The translations under genes and the position numbers were made by a program. Source: Candidatus Saccharimonadota bacterium (GTDB lineage: Bacteria > Patescibacteriota > Saccharimonadia > Saccharimonadales > Saccharimonadaceae). Taken from it: a stretch of DNA of 42,326 bases. The stretch is from positions 1 through 42,326 of the forward strand of contig JAFOJO010000013.1 of the NCBI GenBank assembly GCA_017421325.1. The letters are read 5' to 3'. Below, one piece after another: positions 1 to 42,326 of this stretch; position 1 is the stretch's first letter; every line of letters begins with the position of its first letter. Below the pieces are notes generated by a model that saw nothing but the letters and a program-made list of their open reading frames with translations, was not told where the DNA came from and did no database searches.

Positions 1-195
1 ATTCATTACGATTTCTACCGTCTCCCCGACCCCGGCCTCATGCTAGACGATTTACAAGAAAACTTAGATAACCCAGAAAATATCATCATTGTTGAATGGG
101 GTGAATCTGTCGCAAATATCCTTCCAGAAAATCGTATCAGGATACATATAACATATAACGAGAATGGCAGTCGAAGCATAAATCTACAATCTTAA
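1..195 (+). CDS. tsaE: TsaE, tRNA threonylcarbamoyladenosine biosynthesis ATPase (C-terminal part)
   Basis: The reading frame is open from the first base and ends in TAA at 193-195, giving 64 residues, so the gene begins upstream of the window. It starts with HYDFYRL followed by an acidic stretch and then IIIVEWGE. This matches the C-terminal half of the P-loop protein TsaE (H-x-D-x-YRL, then VEW). TsaE works with TsaB and TsaD to make t6A37 on ANN-decoding tRNAs in the cytoplasm. The Walker A part is not in the window. The next gene on the same strand is tsaB, which supports the call. The last codons lie inside the left arm of the 191-349 palindrome. Confidence 0.85.
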   Translation: MHYDFYRLPDPGLMLDDLQENLDNPENIIIVEWGESVANILPENRIRIHITYNENGSRSINLQS

Positions 196-349
196 TTTAA
201 TCTGCATAAAGCAAACCCGAGAAAATTTTTCTAAATTTTAGAAAAATCGACGAGCGAACCTTGTGTCCTGGCGTGAGACGAGCGATTTTTCGTTAAAAAA
301 TTTAGAAAAATTCTTCCCGGCGTGCAGCGTAGGCGCAGATAAAATTAAG
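191..349. repeat. 159-bp imperfect palindrome between tsaE and tsaB
   Basis: The ends are inverted: CTTAATTTAATCTGC at 191-205 matches the reverse complement of 335-349 at 14 of 15 positions. Inside, the AT-rich arm at 220-240 pairs with 296-317, and AAAAATCG (242-249) pairs with CGATTTTT (281-288). The whole unit can fold into a long rod. The left arm covers the stop codon of tsaE, and the right end stops just before the tsaB promoter. It could be a miniature palindromic element or a transcript-processing structure. Its sequence is not that of the 2851/10364 family. Confidence 0.6.
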
Positions 350-387
350 ATTATAGATTGTGTATCATCATATGTTATAATCATTCT

Positions 388-720
388 ATGAAATTATACT
401 TAGATACTTCCACCCCCGAAACTATTCTTAAATTAAACGATAAAGAATATAGATATACTTTTGCCAACGATTTAGCTGAAAAATTATTGCAATTCATCCA
501 CGACAAACTCGCCGAGAACCATAAAACTTTTAAGGACATCACCGAAATCACTTTTATGTCTGGCCCCGGCTCATTCACCGGTCTCCGCATTGGCGCCGCA
601 GTGGTAAATACTCTAGCCTCAGAACTAAATATCCCCCTTTACGACCACCGCGGCAAACAGCATCAAATCATCCTACCAGACTACGGCCGCCCTGCCAATA
701 TCTCTAAGCCCCGCAAGTAG
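388..720 (+). CDS. tsaB: TsaB, t6A synthesis scaffold protein (short form)
   Basis: 110 residues. The protein starts MKLYLDTST and carries GPGSFTGLRIG at about residues 62-72, the hallmark of the TsaB/YeaZ ASKHA-fold subunit. TsaB binds TsaD to form the core of the complex that transfers threonylcarbamoyl to A37 of tRNA. The start at 388 is preferred over the upstream ATG at 358 because a TATAAT box lies at 376-381, exactly 6 nt before this ATG, so the mRNA is probably leaderless. Usual TsaB proteins are about 220-230 residues. Here only the N-terminal lobe is present, which suggests either the reduced form of this lineage or a truncation. tsaE lies just upstream. Confidence 0.85.
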   Translation: MKLYLDTSTPETILKLNDKEYRYTFANDLAEKLLQFIHDKLAENHKTFKDITEITFMSGPGSFTGLRIGAAVVNTLASELNIPLYDHRGKQHQIILPDYGRPANISKPRK

Positions 721-758
721 CCTAACAAAACTACGTAAAGCCAAGCGACAAAAACTAA

Positions 759-1880
759 CTATTTCCTAGCTTTTTGCTTCACCATAAACCGCGCTACCGA
801 CACCACCAGCACTGATGCTATTACTATCATTACCCCCTCAATCGTCGCCATTACAATCAGTCCTTTCGTAGAATCTGGCCGAAATACCGAGCTCTCACCC
901 AGTGGCGCTACGTAAGTTGGGTCGCTCGGATCATACGCAACTTGCACGCCATCATCGTCCGCCAATCTCGTATCAGTAACACCCAAATTCATCCCGCTAA
1001 ATTTCACATTAAACGTCGAATCTGCCGCATCCCTATCCGCATGAAAAATTCGCACAATAGAACCATCATTTTTTCCCACCTTTACGCCAGAATATGCCAG
1101 ATCCTCACCATCTACCCCTACATAAATCTCACCATTCTCGCGTATTACAAATTTCCCAGTCACCGCATCATGTATGCCACCCATATCCAGCACCAATCTA
1201 TCCCCCACAAATACAAACGTATCGTCGTCCGCCGTCAATTCAAGCTCTTCCATCCCACTTCTTAATACTGTAAACGGCACCGCAAAACTCATCGTAAATA
1301 GATGGTTATGTCCATCTATGTTCACTTTGTCACCTTTACTAAATTCTACTGTATCCAGTGGATAAAACTTCTCTGCCTCAAAAACAAACTCTGCCCCCCT
1401 CGCCACGTACTGCATTTTCAATACCCCGGCATAGCTTTCACTCTTACCTTCCACCGCTTTAAACCATCGTTCCATATCTAAGCCACGATTCGGTGTCAGT
1501 TTACCGGTACCCATCACCACTGGCAAGTAATTCTCGTCCAATTCAAACTCTACCAAACCTTGCTCGATCTCTTTATTGTAATACCCACAACTCTCCCACT
1601 CAAATTGCCGCGCTTCTAGCTCATTTCTCAAGCTCGTATCGTACAAATTCACACATTCATCCGCCTTTTGATCATAATAAATTACTGGCACCGACACCAG
1701 TTTTTCTTCACTTACTCCCGCACTAGCCAATATTGCATCCGGCGTTTTCGAAACCACCTTCTCCGTAATTTCTCCCACCGTCTTAGATAATCCAATTATA
1801 GCCACCCCAGTGCCCAACACTAACACCCCTAAGGCGATCCCCCCAAACAACCGCGACCTATTTTTCTTTTGTTGTTTCAT
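759..1880 (-). CDS. Fibro-slime/PA14-like domain surface protein
   Basis: 373 residues with a basic N-terminus and a transmembrane segment (about residues 12-32) and a second hydrophobic segment near the C-terminus (about 341-365) followed by KQKARK. The central part contains the pattern NHLFTMSFAVPF, then LTADDDTFVFVGDRLVLDMGG and a following histidine. This is the core of the fibro-slime domain, a PA14-related beta-sandwich seen in secreted carbohydrate- or surface-binding proteins. The body is therefore probably exposed outside the cell. It is the last gene of a minus-strand operon, 40 nt after the 126-residue membrane protein, so the three probably form one envelope unit. Binding target unknown. 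Confidence 0.7.
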   Translation of the reverse strand: MKQQKKNRSRLFGGIALGVLVLGTGVAIIGLSKTVGEITEKVVSKTPDAILASAGVSEEKLVSVPVIYYDQKADECVNLYDTSLRNELEARQFEWESCGYYNKEIEQGLVEFELDENYLPVVMGTGKLTPNRGLDMERWFKAVEGKSESYAGVLKMQYVARGAEFVFEAEKFYPLDTVEFSKGDKVNIDGHNHLFTMSFAVPFTVLRSGMEELELTADDDTFVFVGDRLVLDMGGIHDAVTGKFVIRENGEIYVGVDGEDLAYSGVKVGKNDGSIVRIFHADRDAADSTFNVKFSGMNLGVTDTRLADDDGVQVAYDPSDPTYVAPLGESSVFRPDSTKGLIVMATIEGVMIVIASVLVVSVARFMVKQKARK

Positions 1881-1920
1881 TCTTATTTTAAGTATAAGCT
1901 CTTTTTGCTAAAATATCAAG

Positions 1921-2301
1921 CTATTCCGTTTCCGAACTCGGTATTCCTAACCTCTCATCTGACAACGCACTTTCGTCAAACGGTTTTTCGTATTCATCAA
2001 CCGCTCGCACCTCCACTTGCAATTTCTCCAAATATTCCTCAATCACATTCATTGTCAGCTTACCAGTTTTTTCAAACACATATTCTTCTTCCTTCTCTCC
2101 TTCCTCTTCAATCTCCTCTTCGTCTGGCAAATAACCCGGCCGCGACCTATCCAAATATATATCTCCAGAATTATGATAAATCACCAGTGAAGCCCCGGTC
2201 GTCACCACCGCAATCACCGTAGCCGCCACTCCTAGTATCACCAAATTCCGTCCCCCGTGTGTCATTTTTTTCTTTTCCGTCTTGCGTCCTACTTCCGTCA
2301 T
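1921..2301 (-). CDS. Small single-pass membrane protein with acidic segment
   Basis: 126 residues. A basic N-terminus is followed by one hydrophobic segment (about residues 20-42), then a strongly acidic stretch rich in Glu (about 60-73) and a soluble tail. I do not recognise a family. The start codon overlaps the stop of the upstream 2298-2801 gene (ATGA), so the two are translationally coupled. It sits between a secreted-type protein and the fibro-slime protein, suggesting a role in the same envelope assembly. Function unknown. Confidence 0.65.
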   Translation of the reverse strand: MTEVGRKTEKKKMTHGGRNLVILGVAATVIAVVTTGASLVIYHNSGDIYLDRSRPGYLPDEEEIEEEGEKEEEYVFEKTGKLTMNVIEEYLEKLQVEVRAVDEYEKPFDESALSDERLGIPSSETE

Positions 2302-2801
2302 AGTTTCCCCTTCAATCCTTCCACTAATTTTACGTGCTCAGAAATCAGACTACGCATTTTTAGTACGTCTTGCACCATTGTCTTGCGTTTTTGTCGTACT
2401 GTTACCAATTTATTATAAAATTCCTCTGGCTTTTCTTTACAGTCCATTCCTACCAATTCTTCCAACCCCTGCTGATAGTTAATAAAATCATTCGCAAAAA
2501 TCGTCCTACTCGCCGCAAAATCATTCTGATTCTCCACCAATCCAGCACTAGACAAATTATTTTCAACCAGCCTCACATTCAGAGGCGTAATGAATTTCGA
2601 GAGGATCGTCTCGTAATATCCACCTAGATACACCCGCACTCTGGCATCTTCTTTTTGCACCTTCTTTAAATCATCTTTTATTGTAGCACAATGTTCCACT
2701 ATCGCCTCGCTCTGCGCTTCCGTTATCGCCATCACCCCTGTAGAACATTGACAAAAAAACATAAGTATGATACAATAGGAGATTAGCCTCTTTTTTCTCA
2801 T
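2298..2801 (-). CDS. Secreted or membrane-anchored helical protein, function unknown
   Basis: 167 residues when started at the ATG at 2799-2801. This start gives a signal peptide (MRKKRLISYC followed by a hydrophobic run to about residue 24). A TATAAT box lies 7 nt upstream (2809-2814 on the minus strand), so the mRNA would be leaderless. The longer frame to 2885 would run through the promoter and a palindromic element and is rejected. The mature part is mostly charged alpha-helix (for example the stretch ending VRQKRKTMVQDV), perhaps a coiled coil. It is the first gene of the three-gene surface operon. No family recognised. Confidence 0.65.
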   Translation of the reverse strand: MRKKRLISYCIILMFFCQCSTGVMAITEAQSEAIVEHCATIKDDLKKVQKEDARVRVYLGGYYETILSKFITPLNVRLVENNLSSAGLVENQNDFAASRTIFANDFINYQQGLEELVGMDCKEKPEEFYNKLVTVRQKRKTMVQDVLKMRSLISEHVKLVEGLKGKL

Positions 2802-2850
2802 ATTTATGATTATATCATAGATTAAAATCAAAACATCTAAAGGTTTTATT

Positions 2851-2986
2851 ACACAATTCATTAATATTAAAGGACATAAAGGCAAAATTTACCTTTAGGT
2901 AGATTTTGCCGCCGAAGGGGCGTAGTAGTGTGATAAAATCTTTAGATTATCACATTGTAAAGCTCCTTTAAATTAATGAACTGTGT
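2851..2986. repeat. Palindromic element, intergenic copy (about 136 bp)
   Basis: The terminal inverted repeats ACACAATTCATTAAT (2851-2865) and ATTAATGAACTGTGT (2972-2986) close two internal hairpins. Hairpin 1 is GGCAAAATTTACC/GGTAGATTTTGCC; hairpin 2 is built on TGTGATAA/TTATCACA. Between them is the conserved GCCGAAGGGGCG. The same layout, core and length are found inside truB at 10364-10498. It lies between the surface operon and the lepA stop codon. Confidence 0.75.
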
Positions 2987-2995
2987 AGCGGAGCG

Positions 2996-4765
2996 TCAGC
3001 GCTTTAGCATTACGGTAAAGGCCTCACTCGGTATATCCACTTTACCAAACCTTTTCATTCTTGCCTTACCGCGTTTCTGTTTTTCCAATAGTTTCGCCTT
3101 TCTATCTCTATCGCCAGTGTGAATTTTTACCGTCACATCTTTTCTATATGCACCAATCGTTTCGCGTGCTATAATTCTTGCCCCTATCGCTGCCTGCAGC
3201 GCCACCTCGTAATTCTGCCTAGGTATCACTTCTTTCAGCTTTTTCGTCACTTCCCGCCCTATCGCCTCCGCCTCACTTCTGTGACACATTATAGATAAGG
3301 CATCCATCTTATGCCCCGCTACTAGAAAATCTACTCGCACCAAATCTTCTGCCTTATAACCATTCAGTTCATAATTAAATGAAGCGTACCCGCTCGTCGC
3401 TGATTTCAACTGATCATAAAAATCTGTCAGTAAATTCGCCATCGGCGCTTCAAAATCTATCACCGCCCTATCTTCTATATAACTTAGGTTAGTCTGGTGC
3501 CCCCGTTTTTCATTAATTAAGTTCAGTACATTACCAATCATATTTTTTGGCAAAATTATCTCGCCCTTCACCCACGGCTCGCGAATTTCCTTTACTTCCG
3601 AGACATCTGGCAAATCCGCCGCCGATTTTATCTCTCGCACCTCACCATTATTCATCACCACTTCATAATTTGTAGATGGATTCGTCACAATTAAATCCAG
3701 CCCAAACTCCCGCTCCAACCTTTCACGGATAATATCCATATGTAAAAGCCCCAAAAACCCGATTCGGAGTCCAAATCCTAATACTGGCGAATTCTCCGGC
3801 TCAAATCTCAGCGCCGAATCCGAAAGTGCTAGTTTTTCTATCGCTTCCCTTAGGTCCTTATACTGGTCATTAGATACCGGAAAAAACCCTGCATACACAA
3901 ACGGCAGCACATTCTTATACCCCGGCAAAGCTTTAACTGCTGGGTTTTTCGCCAAGGTCACCGTATCACCTACTTTTGCTTCACGCGTGGTTTTCAGGTT
4001 CGTCACAATATAGCCAATTTCCCCCGCCTTCAGGCTTTCGCGCGGCGTCATTTTTGGCGTCAGCACCCCCACTTCTAGCGCCAACCCCTTCGTCTCCGCC
4101 GCCATCATCAAAATCTCCGCGTTCTTCTTAATCTCCCCCTCAAAAATCCGCACATACAGCACCACCCCCCGATAGTCATCAAAGTAAGAGTCAAAAATCA
4201 ATGCACGGGTGGCCTGCGACCCCAACAAAGCTGGCGCCGGACCTCTTTCAACCACCGCATCTAGTATTTTATCCACCCCATACCCAGTTTTTCCACTCGC
4301 TTCAATTATTTCATCTCTCGAGCATCCAAGGAGATTTATTATCTCCGCTGCGGTTTTTTCTACATCCGCCGCCGGCAAATCCACTTTATTTATCACCGGA
4401 ATTATTGTGAGGTTTTGCTCTATCGCGAGATACACATTTGCCAAAGTCTGCGCCTGTATCCCTTGCGTAGCATCTACTACCAGCACCGCCGCTTCCACCG
4501 CCTGCAAAGACCTCGAAACCTCATACGAAAAATCCACGTGCCCCGGCGTATCGATCAGGTTCAAGGTATATCCCTTCCAATGCATCGTCACCGGCGCCAA
4601 CTTGATCGTAATCCCTTTCTCCCGCTCTAGCTCCATTGAGTCCAAGAGTTGCGACTTCATCTCGCGCTTCTCTACCGTACCAGTCAGCTCCATCATCCGG
4701 TCCGCAATCGTACTTTTCCCGTGATCAATATGCGCAATTATACAAAAATTCCGTATCTTATCCAT
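2996..4765 (-). CDS. lepA: Elongation factor 4 (LepA)
   Basis: 589 residues, full length for LepA. GTPase motifs are present: AHIDHGKSTI (G1), DTPGHVDF (G3), NKVDLP (G4) and SGKTG (G5). EF-G-like domains and the LepA-specific C-terminal domain follow (IGARIIARETIGAYRKDVT). LepA is a ribosome-associated GTPase that acts on elongating or assembling ribosomes. The start MDKIRNF at 4765 is chosen because it matches the family and has a TATAAT box 7 nt upstream (4773-4778, minus strand). The in-frame upstream Met at 4822 lies beyond that promoter. Transcription is divergent from the gene at 4900. Confidence 0.95.
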   Translation of the reverse strand: MDKIRNFCIIAHIDHGKSTIADRMMELTGTVEKREMKSQLLDSMELEREKGITIKLAPVTMHWKGYTLNLIDTPGHVDFSYEVSRSLQAVEAAVLVVDATQGIQAQTLANVYLAIEQNLTIIPVINKVDLPAADVEKTAAEIINLLGCSRDEIIEASGKTGYGVDKILDAVVERGPAPALLGSQATRALIFDSYFDDYRGVVLYVRIFEGEIKKNAEILMMAAETKGLALEVGVLTPKMTPRESLKAGEIGYIVTNLKTTREAKVGDTVTLAKNPAVKALPGYKNVLPFVYAGFFPVSNDQYKDLREAIEKLALSDSALRFEPENSPVLGFGLRIGFLGLLHMDIIRERLEREFGLDLIVTNPSTNYEVVMNNGEVREIKSAADLPDVSEVKEIREPWVKGEIILPKNMIGNVLNLINEKRGHQTNLSYIEDRAVIDFEAPMANLLTDFYDQLKSATSGYASFNYELNGYKAEDLVRVDFLVAGHKMDALSIMCHRSEAEAIGREVTKKLKEVIPRQNYEVALQAAIGARIIARETIGAYRKDVTVKIHTGDRDRKAKLLEKQKRGKARMKRFGKVDIPSEAFTVMLKR

Positions 4766-4808
4766 ACCTATAATTATATAACATTTCCCCCCTATTAACA
4801 ATAAAATA

Positions 4809-4837
4809 TTGACAAAAATCACAATCTATGCTATAAT
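4809..4837 (+). promoter_or_regulatory. Sigma70-type promoter for the 4900 gene
   Basis: TTGACA (4809-4814), a 17-nt spacer and TATAAT (4832-4837). The spacer is nearly identical to that of the promoter at 9079-9107, suggesting duplication or co-regulation. The expected transcript has a leader of about 55 nt with a ribosome-binding site (AAGGGTGG) before the ATG at 4900. Confidence 0.8.
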
Positions 4838-4899
4838 AGACAGTAAAGCCATAGTCGGCCAGGTTTAGGTACTTTAAAAATAAGGGTGGTGATCATAAT

Positions 4900-5313
4900 A
4901 TGATGAGACAATTGTGCATTGGTTCTCAACCCATCAAGGTCAAAGCGCCAAAAAGAGCGCCAGGTTCGGTTCTTCGCCGTACCGACTTTAATTATATGGA
5001 AGGCCACGGCACATTCTATCAATTTGACAAAGAACATTTTCCAAAAAATCTTTTAAACGCAAAACCTGGGGATCGTCTGAGTGTAGTACTCTACAATCTC
5101 CACACCGACCAGCTCGACGAAGTAGTCTTCAAATTAGAAGGCTATTCAGAAATTAGCGAAAAATGCACTTGGGTCCATGGTTACATAGATAATATCAAAG
5201 ATTGTTTTCGAATCAAATTTCGATATTATCTTGACAGACCATTAGAAAGTCAAATCCTCGTCTATGCTAGTGCCCCACCTGCACCCGGTTATGACTTCCT
5301 TTGGCGCCTCTGA
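4900..5313 (+). CDS. Hypothetical protein, 137 residues
   Basis: Soluble protein with no signal peptide or membrane segment. It has its own strong promoter, a Shine-Dalgarno-like AAGGGTGG upstream and its own terminator, so it is a real, probably well-expressed single gene. An ATG doublet occurs at the start (MMRQL). The middle is beta-rich (for example DRLSVVLYNLHTDQ), ending in a proline-rich SAPPAPGYD. I do not recognise a family and infer no function. Confidence 0.65.
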   Translation: MMRQLCIGSQPIKVKAPKRAPGSVLRRTDFNYMEGHGTFYQFDKEHFPKNLLNAKPGDRLSVVLYNLHTDQLDEVVFKLEGYSEISEKCTWVHGYIDNIKDCFRIKFRYYLDRPLESQILVYASAPPAPGYDFLWRL

Positions 5314-5336
5314 ACTTCGGTTCAGGGGCATTTTTT
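5306..5336 (+). terminator. Rho-independent terminator
   Basis: GCCTCTGAAC, a TTCG tetraloop, GTTCAGGGGC, then ATTTTTT. It overlaps the last codons and stop of the preceding gene. Confidence 0.85.
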
Positions 5337-5341
5337 ATGCT

Positions 5342-6787
5342 TCAGCTAATGTGCCCTTTTTCATATTCAACTCTTAAGCGGGTAATCTGTTCACGCAGAC
5401 GCAATGATTTTTTATCTTTTTCCATTTCATATGCTATTGGAACCCCCAAAAAATCAGAACCAAAAGCCGCTGCCCAATTACTATTGTTTGGTTGTTGCCT
5501 ATATTTTTCCTTATATGTGACTTTATCAGGCCCACTAATACCCCGCCCAGTCCCATCATCATGTACCAACGAATACCAAAAAGGAATCATCAACATCTGG
5601 CCATTCATAGGACTATTCGCATCATGTAATTTTTTTGCTTCAAAGAAAACATAGAAATTAACACTTGCCGCCTCTGGAAAAGCCCACTCTATAAAATGCT
5701 TAGCAATCTCTCTCGTCGTTCCTGTCCGCGCTACTTCATCAATAATGGTTATATTTTTCCCTTCCATACCCACCGAATAATCCATAATTCTCTCCGGATT
5801 TTTCAAATCTTCCTCCGATAGTCCCCCCGGCACAAATAACCCTCGTAACCGTACAGCAATCATGCAGGCATCGTATATATTCTTGAGTCTTTCCTTATCA
5901 TTAAGTATCTTTGTCCTAGCCCGACCTTCCTTTACACACGAATCCACCTCTGCTTGAGTCGCCATATCCCCCCTTTCCTTAATCACAGCATCAATCGCTC
6001 TTCCTATAATCCGATTATCCACATCAGAAGAACCTCTCAAGATAGCATCCAGTTCTTCATGCGTAATTACTTCATCCTTTAAAAGCTTCCAGAGTTCTCT
6101 CATTTCGTCTTGCTTTACATTGTGGATCGGCAAATCTCTCCATGTTGCAAGCTGTTCTCTATTTTCTTTTAAATATTCGCCAGAAACAAGTTCAACGCCA
6201 AAAAATTCAAACCAAAATCTCCGATCTATCGCCAAGTGCTCCGTCTGTGGCTTTGGCTTATCCGTAAAATCCTCCCAAAATTCGTTCACAAACCAACTCA
6301 CTGGCCTCGCCGATTTATCCAAATAAATCGCTACATCTGTCTCTGGTAGTTTTCCACTTTCCCCAGCAAGATCCTCTATAACCTCTCTTGTCTTTCCTAA
6401 ATAAGTACGCACTGTTTCCTTATATGGCCGATATGTCAATCTAAGGCTATAATTTCCGCCACGATTATTATGGTATTCTGGAACCAACTCTTCTTGCAAG
6501 AAAAGGTCAAAAACCTCCCTATAATCTTCTTCTGTTTCTAAAGGATTTGGACCAAAGTCTCGCTCAAAATGTTCTTTTGGGCTAATATCTTCCAGAAAAT
6601 GATCGTGTACTTGATCAACCGCTCGAGATGTTTCATCAAGCACCTCACTACCAAAGCCTCGATCCACATCACCCTTATCCGTAACTAACGCCGCACCCCC
6701 CAACCTTTTATTTCGCACAGCCGACGAATCTTGCTCTTTTTTTGATTCCCCCTCCCCACTTGATGACAACTCCGGAGTTCTCTTCAT
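5342..6787 (-). CDS. Phosphoribosyltransferase-like protein
   Basis: 481 residues. Near residue 346 the sequence NITIIDEVARTGTT resembles a PRPP-binding loop of type I phosphoribosyltransferases (hydrophobic strand, D-E, then TGTT). An earlier segment, VAIYLDKSARPVSWFVNEFW (about 151-170), is another conserved-looking block. The N-terminal 60 residues are polar and probably disordered. The gene starts 1 nt after the pnp stop and is probably co-transcribed with it, hinting at nucleotide or RNA salvage. The substrate cannot be told from sequence alone. Confidence 0.6.
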   Translation of the reverse strand: MKRTPELSSSGEGESKKEQDSSAVRNKRLGGAALVTDKGDVDRGFGSEVLDETSRAVDQVHDHFLEDISPKEHFERDFGPNPLETEEDYREVFDLFLQEELVPEYHNNRGGNYSLRLTYRPYKETVRTYLGKTREVIEDLAGESGKLPETDVAIYLDKSARPVSWFVNEFWEDFTDKPKPQTEHLAIDRRFWFEFFGVELVSGEYLKENREQLATWRDLPIHNVKQDEMRELWKLLKDEVITHEELDAILRGSSDVDNRIIGRAIDAVIKERGDMATQAEVDSCVKEGRARTKILNDKERLKNIYDACMIAVRLRGLFVPGGLSEEDLKNPERIMDYSVGMEGKNITIIDEVARTGTTREIAKHFIEWAFPEAASVNFYVFFEAKKLHDANSPMNGQMLMIPFWYSLVHDDGTGRGISGPDKVTYKEKYRQQPNNSNWAAAFGSDFLGVPIAYEMEKDKKSLRLREQITRLRVEYEKGHIS

Positions 6788-6788
6788 T

Positions 6789-8963
6789 TTAGTCTAGCCC
6801 CTTCATCGTGAGCGACAATCTCCCCTTATCATCTATCGCCACCAGCCGTACCCTTACCTTATCGCCCATATGTAATACTTCTTCCACCTTCTTTAGTCGC
6901 TTGTCAGAGATTTGCGAAATATGTAGCATCCCGTCAATCCCTGGTAGTATCGTCACAAACGCGCCAAAATCTTTAATCGCCGCTACTGTACCATTGTAAA
7001 TTTTCCCTACCTCCGGCTCTTCGGTTAGTCCCCGCACCCAGTCCAAAGCCTTCTGGATTTTCTCTGGGTCGGTACCAGAAATTGTTACTAGCCCATTATC
7101 TTCAATATCCACTTCCGCGCCAGTTTCCGAAGTAATCTTATTAATCATCTCACCACCCTTACCAATCACCGCACCAATCTTATCCGGGTTAATCATCAGT
7201 TTCTCAATTTGCGGCGCATACTTACTAATCTCTGCCCGTGGCTTATCAATTACACTCACAATATGGTCCAAGATAAACATCCGCCCAGCGTGGCTCTGCT
7301 TGATGGCTTTTTCAAGAATTTCTACCGGCAAACCGTGTACCTTCATATCCATTTGCAAAGCCGTAATACCTTCAGTAGTACCAGTCACTTTAAAGTCCAT
7401 ATCACCAGCAAAATCTTCCGCATCCATTAGGTCCGTAAGTACATAAGCCTTATCGATATCACCCGCGGTAATTTCCGTACCCTTTGGCACATCTACCATT
7501 AGCCCCATCGCTACGCCAGATACTGGCCGTTTCAACGGTACGCCTGCGTCCATCAAAGCCATACAAGAAGAGCAAGTCGCTGCCATCGAGGTGGAGCCAT
7601 TTTGTGACATTATCTCGGTTACGCTACGAATTGCATATGGGAACTCCTCTTCACTAGGTAGCATTGGCAAAAGTGCCCGCTCTGCCAAATACCCATGGCC
7701 AATTTCTCGCCGCCCTGGTGCCCCCATCCGGCCTGGCTCACCTACGGTATACGGTGGCGCATTGTAGTGGTGCATATAACGCCGCTTACCATCCGTTACT
7801 TCCATCGTATCCACCTCTTGTGCATACGAAAGAGGTGCGAGTGTCACAATATTCATCGCCTGCGTTACTCCACGAGTAAACAGCGAAGACCCGTGCGTTC
7901 TCGGCAAAATCCCTACCTGCGAAGACAGCGGCCGTACCTCATCTAATTTTCTTCCATCTGGCCGCACCCCTTCTTCTACAATCCCCCGCCTTACTTCCTT
8001 GTGCACTGCCAGCTCAAATGCCTGGTCATACACATCACGCAAATTCTCATCGTACCACTCTACCTTCTCGTTATCCGTTTCACCTTCACCATGTTTCAAA
8101 GCCATTTCATCGTGCATCGCATATTTAAGATCATCCAATATCTGCGCCCGCTCCATCACATTACCACGCACTTTCGAGCCAAACTTGCCTTCCGTCCACT
8201 TCAACACTTCTTCCATCACCGCTTCGTCCGGTAATACCAATTCATATTCTTGTGGCGTAGCATCTACCTGCTTAGCCAATTCACGCTGTAAGTCTAGCAC
8301 CGGCTGTACCTTGTCTACCGCCCAGTGCATCGCCTCGATAATCGTGTCTTCCGGCACTTCATTCGCACCAGCTTCCACCATTACCACCTTACCATCTTTA
8401 CAAGCTACCACTAGGTCTAGCGGCGAGATTTCCCTTTCTTCTGGCGACAAGAACCCCTTAAATTCACCACCAATCCTACCAATTCTAATCCCTGCAATTG
8501 GCCCATCAAACGGTACGCCCGCATTCATAAGAGCGCTTGAAGCCGCAATCATCGCCACGCAATCAGGCCGAAAACTCGGGTCCATCGATAGCACCGTACA
8601 CACCACCTGTACCTCTTGGCGATACCCTTTCGGGAACAGCGGGCGAATCGGCCGATCGATCAGCCGTCCCACTAGTATCGCTTCATCCGCCGGCTTGCCT
8701 TCACGCTTAATAAATTTAGACCCACTAATCTTCCCCGCCGCGTAAAACTTCTCTTCGTAGCCAATAGATAAGGGGAAGAAATCTTGCACCACCGGCTTCG
8801 TACCTACTACTACCGAACCTAGCACCACGGTATCACCATAGGTCACTAGCACCGACGAAGTCGCCCGAAACCCTACGCGGTTTACCTCTAACGTCAGCTC
8901 TCTCCCCAGCCAATCCGTCGAAACCCGCACCGTTTTCTTACCATTCGGATTTATAATTTCCAT
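6789..8963 (-). CDS. pnp: Polyribonucleotide nucleotidyltransferase (PNPase)
   Basis: 724 residues from MEIINPNGKK. Two RNase PH-like domains (first with ISGSKFIKREGKP, second with GRREIGHGYLAERAL) flank the alpha-helical linker. They are followed by a KH domain (IGAVIGKGGEMINKI) and an S1 domain (GKIYNGTVAAIKDFGAFV). PNPase phosphorolytically degrades RNA 3'-5' in the cytoplasm. The start at 8963 is preferred over the upstream Met at 9029 because AAAGGG lies 9 nt before it and the family begins near here. The downstream phosphoribosyltransferase-like gene is probably in the same operon. Confidence 0.95.
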   Translation of the reverse strand: MEIINPNGKKTVRVSTDWLGRELTLEVNRVGFRATSSVLVTYGDTVVLGSVVVGTKPVVQDFFPLSIGYEEKFYAAGKISGSKFIKREGKPADEAILVGRLIDRPIRPLFPKGYRQEVQVVCTVLSMDPSFRPDCVAMIAASSALMNAGVPFDGPIAGIRIGRIGGEFKGFLSPEEREISPLDLVVACKDGKVVMVEAGANEVPEDTIIEAMHWAVDKVQPVLDLQRELAKQVDATPQEYELVLPDEAVMEEVLKWTEGKFGSKVRGNVMERAQILDDLKYAMHDEMALKHGEGETDNEKVEWYDENLRDVYDQAFELAVHKEVRRGIVEEGVRPDGRKLDEVRPLSSQVGILPRTHGSSLFTRGVTQAMNIVTLAPLSYAQEVDTMEVTDGKRRYMHHYNAPPYTVGEPGRMGAPGRREIGHGYLAERALLPMLPSEEEFPYAIRSVTEIMSQNGSTSMAATCSSCMALMDAGVPLKRPVSGVAMGLMVDVPKGTEITAGDIDKAYVLTDLMDAEDFAGDMDFKVTGTTEGITALQMDMKVHGLPVEILEKAIKQSHAGRMFILDHIVSVIDKPRAEISKYAPQIEKLMINPDKIGAVIGKGGEMINKITSETGAEVDIEDNGLVTISGTDPEKIQKALDWVRGLTEEPEVGKIYNGTVAAIKDFGAFVTILPGIDGMLHISQISDKRLKKVEEVLHMGDKVRVRLVAIDDKGRLSLTMKGLD

Positions 8964-9078
8964 AAAAATATACCCTTTCTTGGGAAAACCCCAGATACGG
9001 ATAATGGCCTGAGGTCGACCATTACCCATATCTGCCGTCTTCCCAGTTTTTAACTTTCTCCCTCAAGTATATCAAACA

Positions 9079-9107
9079 TTGACAAAAAACACAATCTGTG
9101 CTATAAT
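9079..9107 (+). promoter_or_regulatory. Sigma70-type promoter for the 9169 gene
   Basis: TTGACA (9079-9084), 17-nt spacer, TATAAT (9102-9107). The spacer is almost the same as that at 4815-4831. It overlaps an apparent ATG at 9079, which therefore cannot be the translation start. Confidence 0.8.
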
Positions 9108-9168
9108 AGAAAAGTTAGGTTTGTTTCTGCTGCAAACCATAGTACATTCCCATAAGGAGCTGATAGAT

Positions 9169-9669
9169 TTGAATTTAAACGACCTTTATGATCACGAAAT
9201 CGGAGTATCCACTTCTATACGAACAGAGCTTTCCATTAGCGATCTATTTATCATCGCCAGTGAGTTCAGAAAGTATGTGAAATACAGATACAAAATATCT
9301 ACTGCCACAACTTTCGCCGCCAAAGAAGACGCTACGACTACCTGTAAATTTTGGGCCGATGAAGTCTTCCGCAGAGAACACAAAATCGACCCCCGAATTT
9401 ATCAAGACAACTTTAAAAGAAGCGCAAATCTTCTAATTGCTGATTTCGAAGAAGTCATTTTGGCGCTTGCCGAAGATGAAGACGTTATCAATTCCAAAGG
9501 CAAAGACATCCACAAGCCCACCATCAAAAAGGCTATGCGGAAATATTTACCTGATTTAAAGATTCTTGACGCGCGCAAAGCTCGCAAAAAAGCAAGCAAA
9601 GATCGTAAAGAACTCGCTCGTACCAGAAATGCGGTCCAGCAGAACGCTTGGTCATTAGATGAAGCGTAA
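9169..9669 (+). CDS. Hypothetical helical, basic-tailed protein (TTG start)
   Basis: 166 residues when started at TTG 9169, which has AAGGAG at 9154-9159 with 9-nt spacing. Any earlier in-frame Met lies in the promoter. The protein is soluble and mainly alpha-helical, with an Arg/Lys-rich C-terminal region (ARKARKKASKDRKELARTR) that could bind nucleic acid. It is a single-gene unit with a promoter and a terminator, and it converges on rpsO. No family recognised. Confidence 0.6.
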   Translation: MNLNDLYDHEIGVSTSIRTELSISDLFIIASEFRKYVKYRYKISTATTFAAKEDATTTCKFWADEVFRREHKIDPRIYQDNFKRSANLLIADFEEVILALAEDEDVINSKGKDIHKPTIKKAMRKYLPDLKILDARKARKKASKDRKELARTRNAVQQNAWSLDEA

Positions 9670-9676
9670 CCGCAAA

Positions 9677-9701
9677 AACCCGCCGGTTTATCCGACGGGT
9701 T
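9677..9701. terminator. Bidirectional terminator between the 9169 gene and rpsO
   Basis: AACCCGCCGG / CCGACGGGTT hairpin. The T-run is better on the minus strand (rpsO side, TTTTTG) than on the plus strand. Confidence 0.75.
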
Positions 9702-9716
9702 ATTTCTATCGCCAAA

Positions 9717-9983
9717 TTATTTACGCAAACCGAGTTTGCTGATGGTTTTCTTATATAGCTCAAAATCGGTCGTCTCTAGGTACTTCAGAAGCTTTTTGCG
9801 CTTCCCTACCATCTGAATTAAACCTCTTTTGGCCATAAAGTCATGTTTGTTATTCTTTACGTGCTCGGTCACTTCTTTAATCCGCTCCGTAAGAATAGAA
9901 ACTTGAACTTCAGGAGAACCAACATCTGCCTTGTTACGGGCAACCTTGGCAATAGCCTTGTCTTTATTCTCTTTTGTTATCAT
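9717..9983 (-). CDS. rpsO: 30S ribosomal protein S15
   Basis: 88 residues, the usual S15 length. Diagnostic segments are GSPEVQVSILTERI and the HDFMAKRGL / LLKYLETTD core that binds the central domain of 16S rRNA. A TATAAT box lies 9 nt upstream of the ATG, so the leader is at most a few nucleotides and there is no room for the long autoregulatory leader known from E. coli. Confidence 0.97.
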   Translation of the reverse strand: MITKENKDKAIAKVARNKADVGSPEVQVSILTERIKEVTEHVKNNKHDFMAKRGLIQMVGKRKKLLKYLETTDFELYKKTISKLGLRK

Positions 9984-10021
9984 AGTAGACCAATTATATC
10001 ACATCTGTTACAATTATGTCA

Positions 10022-10819
10022 ATGGAAGATCAAATTATCCTCATCGACAAACCCGCCGATATTTCTAGCTTTGGCGTAGTCGCCAAAATTCGCGGCAAAC
10101 TAAAAGCCGAGTTCGGTCACAAAGTCAAAGTCGGCCACACTGGCACTTTAGACCCCTTCGCCACCGGCCTGCTCATTTTACTCTCCGGTAAAATGACCAA
10201 AAAATCCAATGAATTTTTAAAGCTTGATAAAGTCTACGAAGCCACTTTGAGACTTGGCTATATTTCTTCAACAGGAGATCCTGAAGGAGAAATTACAGAA
10301 GTGGCTTTTTCTGAGCATAGCGAAACTTTTCCACAGGAAAAAGATAAAAATTGCGCACAAAAAACAAAATTCACTAAAATCGAGGAACATAAAGGCAAAA
10401 TCTGCCGAAGGCAGATTCTTGCCGCCGAAGGGGCGGAGCAATGTGATAAAATCTCTGATTTATCACATTGCGAAGCTTCCGAGATTAGTGAATTTTGTCA
10501 AATATTTGTAGGCAAAATCACCCAAACCCCACCCAAATTCAGTGCCATCAAAATCAATGGTCAACGCGCCTATAAATTAGCTAGAGAGGGTAAAGATTTC
10601 GATATACCATCAAGACAGGTCGAAATCTACAGTATCGAAATCCTAAATTACAATTACCCCGAACTCAAAATCAAAGTCCACTGTAGTAGCGGCACCTACA
10701 TCAGAACTTTAGCCGAAGATATCGGCAAAGCATTAGGTACCGGCGCCTACCTCACCGCTCTTCGCCGCATCAAAATCAGCAATTACGACATTAAAGACGC
10801 CAAACAACTTGTGCTATAA
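10022..10819 (+). CDS. truB: tRNA pseudouridine(55) synthase TruB with in-frame insertion
   Basis: Makes pseudouridine 55 in the T-loop of tRNAs. The catalytic motif GHTGTLDPFATGLL (with the nucleophile Asp) is near the N-terminus, followed by KVYEATLRLGYISSTGDPEG, and later ITQTPPKFSAIKINGQRAY. Between the last two, the gene holds a 135-bp palindromic element (10364-10498) that adds 45 in-frame residues starting TKFTKIEEHK and ending ISEFC. The start at 10022 has TACAAT at 10009-10014, 7 nt upstream (leaderless); the ATG at 10016 is the alternative. The frame is intact, so the enzyme is probably functional with an extra surface loop. Confidence 0.9.
   Translation: MEDQIILIDKPADISSFGVVAKIRGKLKAEFGHKVKVGHTGTLDPFATGLLILLSGKMTKKSNEFLKLDKVYEATLRLGYISSTGDPEGEITEVAFSEHSETFPQEKDKNCAQKTKFTKIEEHKGKICRRQILAAEGAEQCDKISDLSHCEASEISEFCQIFVGKITQTPPKFSAIKINGQRAYKLAREGKDFDIPSRQVEIYSIEILNYNYPELKIKVHCSSGTYIRTLAEDIGKALGTGAYLTALRRIKISNYDIKDAKQLVL
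10364..10498. repeat. Palindromic element inserted in frame in truB (135 bp)
   Basis: Terminal inverted repeats ACAAAATTCACTAA (10364-10377) and TTAGTGAATTTTGT (10485-10498) match perfectly. Inside are hairpin 1 (GGCAAAATCTGCC / GGCAGATTCTTGCC), the conserved GCCGAAGGGGCGG, and hairpin 2 (AATGTGATAAA / TTTATCACATT). It is homologous to 2851-2986. Stem bases differ between copies while pairing is kept (CTGCC/GGCAG here, TTACC/GGTAG there). Its length is a multiple of 3 and it contains no stop in the truB frame. Confidence 0.8.
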
Positions 10820-10826
10820 TTAGAAT

Positions 10827-11429
10827 ATGTTAGTTTACGCAAGCAAACTTATCGGCACACCGGTTCTTAGCGTACAAGCCAATGGCACTATCGGTCGCGT
10901 CGCCAATGCTATCGTCGATCCAGACACCCTCAAGATCATCGCCTTTCGCCTAGAAGGTGGCCCCATTCCCCGTTTCGGTGCTAACCTTCTAGATATCCCC
11001 AGTATCCGCGAATACTCTAGCTTCGGCATGGTCATAGACAACATCGACGAACTCGTCGCCCCAGACGACATCATCAAAATCGCCAAAGTCCTAGAACTCA
11101 ATTTTAATCTTATCGGCCTTAAAGTAGAGACCAAAAAAGGCAGCAAACTCGGTAAAGTTTCAGATTATACCGTCACCTCAGACGATTTCATCATTCAGCA
11201 GCTTATCGTCAAACGCCCTGCTATCAAAAGTTTTATCGACCCCGAGCTCACCATTCACCGCAAAGAAATCGTCGAAATTACCGATTATAAAGTCGTCGTC
11301 AAAGATGAAGAAAAAGTTTTAAAGAAAAAGGCCGAAAAAGAAGACTTCGTTCCTAATTTCGTCAACCCATTCCGCGAAAAACAGCCCGGCTTTGCCCCCG
11401 CCGACGTCAAAGAACAGCCCAAAGATTAA
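10827..11429 (+). CDS. PRC-barrel domain protein
   Basis: 200 residues with two PRC-barrel-like halves. The first is LIGTPVLSVQANGTIGRVANAIVDPDTLKIIAF; the second begins LIGLKVETKKGSKLGKVSDY. The C-terminus is polar and basic. PRC-barrels are small beta-barrels found in photosynthetic reaction centre H subunits and RimM, and in many uncharacterised bacterial proteins. The start has TATAAT at 10815-10820, 6 nt before the ATG (leaderless), and this box overlaps the truB stop. The 3' end overlaps recX by 4 nt in convergent orientation. The specific role is unknown. Confidence 0.75.
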   Translation: MLVYASKLIGTPVLSVQANGTIGRVANAIVDPDTLKIIAFRLEGGPIPRFGANLLDIPSIREYSSFGMVIDNIDELVAPDDIIKIAKVLELNFNLIGLKVETKKGSKLGKVSDYTVTSDDFIIQQLIVKRPAIKSFIDPELTIHRKEIVEITDYKVVVKDEEKVLKKKAEKEDFVPNFVNPFREKQPGFAPADVKEQPKD

Positions 11430-12190
11430 TCAATAGTTTTTTCTACCAACTCTTTCGCCAATTGATACGAAAACCCTTGCCGGCAAAGATAAGCCACTAG
11501 CTTTTCGTCATCATATTTTGCCCGTTTTTTGGCAATAATCTTCAGAATCTCTTCTTCATCATTACGTCCATCCAACACTTCTTCTACAATATCCTGCGAA
11601 ATCCCCTTTTTCATTAGTTCCATCTTCAACCTTTTACGTGAAACCCCTTTTTTTACAAATCGATTCTCTACGTAATACTGCGCAAATTTGACATCATCCA
11701 CATAGCCTCGCTCCACCAATCTCTCCACAATCAAATCTTTAAAATCGTACTTTACCCTGTTTTTCGCACGTTCTGCCCTCTTTTCCAACCGTCTAGCATC
11801 CAATTCTTCGCCTTTCGCCACTAGTTCCGCAATCTCTCGATCTCTTTCCCAATCTTTCTTTTTCTCTTTGGCTTCACTTTGTATTTCTCTTCGCCTTAAA
11901 TAATCCTTCAGCTCGCGCACGCTCCTAGGCCGCATTAGTACCCATTCCAAAGCTCTCTGGTAAGCCTTACCAAATTCACTCGCCTTCTTATAATCCGCCA
12001 ATTCTTCTTCACTAATTACTCGCCCAATCTTCACCCCCATGTCTACCACCTGCGCCACATCTAGCGAAAAAGTATATCTACCATTCACATAGATATTTAC
12101 CCGATTTTCATTCCTCACCGCTTGTTTAATATCAGTGATTTTCAACTCCCCACCAGAAGCCCCCGCGCTTATCGGCGCTTCTCCTTGCAT
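11426..12190 (-). CDS. recX: Regulatory protein RecX
   Basis: About 254 residues. RecX-like helical repeats are visible: ALEWVLMRPRSVRELKDYLRRR, VERLVERGYVDDVKFAQYYVENR and AYLCRQGFSYQLAKELVE. RecX modulates RecA filaments. The start is uncertain. The ATG at 12188-12190 overlaps the -10 box of a consensus promoter, so a transcript from that promoter would need a later start (for example TTG at about 12145, preceded by GGTGGGGAG). The ATG would serve only messages read from recA. A charged region (about 115-145) separates the repeats. The gene follows recA and nudix, consistent with an SOS-type unit. Confidence 0.8.
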   Translation of the reverse strand: MQGEAPISAGASGGELKITDIKQAVRNENRVNIYVNGRYTFSLDVAQVVDMGVKIGRVISEEELADYKKASEFGKAYQRALEWVLMRPRSVRELKDYLRRREIQSEAKEKKKDWERDREIAELVAKGEELDARRLEKRAERAKNRVKYDFKDLIVERLVERGYVDDVKFAQYYVENRFVKKGVSRKRLKMELMKKGISQDIVEEVLDGRNDEEEILKIIAKKRAKYDDEKLVAYLCRQGFSYQLAKELVEKTID

Positions 12191-12217
12191 TATATCACGC
12201 TTACGCTTTTTTGTCAA
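12189..12217 (-). promoter_or_regulatory. Consensus promoter in front of recX
   Basis: On the minus strand TTGACA (12217-12212), a 17-nt spacer and TATAAT (12194-12189). It gives recX its own promoter in addition to read-through from recA-nudix. Confidence 0.75.
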
Positions 12218-12239
12218 CCTTTCCCTAGTGGGTATTTCG

Positions 12240-12800
12240 TCACTCAGCTTGTAGATTTCCATGTTCCTTCAACCAAACATCCAGCATCTCAAAAGTTAAG
12301 TTGTCCCTCTTTAAAGGCGCTTTCGCAAACTCTTTGCGAAATTCGTCCATCTTGCCATACTCCACCCACCTCACTTCCGAGACCTCTTTATCGTCAAAAT
12401 GAAATTCCTCTGCCCTATCCGTCCAATCTACTAGATACACCCAGGCAAACCTATTTTTGTTAAATGGCCGCATAGTTACAAATTCCAGCTCATTTGCAGT
12501 AATTTTCGCTCCAATCTCTTCGCGCGTTTCCCGCACCGCCGCCTCTACTACACTTTCGCCCAAATTAATATGTCCGCCTGCCGATATATCCCAATCTCCC
12601 GGGTATCTATCTATTTCGTCTGATCTTTTTTGCCACAAAAACTCCAATCTATCCCCATTTCGCCGATAAAGAAACACTATCGCTACTCCTACAATTTCCG
12701 TATCTTTCCCGGTCGGATTATCTCGAGCAGAATCCCACCCTGCTCCTGGTATCGGCTCGCCATTTTTATAGTACAGCTGCCAAATCTCGTCTTTATGCAT
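12240..12800 (-). CDS. Nudix hydrolase
   Basis: 186 residues. The Nudix box [20 protein letters not shown] continuing EIGA matches GX5EX7REUXEEXGU, so Mg2+-dependent hydrolysis of a nucleoside diphosphate-linked compound is expected. The sequence before the box (WDISAGGH) and the N-terminal part resemble the IPP-isomerase-like branch of Nudix proteins. The start overlaps the recA stop by 8 nt, so it is translationally coupled to recA; it might clean up oxidised nucleotides, but this is inference. Confidence 0.85.
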
Positions 12801-13821
12801 CTTGAGCTTTAGCCCTTACTTGTTTTTCAATCTCTTCCATCAACTCCGGTTTTTCACGGAATAATCTCTTCACCGCTTCGCGTCCTTGTCCCAAGGTCTC
12901 ACCATTATATTTAATAAATGCCCCGGCCTTATCTAGTACACCATATTGTACACCAAGATCTAAAATATCCCCAGTTTTAGAAATCCCTTCATTGTACATA
13001 ATATCAAACTCTGCCGTACGGAATGGTGCCGCAATTTTATTCTTCACTACCTTTATCTTCGTGCGATTACCAGCGATATTATCACCATCTTTGATCTGAC
13101 CAATTCGGCGAATATCTACCCGCACCGAAGCATAAAATTTCAACGCATTACCACCAGTAGTGGTTTCTGGATTACCAAACATCACACCAATCTTCATCCG
13201 AATCTGATTAATAAAGATCACTGTCGCGCGCGATTTAGAAATAATACCAGTAAGTTTACGCATGGCCTGACTCATTAGCCGCGCCTGAAGTCCCATCTGC
13301 GCATCACCCATATCACCATCTATTTCGGCCTGTGGTACTAGTGCTGCCACCGAGTCTACTACAATCAAATCTACCGCATTAGAGCGCACCAATGTTTCAC
13401 AGATCTCCAAAGCTTGTTCACCATTATCCGGCTGCGAAATCAAAAGATTCGCCGTGTCCACGCCAATCTTCTTAGCGTATGCCGGGTCCAAAGCGTGCTC
13501 CGCATCTATAAACGCCGCCTGGCCACCCTGCTTTTGCATTTCCGCAATCGCGTGCAACGCCAATGTAGTTTTACCACTAGATTCCGGCCCATAGATTTCA
13601 ATAATCCGCCCCTTTGGCCAGCCACCACCTAGCGCCAAATCCAAAGAAAGCGAGCCACTAGGCAATAACTCTACATCCATCTTTGGCGTTTCACCCAGCT
13701 TCATTATCGAGCCGTCGCCAAATTGCTTCGTAATTTGCGCAATCGCTAGCTTCAAGGCTTCACTTTTTCCGTCTTCCTGTTTAGCTTTTTTGTTTTCTGC
13801 CACCGCATCCTTTTTTGCCAT
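12793..13821 (-). CDS. recA: Recombinase RecA
   Basis: 342 residues. Walker [19 protein letters not shown], the L1/L2 region with [21 protein letters not shown] and the DNA-binding C-terminal part are all present. It forms ATP-dependent filaments on ssDNA for recombination and repair. AAAGG lies upstream of the ATG, with TATAAT a little further upstream. It heads the recA-nudix-recX operon. Confidence 0.97.
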
Positions 13822-13914
13822 AATAGTATTACCTTTCTTTTGACATTATATAATATATTCTTTATAGGAAACAGGGTTGACTTTTACACTAGTGTATGGT
13901 AGGATTATATCAGG

Positions 13915-13995
13915 TTATGATTTCTCTTCGGATGCTGTCCGAGGAGATTTCTTTTTTAGCTTGATTATTATATAATCCAACTCTAATTCTTCCAT
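13915..13995 (-). CDS. Possible 26-residue leader peptide upstream of recA
   Basis: A short frame starting MEELELDYIIIKLKKK and ending in TAA, with an unusually strong ribosome-binding site (AAGGAGGG, 3-4 nt before the ATG). It is acidic, then hydrophobic, then basic. It overlaps a hairpin with a T-run that would act on the plus strand (13921-13957). It could be a small protein, a leader peptide or chance. The 13822-14168 gap otherwise holds only the recA promoter (TATAAT) and the murB promoter. Confidence 0.35.
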   Translation of the reverse strand: MEELELDYIIIKLKKKSPRTASEEKS

Positions 13996-14168
13996 AACCC
14001 TCCTTTCTCCGTACCATTGTTTTTTAAACATACGCCACCCCTATTTCCTGCCACTTACTTATCACACCCAGTTGCAGATTTCAACCCCCCACCTTGCATT
14101 TCATTCCGCTCCCGGTTATTTTTCCGAGATGCAGTGAATTATTAAATAAAACCTGCTATAATATCACT

Positions 14169-15299
14169 ATGCGTGTAAACGAAAATATCTTAATCTCAAG
14201 TCTTACTACCATGCGCCTCGGCGGCCCCGCTCGCTATGTTTTAGAAATCGAACGCCCCGAAGATATCCCTGATGCTTTTGGCTTCGCCGCTACCTATAAT
14301 CTCCCTACTTTTGTACTTGGCTACGGCGCCAACACCATCGGCCACGACGAAGGCTTTAACGGCGTAATTATCATCAACCGCATGCGCGGCATCACAGAAT
14401 TGTCACAAGAAAACGATACATGGACGGGTGACGCCAATGGGGGGTCCCCCGACGCGCGCAGGCGCGAGCCGAGCACGGTGGGGGAAACTTTGGCGGCAGG
14501 ACCCGTCCAGCGTATAAAAGTTATGGGTGGCGAATACTGGGACGACGTCGTCGCTTACGCTTGTGAAAGAAATCTTACCGGCATTGAAGCGTTGAGCAAA
14601 ATCCCCGGCCTCGCCGGTGCCGCACCGGTGCAAAACATCGGCGCTTACGGCCAAGAAATCGCCGACACTCTAGAAAGTATCGAAGTCTACGATATTGTCA
14701 GCCACACTTTCAAAACTCTCACTCACGACGATTTAGGCTTTAGCTATAGAAAAAGCATCCTCAACACCACCGAGAAAAATCGTTATTTTGTTATTTCTAT
14801 CACCTTAAAGCTCCAAACCGGCCAAATGCCCCGCCCTTTCTACCGCTCCATCGAAAAATACATCTCCGATCACAACTCTACTAATTTCACCCCCCAAGGC
14901 ATCCGCGCCATCGTCAGCGCCATCCGTGCCGACAAACTCCCCGATCCACTGGAGAAAGCCAGCTCTGGCTCCTTCTTCAAAAACATCTATCTCACCGAAG
15001 CAGAATCCGAAATTGCCGAAGCCAAAGGCTATCCAGTCTATCACGGCAAAGATGGCCACAAAATCAATTCCGGCTGGCTTATCGAAAAAGCTGGCTTTTC
15101 CGATAAACTTCTCCATGGTTTCCGCGTCAACCCCAAAGCTGCACTCGTACTCATCAACGAATCCGCCAAATCTTACCAAGATCTCGCCGCCGCCCGCGAA
15201 GAAATCATAAACAAAGTCTACGATATTTACGGCTACTGGCTCGAACAAGAGCCCGTAGAAATCATCAACCCACCCGTCAAAATCCCAGGAGTCAACTAA
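14169..15299 (+). CDS. murB: UDP-N-acetylmuramate dehydrogenase MurB with in-frame insertion
   Basis: 376 residues from MRVNENIL. FAD-binding signatures GYGANTIGHDEGFNG and IPGLAGAAPVQNIGAYGQE, then YRKSIL and SSGSFFKNI, identify MurB, the second step of UDP-MurNAc synthesis. The start is chosen because TATAAT lies at 14157-14162, exactly 6 nt before the ATG (leaderless). After ITELSQEND an 87-bp GC-rich palindrome (14422-14508) adds about 29 residues before RIKVMGGEYW. Most MurB proteins join these two strands with a short turn. The stop overlaps the folD start by 1 nt. Confidence 0.92.
   Translation: MRVNENILISSLTTMRLGGPARYVLEIERPEDIPDAFGFAATYNLPTFVLGYGANTIGHDEGFNGVIIINRMRGITELSQENDTWTGDANGGSPDARRREPSTVGETLAAGPVQRIKVMGGEYWDDVVAYACERNLTGIEALSKIPGLAGAAPVQNIGAYGQEIADTLESIEVYDIVSHTFKTLTHDDLGFSYRKSILNTTEKNRYFVISITLKLQTGQMPRPFYRSIEKYISDHNSTNFTPQGIRAIVSAIRADKLPDPLEKASSGSFFKNIYLTEAESEIAEAKGYPVYHGKDGHKINSGWLIEKAGFSDKLLHGFRVNPKAALVLINESAKSYQDLAAAREEIINKVYDIYGYWLEQEPVEIINPPVKIPGVN
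14422..14508. repeat. GC-rich palindromic insertion inside murB (87 bp)
   Basis: The ends are GGACGGGT (14422-14429) and ACCCGTCC (14501-14508), a perfect 8-bp inverted repeat, with inner pairs GCCAA/TTGGC, TCCCCC/GGGGGA and GCGCGC/GCGCGA-type stems. The stretch is far more GC-rich than the surrounding gene. Its length is a multiple of 3 and it keeps the murB frame. Its sequence differs from the truB element. Confidence 0.65.
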
Positions 15300-16084
15300 T
15301 GAAATCTTTAAACGGTAGAGATCTCGCTAGTTTTATTAAGGAGCGCCAAGCTCACCAGGTAGCTAGCCTGAGCCATAGGCCAAAGCTCCTCATTATCCGT
15401 GATAGCAATAATCCAGTCATCACCAAGTATGTTAATCTCAAAATCAAATATGGCGAAGATATCGGTGTAGATGTAGAAGACTATCTTGCTAAAAATTCAG
15501 AAAGTATCGCCGTCAAAATTAATGAAGCCAATGAAGACCCCACCGTCAGTGGTATCATCCTTCAGCTCCCTATTTTAGAAAAAGATAAAACCGACGAACT
15601 CTGTAACCTCATCAAACCAGAAAAAGATGTAGATGGACTAGGCGTAAGCGCCAAATATGATTCCGCCACCGCCACCGCCATCCTCTGGCTCCTAGCTGGC
15701 TACGACATTAAATTAGAAAATCAAAAAATCGCCATCATCGGCCGTGGTAAATTAGTTGGTGCCCCACTATACAAGATTTTCCAAGCCTCAAACTACGACG
15801 TCGCCCTCTTTCACCGTGGCAGCGACTTGACAAACCTTAAGCAATTTGATATAATTATCAGTGCCACGGGCGTTCCGGGGTTGATTTCTGGTGATTTCAT
15901 CTCCCCTGGCGCCACTCTTGTAGATGCCGGCACTGCGTCAGAAGACGGAGTAATAAAAGGCGACTTTGCCCCTGAACTCTACGCTAGAAAAGACCTCACC
16001 GCCATCACCCCAACCACCGGCGGTGTCGGCCCTCTCACTATCACCTGCCTTTTCGACCACCTCATCCAAGCCACCAACCCGTAA
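15299..16084 (+). CDS. folD: FolD, methylenetetrahydrofolate dehydrogenase/cyclohydrolase
   Basis: 261 residues, somewhat shorter than the usual 280-290. Motifs: YVNLKIKYGEDIGV (catalytic Lys region), SGIILQLPIL, EKDVDGLGV, the nucleotide loop IGRGKLVGAPL and PTTGGVGPLT. It interconverts 5,10-methylene- and 10-formyl-tetrahydrofolate using NADP+. It overlaps murB by 1 nt and is co-transcribed with it. The TR region of the retroelement follows on the same strand. Confidence 0.92.
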   Translation: MKSLNGRDLASFIKERQAHQVASLSHRPKLLIIRDSNNPVITKYVNLKIKYGEDIGVDVEDYLAKNSESIAVKINEANEDPTVSGIILQLPILEKDKTDELCNLIKPEKDVDGLGVSAKYDSATATAILWLLAGYDIKLENQKIAIIGRGKLVGAPLYKIFQASNYDVALFHRGSDLTNLKQFDIIISATGVPGLISGDFISPGATLVDAGTASEDGVIKGDFAPELYARKDLTAITPTTGGVGPLTITCLFDHLIQATNP

Positions 16085-16392
16085 TCATCCATTATAATAT
16101 AAAATGCGGGGAATGAATGTTAGCAATAATCTTTGCATTATTCTCCATTCAACATTTTATAAACGAGGCTCAGAACTACGCTCACTCAGAGCTCATGCTT
16201 TTGCCAAATCCGCAAGTTGGGAAGCATTGCAAAAAATAATTTAGCAAAGACACCCTTCGCCGTTTACGAGCGACGCAGGTTGTAAGTTAGTTCTATTATC
16301 CCTTCCGGGGTTTTCTCCGGCTGGCCACCGGCTGTATTCTACTTGCGAGTTCGTGTATGACGTTGGTAATATTCTATTGGCTTTGCCCCAGT
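16085..16392 (+). other. Non-coding leader of the DGR template RNA (putative)
   Basis: This 308-bp stretch between folD and the template repeat has no convincing gene. A TATAAT at about 16091-16096 could start the template RNA. Just after it is an imperfect hairpin built on AATAAT/ATTATT and GAATG/CATTC. The last 40 bases translate into a sequence similar to the part of the target protein just before the VR (LLALPQYFLYSG versus LRSFPNNFLYSG), so the template was probably copied from a FISUMP gene. Confidence 0.45.
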
Positions 16393-16608
16393 ATTTCCTC
16401 TACTCCGGCAACGCCAACAATAGTAATATTAACAATCGCGGGTCGAACGGGAACTACTGGTCCTCGTCCGCGAACAATGCCAACAACGCCTATAACCTGA
16501 ACCTCAACAGTTCAAATCTCAACCCAGGTACGAATAACAACAATAAGTTCAACGGCTTTACCGTCCGCTGCGTGGTCGCGCCTTCTTCATAGGGCTTGGT
16601 TCCCTTCG
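16393..16608 (+). repeat. DGR template repeat (TR), 216 bp
   Basis: Matches the VR (19015-19230, opposite strand) over 216 bp without gaps. All 25 differences are at adenines of the TR, which is the mark of DGR mutagenesis. The TR is full of AAC/AAT codons in the target frame: 22 Asn codons, of which 21 are changed in the VR. The last 56 bp (from about 16553) are identical in both copies and run past the target stop codon, as expected for the initiation-of-mutagenic-homing part. The apparent 79-codon frame over it is not a gene. Confidence 0.95.
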
Positions 16609-16644
16609 CTCCTCGTTTATCACTCCCCGCCCAAAAACACAAAC

Positions 16645-17790
16645 TCAAATCTCATATTCCCACCCCACTTCCGCAAAAAGTTTTTCCAACATCACCGCAC
16701 TATCCATATATTTCGTGTGTCCCATATACGAAATCACCGTCCGCTCATCCCTTATCCCCATCATCACCTCCCGACACGCAATCCGAATATTTTTCTTTAA
16801 TCTATCCCCCATTACAATATGATTGTTATACACTACCGCGCCCAAAAACGGCACCCCCTGCGCAGATTTTCTTAGCGACCTTTTCCTCGGATGCAGCGTC
16901 AATTTTTTCGTTGCCAAAAACATTTCTATCGCTTTAATATCTTTCTTTAATTGCGCCACCTGTGTTTCATCTACCACAATGTAAAAATCATCCACATATC
17001 GCCCATAATGTTTATATCCCAAATCATATACAATAAATCTATCTAGCATATCTAAATACACATTAGATAAAAGCTGTGAGGTCAAATTCCCAATCACAAT
17101 CCCTTTGCCTGGCTCTTGTTTAAATAAACTTTTGCTATCCGGAAGCTCCGTCCAACCTTTTAAACTTCCTCGTTTTCTCACTCCGTGAATAGGATCGTCC
17201 ATTATGGTTTGATACCATAAAAATTTCAACAGTTCATATTCTTTAGTATCTCGCCGCCCCACAAACTGTCTATCTAATCCCCACATAGCCCGCTCATACA
17301 AATCCCTCCTTGGTAAACTCATAAAATAGCCCTGAATATCCATTTTTAATACATACACTTCCTTTTTATAATTCTCCGACGCCGCTCGTATATGATAATC
17401 CAGCCGCTGTATCCCCATTAGCGTACCCTTTCCCACCCTACAGCTATACGAATCGTAAATAAATCGTTTGTCCCACCAATCATACACCGTATCAAAAATC
17501 AAATGATGCACCACTCTATCCCGAAATGTTGCTGCAAATATTTCTCGTATCACCGGATTATGAATAATATGTGCCGTGCTCCGGCTTGGCCGGTAAGTCT
17601 TCGCCAATATATCATCTCTTAGCTTAATTAAATTTTCATCCGCATTTAGTTCAAATCTGTGCTCGTCTTTTGTACCACGTTTACCACCTTTGCGCGCTTC
17701 TAGATATGCCACATATAGCGCAAACAACAGCCTATTTTCAAATTTCCTCAACCATTCTTTATCCCCCACCCCAAATTCTATTTTCTTCAC
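16645..17790 (-). CDS. DGR reverse transcriptase
   Basis: 381 residues, GTG start. RT motifs: VLKMDIQGYF (first catalytic Asp at about 151), IGNLTSQLLSN (about 233-243; the SQ form of motif 4 typical of DGR enzymes), and GRYVDDFYIVV (catalytic YVDD at about 265-268). It makes an adenine-mutagenised cDNA of the TR RNA for homing into the VR. The start overlaps the stop of the accessory gene (GTGA), so the two are coupled. Its 3' end converges on the TR, which is on the opposite strand 36 bp away. Confidence 0.95.
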   Translation of the reverse strand: MKKIEFGVGDKEWLRKFENRLLFALYVAYLEARKGGKRGTKDEHRFELNADENLIKLRDDILAKTYRPSRSTAHIIHNPVIREIFAATFRDRVVHHLIFDTVYDWWDKRFIYDSYSCRVGKGTLMGIQRLDYHIRAASENYKKEVYVLKMDIQGYFMSLPRRDLYERAMWGLDRQFVGRRDTKEYELLKFLWYQTIMDDPIHGVRKRGSLKGWTELPDSKSLFKQEPGKGIVIGNLTSQLLSNVYLDMLDRFIVYDLGYKHYGRYVDDFYIVVDETQVAQLKKDIKAIEMFLATKKLTLHPRKRSLRKSAQGVPFLGAVVYNNHIVMGDRLKKNIRIACREVMMGIRDERTVISYMGHTKYMDSAVMLEKLFAEVGWEYEI

Positions 17791-18833
17791 ACCAACCTTC
17801 TTACGATTGTGTTCTTAAGATCTACCAGAGTTTCGCCTACCCTCACCCGTGTTGCCAAATCAAACAATTTGTTCTCATCTACTATCGCCAATATCGCCGC
17901 AATGTCATCCATCTGCACCTGCATCTTTTGTAAAGCTTCAAATCTTTCTATTCTACCATTTCCCATTTTAAAATAAATTTTGTACAGTTCTACTACCGCA
18001 GTTAGTAACCTGTTACCAAATACTTCTCTATACGCTCCATCCATTTTCTTTACTTTGGGTGGCAATATTTGCGCCAAATTTCTGATTAACCCATAAATAT
18101 CCGGAAAATTCTCTTTCGGTGTAATCATTTTCTGCACTTTATCTTTATCACGCTTTTCCCGATTCTGTATTTCCTCCACTTCTTTCGGGCTAAACTTTTT
18201 GTCCATCGTCGCAATAATTAGTCCAAATTCACTCCTTTGCACCACACACCCCACCTTCTGTACGTCTTCTACAAACTTTTCACCCCAATGTATTATCGCA
18301 ATCCCATTTTTAAATCTCTGTTGCATATCCGTATCATCACGAATCACTGGTTTACGCCCCATTCTCGGCCCTATATAATATTTATAAAACAGTACCGAAT
18401 TTCCACCTACCTTATACCACTCATCTTCATCTTCTCCATCCCTCGAAGGGAACAAAATTATCCTTGAATAATTATTTTCTTCCAATTTGCGTGCTACTAT
18501 TTTACCGTCAAAATACTTTTTACGTTTAGCGCGCATTCGTTTAGTTTTATCACCCGCATCTTCCTTCGCTTGCTCTTCCAACAATATCCCTTTCAAAATT
18601 TTTGTGTCAAAATTATTTTGCGTTTCAAAAATTTTGGTCTTACTTGGCCGCATTACCTTATCATACACTTCATCGATCTTTTTAGCTCTTTTCTTTTGTG
18701 GTGCGCTCTTGCCATTTAACCAAGAATTCAAGCTCTTGGCCGATACTTCTATCATCCCAGCTAGCGTCGCCTGCGACCAACCCGTAGCCGTCAAAATCTC
18801 CTCCAATTTTTTCACTTCTTCCATAAACTTCAT
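17787..18833 (-). CDS. DGR accessory protein: HTH plus Avd-like four-helix fusion
   Basis: 348 residues in three parts. Residues 1-55 look like an XRE-type helix-turn-helix (WSQATLAGMIEVSAKSLNSW). The middle (about 110-225, with GNSVLFYKYYI and GIAIIHWGEKF) is unassigned but could be the MutS-like (MSL) type of DGR accessory domain. The last 110 residues are four amphipathic helices (beginning IYGLIRNLAQILPP) and resemble Avd, the pentameric partner of DGR reverse transcriptases. It precedes the RT in one operon. Two copies of AACGTTATAAC lie just upstream and could be its own operator. Confidence 0.7.
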   Translation of the reverse strand: MKFMEEVKKLEEILTATGWSQATLAGMIEVSAKSLNSWLNGKSAPQKKRAKKIDEVYDKVMRPSKTKIFETQNNFDTKILKGILLEEQAKEDAGDKTKRMRAKRKKYFDGKIVARKLEENNYSRIILFPSRDGEDEDEWYKVGGNSVLFYKYYIGPRMGRKPVIRDDTDMQQRFKNGIAIIHWGEKFVEDVQKVGCVVQRSEFGLIIATMDKKFSPKEVEEIQNREKRDKDKVQKMITPKENFPDIYGLIRNLAQILPPKVKKMDGAYREVFGNRLLTAVVELYKIYFKMGNGRIERFEALQKMQVQMDDIAAILAIVDENKLFDLATRVRVGETLVDLKNTIVRRLV

Positions 18834-18843
18834 TGTATCATAA

Positions 18844-18878
18844 AACGTTATAACCTTTTAGGGAACGTTATAACGTTA
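18844..18878. promoter_or_regulatory. Repeated palindromic operator upstream of the DGR operon
   Basis: AACGTTATAAC occurs twice, 20 bp apart (about two helical turns), each with the 8-bp palindrome GTTATAAC. They lie directly upstream of the accessory/RT operon and near a TATGAT-like -10 box next to the start codon. The HTH domain of the first gene is the obvious candidate binder. Confidence 0.55.
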
Positions 18879-18898
18879 CATCTCGTACATTTTACCAC

Positions 18899-18945
18899 CT
18901 GAAACTTCCAGACCGGCGCCCACTGCGCCGGCCCGAAAGTTTCAG
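18899..18945. repeat. Hairpin 2 downstream of the VR
   Basis: CTGAAACTT (18899-18907) pairs with AAGTTTCAG (18937-18945), and CCGGCGC (18913-18919) with GCGCCGG (18925-18931). GC-rich inside an AT-rich region. Confidence 0.7.
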
Positions 18946-18958
18946 TGCATTCGCCACA

Positions 18959-18999
18959 CTTCTCTTGGGCGCCGACTATCGCCGGCTCGCCAAGAGAAG
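18959..18999. repeat. Hairpin 1 downstream of the VR (homing-associated or terminator)
   Basis: CTTCTCTTGG (18959-18968) pairs with CCAAGAGAAG (18990-18999). An inner GCCGGC/GTCGGC stem (minus-strand sense) has a GATA loop. It starts 15 bp beyond the VR end. Hairpins or cruciforms just after the VR help target recognition in characterised DGRs such as that of Bordetella phage BPP-1. There is no T-run, so simple termination is less likely. Confidence 0.65.
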
Positions 19000-19014
19000 G
19001 TGGCCTCAGAGGCT

Positions 19015-19230
19015 CGAAGGGAACCAAGCCCTATGAAGAAGGCGCGACCACGCAGCGGACGGTAAAGCCGAGGAACTTATCGCTGCTATCCGTACCTGGG
19101 TAGAGAAGTGAACTGTCGAGGAACAGGCTATAGGCGCGGTCGGCATTGTACGCGGACGAGGACCAGTAGTACCCGTACGACCCGCGAGTGCTAATACTAC
19201 TATCGTAGGCGTAGCCGGAGTAGAGGAAAT
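19015..19230 (-). repeat. DGR variable repeat (VR), 216 bp
   Basis: Forms the 3' end of the 19031-21388 gene and continues past its stop codon. It differs from the TR only where the TR has A (A to T, G or C, 25 sites). The changes convert Asn codons to Tyr, Asp, Ser, Thr, Arg, Phe and Leu. Confidence 0.95.
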
Positions 19231-21388
19231 TATTCGGGAAGCTCCTAAGTGCCCTTGATGCGTCCACGCCCTCCGGATTCCCAGTGTAATAAAAATAATC
19301 ATTTGCAAAGTTAGCAGGATCAGCTCCAATATTAGCACGAGACAACTTCCAAAAATCACTATTATTAACACTAGCTTTGCGCCCACCCATTGGCAATCTC
19401 CATCCACTCGGACAAATAGAAGTTCCCGCCGTATCAGAAGCAGAATAGGAAGTGTAGTGCATAGTATTAGCTATAGCTGCCGCCCAAGAATAATAATTTC
19501 CATACGAATAAACATTTTGATTCGTATTGGCCATATTGGCAACTGTAACATTATTGTTCTTACTGGTAACAGAATTCGTATTGTCGTTTCTATATCTTGG
19601 CATCCTATAACCCAAGTTCCCCGGATCGTTGCTGGAATATGTAATATTGTGCGTATTATTATTACCATTCGTACTATACAAACTATTGGCTGTGGTATTA
19701 TTGGCAAAATTCGCTACCTCAGGATTCGCCAACCCTACAAACACATTATTCGCACCAGTACCCAGCCCTTGAGTATTGCTCGCCGCAAACGACACATCCT
19801 GCACCGTACCATTACTATCTAAATAATAATTAGATAGTCTCAAGTTTTCTATCATCCAATAGTTTCCATCTTTTAGTTTAGCCACCGCATATACTTGGTT
19901 ATCACGCTCATCTCTTAAAGCAGTTATATATTCATTTGGCTTGCTAGCCAAAGTATCTCCTGCTGTTTCGGTAAGTTGTGTAGCTAGAAGACCCTCTGTT
20001 TGGAAAGTCAGTTCGTTACCATCTTTATCTTTTGCCACCGGCACCCACACTGCATAAAGTTTCATACCACTAGCACTCAAATCTCCAGTAGTAATATTCT
20101 GCATCGGACCATAGATAGTAGGCTTATTATTTGTAGCATTTATCGCAGTCGCCGCATTTTTATCTTCACTCCAACCTGCAAAACCGTAGTCACTTTGGCC
20201 ATCATTATTAGTGTCATACTTAAAATTAGATGGGAATAAATTTACCGCCATATTGGAAGTAATAGCATTGGTATTATCACTATAATTAGCTGTCTGGTCA
20301 CTCATCTTAGTAGCGCTATTCGCACCATTGTCATCATAGCAGATTCTACGAGACTGGCAATCCGTCCACATTGCATATAGCGTAATAGTATTATCATTAG
20401 ATGTTTGATCTATACCGAAATTATCGCCTGGCTTATAAATACTGCCGTTACAATCAGTGGTGGTAGTATTTGCACTACACCACCCGGCAAAATAGTACCC
20501 GTCAGACCTAGTAGGCGTATTTGTACGTAACGCAACCGTCGTCTCATATGTTGTTAAATCTACCTGATTCACAGGCATACTAGACGGATTAGCTTGTCCA
20601 CTACTATCCACATAGTTTATAGTATACGATGCGCCATTGCCTACCGCTTTAATTACAAAGGTATCATTTTGATAGGTGCCCATTGGGATAGTGGTATCTA
20701 CTCTAGCACCTATCTTCATTGTGTATTCTTGTGGTATTAAGTCGCCAGTTTCTGTGTCTGTAAGGTTAGCTGTACTAGTTTTAGCAAAGTTAGTTTCAGC
20801 AGTAGATACGGGGAAATACTTTTCATCTACGCCTTCCCCCCTATTAGACATTTGGGTGTTGCCGTTTAGATAAGTACTAGGATTAAAGCCCCAAGTATTA
20901 CGGACTGTATTTAATGTTACATTAGAATCTTCACTACTAGTTGGATCTATGTAATCACTCTTTAGTATGCCACTACTTAGTGTACTAGGTAATGGGCTAA
21001 TATAACATTTTTCTTCTGTTACTGGACAATTGGTAGCATCTGTATTAATCAGTTTGGTAGTATTATCGCCACTTTGGGCAGCAATACTTAAGGTATATCC
21101 CGTATAGCTGTCCGTAGAAGCAGTAATGGTTAGCTCATTAGACTCTGCAAAGGTACCGTCTTTTGAGACTGGCTTCAAGTTGAAAGAAAGGAGATTTACT
21201 GTTTCGCCACTAATACTAAGTTTCACTGAATTAGTGGCTGGAGTGGCTGTACCTACTGTAGCATTAGCATTTTCCTCTGGCTTTGGCGGAAAAATCACGC
21301 TACCACACAAAAACAGCAACAAACCACAAGCTACCCACCCCGCCAGTCGCAGAGTCCGCTTAAGTTTTAATTGTTGCTGTAATTTCAC
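19031..21388 (-). CDS. DGR-diversified FISUMP surface protein
   Basis: 785 residues, GTG start with AAGGAG upstream. An N-terminal membrane segment (about 14-30) is followed by Thr/Ser/Asn-rich beta sequence. Two InlB-type repeats follow, ending ITLYAMW and MKLYAVW. The C-terminal FISUMP domain carries NYWMIENLRL, CPSGWRLPMGG, YYWSSS and GFTVRCVVAPSS. FISUMP is a C-type-lectin-like fold used as a DGR target in CPR bacteria. The last 66 or so residues are the VR, with variable positions in the Tyr/Ser/Asp-rich loop. It is most probably a cell-surface binding protein whose ligand specificity is rewritten. Confidence 0.9.
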   Translation of the reverse strand: MKLQQQLKLKRTLRLAGWVACGLLLFLCGSVIFPPKPEENANATVGTATPATNSVKLSISGETVNLLSFNLKPVSKDGTFAESNELTITASTDSYTGYTLSIAAQSGDNTTKLINTDATNCPVTEEKCYISPLPSTLSSGILKSDYIDPTSSEDSNVTLNTVRNTWGFNPSTYLNGNTQMSNRGEGVDEKYFPVSTAETNFAKTSTANLTDTETGDLIPQEYTMKIGARVDTTIPMGTYQNDTFVIKAVGNGASYTINYVDSSGQANPSSMPVNQVDLTTYETTVALRTNTPTRSDGYYFAGWCSANTTTTDCNGSIYKPGDNFGIDQTSNDNTITLYAMWTDCQSRRICYDDNGANSATKMSDQTANYSDNTNAITSNMAVNLFPSNFKYDTNNDGQSDYGFAGWSEDKNAATAINATNNKPTIYGPMQNITTGDLSASGMKLYAVWVPVAKDKDGNELTFQTEGLLATQLTETAGDTLASKPNEYITALRDERDNQVYAVAKLKDGNYWMIENLRLSNYYLDSNGTVQDVSFAASNTQGLGTGANNVFVGLANPEVANFANNTTANSLYSTNGNNNTHNITYSSNDPGNLGYRMPRYRNDNTNSVTSKNNNVTVANMANTNQNVYSYGNYYSWAAAIANTMHYTSYSASDTAGTSICPSGWRLPMGGRKASVNNSDFWKLSRANIGADPANFANDYFYYTGNPEGVDASRALRSFPNNFLYSGYAYDSSISTRGSYGYYWSSSAYNADRAYSLFLDSSLLYPGTDSSDKFLGFTVRCVVAPSS

Positions 21389-21482
21389 TTCTTCTCCTTT
21401 TTATTTTTACGACCTAAACATAACTATATTCCATCTCTATTCTACCCCACCCCCCACCAAAAAACAAGTACAATTTTCTACA

Positions 21483-21515
21483 AAAATCTCCCCAAGCTAA
21501 GCTTAGGGAGATTTT
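21483..21515 (-). terminator. Terminator of the 21549-22889 gene
   Basis: AAAATCTCCC at 21483-21492 pairs with GGGAGATTTT at 21506-21515 around an AAGCTTAGCTT-like loop. On the minus strand it ends in a T-run. Confidence 0.75.
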
Positions 21516-21548
21516 AAGTATTTCCCGCCCTATTATGAAGCGGTCAAC

Positions 21549-22889
21549 TTATTTCATTAACTTTTTGCGGCTAGCAATGTAGTAACCAAGCGTGGTTACC
21601 ATCGAACCAGCACCTAGGGCGCCAGTCACTACTTCACCCGCACCAGTATTTACGATAGTGGTTGGAGTTTCCGTAGGAACATCTGGCGTTGGTGTTGGAG
21701 TTGGCTCTGGAGTAGGTTCCGGAGTTGGGCCCGTACAAGTCTTTGCTACGTATACCTGTGCCGAATCTTGCACCGCAAAGCCATTCGCCGAAGCCTTCGC
21801 CCAGTTAATTAGGCGGTTAGTTTTGTTACAAACTAAATCTTCATCTACCACTTCCGCTATAAAGCGTAAGTACGCATCGCCTTTTACGGCATAACTACCT
21901 ACGTTTACTGCTGCCACCGTTGGGTCTTCATAAGCCACCCCATTCGGGTTAGATTGATTAAGCAATTTAGCAGAATCAGCCACGTACTTCAAGTTGTTTG
22001 GCAAAGAGTCGCGAATCATTACATCTTTCACCATTGAATCATTCAAGTTTTTGTAATGAATTTGGAATTCAACTTTGTCACCAACTTTAGCGTCAACCGA
22101 TTCTTTCCATTCCTTGTCACCAGCCATCCGTACAGTCTTCTCGATCGAGCTAGATTCGAATACTGGTTTTACTTCAATCGTATAGTAAGAAGCATAACCA
22201 TAACAGCCAGGCACCTTGCCATCTTCGTTAGCCTTGTAGCTTGCTTTCACGCCAGCTGTAGTAGCCAACGAATCGCTTAAAGTTTTACCGCCATTAGCAC
22301 CGTAGTTATTATTTTCTACTAGCGAGCTACCTTCGATGTAGTCAAGGTAGAAAGCTCTACCGTCGGCGCTCTTAAAGTCGACATAGTCCCAATAAGAACT
22401 AATTGCTGTACCCGGCGCATCGATAAAACCATTTACCCGTTGAGTAGCGCCCACTACTTCTGGAATCTGGAAAGAGACTTTCACATTTTCCGCCGTAGCA
22501 GCTTCACCCTTTGGGTTGTTGTTGTGCACATAAAGCCGCACAATGTAAGTTTTACCTTCTTCTACGGTGATGGTATTACCATCCCACACGTTATTCTTAC
22601 CATTATTGCCAGTGGCCTTATCACGTGCCCCCACGAAATTTCTTTCGTCAGAAAGTGGCATTATTACGCCAGCTTCTTTATTTTTCTCTGATAAATTTTC
22701 GTTAGAATCAACGATCGAGTTGAAAACGATATTATCGCCAAGCTCGCCGTTGTTAATTTGGGCGATAGTGTAAGTCTTACGACCTTCACCAGCGTTACCC
22801 CAAGCGCTAACGAACGCCGGGACAATAGCCGCAGTAGCAACTACCGCTGCTGCCGACACCCCAAGTATAGTTTTATAAACTTTACTCAT
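21549..22889 (-). CDS. Cell-surface protein with DUF11-like repeat and C-terminal anchor
   Basis: 446 residues. A signal peptide (MSKVYKTILGVSAAAVVATA) is followed by a long beta-rich ectodomain. Part of it resembles DUF11/isopeptide-type repeats (GDKVEFQIHYKNLNDSMVKD and DSLPNNLKYV). A Pro/Thr repeat (PTPEPTPEPTPTPTPDVP) then leads to IVNTGAGEVV, a hydrophobic segment and RKKLMK. The end looks like a cell-wall sorting signal with NTG in place of LPXTG. AAAGGA lies upstream. Probably an abundant stalked surface protein; neighbours on both sides are also surface genes. Confidence 0.75.
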   Translation of the reverse strand: MSKVYKTILGVSAAAVVATAAIVPAFVSAWGNAGEGRKTYTIAQINNGELGDNIVFNSIVDSNENLSEKNKEAGVIMPLSDERNFVGARDKATGNNGKNNVWDGNTITVEEGKTYIVRLYVHNNNPKGEAATAENVKVSFQIPEVVGATQRVNGFIDAPGTAISSYWDYVDFKSADGRAFYLDYIEGSSLVENNNYGANGGKTLSDSLATTAGVKASYKANEDGKVPGCYGYASYYTIEVKPVFESSSIEKTVRMAGDKEWKESVDAKVGDKVEFQIHYKNLNDSMVKDVMIRDSLPNNLKYVADSAKLLNQSNPNGVAYEDPTVAAVNVGSYAVKGDAYLRFIAEVVDEDLVCNKTNRLINWAKASANGFAVQDSAQVYVAKTCTGPTPEPTPEPTPTPTPDVPTETPTTIVNTGAGEVVTGALGAGSMVTTLGYYIASRKKLMK

Positions 22890-22953
22890 AATTTTCCTTT
22901 CATAAATATTAAAAATAAAAGTTAAATTTCTAAATTATTAATTAATAATCAAC

Positions 22954-23136
22954 TTTTATATTGGAATTCACTTCCAATATAAAAATCTAACTGGTTTCTT
23001 TTGCTGAACTTTTCTTTTCCGAAAGAAAAGTTCAGATAAGTTGCTAGCCGACAAATTGTTAATTTTCGTCTTCCGCAACCGAATCATCTCAGTCTCAAAT
23101 ATTTTGGGTGTGACCCAGCAGCGAAGCCGCTGGGTC
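22954..23136. repeat. Cluster of three hairpins between surface genes
   Basis: The 280-bp gap 22890-23169 contains three strong inverted repeats. TTTTATATTGGAA / TTCCAATATAAAA is a 13-bp perfect stem starting near 22954. CTGAACTTTTCTTT / AAAGAAAAGTTCAG is a 14-bp stem near 23003-23034. GACCCAGC / GCTGGGTC lies near 23112-23136. The last may terminate the 23170 gene. The first two lie in the leader of the 22889 gene or its promoter region. Confidence 0.55.
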
Positions 23137-23169
23137 GAAGATAAGGTGCGTCACCCTAGCTATATGCTA

Positions 23170-24981
23170 TCAATCAGGAACAAACTCTCCATCCCCATTG
23201 GAGCTTGTTACTGGTTTTTGGCTGTTTACCGGGCCTCTGTCGGTTACCGGATCAGGTTCATAGTCCATTTTGTTTTCATGGTCTACGATCTGTCCAGCCT
23301 GTTCCTCAGCTTTATGCTCTGGAACTACCGCCGGAGTATCCGGCTTTACGTCTGCAGGATCCTGCTTTTCAGTTCTCGGATCTTGCGCTTGATACTCACC
23401 ACTACCGTCGGACGGCTTGTTGTCACCGCCGCCCTTTTGGGCATTTCCGTTGTTAACGGGATCGTCAGCAGGATCCTTTTGTTTAACCGTCGACGTCGGA
23501 TCTGTCGGATCCGGACCCGGATCCGGAGTCGTAGTCGGACTCGGCGGATTGTCAGGGTCCGTCGGCGTCGGCGGGTTATCAGGACTTGTCGGAGTTGGCG
23601 GATTGTCAGGGTCGGGATCCGTCGGCGTTGGTACATTAACCACTTCCGGCGGATCTTCTTTGTCAAAGAACTCCGGTCGCTTGTCGTGCACATTAAAGCC
23701 GATAACAAACAGACCCCTAGCGTCCTTCTTGCCAGCTTCACTCTTAGGAATATAAGCTAGCACGAAAGCGTCTTTCTTGTACTGATACTCAGCCATTATG
23801 CCCGCGCGGTCATTATTTTTAGCCGCACTGTTTAAACACCAGTTTTCAATAGTTTGATGCGACTGCACGCCCTGTTCTACCAATCTTTCCAGGAAAGTGC
23901 ACAAAGTTGCAGCGTAGCATCTGTACTCCTCAGTGACATAAATCACCTTAGTATCGTTGCCACGATATTCGCACCAAACAAAGACTCCCTTACTGTTCTT
24001 CTGAACCATTTCGTTCATCCAGCCATTGAGGTCTCCGATAGCCTGATCGCCAATCTTCTTACTGCGGAGAGCGTTAGCCACTGCCACACCATACACGGGA
24101 TTGCGGAGAATTTCCGTCTCCAGCTTTTTGAACATCTTTGTAGTATCCTTACTCTCAAACCCAAAGGTTAAAGCATCAGACATACCAGTTTTAGATGTTC
24201 TTTCCTTATCCTTTGGAGATAAAGAAGAGTCTAGCAGAGTTTCCTGAATATCCTTGTACTTAGTCAAGGTTAACTTTTCCAAGTCTTCCGGAGTTAGCTT
24301 CTGCACCGACAAATTTTGTTGGTCGTATGCGTTTTCGACCGCTTCGACACTCGGGCCTCCGCAGCCAGCCAAGCTAAGCACAATCAGCACTACAACCAAC
24401 ACAAGCGCAGTAATCTTTACCGCCATCTGGACTTTTTCAAAGTCTTTATTACCCTCAGCGGCACGATAGTTAAAAGCATCTATCACCATAAAAGCGATTA
24501 GCCCCACCATCATCAAAAAAGGCAAATTGCAAAAGATCCTTGAAAACGCATTATTGCCCCACGGAGCCGACATCATAGTCGCCAAACTATGGCCTATAAC
24601 GGTCAAAACTCCAGCAACTATGCCGAAACATACACCTTGTCCAAGCATAGCTCCTATTCTATACCAGGCAAAAGCCAGATACACATAACCGAACAAAACT
24701 AATGCGAAAAAGATCCACGCCAACCACATAGTGTTCACGTTAATTTTCACCAGGTTATAGGCAATCAGGCCAGTAGACACACCAGCTATTACGCCAGCAA
24801 TCCACCCTTCTGCGCCAGCCTTTGATAAAAACGATATAGACTTATGCGGCGTTCCATTGCTATCAATCTTGGAGGTTCTTATCTCGCCTCCATTTGCCAA
24901 ATGATGGCTTGCCATTAATAAGCTACCAACTAATACGCCAAAAAAGATCGCTAAGGGGCCATTAAATAATTGATTCAACAT
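23170..24981 (-). CDS. Polytopic membrane protein with proline-rich extracellular tail
   Basis: 603 residues. Five to six hydrophobic segments occupy about residues 1-215, the last one ending LIVLSLAGCGG, which resembles an internal lipobox. A soluble domain (about 220-425) contains several cysteines (VWCEYRG, RCYAATLC, ENWCLN). A long Pro/Thr/Asp tail follows, with DNPPTPT-type repeats. The start has AAGGAGGT upstream. No family recognised. The build suggests a membrane anchor carrying an extracellular domain on a stalk. A consensus promoter lies at 25150-25178. Confidence 0.65.
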   Translation of the reverse strand: MLNQLFNGPLAIFFGVLVGSLLMASHHLANGGEIRTSKIDSNGTPHKSISFLSKAGAEGWIAGVIAGVSTGLIAYNLVKINVNTMWLAWIFFALVLFGYVYLAFAWYRIGAMLGQGVCFGIVAGVLTVIGHSLATMMSAPWGNNAFSRIFCNLPFLMMVGLIAFMVIDAFNYRAAEGNKDFEKVQMAVKITALVLVVVLIVLSLAGCGGPSVEAVENAYDQQNLSVQKLTPEDLEKLTLTKYKDIQETLLDSSLSPKDKERTSKTGMSDALTFGFESKDTTKMFKKLETEILRNPVYGVAVANALRSKKIGDQAIGDLNGWMNEMVQKNSKGVFVWCEYRGNDTKVIYVTEEYRCYAATLCTFLERLVEQGVQSHQTIENWCLNSAAKNNDRAGIMAEYQYKKDAFVLAYIPKSEAGKKDARGLFVIGFNVHDKRPEFFDKEDPPEVVNVPTPTDPDPDNPPTPTSPDNPPTPTDPDNPPSPTTTPDPGPDPTDPTSTVKQKDPADDPVNNGNAQKGGGDNKPSDGSGEYQAQDPRTEKQDPADVKPDTPAVVPEHKAEEQAGQIVDHENKMDYEPDPVTDRGPVNSQKPVTSSNGDGEFVPD

Positions 24982-25149
24982 GGTAATTATACCTCCTTAA
25001 AAAATTTTTCTGGAGGCACCCGCCCCCAGAACGAATTGGGGATGGGGACATATAGCTATTCAGATTTCATTTGAAATCTGAGATGATTCGGTTGTTAATG
25101 GTCTTCATCGCTTTGACTCTGAAAACACACCAAAACTCAGACTGCTCTC

Positions 25150-25178
25150 ATTGTATCACACTTTCGCTTTTTTGTCAA
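25150..25178 (-). promoter_or_regulatory. Promoter of the 23170-24981 gene
   Basis: Minus strand: TTGACA (25178-25173), 17-nt spacer, TACAAT (25155-25150). The leader of about 160 nt (24982-25143) carries a CAGATTTCA/TGAAATCTG hairpin near 25060-25081 and a GC-rich stem near the gene. Confidence 0.7.
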
Positions 25179-25236
25179 TATATATATCAGTTTTTTGCGC
25201 TTATGTCTAAAAAATGAAGATCCTCAGCCACGTGAA

Positions 25237-25261
25237 AAGCCCGACTCTAAGAGCCGGGCTT
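25237..25261 (-). terminator. Terminator of the 25316-25840 gene
   Basis: AAGCCCGGCTC, TTA loop, GAGTCGGGCTT then TTC on the minus strand. Confidence 0.75.
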
Positions 25262-25315
25262 CCCAATGTACAGTAAGTAATTTAAGTTTGGTTATCGGGG
25301 TTATCCCCTGTTTTT

Positions 25316-25840
25316 CTAAGCATACTTTGCCGCCTCTTCGGGCGACAACGCAACGAGTCTGCCGTCGCCGTAAAGGCGAGCCTTCACCCTGTAGATGAGC
25401 TCTACCTTATAATCGGTCGCCTGAACGGCAACCCAATATTTAAGCGTCGGGTCCGACAAAGGCTTGGACTTATCCCCACCGGGATAGTAGCGGTAAGCGT
25501 CGACCACCTCGCCTGTATCAGGCTTCGGGCTTTCACCCTTAGTCAACGCGTTTACGGCTGCTTCCAGCTTATCGACGCGCTCGTTTGTCCGCACTTGAGC
25601 CTTAGCCAGCTCGCCGGCCACATCAGACCATTCCATCTGGTTTAAATTACCAGGCGTAGACGTAGCGGGCTTCTTCTGCTGAGCCTGTGCCACAGACGTC
25701 GTGGCACCCTGAGTAGTAGTTGCGCCCTGCGCCGCCGCACCATTCTGAGTGGTAGCCGCAGACACTGAAGCGCTCTGCGCTGTAGTGTTGTTATCGCCGT
25801 TTCCGTTTCTCTTACCAGACCATTTACCTTTTTTCATCAT
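25316..25840 (-). CDS. Hypothetical protein with low-complexity N-terminus
   Basis: 174 residues from MMKKGKW; the ATG at 25849 sits too close to AAAGG to be used. Residues 15-65 are Ala/Thr/Gln/Asn-rich and probably disordered. Then comes a short heptad-like helix (GELAKAQVRTNERVDKLEAA), then a folded C-terminal part (LKYWVAVQATDYKVELIY). No signal peptide. A consensus promoter (25923-25951) and a terminator make it a single-gene unit. No family recognised. Confidence 0.6.
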   Translation of the reverse strand: MMKKGKWSGKRNGNGDNNTTAQSASVSAATTQNGAAAQGATTTQGATTSVAQAQQKKPATSTPGNLNQMEWSDVAGELAKAQVRTNERVDKLEAAVNALTKGESPKPDTGEVVDAYRYYPGGDKSKPLSDPTLKYWVAVQATDYKVELIYRVKARLYGDGRLVALSPEEAAKYA

Positions 25841-25922
25841 CAAAATCATCCTTTCTAATATATGTGTACTTTAGATCAAAATAGCGTTCTCAAACAACCA
25901 AACTGTTAAATTACATGCCTTC

Positions 25923-25951
25923 ATTATAGCACACATGGTTAATTTTGTCAA
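25923..25951 (-). promoter_or_regulatory. Promoter of the 25316-25840 gene
   Basis: Minus strand: TTGACA (25951-25946), 17-nt spacer, TATAAT (25928-25923). Confidence 0.75.
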
Positions 25952-26001
25952 TACTTAAACCATAAAAATTTACAAAATGCCAAAAAAATCTTCCTCCACC
26001 C

Positions 26002-26029
26002 TTGATTTTTCCAAAATAACCGTTATAAT
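26002..26029 (+). promoter_or_regulatory. Promoter of the tRNA-His/tRNA-Gly unit
   Basis: TTGATT (26002-26007), 16-nt spacer, TATAAT (26024-26029), about 22 bp before tRNA-His. Confidence 0.65.
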
Positions 26030-26051
26030 ATATACAGCATAGCACCTTCAT

Positions 26052-26129
26052 GGTGGGATTAGCTCAGATGGTTAGAGCGTCTGATTGTGGTCCAGAAGGT
26101 CGTCGGTTCGATCCCGATATCCCACCCCA
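26052..26129 (+). tRNA. tRNA-His (GTG)
   Basis: Cloverleaf with anticodon GTG in the loop TTGTGGT. G-1 (26052) faces C73, the identity pair of tRNA-His. Acceptor GTGGGAT pairs with ATCCCAC, the T-loop is TTCGATC, and CCA is encoded. The last pair of the anticodon stem is A31-C39, a mismatch. Confidence 0.95.
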
Positions 26130-26147
26130 GGTCTATGCCGGCAAATT

Positions 26148-26222
26148 GCGAGCATAGTACAGCGGCTAGTATACAAGTTTTCCAAACTTGGGATGAGAGT
26201 TCGACCCTCTCTGCTCGCACCA
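26148..26222 (+). tRNA. tRNA-Gly (TCC)
   Basis: Acceptor GCGAGCA/TGCTCGC, anticodon arm CAAGT-TTTCCAA-ACTTG with anticodon TCC, T-arm GAGAG-TTCGACC-CTCTC, encoded CCA. Its 3' end is the attachment site of the element that follows. The tRNA stays whole because the element ends in the same 19 bp. Confidence 0.96.
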
Positions 26223-27848
26223 TTGTTCAATTTCAGCCTGATTTAGGCTGTTTTTTATCTGTTGGTGGGTAGTTCGAACCTTTTCAGCTTCCTCTTTAGT
26301 CTGGGCTATAAAATCAGCTATTGGTTTTACCCAATAATGTGGTTTTATTCTAACTGTCTTATCTATTAAAACAGCGTCCGAACCTATAGCATCAATTATT
26401 AACCGCTTAACTCCAATATCACCTAACTTATAATTTTCATTTGCTTTGAGTAAATGTGTCAGTGTCTTTTCCACTATATCATACCAATCATTAATACGTT
26501 CATTAGTCTCAACTTGCTTTTCTTGTATCTTTTCTAATTTATCCCTTATGGACTGTGCTTTAGTTTTATAATCTTCAGCAGTAATTATTCCGTCAGCAAC
26601 TAAGTCCAATAGGCCGTCTAATCTCTTCTGTAACATTTTCTGACTTTCGTGCTGTAAATCCTGTGTACTAAACTGCTCAGCCTTTTCCTTTTTCGCCAAC
26701 TCATCTAATGCCTTAAGTCCCCACTGATATAGCTCGTCAGATATGGTATATTTGCCCAACAAAGAATCTAGCTGCTCAGCCAGTTCATTCTCACTTACAC
26801 TCCTCTGCTTACACTTTATGGTTCTGTTTTTATGAGTACAATGATAATATACATAGGTTTTACCGCTTCTCTTGGTCTTTTTCTCAGCAGTAATAGCACA
26901 ACCACACTGGCCACACGTCAAGACGCCTTTTAATGGGAAATTATAGATATGAGGAAGACGTGGACCTCCCTTTTCACCTAATCGTTTCTGAATGCCATTA
27001 TATTCTTCTGGAGTAATCATTGGTTCATAAGAAGCTTTACAATAAAAATCCGAATTACCTGGGTGTTCTGGGTCTGGTATCATACCTGCATAACGCGGGT
27101 TGCCCAGCATCTTATAAAAAATTGTGTTAGTTATAGGTTTCCCGCCAGTTCTTGCGTGCTTAGGCGTAAGAAAACAGCAATCTTCATTAAGCCACTGCAC
27201 TATCTCCGTAACAGAGTAATTGCCAGAAAGATATTTCAACATAGCCTCACGAATAACATCAAATCTTAATGGGTCTGGCTCAGCGTGGGTATTTCTACCA
27301 TTGCCAGTGTCGGAAACAGAAATATATCCCATTGGGACTGGGCCAGTGAGTTGGCCACGTTCACGTTTTTTCGCATTACCACGTTTCACATCTTTACTAA
27401 GTTTTGCCGAAAAATATTGCGCCTGAGACATTATCATCTGAAGCATCATAATCCCCTCTGGAGTCTTCTCGAAGGTGAAGTTACAGAATTTCAAGTCACT
27501 AATAACGCCATTTTGAATGTCCCAGATAATACGAGAGGCATCGGGCATATTCCGACTCAACCTGTCTGGATGCCAGGCGATAATGCCATTGTACTTGCCA
27601 CTCTCCAGCATTTCTATCATTTTATTGAACACAGGTCTGCCAGGCTTAGCAGCGGACATACTTTCACCAATTTCCCCGAACTCGTCCTTTAAAAAAGTTA
27701 TATTAAGGTCTGGGAATTGGCGTTTAATTTCTTCTAGTTGTGCCTCTTTAGATAAAACTTGTCTGTCTTTCTCTTCCGTAGACTTTCTAACATAGGCCAA
27801 ATATTTTAGCTTATTAGTTTTATCATTAGGATATTCGTTGGTATTCAT
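26166..27848 (-). CDS. Large serine recombinase (integrase)
   Basis: 560 residues. The resolvase catalytic domain starts LAYVRKSTEEKD (nucleophile Ser about residue 23), with HPDRLSRN near 93-100. It is followed by a recombinase domain (FYKMLGNPRYAGMI), a zinc ribbon with cysteines near 312, 315, 337 and 346, and a coiled-coil stretch (about 430-470). It should catalyse integration and excision at the flanking att sites. AAAGGAG lies upstream of the ATG. The last 12 codons lie in the antisense of the chromosomal tRNA-Gly, so the C-terminus depends on the integration state. Confidence 0.93.
   Translation of the reverse strand: MNTNEYPNDKTNKLKYLAYVRKSTEEKDRQVLSKEAQLEEIKRQFPDLNITFLKDEFGEIGESMSAAKPGRPVFNKMIEMLESGKYNGIIAWHPDRLSRNMPDASRIIWDIQNGVISDLKFCNFTFEKTPEGIMMLQMIMSQAQYFSAKLSKDVKRGNAKKRERGQLTGPVPMGYISVSDTGNGRNTHAEPDPLRFDVIREAMLKYLSGNYSVTEIVQWLNEDCCFLTPKHARTGGKPITNTIFYKMLGNPRYAGMIPDPEHPGNSDFYCKASYEPMITPEEYNGIQKRLGEKGGPRLPHIYNFPLKGVLTCGQCGCAITAEKKTKRSGKTYVYYHCTHKNRTIKCKQRSVSENELAEQLDSLLGKYTISDELYQWGLKALDELAKKEKAEQFSTQDLQHESQKMLQKRLDGLLDLVADGIITAEDYKTKAQSIRDKLEKIQEKQVETNERINDWYDIVEKTLTHLLKANENYKLGDIGVKRLIIDAIGSDAVLIDKTVRIKPHYWVKPIADFIAQTKEEAEKVRTTHQQIKNSLNQAEIEQWCEQRGSNSHPKFGKLVY
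26205..26223 (+). repeat. Attachment site, left copy
   Basis: CCCTCTCTGCTCGCACCAT, the 3' end of tRNA-Gly plus one base. Repeated exactly at 39061-39079. Confidence 0.85.
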
Positions 27849-27916
27849 TTCTTCTCCTTTATTATATTATATTTACACCCCTGGGGCAAGCTTACTGCCA
27901 GTATTTACACATTGCA

Positions 27917-30094
27917 TCAATCAATATCAATCAACGGGATAATAAGCTTCGTTTTTTTATCACTCTCATTAACTACTTCTTTAATGGCTTTCGCTAATTT
28001 TAAGGTTGGTATGATTTCTTTCCGTAATTTGTAATCGTCTAATGCTTCTCTATGGATTGAAAAATATTTCTCACATATTTCCATCCTAGTTATACCAGTA
28101 CCATTATTCTTATCTTTATAAGCAGCCAAAACATAATTACGATAAAAATCGTATATATAGAGCGGCAAGCCAGTTTCAGCAGATTTAGATACGCTACTCC
28201 ATAATTCAACAGCTATATCTATATCCTCTTCTTTTACTATAATATTTCCATAGTCATCCATTCTCCTAGCCGCATTAAGCATAGCTGCAGCCTTCACGAG
28301 CGAATTAAAATGAGCTATATCTCGTTGTTCCCCCGCTTGGTTTTTATTAGATATTTGGTTAAATGCCGTCAATGTTAAATCTGGGTTTGGTATAATTACC
28401 GATTCAATTTTCAGGCTTTTAATATATCTGACCCTCTCCATCAAGTTCTGCCGACCTTTATTTTTCACTAATTTTTCTTCGTACTCTTTCGGGTTAGCAA
28501 CTCTTCTATTTACCATTTCCTTTACTGCTTTGACTTTTTCTTTAGTGACCTCTGGACTAAGCACAATTGCCCTAGTAGATTCCTGCTCATCCATTTTTGA
28601 ATTAGCGGAACATATTATGAAAGTTGCAAACCCTCTGATTATAGACTCTTTACAGGAAAATTCACTTTTTTTACCTCTGTCAGTTGTTAAATATAATGTT
28701 TCCTTTTTGTCGTGCGACATCAGTGGTCTTAGAGTTTCCATTAGTGCGGTATTTTGAACATCCTGGAGAAGCAGCAGTTTTCTCTCTAAATCCACATAGG
28801 TTTTACCATTTTCTGGGTCAATAATTGGTTTTCTATGCTTAAAAGCTGTGGGCGAGGCCTGTGCTATCATCTCTATGTCTTCTTCTGGAAAATATTTAGC
28901 CACTTCTTGCATTATGTGTGTCTTCCCGCTTGCACTAGGGCCAATTAAGTAAATATTCATCTGGTCGTTTTCTGTGTATGTTGTTAGCATCGCCAAAAAA
29001 ACAATACATTTTGCAAACCTATCCGATACGATTGTTGAGCTTAAAATATTATCAAGTTCCTCCAAACCCATTTCCTTAAATTCTGTAGGGTCAAATGGTT
29101 CTGGCCCACCTACATATTCCGAGCACTCTTCTAATAGAAAATCCGCATCATAACCTTTCTTGAAAAAATCCGTCATATCCTTAATACCTTGAGGATAGGT
29201 GATTTTATTAATAGTCACATCTGGCCTCTCCTGGGAAAATAATTCTATAATTTTCTGCGTACCTTTTTCGCCTTGCAAATCATTATCCAAACTTATATAA
29301 ACTTTTCTTACTTTGGCAAAGTATTTTAGCCAATCCTGTTTGAAGGTTCCAGCGCCAGCAGTACTAGAAACTGGAAAAGGCAGACTATTCTGGCGTGCTA
29401 TTAATCTATCAAACTCACCCTCCGTTATTAGGACTTCCTCAGATTTACTATCCAATAATTCTTGTCCTCCATACAAATCAGATTCGTTGCCACCTGGATA
29501 GTTTTTATACTTTGGACCGCTATCTTCTTCTCCTGGCCAACAACGCAGCTTCAGGAAGCTAACTTCGTTTGCGCTTTTCATAATTGGAATAGAAAGCCAT
29601 TTTCTTCCACCACTTTCAAGTTCGCCTATTTTGGCATACTTAATACTACCAATCATTAGCCCCCTATTTTTTAAGTATTCCTCAGCTTCTGCCGACAATT
29701 GCAAATGTAATTTTTCCGAGAATTTATTGATATCAGTATTTTTCTCCATTTTGCATATTCCTTCCTTATTCTTTGGTTTAGATTGATTGGGCAAAGTGCC
29801 CACCCTATTGTTGGCAGTCGTATTATCTGACCAACCTAAGCGTTCCCAATCATCGAAATGTTGGGCTAAAGTTACTTTATTGCCTTTAGCTCCACATTTT
29901 TGGCAATAGTAAACACCATCTCGCAAATTAATATACAAGTGTGCCTCATCCCCACGGCTATCTTCATCACAACCCCCAAATAGACAATGCACCTTCAGTT
30001 CGCCGTTAACCTCACCCACAATTTGCACACCTTTCGAAATCAGATATTGCTTAATATCCATACTTTCAATATTGTTTCTATTAAACTTTTCCAT
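27917..30094 (-). CDS. DNA primase-helicase of the element
   Basis: 725 residues. The N-terminal zinc finger is of the CHC2 kind (H36, C37, C42, then YYCQKCGAKGN with C64 and C67). The Toprim part has VLITEGEFD (about 221-229) and SLDNDLQG (about 268-275). A P-loop ATPase follows with GPSASGKTH (385-393), a Walker B-like LLLLQDVQN, and a C-terminal helical region. It likely primes and unwinds DNA for element replication. GGAGGT precedes the ATG. The upstream 60-residue gene overlaps its start by 14 nt. Confidence 0.88.
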   Translation of the reverse strand: MEKFNRNNIESMDIKQYLISKGVQIVGEVNGELKVHCLFGGCDEDSRGDEAHLYINLRDGVYYCQKCGAKGNKVTLAQHFDDWERLGWSDNTTANNRVGTLPNQSKPKNKEGICKMEKNTDINKFSEKLHLQLSAEAEEYLKNRGLMIGSIKYAKIGELESGGRKWLSIPIMKSANEVSFLKLRCWPGEEDSGPKYKNYPGGNESDLYGGQELLDSKSEEVLITEGEFDRLIARQNSLPFPVSSTAGAGTFKQDWLKYFAKVRKVYISLDNDLQGEKGTQKIIELFSQERPDVTINKITYPQGIKDMTDFFKKGYDADFLLEECSEYVGGPEPFDPTEFKEMGLEELDNILSSTIVSDRFAKCIVFLAMLTTYTENDQMNIYLIGPSASGKTHIMQEVAKYFPEEDIEMIAQASPTAFKHRKPIIDPENGKTYVDLERKLLLLQDVQNTALMETLRPLMSHDKKETLYLTTDRGKKSEFSCKESIIRGFATFIICSANSKMDEQESTRAIVLSPEVTKEKVKAVKEMVNRRVANPKEYEEKLVKNKGRQNLMERVRYIKSLKIESVIIPNPDLTLTAFNQISNKNQAGEQRDIAHFNSLVKAAAMLNAARRMDDYGNIIVKEEDIDIAVELWSSVSKSAETGLPLYIYDFYRNYVLAAYKDKNNGTGITRMEICEKYFSIHREALDDYKLRKEIIPTLKLAKAIKEVVNESDKKTKLIIPLIDID

Positions 30095-30263
30095 ATAATA
30101 CCTCCTTCATAAACACGAACTTAGCTATACTTAAACCAATTTCTTGCAAATCACTTGGTAAATATTTATCTCTATATTTTTCGTTCAAAATTCCTTCCAA
30201 CTCTAAAAGCAAATCGGTGCTAAATAGGGTTCTGCCGGAGTGTAAATTGTCATCTTGGGGCAT
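30081..30263 (-). CDS. Small element protein, 60 residues
   Basis: A good ribosome-binding site (AAGGAAGG) lies 9 nt before the ATG, and the gene overlaps the primase start by 14 nt, so translation is probably coupled. Acidic and helical (LLLELEGILNEKYRDKYLPS). It may regulate or assist replication. No family recognised. Confidence 0.55.
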   Translation of the reverse strand: MPQDDNLHSGRTLFSTDLLLELEGILNEKYRDKYLPSDLQEIGLSIAKFVFMKEVLYGKV

Positions 30264-30418
30264 AATTAACTTTCCTTCCTTGGCAATTATTGAGAAATTT
30301 TACCGGTAAAATATTTACTCATTTTTATTATTACGATAGAATTGAATAACCTTTAATAATCTTTTGCCTTAGAATTAAAATGCTAAACAATCCTGCCTTG
30401 AGCTTAAGACAAATAAAA

Positions 30419-30447
30419 AACACAGTCTCTAGTTGAGAATCTGTGTT
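30419..30447 (-). terminator. Terminator downstream of the 30469 gene
   Basis: AACACAG (30419-30425) pairs with CTGTGTT (30441-30447), inner TCTC/GAGA. On the minus strand it is followed by TTTTTATTT. It separates the 30469-31414 pair from the replication genes. Confidence 0.75.
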
Positions 30448-30468
30448 ATTTCCCGTTATTACAATTAT

Positions 30469-30996
30469 CTAATATCCATTAGTGTCAAAAGAATAGCCTT
30501 TACCGTACCCATTCTTCCTCAAAAATTTTTTTATTACCCCCACTCTCACTAACAAACTAAGTCCCTTATTAATCTCTCCCACTGCAGTATAAAACTCGTT
30601 TTCACTCGCAGCAGATGCTCCATCATCTCTCATCATTTGCACCGCATCTTGCGTAGAAATGGCATTATTGCCTGAATTGTAATTTTTCATAAATCTTATA
30701 GCTAGCTTTGTTGCTCTTGGAACCATTTTCCCATTCCACTCCCTATAAAAAATTCTATTATCTGTAAAACAAAATTCACTACCTACCACTCTCGTAGTGT
30801 TGAGCCGTACTTTAATTTCCTCTATAAAATTAGTTTCAAGTCTCTTGTCTAGCTCACCGAAAGTAACCTCCCTCCCATCTTCAAACCTCACTATAAAACT
30901 CTCCAAACTCTCCAAATTGTCCGCATTGACAGCGGCAGAACTTACTTCACGTTCATTATTCTTACGAAGTTCAGACATTCCCAAAAACCATCCCAT
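30469..30996 (-). CDS. Hypothetical element protein, possible winged-helix end
   Basis: 175 residues, or 169 if translation starts at the second Met (30978), whose ATG overlaps the stop of the upstream gene (ATGTCTGA). The overlap suggests coupling and makes 30978 the more likely start. The C-terminal 60 residues (EINKGLSLLVRVGVIKKF then YGKGYSFD) look like a small helix-wing DNA-binding fold, but this is only an impression. No family recognised. Confidence 0.5.
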   Translation of the reverse strand: MGWFLGMSELRKNNEREVSSAAVNADNLESLESFIVRFEDGREVTFGELDKRLETNFIEEIKVRLNTTRVVGSEFCFTDNRIFYREWNGKMVPRATKLAIRFMKNYNSGNNAISTQDAVQMMRDDGASAASENEFYTAVGEINKGLSLLVRVGVIKKFLRKNGYGKGYSFDTNGY

Positions 30997-31414
30997 AGCC
31001 GTCGCTACTCATAATAGTTTTCCCAAGCACATCTTTTTCAACAATAATCGGGAATTGTTTTGTTATCTCGGATTCATCATTAAATATGACTGGTAAAACA
31101 TCGTATATATAACCAGAAATATCATTAATCGAACTCTTATTTTCTCTAGCTCCCATAGATATTCCTGCACGCTTCGCTATATACTTTTCTAATTCTAACT
31201 CCGAGCTAAAACCACATCCTCTTACGAACTTTATTTCTATCGCTACCCTATCCGAACCTAAAACATAAATATAAAAAGCAGTTTTACCTAATTTAACCGA
31301 TAATTCCCTAATTTCTTCACGACTAAGCTTATCTACAAAAAAAGTTCCAACTCCGCCATTTGACACAATCTTATCAACAACCATTTTATAGTGATTGTCT
31401 CGATTCCTTACCAT
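30971..31414 (-). CDS. Hypothetical element protein, 147 residues
   Basis: Soluble alpha/beta protein (TAFYIYVLGSDRVAIEIKFVRG). It is translationally coupled to the 30469-30996 gene and forms a two-gene unit with it, ended by the terminator at 30419-30447. No recognised family. The 92-bp gap to the next gene upstream holds a short direct repeat (CACTCCAAACTCACTCCA). Confidence 0.5.
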   Translation of the reverse strand: MVRNRDNHYKMVVDKIVSNGGVGTFFVDKLSREEIRELSVKLGKTAFYIYVLGSDRVAIEIKFVRGCGFSSELELEKYIAKRAGISMGARENKSSINDISGYIYDVLPVIFNDESEITKQFPIIVEKDVLGKTIMSSDGYGMVFGNV

Positions 31415-31506
31415 ATGGAAGTAATTATAATCCTTAATCAGCTTAAACGCAATACTGCATAAGGCTATAGTTAAAGCACATTCTCACTCCAAACTCACTC
31501 CAGATT

Positions 31507-31866
31507 TTAGCTCTCTTCTTCTGGTCTTGGGGGAGTCGGAACCACTTCAAAAATTATATTAGAATGTTCAAAAAATCCATTCTCTGCTGGCTGTTTATCT
31601 GCGTAAGCTGATACCCAGTTAGCTGCTTGAACATTTCCATTGATTGCCTTAGCTATCATAGACTTAGCTAGGGCTTTCATATAGGTAGTAGGGGAATTAC
31701 CCAAGTATTTCTTCGCCCCTTCCTCTACTAGGATATTTGGGTCCATTTCTTCGCTCAGAAGCTCTATAACGATAGTAGAAAGGTTTTTACTGCCCTTAGT
31801 GCGTCCATTCTGCCTACGTGGGTCATCAGCACCTGTAAAAGGCTTTAAATTGCTTATGTTTGGCAT
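31507..31866 (-). CDS. DUF5681-like phage-type protein
   Basis: 119 residues from MPNISNLK; a TTG 12 nt earlier is the alternative start. The motif NGRTKGSKNLST followed by a helical body (TYMKALAKSMIAKAINGN) resembles the DUF5681 group found in phages and elements, often near terminase genes. No large terminase is present here, so packaging by this element alone is unlikely. A TATAAT box lies about 20 nt upstream, divergent from the hydrolase gene. Confidence 0.55.
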   Translation of the reverse strand: MPNISNLKPFTGADDPRRQNGRTKGSKNLSTIVIELLSEEMDPNILVEEGAKKYLGNSPTTYMKALAKSMIAKAINGNVQAANWVSAYADKQPAENGFFEHSNIIFEVVPTPPRPEEES

Positions 31867-32002
31867 TTTTATTTCCAATTATCTAATGTAATTATAGCAA
31901 ATTGGCTAATCTAACATAGGAGATACCGTAGCCTATAATATTACAAACACGGATATGTTAAATCAGGCTTTTTATCTGATATAATATGAAAAAGGAGTCA
32001 AA

Positions 32003-32557
32003 ATGAAAGAAAACTATTTCCTAATCCACGGTAGCTTTGGTAGCCCGTTTGGGAACTGGCTACCCTGGCTCAGAAAAGAGTTAGAGGGCCGTAATGGGAA
32101 GGTCTACACCCCAGATTTTCCAACTGGTGTAGGGTTCCAAAATTACGAAAATTGGTCCAGCCTACTAAAGGTTTACTTAGATGCAGGGCTAATTACGGAG
32201 AACACCACTATCTTCGCCCATTCTATTGCCCCAGTTTTTATTTCGAAGTTTCTAGTGGAAAATAAGGTGCCAGTCAAGAAATTGGTTTTCGTCTGCGGCT
32301 TCAATAACTACTTGGGCATAGACAAAGATTATGACTCCGTAAACCGTGGAATGTATCTTGAAAACCTTACTAATGTAAAAGATTATTGTAAAGAAATTAT
32401 TTGCCTCTATTCCGACAATGACCCATATGTACCGTATGAGGTAGAAAAGGACTTTGCTGATACCATTGCTACTAGTCAGGAAGTTATTGAAGGCGGTGGC
32501 CACCTCAATTCCGAATCGGGCTATCGTGAGTTTCCTAAACTTTTGGAGTATATCTAG
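32003..32557 (+). CDS. RBBP9/YdeN-like serine hydrolase
   Basis: 184 residues. The alpha/beta-hydrolase signs are YFLIHGSFGSP (oxyanion strand), FAHSIAP (nucleophile Ser in the elbow), SDNDPYVP (acid) and GGGHLNSESG (His). This matches the RBBP9/YdeN family of small serine hydrolases. The substrate is unknown. AAAGGAG lies 7 nt upstream and TATAAT at 31980-31985. One nucleotide separates it from the S51 peptidase gene; the two form an operon with the C39-like gene. Confidence 0.8.
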   Translation: MKENYFLIHGSFGSPFGNWLPWLRKELEGRNGKVYTPDFPTGVGFQNYENWSSLLKVYLDAGLITENTTIFAHSIAPVFISKFLVENKVPVKKLVFVCGFNNYLGIDKDYDSVNRGMYLENLTNVKDYCKEIICLYSDNDPYVPYEVEKDFADTIATSQEVIEGGGHLNSESGYREFPKLLEYI

Positions 32558-32558
32558 T

Positions 32559-33215
32559 ATGAAAATTATTCTAGGGTCGTGCGGCCTTTCTACCGAGCCA
32601 ATCATTAAAGCCTGTGAAGAATTGGTGGGCAAGAAACGCCAAGATATTAACATAATTATAATCAACGAGGCCATTAAGGGAGAGTCTGGCGACCACCGTT
32701 GGTTTGCAGACGAACTGAGGCACCTAGCGGAAACAATAGGTGGCAACCTTGAGTTTATAGATATCCAGGCCCACCCATTAGATTATGTGGAAAGGCGTAT
32801 TAGAGAAGCAGACCTAGTTTACTGTTTCGGCGGCAATACGGACTACCTAGCTAATACCTTTATCAGAACTGGTTTTGAAAAGATATTATCCAAAATTCTA
32901 GAGGAGAAAGTATGGGTGGGTAGTTCGGCTGGGTCCTGCGTATTATGCCACAAAGGTCCAGCACCAATACAGAGGACGATTTATAAGGAAGAGTATGGTG
33001 TGGACCACTATATGGGTATTATCCCAATTGTTTTCTTACCCCATTTGCACGGCTACTTCAAGTTTGGCGAAGAAGAGATAAAGCAAATTTCCAGTTCAAC
33101 TGACTTACCAGTCTATGCCTTATCGGATAATGCTGCAATCATCATAAACGGAGATAATCCCCTGGAAGTAGTAGGGGAAGATTATGTTGTAGCTAAGGGA
33201 GGAGAAATAGAATAA
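32559..33215 (+). CDS. Peptidase E-like S51 family protein (first copy)
   Basis: 218 residues from MKIILGSCG. The conserved block LVYCFGGNTDYLANTF and the nucleophile motif WVGSSAGSCV identify the S51 family, whose peptidase E members cleave Asp-X dipeptides. The ATG at 32559 lies 1 nt after the hydrolase stop; the longer frame from 32454 overlaps the hydrolase and is rejected. It is a distant paralogue of 36479-37126 in the same element. Confidence 0.85.
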   Translation: MKIILGSCGLSTEPIIKACEELVGKKRQDINIIIINEAIKGESGDHRWFADELRHLAETIGGNLEFIDIQAHPLDYVERRIREADLVYCFGGNTDYLANTFIRTGFEKILSKILEEKVWVGSSAGSCVLCHKGPAPIQRTIYKEEYGVDHYMGIIPIVFLPHLHGYFKFGEEEIKQISSSTDLPVYALSDNAAIIINGDNPLEVVGEDYVVAKGGEIE

Positions 33216-33217
33216 TA

Positions 33218-33793
33218 ATGAAAGTACCATTAAGATACCAGAATACGGAATACGACTGCGGAACAACATCATTTGTTAACGCTTTGGCATATTTGTACGA
33301 CAGAGAGGATATTCCTGTAGAATTATTAAAACAAATATACAGACTTACTTTAGATATAAAAGGCCCAGAAGGAGTATCTGGCGAAGGCGGTACATCAAGA
33401 AAACACGCAGAACTACTGGCCGATTATTTTGTTGAATATGCCAATAAAAATAACAATTTTGATATAAAATGCAAAATACTCCGTGGTGAAAATGTAAATA
33501 TCAAAAATATGAGAGAGTCGCTAGAAAAACAAGGTGTCGTCATAGCCAGTTGCTGGCAGGAATCTGAACATTATGTTCTGATTACAAAAATTGATGACTA
33601 TTTCGCATATATTTTTGACCCATATTATCTTGATAAAGATTATTATGTTAACGATGAAGACGTAACAATAGTTACTCACGAAGATTTTACCCATAATAGA
33701 TTAGTCAAAATAGAACGATTGTTCGACAAATCTCGCAAAGATTTTTCATTGCTAGAAGGACCCAATCGCTCAGTTATCCTGCTAAGCAGATAA
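33218..33793 (+). CDS. C39-like cysteine peptidase-fold protein
   Basis: 191 residues. YDCGTTSFVNAL near residues 12-23 supplies the Cys, SEHYVLITKI the His, and YIFDPYY the Asp, in the order of the C39 (bacteriocin-processing) papain-like fold. There is no transporter domain and no signal peptide, so it probably acts in the cytoplasm. AAGGGAGGAG lies upstream of the ATG. Last gene of the 32003-33793 operon. Confidence 0.7.
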   Translation: MKVPLRYQNTEYDCGTTSFVNALAYLYDREDIPVELLKQIYRLTLDIKGPEGVSGEGGTSRKHAELLADYFVEYANKNNNFDIKCKILRGENVNIKNMRESLEKQGVVIASCWQESEHYVLITKIDDYFAYIFDPYYLDKDYYVNDEDVTIVTHEDFTHNRLVKIERLFDKSRKDFSLLEGPNRSVILLSR

Positions 33794-33899
33794 GCCAATT
33801 GGTGCAACTTAATTTTAAACTCCCTAGATTTTGACAATAGTATAAACGTATTCTATGAGATATAAAAAGAAAAGCAAAAAAAGATAGTATAATTAATCT

Positions 33900-34829
33900 A
33901 TGACACTTGCGATAATTCTAGCAATAGTAGCAGCAATATTTTACGCAGCAACTAACCATATAGATAAATATCTGATTTCCAAAGCTGTAAAAAATGCAGA
34001 CTACAGGTCTTTAATCTTGGTTTCCACTATTATTGCTGGTGGCGTAATGGCGCTAATTTACCTATTTGTCTGTGGCTTTTCCATTAGTTTTGACTTCCCT
34101 AGCATTGCCATCCTATTTATAAATTCGGCACTATACACCATTGCTAATATTTTCTGGTTTAAGGCATTAGATAGGGACGATACTACCATTATCGTAATTA
34201 TGTTCCAGTTAATTCCAGTTTTTATGTTGTTTTTATCCCCCATTTTCCTGTCAGACCAAATAATTACACCTATCCAACTTTTAGGTGGCGGCATTATTAC
34301 CCTAGCAGCAATACTCATTACTTACGAACCAGCCAAAAAGAAATTTGATAAAGGTAAACTAATCACCTTGGGCCTTATGTCTGTAGTTTCAATCCTCTAC
34401 GCTCTATGGTTTGTACTAGAAAGATATGTAAACCAAAACCACGATTTCAACCAAACAATCTTCTGGTCTAACCTTACCCTATTCTTAGTAGGTATCATAA
34501 TCTTTGTGTTCATATCCTCCTATCGTAAATCTTTCAAGAAAATGTTAAAAACTAATGGGCCAAAAGTTATCGGGTTGAACCTAATTAACGAACTATTAAA
34601 CTCATTTGGTGGGGTATTATCTACCTTTGCTGGTACTATTGCTTCAGTAGCCTTAATATCCTTTACTACCCAAGGTGTACAACCCTTTGCGGTAATGATA
34701 ATGGGGATAATGCTTACTAAATTCCTCCCAAAAACCGAGAAAGAAAATATCACTAAAAAAGTTGTAATCAGAAGAACTATCACTATTGTGCTATGCCTTA
34801 TAGGCCTAGCCTGCATAGAATTCGGCTAA
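33900..34829 (+). CDS. EamA/DMT-family transporter
   Basis: 309 residues with about ten transmembrane helices in two halves (the first starting LAIILAIVAAIFYAATNHID, the second near LGLMSVVSILYALWFVLERY). This is the EamA pattern of drug/metabolite exporters and importers. TATAAT (33888-33893) ends 6 nt before the ATG, so the mRNA is probably leaderless. Substrate unknown. Confidence 0.82.
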   Translation: MTLAIILAIVAAIFYAATNHIDKYLISKAVKNADYRSLILVSTIIAGGVMALIYLFVCGFSISFDFPSIAILFINSALYTIANIFWFKALDRDDTTIIVIMFQLIPVFMLFLSPIFLSDQIITPIQLLGGGIITLAAILITYEPAKKKFDKGKLITLGLMSVVSILYALWFVLERYVNQNHDFNQTIFWSNLTLFLVGIIIFVFISSYRKSFKKMLKTNGPKVIGLNLINELLNSFGGVLSTFAGTIASVALISFTTQGVQPFAVMIMGIMLTKFLPKTEKENITKKVVIRRTITIVLCLIGLACIEFG

Positions 34830-34891
34830 CAATAAGGGCAGATTATTCACCATAAAACAAAATCGCCCATATATCCTGATATAATATGTTT

Positions 34892-35458
34892 ATGGATAAT
34901 TTTGGCCTAGAAAACGGGATAAGCGTATTCTACATAGTGTCGCAAATTTTTGCTTTACTAGGTACGATATTTAGCCTAATAGCCGTACAAAAACGCAAGA
35001 AAGTACAACTACTAAAATACAACACTCTAGCTTCATTCTGTGCTATTTTTCACTACGTATTTCTAGGTGCTTGGTCTGGTATGGCCGCTAAAATAATAGC
35101 CACGGTAAGGAACGGTATAGCGGTTTACGAAGCCAGTAAGAATAAAACCTCCAAACTTATCCCAGCGTTTTTTGTAACTCTCTATATAATAGGTGGCATC
35201 GTATCTTTTGAATCTTGGATTTCTCTGCTACCCATTACCGCAGCATCAATCTATACCATAGCGATATATACCGTAGATGTATCCAAAATCCGTAAATATG
35301 CTTTACTAGGCTCTAGTCTATGGCTTGTCTACAATATTTGTGTATTCTCAATAGTTGGAATAATATCTGAAACAATATTTATCGTAGATGACTTAACTGC
35401 TATCTACCGTTACCGTAAGAAAAAGTCCAAAAAACGCAGCCGCCCAAAATCACGCTAA
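34892..35458 (+). CDS. YgjV-family membrane protein
   Basis: 188 residues with about six hydrophobic segments and a basic tail (KKKSKKRSRPKSR). The pattern FALLGTIFSLIAVQKRKK then LASFCAIFHYVFLGAWSGM resembles the YgjV inner-membrane family. TATAAT (34880-34885) ends 6 nt before the ATG at 34892; the ATG at 34886 would fall before the start of transcription. The 3' end overlaps the next gene by 4 nt, tail to tail. Confidence 0.72.
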   Translation: MDNFGLENGISVFYIVSQIFALLGTIFSLIAVQKRKKVQLLKYNTLASFCAIFHYVFLGAWSGMAAKIIATVRNGIAVYEASKNKTSKLIPAFFVTLYIIGGIVSFESWISLLPITAASIYTIAIYTVDVSKIRKYALLGSSLWLVYNICVFSIVGIISETIFIVDDLTAIYRYRKKKSKKRSRPKSR

Positions 35459-35811
35459 GCTATTATTTCTTTTACTTTCCTCACAAAATCTTCACTATCA
35501 CTATATTCAATAATTTCTCTAGCGATAGCTTCTAGGGCGCTACTCGGTTTAGCACCATTTTTATAAAAACAAAATATCGGCTTACTATCGTCAAAAAACC
35601 AGCCTAGTTCTATGCCCATACCAGTAGAAGGTTTACTGCACTCGGCAATAACTATATCAATATCTTTGTATCTATCTCGCACATTTTGGAAGTTTACCTC
35701 CCCTTCGTGTGGAAGTATTATAGTATACCCAGGAAAATCACCACTTTTAAGTGGCCCATAAATCTCATTTTCATAGTCAATATCAGAAGAGTGCGCTACG
35801 TATATTTTCAT
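35455..35811 (-). CDS. Nucleoside 2-deoxyribosyltransferase-like protein
   Basis: 118 residues. MKIYVAHSSDIDYE and the block DIDIVIAECSKPSTGMGIEL match the nucleoside 2-deoxyribosyltransferase-like fold (Rossmann type, N-glycosyl transfer or hydrolysis). TATAAT lies 6 nt upstream of the ATG (leaderless). The fold is also related to nucleotide-cleaving defence enzymes, so salvage or defence are both possible. Confidence 0.65.
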   Translation of the reverse strand: MKIYVAHSSDIDYENEIYGPLKSGDFPGYTIILPHEGEVNFQNVRDRYKDIDIVIAECSKPSTGMGIELGWFFDDSKPIFCFYKNGAKPSSALEAIAREIIEYSDSEDFVRKVKEIIA

Positions 35812-35890
35812 AAGCCTATTATAACAGATTTTTTATGCTAAATTCCAGATTCATCATCTCCGCTATAAGCTGCAAAAAGCGTAAAAACTA

Positions 35891-35919
35891 TTGACAGAAT
35901 TAAAAAAGTATGCTATAAT
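35891..35919 (+). promoter_or_regulatory. Consensus promoter of the 35954 gene
   Basis: TTGACA (35891-35896), 17-nt spacer, TATAAT (35914-35919). It produces a leader with TTGGAGGTG. Confidence 0.8.
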
Positions 35920-35953
35920 CGAATTAATATATATATTTTGGAGGTGCAACAAA

Positions 35954-36415
35954 ATGTTGAACATTAAGATTATGATTTTGTCGATAACAGGAGTGATGGT
36001 GTTCTTTCTTATACGTTATCTGATATTCGCCAGGGGTAAGAGCCAAGGTAGAAGAATAGCCTTCACAATACCAGCAGTAATTTGCTTTGTAGCGTGGGTA
36101 TGTATGCTTGTAATATCCTTAGTCATCGTTAACCGCGGAAAAGTAGTAGAAACACAACCCACCGAAACGCGACTATTAGTCAAAGCCGAAGAAATTCAAT
36201 ACGATGATGGAGTGTTCGTTCTCAACCATGATGGTGGCGTTAAGGCATTTCCCGAGTCAATAACAAAAGTCTATGCCGACCCCAAAAAACCCGAAATCAA
36301 ATATGTCAATGTGACCATACGCAACATACAGGTCACTGAAGGCGTAAAAATCTTTGGGGTCTGGTTTATAACCCCAAATATTAGGGAAGTTACCTCTTCT
36401 GTAATTTTCGACTAA
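35954..36415 (+). CDS. Two-helix membrane protein, function unknown
   Basis: 153 residues from MLNIKIM, with GGAGGT upstream; the earlier frame start lies in the promoter. Two transmembrane helices (about 5-24 and 36-60) are followed by a soluble domain (ETRLLVKAEEIQYDDGVF to the end). It has its own promoter and terminator. No family recognised. Confidence 0.65.
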   Translation: MLNIKIMILSITGVMVFFLIRYLIFARGKSQGRRIAFTIPAVICFVAWVCMLVISLVIVNRGKVVETQPTETRLLVKAEEIQYDDGVFVLNHDGGVKAFPESITKVYADPKKPEIKYVNVTIRNIQVTEGVKIFGVWFITPNIREVTSSVIFD

Positions 36416-36420
36416 ATCAG

Positions 36421-36455
36421 CTCCCGTCTGTTCGCAGACGGGAGTATCTTTTTTT
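36421..36455 (+). terminator. Rho-independent terminator
   Basis: CTCCCGTCTG, TTCG loop, CAGACGGGAG, then TATCTTTTTTT. Confidence 0.93.
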
Positions 36456-36478
36456 CTCTAACCTTTTATAAATATTAC

Positions 36479-37126
36479 TTATGGCAACAATTTTCTAATC
36501 TCACCATCCACTATGAATGCACCAGTTTGGTTTAGAATAATCGCCTCCTTGCTATCCTGTTCAATCCTATCCAGATACATTTTGGTTATTTCCTTATGCT
36601 TTGGTACGTCTGCGTGTGCCACTATAAATTGTTTAATCAATCCTAAACCTTCCATAGCAGAATCTACCCCATAAACTTCTTTCACACGCTCTGGAATAAG
36701 ATTATCGTGTCCATAATACTTTAAAGTTTCTGATGTAGCCATAGCACCAGCACTATTACCACTATATACATACTTATCTTCTGCCAAATCTTCCCTAATT
36801 ATCTTATCTAGCCCACTTAAATGATATGCCGTAGCCAGCAGAAAAACATTGCCTCCAATAGCGTATATCAAATCTGGGTTATGTTTTTCTATATAATCAG
36901 CCAGTTCTTCTTGCTTGCCAAAATATTGTCTTAAATCAAGTTCTTCTACGGAAAATCCAGCAGATTTTAACACATCCATCTTTGCTGCCACTACAGATGC
37001 CCTATCTTCATCCGAATAATAATCTCTAGCGTTAGTAATAAGTAATGCCTTACGACCACTCCCTAGCATATCTAGTAATTCTGCTTTATAGTTGCCAAAG
37101 TCGTGGCTTGTTAAGAATAATCTCAT
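36479..37126 (-). CDS. Peptidase E-like S51 family protein (second copy)
   Basis: 215 residues. LIYAIGGNVFLLATAY and YSGNSAGAMATSE carry the S51 nucleophile Ser, and VAHADVPKH supplies a His-rich segment. It shares the fold of 32559-33215 but little sequence. TATAAT lies 6 nt upstream of the ATG (leaderless). Predicted cytoplasmic dipeptidase or relative; the specificity cannot be told. Confidence 0.85.
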   Translation of the reverse strand: MRLFLTSHDFGNYKAELLDMLGSGRKALLITNARDYYSDEDRASVVAAKMDVLKSAGFSVEELDLRQYFGKQEELADYIEKHNPDLIYAIGGNVFLLATAYHLSGLDKIIREDLAEDKYVYSGNSAGAMATSETLKYYGHDNLIPERVKEVYGVDSAMEGLGLIKQFIVAHADVPKHKEITKMYLDRIEQDSKEAIILNQTGAFIVDGEIRKLLP

Positions 37127-37162
37127 AGCACTATTATACCAGACTTCATATACCTATATGGG

Positions 37163-37384
37163 CTACTCACCAAAAATTGATTCCCACAAGGTAAGTGGTT
37201 CACATACGGTATATGGGCAAAAATCTCTATCCCAATTCGGGTCTTTTTTGCAATAATTCCCACCACATTCATCTACTACTATAGCATTGGCAAGAAAGTA
37301 AAATCCAATAACCAAAACAGCAATTCCCACTACAACGCCCAAGGCAATGAATATTTTCCGTTTTTCAGAGTATTTTTTAGCCAT
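37163..37384 (-). CDS. Small single-pass membrane protein with Cys-rich tail
   Basis: 73 residues: basic N-terminus, one transmembrane helix (about 10-32), then an outside segment with four cysteines (ECGGNYCKK, FCPYTVCEP) that could form disulfides or bind metal. It starts 1 nt beyond the stop of the 37385-37864 gene and is coupled to it. No family recognised. Confidence 0.6.
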   Translation of the reverse strand: MAKKYSEKRKIFIALGVVVGIAVLVIGFYFLANAIVVDECGGNYCKKDPNWDRDFCPYTVCEPLTLWESIFGE

Positions 37385-37864
37385 TTAAAAATATATATCC
37401 TTTACATTAATTCGCCTCGCGTGGACATCTGACACTTCACCATTTTCAAGCACCGCTAAACTCCAAACTTCATCCCCAAAACTATAATCACTAAACAAGC
37501 ACCCGCCTTCACCATCTGTCGTATCACCAAAGTAAACTTTCTTAATAATCTGAGTATCGTTAGCATTATCTAGAGAATATCGTTTTCCATCAACATCCAA
37601 ATATTTACCATCATCTTTAACTAAATTTCTATCCAAACTCCTGCGCTCATCATCACAGAAAAATACTTCCTTCTGGCCCGGCATTATCTCTAGTAAAGTA
37701 TCATCGGCAAAAAATAATTTTAGATACTCATCGTCTGGATAGTGTTTGGTAGTGTAACTAGCCATAAAAACTGCCTTACGCCCTGCACCAGTAACTTTCA
37801 GTACAGTATTCTTTTTTAGCCCCAGAATTTTAGAATAAAACGTATTAAACCCATTGTCATCCAT
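37385..37864 (-). CDS. Hypothetical protein, 159 residues
   Basis: Soluble, beta-rich, acidic protein (KAVFMASYTTKHYPDDEYLK then KYLDVDGKRYSLDN). It may resemble DUF4178-type small proteins, but I cannot confirm this. TATAAT lies 6 nt upstream of the ATG. It is transcribed divergently from the NIF3-like gene, with the promoters in the same 35-bp gap, and is followed by the Cys-tailed membrane protein. Confidence 0.55.
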   Translation of the reverse strand: MDDNGFNTFYSKILGLKKNTVLKVTGAGRKAVFMASYTTKHYPDDEYLKLFFADDTLLEIMPGQKEVFFCDDERRSLDRNLVKDDGKYLDVDGKRYSLDNANDTQIIKKVYFGDTTDGEGGCLFSDYSFGDEVWSLAVLENGEVSDVHARRINVKDIYF

Positions 37865-37899
37865 ATTTCTATTATAACAAGATATGGTATATTTGAACT

Positions 37900-38250
37900 A
37901 TGGATAACATTGAAAAAGTCAAAATTTCAGTAACGGTACCCGCCGAGAATCTTGAAGCAGTCAGAAATGCTATATGCGAAGCTGGTGCTGGAGTAATTGG
38001 CAATTATACTTACTGCTCTTATTCTAGTAAGGTAGTAGGAACTTTCAGGCCAAACGAACAGTCTAACCCATACGTAGGCGAAAAAAATAAACTAGAATTT
38101 GTGAACGAGGAAAAGTTAGAGGTGGTATGCGCTGTGGAGAAAGTAAATCAGGTAATTACTACCTTACGCAAGGCCCACCCGTATGAAGAGCCAGCTATTG
38201 AAATAACGCCATTATTGAATGAAAACTTATTTGCTTCATTAAAACCATAA
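37900..38250 (+). CDS. NIF3/YqfO-like (CutA-type) domain protein
   Basis: 116 residues. VKISVTVPAENLEAVRNAIC, GAGVIGNYTYCSY and the ending RKAHPYEEPAIEI match the CutA/PII-like domain found inserted in NIF3-family proteins and also alone. Function is unclear, possibly metal or ligand sensing. TATATT (37888-37893) ends 6 nt before the ATG. Confidence 0.78.
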   Translation: MDNIEKVKISVTVPAENLEAVRNAICEAGAGVIGNYTYCSYSSKVVGTFRPNEQSNPYVGEKNKLEFVNEEKLEVVCAVEKVNQVITTLRKAHPYEEPAIEITPLLNENLFASLKP

Positions 38251-38286
38251 ATAATTCAAGTAAGCTTTTTATTGTATAATTAGGAT

Positions 38287-38916
38287 ATGAAAATCACAAA
38301 ATTAGAACACTCTGGCTTAGCCATTGAAAAAGACGGGGAGACTTTGATTTGCGACCCAGTAGAATTCACGCAGAAATTACCTATTTTTCATAATGTAGCG
38401 GCAATAGTAATCACCCACAAGCATAGTGACCATCTACAACCAGAGGTGTTGGCTAGAATATTACAAGACAATCCTGAAGCTAAAGTCTTTACTGCAGTAG
38501 ATGCTGCACCTAGCATCAATGGCGCTATCGTAGTAAGAAATGGCGATACATATAACGTAGGTGAGTTCAAGCTAGATTTCTTTGGTAAGGACCACGCTGC
38601 TATTATTCCTGGACAGATACCTTGTGAAAATATTGGAGTAATAGTAGATGATAGAATTATAAACCCTGGTGATTCTTTTGATTTGCCCAATATAAAACCT
38701 GAGGTATTACTAGTACCTATTTCAGCCCCTTGGTGCAAAGTATCAGAATCCGTTGATTTTGTAGAAAAAACTCACCCAAGCATAGTTATCCCAGTTCACG
38801 ATGCGGTTTTGTCAGACCTAGGTAAAAAGTTCAACGGCAATTGGCTGGATAAGGTCTGTGAAAACGTAGGGGCAAAATTTACCTATCTAAAGCCTGGTGA
38901 TAGCGTAGAACTATAG
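38287..38916 (+). CDS. Metallo-beta-lactamase-fold hydrolase (UlaG-like)
   Basis: 209 residues. MKITKLEHSGLAIEKDGETL, then VITHKHSDHLQPE (the HxHxDH metal motif, written HKHSDH) and PVHDAVLS near the end fit UlaG-like hydrolases of this superfamily. TATAAT (38275-38280) ends 6 nt before the ATG. Last gene of the element before the right att site. Substrate unknown. Confidence 0.8.
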   Translation: MKITKLEHSGLAIEKDGETLICDPVEFTQKLPIFHNVAAIVITHKHSDHLQPEVLARILQDNPEAKVFTAVDAAPSINGAIVVRNGDTYNVGEFKLDFFGKDHAAIIPGQIPCENIGVIVDDRIINPGDSFDLPNIKPEVLLVPISAPWCKVSESVDFVEKTHPSIVIPVHDAVLSDLGKKFNGNWLDKVCENVGAKFTYLKPGDSVEL

Positions 38917-39060
38917 TAATTAAAGTTTATCTCAGTTTGTATTTATTCTTTGATTTTGTTTATTATTTGTGGAATTTAATTCTATACAGTGGAAACAGCA
39001 CTAACATATTCTATATATAGTTTCCGAACTTCACCTATTACTCCGCACCAGAGGGATCTC

Positions 39061-39079
39061 CCCTCTCTGCTCGCACCAT
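39061..39079 (+). repeat. Attachment site, right copy
   Basis: Exact 19-bp copy of the tRNA-Gly 3' end. The bases before it (GAGGGATCTC) resemble a degraded T-arm. The 38917-39060 stretch to its left is AT-rich and shows no gene. Confidence 0.85.
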
Positions 39080-39115
39080 ATTAAGACTACACCTTGGAGG
39101 TCAAGGCATAGTGAA

Positions 39116-39143
39116 GAAAACCCCTGTTTTATCGGGGATTTTC
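39116..39143 (-). terminator. Terminator downstream of the 39146 gene
   Basis: GAAAATCCCC / GGGGTTTTC hairpin on the minus strand with a T-rich end; the reverse direction also has a T-rich tail. Confidence 0.7.
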
Positions 39144-39145
39144 TT

Positions 39146-39508
39146 TTACTTTCCAAAATTCGGCTTAATATTCGGCGCAAACGTTTTTTTCACCGCAGAT
39201 GCCGTAGTATTCGTTTTAGAAATTTCTTGACTTTTCTCGGCTAACGTCTTTTTTAGCGTCTCTTCCCTCTTCTCTTTCGGCACATACTTTTTTGCCTTTG
39301 GACCATTCATATATGCCCCATTCACGATTCGCGAATCATTATATCCCTGTACTATCTTCCGATTCCGCTCCACCTTCATCCGTTCTTCAAAACTTTCCGT
39401 AGAGGCCGCTCCTATCGCCCCTGCATTTTGCGCCTTGCCATACGCCGAAGAATGAAAAATGTTCTCCTTCTGCTCTCTCATCAAATATTTAATAAACGGA
39501 TTTTTCAT
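39146..39508 (-). CDS. Hypothetical basic protein, 120 residues
   Basis: Highly charged, rich in Lys/Glu/Asn, no membrane segment, probably partly disordered. Segments FEERMKVERNRKIVQGYN and KYVPKEKREETLKKTLAEK suggest helices. It lies 7 nt after the 39516-40163 gene and is probably co-transcribed with tpiA. No family recognised. Confidence 0.55.
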   Translation of the reverse strand: MKNPFIKYLMREQKENIFHSSAYGKAQNAGAIGAASTESFEERMKVERNRKIVQGYNDSRIVNGAYMNGPKAKKYVPKEKREETLKKTLAEKSQEISKTNTTASAVKKTFAPNIKPNFGK

Positions 39509-39515
39509 AAAAAAA

Positions 39516-40163
39516 CTATTTCGGTAGTAATAGAAACGCCACCGTTCCTGCTGCCGCCCCTAATATTATTGCCAAAATTATTGCCACCACCCGCCCCACC
39601 TTGGCGTCCTTTTCTGGCTTAGAAATAATCGTCACCGGACCAGTCGACTTTTCTTCTGTTGGCGCGATGGTTCGCTCGTAAATATTCTTCGAAAGTGGTC
39701 TTTTTGCTACTTTCGTCTGGTTGATAAATGGCGATTTCGGAATCCTCATTTTAGACCTGTCTTCAGCTTTCTCCTCTGTTTTTTCAGGCTTTTCCACATG
39801 TTTTTCCACAGGTCGAACCGCTTTCTTTGCCGCCACCTTTGCCGCCTTTGCTTCGGAAAGTTCAGACTTTTGCATTGCAAAATGCCCCCGCGAAAGTGGC
39901 CGCTTCGCCACCTCTGTTTTAACAAATTTCGGCCGAAAATCTTCTACTACCCCATAATTCGGCTCTTTTTTCAAAGAAAAAGTCTCTGCATCTATTTCTA
40001 ACCTATCTTCTCTTACTATTAATTCTTCGCGTACTACCCTTGGTTTTGCCGCCCTTACCACTCTCGGCGCCGGCTTTTGTGACGCCGGTTTTTTCGTCAC
40101 AACCCCCTTATCCGGTGTTTTCACCGCGCTAGACGGGACAAAATCCATGTATTTTTTATTCAT
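39516..40163 (-). CDS. Hypothetical tail-anchored protein with Lys-rich body
   Basis: 215 residues. A long disordered, Lys/Pro/Glu-rich part contains two copies of VAKRPLS. It ends in one C-terminal transmembrane helix (VVAIILAIILGAAAGTVAFL). It overlaps the tpiA stop by 1 nt and so is coupled to it. The topology suggests a cytoplasmic tail held to the membrane. Function unknown. Confidence 0.6.
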   Translation of the reverse strand: MNKKYMDFVPSSAVKTPDKGVVTKKPASQKPAPRVVRAAKPRVVREELIVREDRLEIDAETFSLKKEPNYGVVEDFRPKFVKTEVAKRPLSRGHFAMQKSELSEAKAAKVAAKKAVRPVEKHVEKPEKTEEKAEDRSKMRIPKSPFINQTKVAKRPLSKNIYERTIAPTEEKSTGPVTIISKPEKDAKVGRVVAIILAIILGAAAGTVAFLLLPK

Positions 40164-40930
40164 TATTTCACTCTTTTAGCTGTCTCAATTATATCAACGA
40201 ACTCACTTAATATCAAGGAAGAACCACCCGCCAGCAAGCCATTCACCCCTGGCACCGTCAAATACGCTCCTGCATTAGACGGATTCACGCTCCCACCAAA
40301 TAACACCGGTGTATTTTCAGCCACTTTTTCGCCATACATCTCTTTTAAGTTCGCCCTAATCAATTTCACCACCTCAGCTATTTCGTCTGGCGTCGCTAGT
40401 TTTGCCGCTTTTACGCTAGATATCGCCCATACTGGCTCATACGCTATTATTACCTTATCCATATCATCATCCCCCACCTCCGACAAGCCACCACTTAGCT
40501 GATCGCGAATTACATCGGCAGTTTCGCCAAATGCCCGCTCGCTCTCTGTTTCGCCTATACATAATATCGGGGTAATTTTATTGCGGATGGCTGCCCCCAC
40601 CTTCTTCGCCACCATTTTATCATCTTCCCTAAAGATATAGCGCCGCTCTGAATGCCCAATTATCGCATAGTCTGCAATACCCCTCAGCTGCGAGAATGAA
40701 GTCTCCCCTGTAAACGCTCCATAATCCCGGTAAAATCCGTTTTGCGCTGCTAGTTTCATTTTATGTCTATCTATCTGCAAAGACAGCGGTTGCAACGCTA
40801 TAGTCGGTGGCGCCACTATCACGTCAATATCTCGGTAATTTGGCGTTGCTTTTAGCAGTTTATGAAGATAAATTGAAGCTTCCCCCACTGTAAAATTCAG
40901 CTTCCAATTGCCCACGATATAAGTTTTCAT
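40163..40930 (-). CDS. tpiA: Triosephosphate isomerase
   Basis: 255 residues. YIVGNWKLN, AQNGF, IIGHSERR (catalytic His), IAYEPVWAI (catalytic Glu) and GGSVNPSNAG are all present. It interconverts dihydroxyacetone phosphate and glyceraldehyde 3-phosphate. TATAAT (40942-40937, minus) ends 6 nt before the ATG, and the intervening GGAGGT sits against the start codon. Its promoter faces that of the 40961 gene. Confidence 0.96.
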   Translation of the reverse strand: MKTYIVGNWKLNFTVGEASIYLHKLLKATPNYRDIDVIVAPPTIALQPLSLQIDRHKMKLAAQNGFYRDYGAFTGETSFSQLRGIADYAIIGHSERRYIFREDDKMVAKKVGAAIRNKITPILCIGETESERAFGETADVIRDQLSGGLSEVGDDDMDKVIIAYEPVWAISSVKAAKLATPDEIAEVVKLIRANLKEMYGEKVAENTPVLFGGSVNPSNAGAYLTVPGVNGLLAGGSSLILSEFVDIIETAKRVK

Positions 40931-40960
40931 ACCTCCATTATAACATGCTATAATGAAGAT

Positions 40961-41725
40961 ATGAAAAAAGTATTAGCATTCGACATAGATCAAACTTTAA
41001 ACGTGGCCAAAACACCAATCACCGACGACATCGCCGACTTATTGGTTAGTTGTCTCGACCATTTTGAAATTTGTCCCATTTCGGGCCAAAAATTCGACCA
41101 ATTCCTTATTCAAATTGTAGACCGGCTCCCCCACCCTACTCCGGAGCAATTATCGCACCTACACTTGTTTGTGGCCCAAGGAACGCAATATTATCGTTAC
41201 GACACCGCCAAAAACGATTGGATTCAAGTATATAATTATCCACTTACAGAGGAACAAGTTACCAAAATTACCGAAACTATAGAAAATGCAGCCCGCGAGC
41301 TAGGCTACTGGGAAGAAGATAAACTCCAACCCGGCGACGAGATTATCGAAAACCGCCTTTCTCAGGTCACTTTCTCTGCTCTCGGCCAAAAAGCCGGCAC
41401 CGAGGAAAAATACGCTTGGGATCCAGATTGCAAAAAACGCGAAGCCATCTGCGCCCGTTGCCGCGAACTCGCCCCAGAATTTGAATACGAAATCGGTGGC
41501 ACCACCTCTATCAACGCCATCACTCCAGGCATGAATAAAGTTTTCGGTATAACCCACCTCCTAGAGGAACTAAATGTTAAAAAAGAAGATATTCTCTACT
41601 TTGGCGACATGACTCAGCCTGGCGGCAATGATTACCCAGTAGTACAAATGGGCATCGACACCATCACGGTCCGTAACCACGAAGACACCGCCTACGCCCT
41701 CCGCGGCATCCTCGGCGTACTCTAA
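40961..41725 (+). CDS. HAD-family phosphomannomutase-like protein (eukaryotic PMM type)
   Basis: 254 residues. FDIDQTLNVAKTPI carries the HAD nucleophile. ENRLSQVTFSALGQKA, IGGTTSINAITPGMNK and YFGDMTQPGGNDYPV follow the order of the eukaryotic-type phosphomannomutase family (PF03332), which converts mannose 6-phosphate to mannose 1-phosphate. A sugar-phosphatase function cannot be excluded. TATAAT (40949-40954) ends 6 nt before the ATG. A terminator follows. Confidence 0.82.
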   Translation: MKKVLAFDIDQTLNVAKTPITDDIADLLVSCLDHFEICPISGQKFDQFLIQIVDRLPHPTPEQLSHLHLFVAQGTQYYRYDTAKNDWIQVYNYPLTEEQVTKITETIENAARELGYWEEDKLQPGDEIIENRLSQVTFSALGQKAGTEEKYAWDPDCKKREAICARCRELAPEFEYEIGGTTSINAITPGMNKVFGITHLLEELNVKKEDILYFGDMTQPGGNDYPVVQMGIDTITVRNHEDTAYALRGILGVL

Positions 41726-41732
41726 GTTATTT

Positions 41733-41769
41733 AAAAAGATTAGCAATTTGATAGTTGCTAATCTTTTTT
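41733..41769 (+). terminator. Terminator of the 40961 gene
   Basis: AGATTAGCAA / TTGCTAATCT stem then TTTTTT. It overlaps the -35 region of the following RNA promoter. Confidence 0.9.
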
Positions 41770-41775
41770 GTGTGG

Positions 41776-41781
41776 TATAAT
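41776..41781 (+). promoter_or_regulatory. -10 box of the structured RNA
   Basis: TATAAT at 41776-41781. The expected start (about 41786-41788) coincides with the first base of the outer stem. The -35 is weak and lies in the preceding terminator. Confidence 0.7.
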
Positions 41782-41785
41782 AAAA

Positions 41786-41930
41786 GTGCAATTATTCAAC
41801 AATAGAAAAATGTGCCAACATTTTTAGTATTTTATTATAGGCCTAACAGTAGAAATGGCGCCGTGAGGTGTCCGCTGTTGGGCTATTGGCACAATTGTTG
41901 GATAATTGCACCCCTTGCGGTGCCATTTTT
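41786..41930 (+). ncRNA. Rod-shaped structured RNA with terminator, candidate new RNA
   Basis: GTGCAATTATTCAACAAT (41786-41803) pairs with 41894-41911: 18 pairs, one of them G-U. Inside, TGTGCCAA (41811-41818) pairs with TTGGCACA (41886-41893), and TAGGCCTAACAG (41838-41849) with CTGTTGGGCTA (41875-41885). The apical stem GGCGCC/GGTGTCC has a GTGA (GNRA) tetraloop. All bulges lie on the 5' side (7 and about 19 nt). The outer 3' strand runs into a terminator (GCACC...GGTGC then CATTTTT, ending 41930), so folding could switch termination. I do not recognise it as SRP, 6S, tmRNA or RNase P RNA. Confidence 0.7.
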
Positions 41931-41996
41931 GTATAAAACCCCGTTTACTCAAAGTGGCACCACAAAGACTAAATAATTAAACAGGGTAATACATAT

Positions 41997-42326
41997 ATGA
42001 GCCATAAAACTCAAACAAATAGCTACACAGAATTCTTCTATCATTTCTTTAGAAAAACTCTAGTCGTTTCTTTGCCTCTCCTTGTTGCAGTTGCCCTTAT
42101 CTTTGGCTTTACTCTTCACTCCTCCGCCGAAGTAAGTAGCGGTACGGATAATATAAGCCTCACTCTCTCTACTTCATGTACGGTAAATGCAGCAGTCACA
42201 ATAGCACATGAAACTAGTCTACATGGTGGTCAAATGGATAATAATGTAGGTAATACTAAACTCAGTGCCTTTTGTAATGATAATAATGGCTATAGTATCT
42301 ATGCAGTAGGTAGTAGTGGAGATATA
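41997..42326 (+). CDS. Surface protein, N-terminal part (runs off the window)
   Basis: 110 residues to the window edge, still open. A cytoplasmic start (MSHKTQTNSY) is followed by a hydrophobic segment (LVVSLPLLVAVALIFGFTL) and a Ser/Thr/Asn-rich beta ectodomain (DNISLTLSTSCTVNAAV, then NNGYSIYAVGSSGD). The last part echoes the TDSYTGYTLSIAAQSGD of the DGR target protein. It may be a related FISUMP-type or other surface protein. A structured RNA with a terminator precedes it. Confidence 0.7.
   Translation, partial: MSHKTQTNSYTEFFYHFFRKTLVVSLPLLVAVALIFGFTLHSSAEVSSGTDNISLTLSTSCTVNAAVTIAHETSLHGGQMDNNVGNTKLSAFCNDNNGYSIYAVGSSGDI

What the first reader, a model, noticed from the sequence alone, without database searches (positions are those of the whole stretch)
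16393..21388. Complete diversity-generating retroelement acting on a FISUMP surface protein
TR (16393-16608) and VR (19015-19230) align over 216 bp without gaps and differ at 25 sites, all of them adenines in the TR. 21 of 22 Asn codons in the TR are changed. A DGR-type RT (IGNLTSQ, YVDD), an Avd-like accessory protein and a C-type-lectin-like target are all present, so the system looks active. DGRs are known to be common in CPR bacteria; what is of interest is this locus's own architecture.
Basis: partly seen in the sequence, partly recalled or inferred. Interest (0 to 1): 0.85.

Follow-up and report, generated by a model that had tools for sequence, protein, structure and literature searches.

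The report
Self-mutating surface gene, backward RNA template
A tiny parasitic gut bacterium carries a genetic machine that keeps rewriting one of its surface proteins, and in it and nearly all its close relatives the template RNA is read in the opposite direction to the copying enzyme's gene and begins with a folded, conserved region not described in the papers I could search.

Summary
In detail: TR 16393-16608 (+) and VR 19015-19230 (-) align over 216 bp with 25 differences, all at TR adenines (P about 9e-17). With a DGR-type RT, an Avd-fold accessory protein and a FISUMP target, this is a complete DGR in a Candidatus Nanosyncoccus-like Saccharibacterium. That is the rule in this genus: TR is opposite to RT in 71 of 72 in-genus loci with a TR/VR pair, against 1 of 68 viral loci with related RTs. 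Upstream of TR lies a covarying RNA leader with a TATAAT-like box. It has a helix P2 that differs in sequence from locus to locus, and a long-range helix P1 pairing the leader with the TR 3' end (z = 10.4 in 32 loci, 6.4 in 14 further loci, none at control positions). A covariance model built without the window found held-out loci almost only directly upstream of TR. BPP-1, the best-studied DGR, has its structured RNA 3' of TR. I read this as a known kind of element with a new, autonomous template-RNA architecture. That the leader binds RT/accessory and helps prime cDNA is inferred; activity was not testable.

The parts
16393..16608 (+). template repeat (TR); the copy whose adenines are the mutated positions, so the template RNA is the + strand
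   Evidence: 216 bp ungapped match to VR, 25/25 differences at TR A
19015..19230 (-). variable repeat (VR), C-terminal codons of the target gene plus stop and some nt beyond
16645..17790 (-). DGR reverse transcriptase (IGNLTSQ, YVDD), 381 aa, convergent with TR
   Evidence: PF00078 43 bits over cut-off; PDB 8ub7 BPP-1 DGR RT E 5.5e-21
17787..18833 (-). accessory protein, 348 aa: HTH_3 (res 11-58), middle alpha/beta domain weakly like MutS domain I (about 98-215), Avd-fold four-helix bundle (240-348)
19031..21388 (-). target protein, 785 aa: N-terminal hydrophobic segment, Listeria-Bacteroides repeat-like part, C-terminal FISUMP domain holding the VR
   Evidence: TIGR02145 56.5 bits over cut-off; Flg_new/List_Bact_rpt below cut-off
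16093..16098 (+). TATAAT, candidate -10 box of the TR RNA, 79 nt before P2
   Evidence: sequence; boxes cluster 60-115 nt before P2 across 30 loci
16160..16308 (+). structured leader domain (P2-P3-P4) of the TR RNA, 5' of TR
   Evidence: found by model R1 built without the window, 20 bits; 36 bits with R2, which includes it; covariation
16159..16168 (+). helix P1 5' strand ATAAACGAGG
   Evidence: pairs with 16611-16620; z 10.4 over 32 loci, z 6.4 over 14 further loci; in the unconstrained minimum-energy fold
16611..16620 (+). helix P1 3' strand CCTCGTTTAT, directly after the TR/VR homology
16172..16178 (+). helix P2 left strand AGAACTA
16288..16294 (+). helix P2 right strand TAGTTCT, preceded by the nearly invariant AAG
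16180..16192 (+). P3 hairpin GCTC-actca-GAGC
   Evidence: minimum-energy fold; P3 in the family
16106..16112 (+). outer pairing P1a GCGGGGA at the presumed RNA 5' end, complementary to 16624-16630
   Evidence: anchored permutation test over 59 loci, 0/20000; window itself p = 0.04
16624..16630 (+). P1a 3' strand TCCCCGC between TR and rt stop
18959..18999 (-). hairpin/cruciform-forming inverted repeat 3' of VR (CTTCTCTTGG..CCAAGAGAAG with inner GCCGGC-GATA-GTCGGC)
   Evidence: VR-downstream hairpins stronger than shuffles over the clade, p about 2e-9

Best explanation
This is a complete, probably functional chromosomal DGR that diversifies the C-terminal lectin-like FISUMP domain of a (by its N-terminal hydrophobic segment) membrane-anchored surface protein of a Nanosyncoccus-like episymbiont. 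Its template is an autonomous noncoding RNA transcribed toward the rt gene: own promoter, a 5' structured leader (P2-P3-P4), TR, and an IMH-like, pyrimidine-rich 3' end. The sequence just 5' of P2 pairs with the TR 3' end (P1), which brings the leader domain to where cDNA synthesis must start. Inferred steps: RT and the HTH/MutS-like/Avd accessory bind this RNA; cDNA starts at the P1-closed TR 3' end, perhaps primed by a leader nucleotide near the nearly invariant AAG before P2; adenines are miscopied; the cDNA replaces VR, guided by the identical 56-bp 3' end and the hairpin behind VR. Shown: DGR parts, A-specific signature, opposite TR strand, conserved P1/P2 structure. Not shown: transcription, binding, priming, activity.
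For: TR/VR signature. RT and Avd fold. FISUMP target. TR opposite to RT in 71 of 74 loci of this RT group, 71 of 72 in the genus, usually 5-130 nt past the rt end; TR on the RT strand in 67 of 68 viral loci with related RTs. Model R1, seeded without the window: 18 of 19 held-out hits in 1.3 Mb lie directly upstream of TR (or, in L119, where TR is expected), window included. Covariation 0.686 against 0.256 shuffled and at most 0.17 when slid; RNAalifold finds P2 on its own, 7/7 pairs with compensatory changes. P1: z 10.4, repeated in 14 other loci, z 6.4, nothing at neighbouring positions. Promoter boxes at a fixed distance from P2. Unconstrained fold of the window RNA contains P1 and P2, z -2.64. 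Same module, co-directional with RT, in two other families (L068, L072) and in L058.
Against: No transcript, binding or activity data. No strain-level VR variation could be examined. P2 was defined partly by searching for good stems in context, and A3/A4 were fitted to the model, so the pair counts lean towards the structure; the held-out positions and the P1 swap tests do not share that bias. The window's own model score is modest (20 bits with R1). R2 has no E <= 0.01 hit outside the genus among 295 genomes of the order. No clear terminator lies right after the window's TR, so the RNA 3' end is unknown.
Confidence: 0.82

Rival explanations
1. Standard DGR with a BPP-1-like 3' spacer: the functional RNA domain lies 3' of TR, in the antisense of the rt 3' end; the 5' leader is secondary.
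For: In BPP-1 the structured spacer that recruits RT-Avd is 3' of TR (PMC12875486, PMC8867640).
Against: Synonymous sites at the rt 3' end show no distinct excess of conservation. The gap to the rt stop is often under 60 nt and in several loci holds a terminator-like hairpin. The conserved structure is 5'.
Confidence: 0.08
2. The leader structure acts in transcription control (attenuation or termination between converging TR and rt transcripts), not in RT/accessory recognition.
For: TR and rt converge, and several loci carry bidirectional terminator-like hairpins between them.
Against: P1 ties the leader to the TR 3' end across more than 300 nt, and the module also occurs co-directional with RT (L058, L068, L072), where no convergent conflict exists.
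Confidence: 0.12
3. The DGR is a decayed or dormant copy.
For: No activity data; the assembly gives a single VR state.
Against: RT, accessory and target are open; the 56-bp constant end is identical; 25 of 25 changes are A-specific and none is in wobble position.
Confidence: 0.1
4. TR is copied by read-through from the upstream murB-folD genes (14094-16084, +) and the TATAAT at 16093 is chance.
For: folD ends at 16084 on the same strand.
Against: A -10-like box 60-115 nt before P2 in nearly all of 30 loci, and P1a pairing begins right after such boxes.
Confidence: 0.15

Closest known systems
Bordetella phage BPP-1 DGR (brt, avd, mtd, TR, VR)
   Same: A-specific TR-to-VR transfer, DGR RT, Avd fold, C-terminal VR in the target, hairpin behind VR (PMC3240598)
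   Different: BPP-1: all parts on one strand, TR upstream of brt, structured spacer 3' of TR (144 nt between TR and brt). Here: TR opposite to RT, structured domain 5' of TR, accessory with two further domains
'Inverted' DGRs of Shewanella, Vibrio and Photobacterium (Schillinger et al. 2012, PMC3521204) and the G5 cassette of PMC6642488
   Same: TR and RT on opposite strands
   Different: There RT alone is inverted relative to TR, VR and target, in three rare cases; here TR is inverted relative to RT, VR and target, and TR-opposite-RT is the rule for a genus (71/72). No RNA structure was reported there in the passages read
MSL (MutS-like, PF01624) accessory proteins of DGRs
   Same: A DGR accessory with a domain weakly like MutS domain I; MSL is named as a known accessory in PMC10053308
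   Different: Here in one protein with an Avd-fold domain and, in a few loci, an HTH; PF01624 itself not detected
Retrons
   Same: In retrons (own knowledge), complementary ends a1/a2 close the ncRNA around the reverse-transcribed part; P1 closes the TR RNA in a similar way
   Different: The RT falls well below the retron family cut-off; TR/VR pair and target gene are present; no msDNA evidence

Membership tests
Diversity-generating retroelement (DGR) | TR/VR pair with substitutions confined to TR adenines | tested here: met
   25/25 at A over 216 bp
Diversity-generating retroelement (DGR) | DGR-type reverse transcriptase nearby | tested here: met
Diversity-generating retroelement (DGR) | accessory protein of a known type (Avd, HRDC, MSL) | tested here: met
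   Avd fold, Z 14.1 to 4dwl/8ub7 at 8% identity; no sequence-level match
Diversity-generating retroelement (DGR) | VR at the C-terminus of a C-type-lectin/FISUMP-type target | tested here: met
   TIGR02145 over cut-off; the lectin fold itself not modelled
Diversity-generating retroelement (DGR) | IMH-like constant 3' end and hairpin 3' of VR | tested here: met
   56 bp identical; inverted repeat 18959-18999
Diversity-generating retroelement (DGR) | mutagenic retrohoming in the cell | not testable with these tools
   needs reads or cultures
BPP-1-type template RNA | structured RNA domain located 3' of TR, between TR and rt | tested here: not met
   conserved structure is 5' of TR; no distinct synonymous constraint at the rt 3' end; 36 nt between TR end and rt stop
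Schillinger group 4 inverted DGR | RT on one strand, TR, VR and target on the other | tested here: not met
   VR and target are on the RT strand here; that layout does occur in 13 relatives
MSL (MutS-like) accessory | MutS domain I (PF01624) | tested here: inconclusive
   no PF01624 match; fold similarity to Taq MutS domain I only Z 5.2, 84 residues, 3.6 A
Retron | retron-type RT with msr/msd ncRNA | tested here: not met
   NF038233 53 bits against cut-off 235; TR/VR/target present

The most novel reading that the evidence does not exclude
There is a second topological class of DGR template RNA: an autonomous ncRNA whose RT/accessory-binding domain is a 5' leader that pairs with the TR 3' end and primes cDNA from there, a permuted counterpart of the BPP-1 spacer RNA and reminiscent of retron a1/a2 closure. 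It predates the inversion, since P2-like motifs and P1 are also seen in canonical relatives (z 4.5), and it let the template flip freely relative to the RT gene.
Probability: 0.45. Interest if true: 0.78.

Novelty: new variant of a known kind. Interest (0 to 1): 0.62.

Why it matters
DGRs are widespread hypermutators, but in the papers I could read the template-RNA mechanism rests on one phage system whose structured RNA is 3' of TR. A genus-wide arrangement with the conserved RNA domain 5' of TR and a covarying helix to the TR 3' end gives a concrete, testable model of template recognition and start-site choice outside BPP-1. It also suggests that the template is an expression unit separable from, and opposed to, the RT gene, which bears on regulation and on building compact DGR tools. 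For the biology, it gives Saccharibacteria a way to vary a surface lectin, plausibly for holding on to hosts or evading phages (inference).

Tried and rejected
Antisense of the rt 3' end as a conserved RNA: no distinct excess of synonymous conservation. Complementarity of the whole upstream against the whole downstream region: only a weak excess, so the tests were anchored. Pairing of the post-P2 leader with the TR, which dominates the window's minimum-energy fold: not conserved, p 0.13-0.40, rejected. MAFFT of all leaders: too divergent to show the structure. Rfam: only tRNAs, and nothing in 16050-16700 even at E <= 1. Sequence search for Avd, MutS or HRDC in the accessory: none. R2 beyond the genus: nothing at E <= 0.01 in 295 genomes of the order; in canonical viral relatives two weak hits on the strand opposite to TR. 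R2 hits L161 and L162 lie in sequence without TR or RT and were judged chance. Single-protein RT scan of viral contigs: no relatives. Papers that probably describe DGR cassette variants (NAR gkx1150, Nat Microbiol 2017.45) are not held, so a prior report of this arrangement cannot be excluded. The careful RT tree did not finish; only the quick tree was read.
Full report
Observation. TR 16393-16608 lies on the + strand and VR 19015-19230 on the - strand. Read that way they match over 216 bp without gaps, with 25 differences, every one at a TR adenine. Chance of this is about 9e-17 (59 of 216 TR bases are A). The replacements are G 11, T 10, C 4, all in codon positions 1 or 2, and 21 of 22 TR Asn codons are changed. 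The 3' 56 bp are identical. The repeat is unique in the 861 kb, 98% complete assembly, as is the RT.

Proteins. The RT (16645-17790, -) matches RVT_1 over its cut-off and, in the PDB, the BPP-1 DGR RT 8ub7. The 348-aa accessory (17787-18833, -) has an HTH_3 domain, a middle alpha/beta domain and a C-terminal four-helix bundle. The bundle has the fold of BPP-1 Avd (4dwl, 8ub7: Z 14.1, rmsd 1.8-2.0 over about 104 residues, 8% identity) and of the S23 family. The middle domain, modelled alone (pLDDT 87), is weakly like MutS domain I (Z 5.2), in line with the MSL accessory named in PMC10053308; I count this as a lead. Most relatives lack the HTH. The target (19031-21388, -) has a FISUMP domain over its cut-off, with VR at its C-terminal end; the N-terminal sequence has one hydrophobic stretch. 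Behind VR lies an inverted repeat (18959-18999), as in BPP-1 targets (PMC3240598); such hairpins are common in the clade.

Where it is. RT searches place the window in one genus in which 53 further genomes carry this RT or a more distant DGR RT. The nearest named relative is Candidatus Nanosyncoccus alces (74% RT identity), and others are ruminant-gut Saccharibacteria. The nearest RTs elsewhere in genome contigs are in Bacteroidota (38-47%). The quick tree puts the close RTs of the genus together with two from other families (L068, L072) (long-branch rows such as L078 and L086 are unsure).

Orientation. Because the mutated bases are adenines on the + strand, the template RNA must be the + strand, opposite to RT and target. 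In 74 RT loci (at least 40% identity) with a detectable TR/VR pair, TR is opposite to RT in 71, nearly always 5-130 nt past the rt end; VR lies upstream on the RT strand in most, and in 13 downstream on the TR strand. The three exceptions are L058 in the genus and L068, L072 in other families. Among 68 viral loci with related RTs, TR is on the RT strand in 67 and upstream of RT in 66. Inverted cassettes are known (PMC3521204, three cases; PMC6642488, G5), but there RT alone is reversed and the arrangement is rare.

The RNA. Leaders upstream of TR hold a TATAAT-like box, then a helix P2 of about 7 bp with a different sequence in each locus, followed by CNC and preceded on its right strand by AAG(T/C). 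RNAalifold finds P2 unaided with compensatory changes in 7 of 7 pairs. Model R1, built from 15 loci without the window, hit 19 held-out places in 1.3 Mb; 18 lie directly upstream of TR on its strand, or in L119 where TR is expected, and the window's own at 16160-16308 is among them. The 32-row alignment has 85% paired cells (61% in shuffles) and covariation 0.686 (0.256 in shuffles; at most 0.17 when slid), with the caution that it was fitted to the model. Whole-genome scans of 95 genus genomes put nearly all hits at DGR loci.

P1. The 16 nt before P2 are complementary to the TR 3' end. Native pairs score 19.31 against 14.22 for swapped loci (z 10.4, no permutation of 20000 as high); neighbouring segments and the TR body show nothing. 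Fourteen loci not used there repeat it (z 6.4). In the window P1 is 16159-16168 with 16611-16620, ten perfect pairs, and it appears with P2 in the unconstrained minimum-energy fold. A second outer pairing (16106-16112 with 16624-16630) starts right after the -10 box; over 59 loci this kind of pairing beats all 20000 permutations. Boxes cluster 60-115 nt before P2.

Older than the flip. L068, L072 and L058, where TR is co-directional with RT, have recognisable P2 and, in L068 and L072, covarying P1 (CTAAGAG/CTCTTAG, CAAGAG/CTCTTG) upstream of TR (read by eye). In canonical relatives a P2-like motif occurs upstream of TR in 22 of 63 (controls 13, 8 and 5), and within those P1 is significant (z 4.5, p 1.5e-4). 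Bacteroidales L149 and L150 have a similar structured leader, with a terminator right behind TR (read by eye). So the 5' domain probably came first and the flip later. L157 in G022 is a leader with a 10-bp P1 and a terminator but no TR body, probably a relic.

Mechanism. In BPP-1 the spacer 3' of TR folds, binds RT-Avd and primes cDNA from an internal adenine (PMC12875486). Here the conserved domain is 5', and P1 brings it to the TR 3' end. I infer that it does the spacer's work from the other side. The binding and priming steps are not shown.

Limits. No reads, no transcripts. Two likely relevant papers are not in the library. The RNA 3' end in the window is unknown.

Noticed in passing
L157:5830-6130 (G022:C2): A solo copy of the leader RNA with 10-bp P1 (AAAGAAAATC/GATTTTCTTT) and a terminator hairpin but no TR body and no RT nearby; looks like a relic or a TR-less RNA.
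   Followed up: partly
L149:4909-5450, L150, L153, and viral loci L166, L167, L176, L179, L229, L236, L243: Canonical (co-directional) DGRs of Bacteroidales and viruses show a P2-like stem and P1-like pairing just upstream of TR, so the 5' RNA domain may be a general DGR feature of this RT group.
   Followed up: partly
G012, G024, G052, G060: These genomes of the genus carry, besides this RT type, a distant DGR RT (about 26-29% identity) with TR upstream on the RT strand (L086, L087, L088, L091): two DGR lineages in one genome.
   Followed up: no
window 26053-27848: tRNA-His and tRNA-Gly (+) next to a large serine recombinase gene (26166-27848, -) whose 3' end overlaps tRNA-Gly; possible integration site of a mobile element.
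   Followed up: no
window 12181-12217, 14090-14126, 25142-25178, 25915-25951: Four copies of a 37-nt motif that reads on the other strand as TTGACAAAAAAGCGTAAGCGTGATATAATGCAAGGAG, i.e. a near-consensus -35/-10 pair: a repeated promoter sequence.
   Followed up: no
window 21549-22889 and 23170-24981: Next to the target: a DUF11/isopeptide-type surface protein and a membrane protein with a Pro/Asp-rich repeat linker (27-bp repeats at 23534-23627); possibly a surface-structure gene cluster.
   Followed up: no
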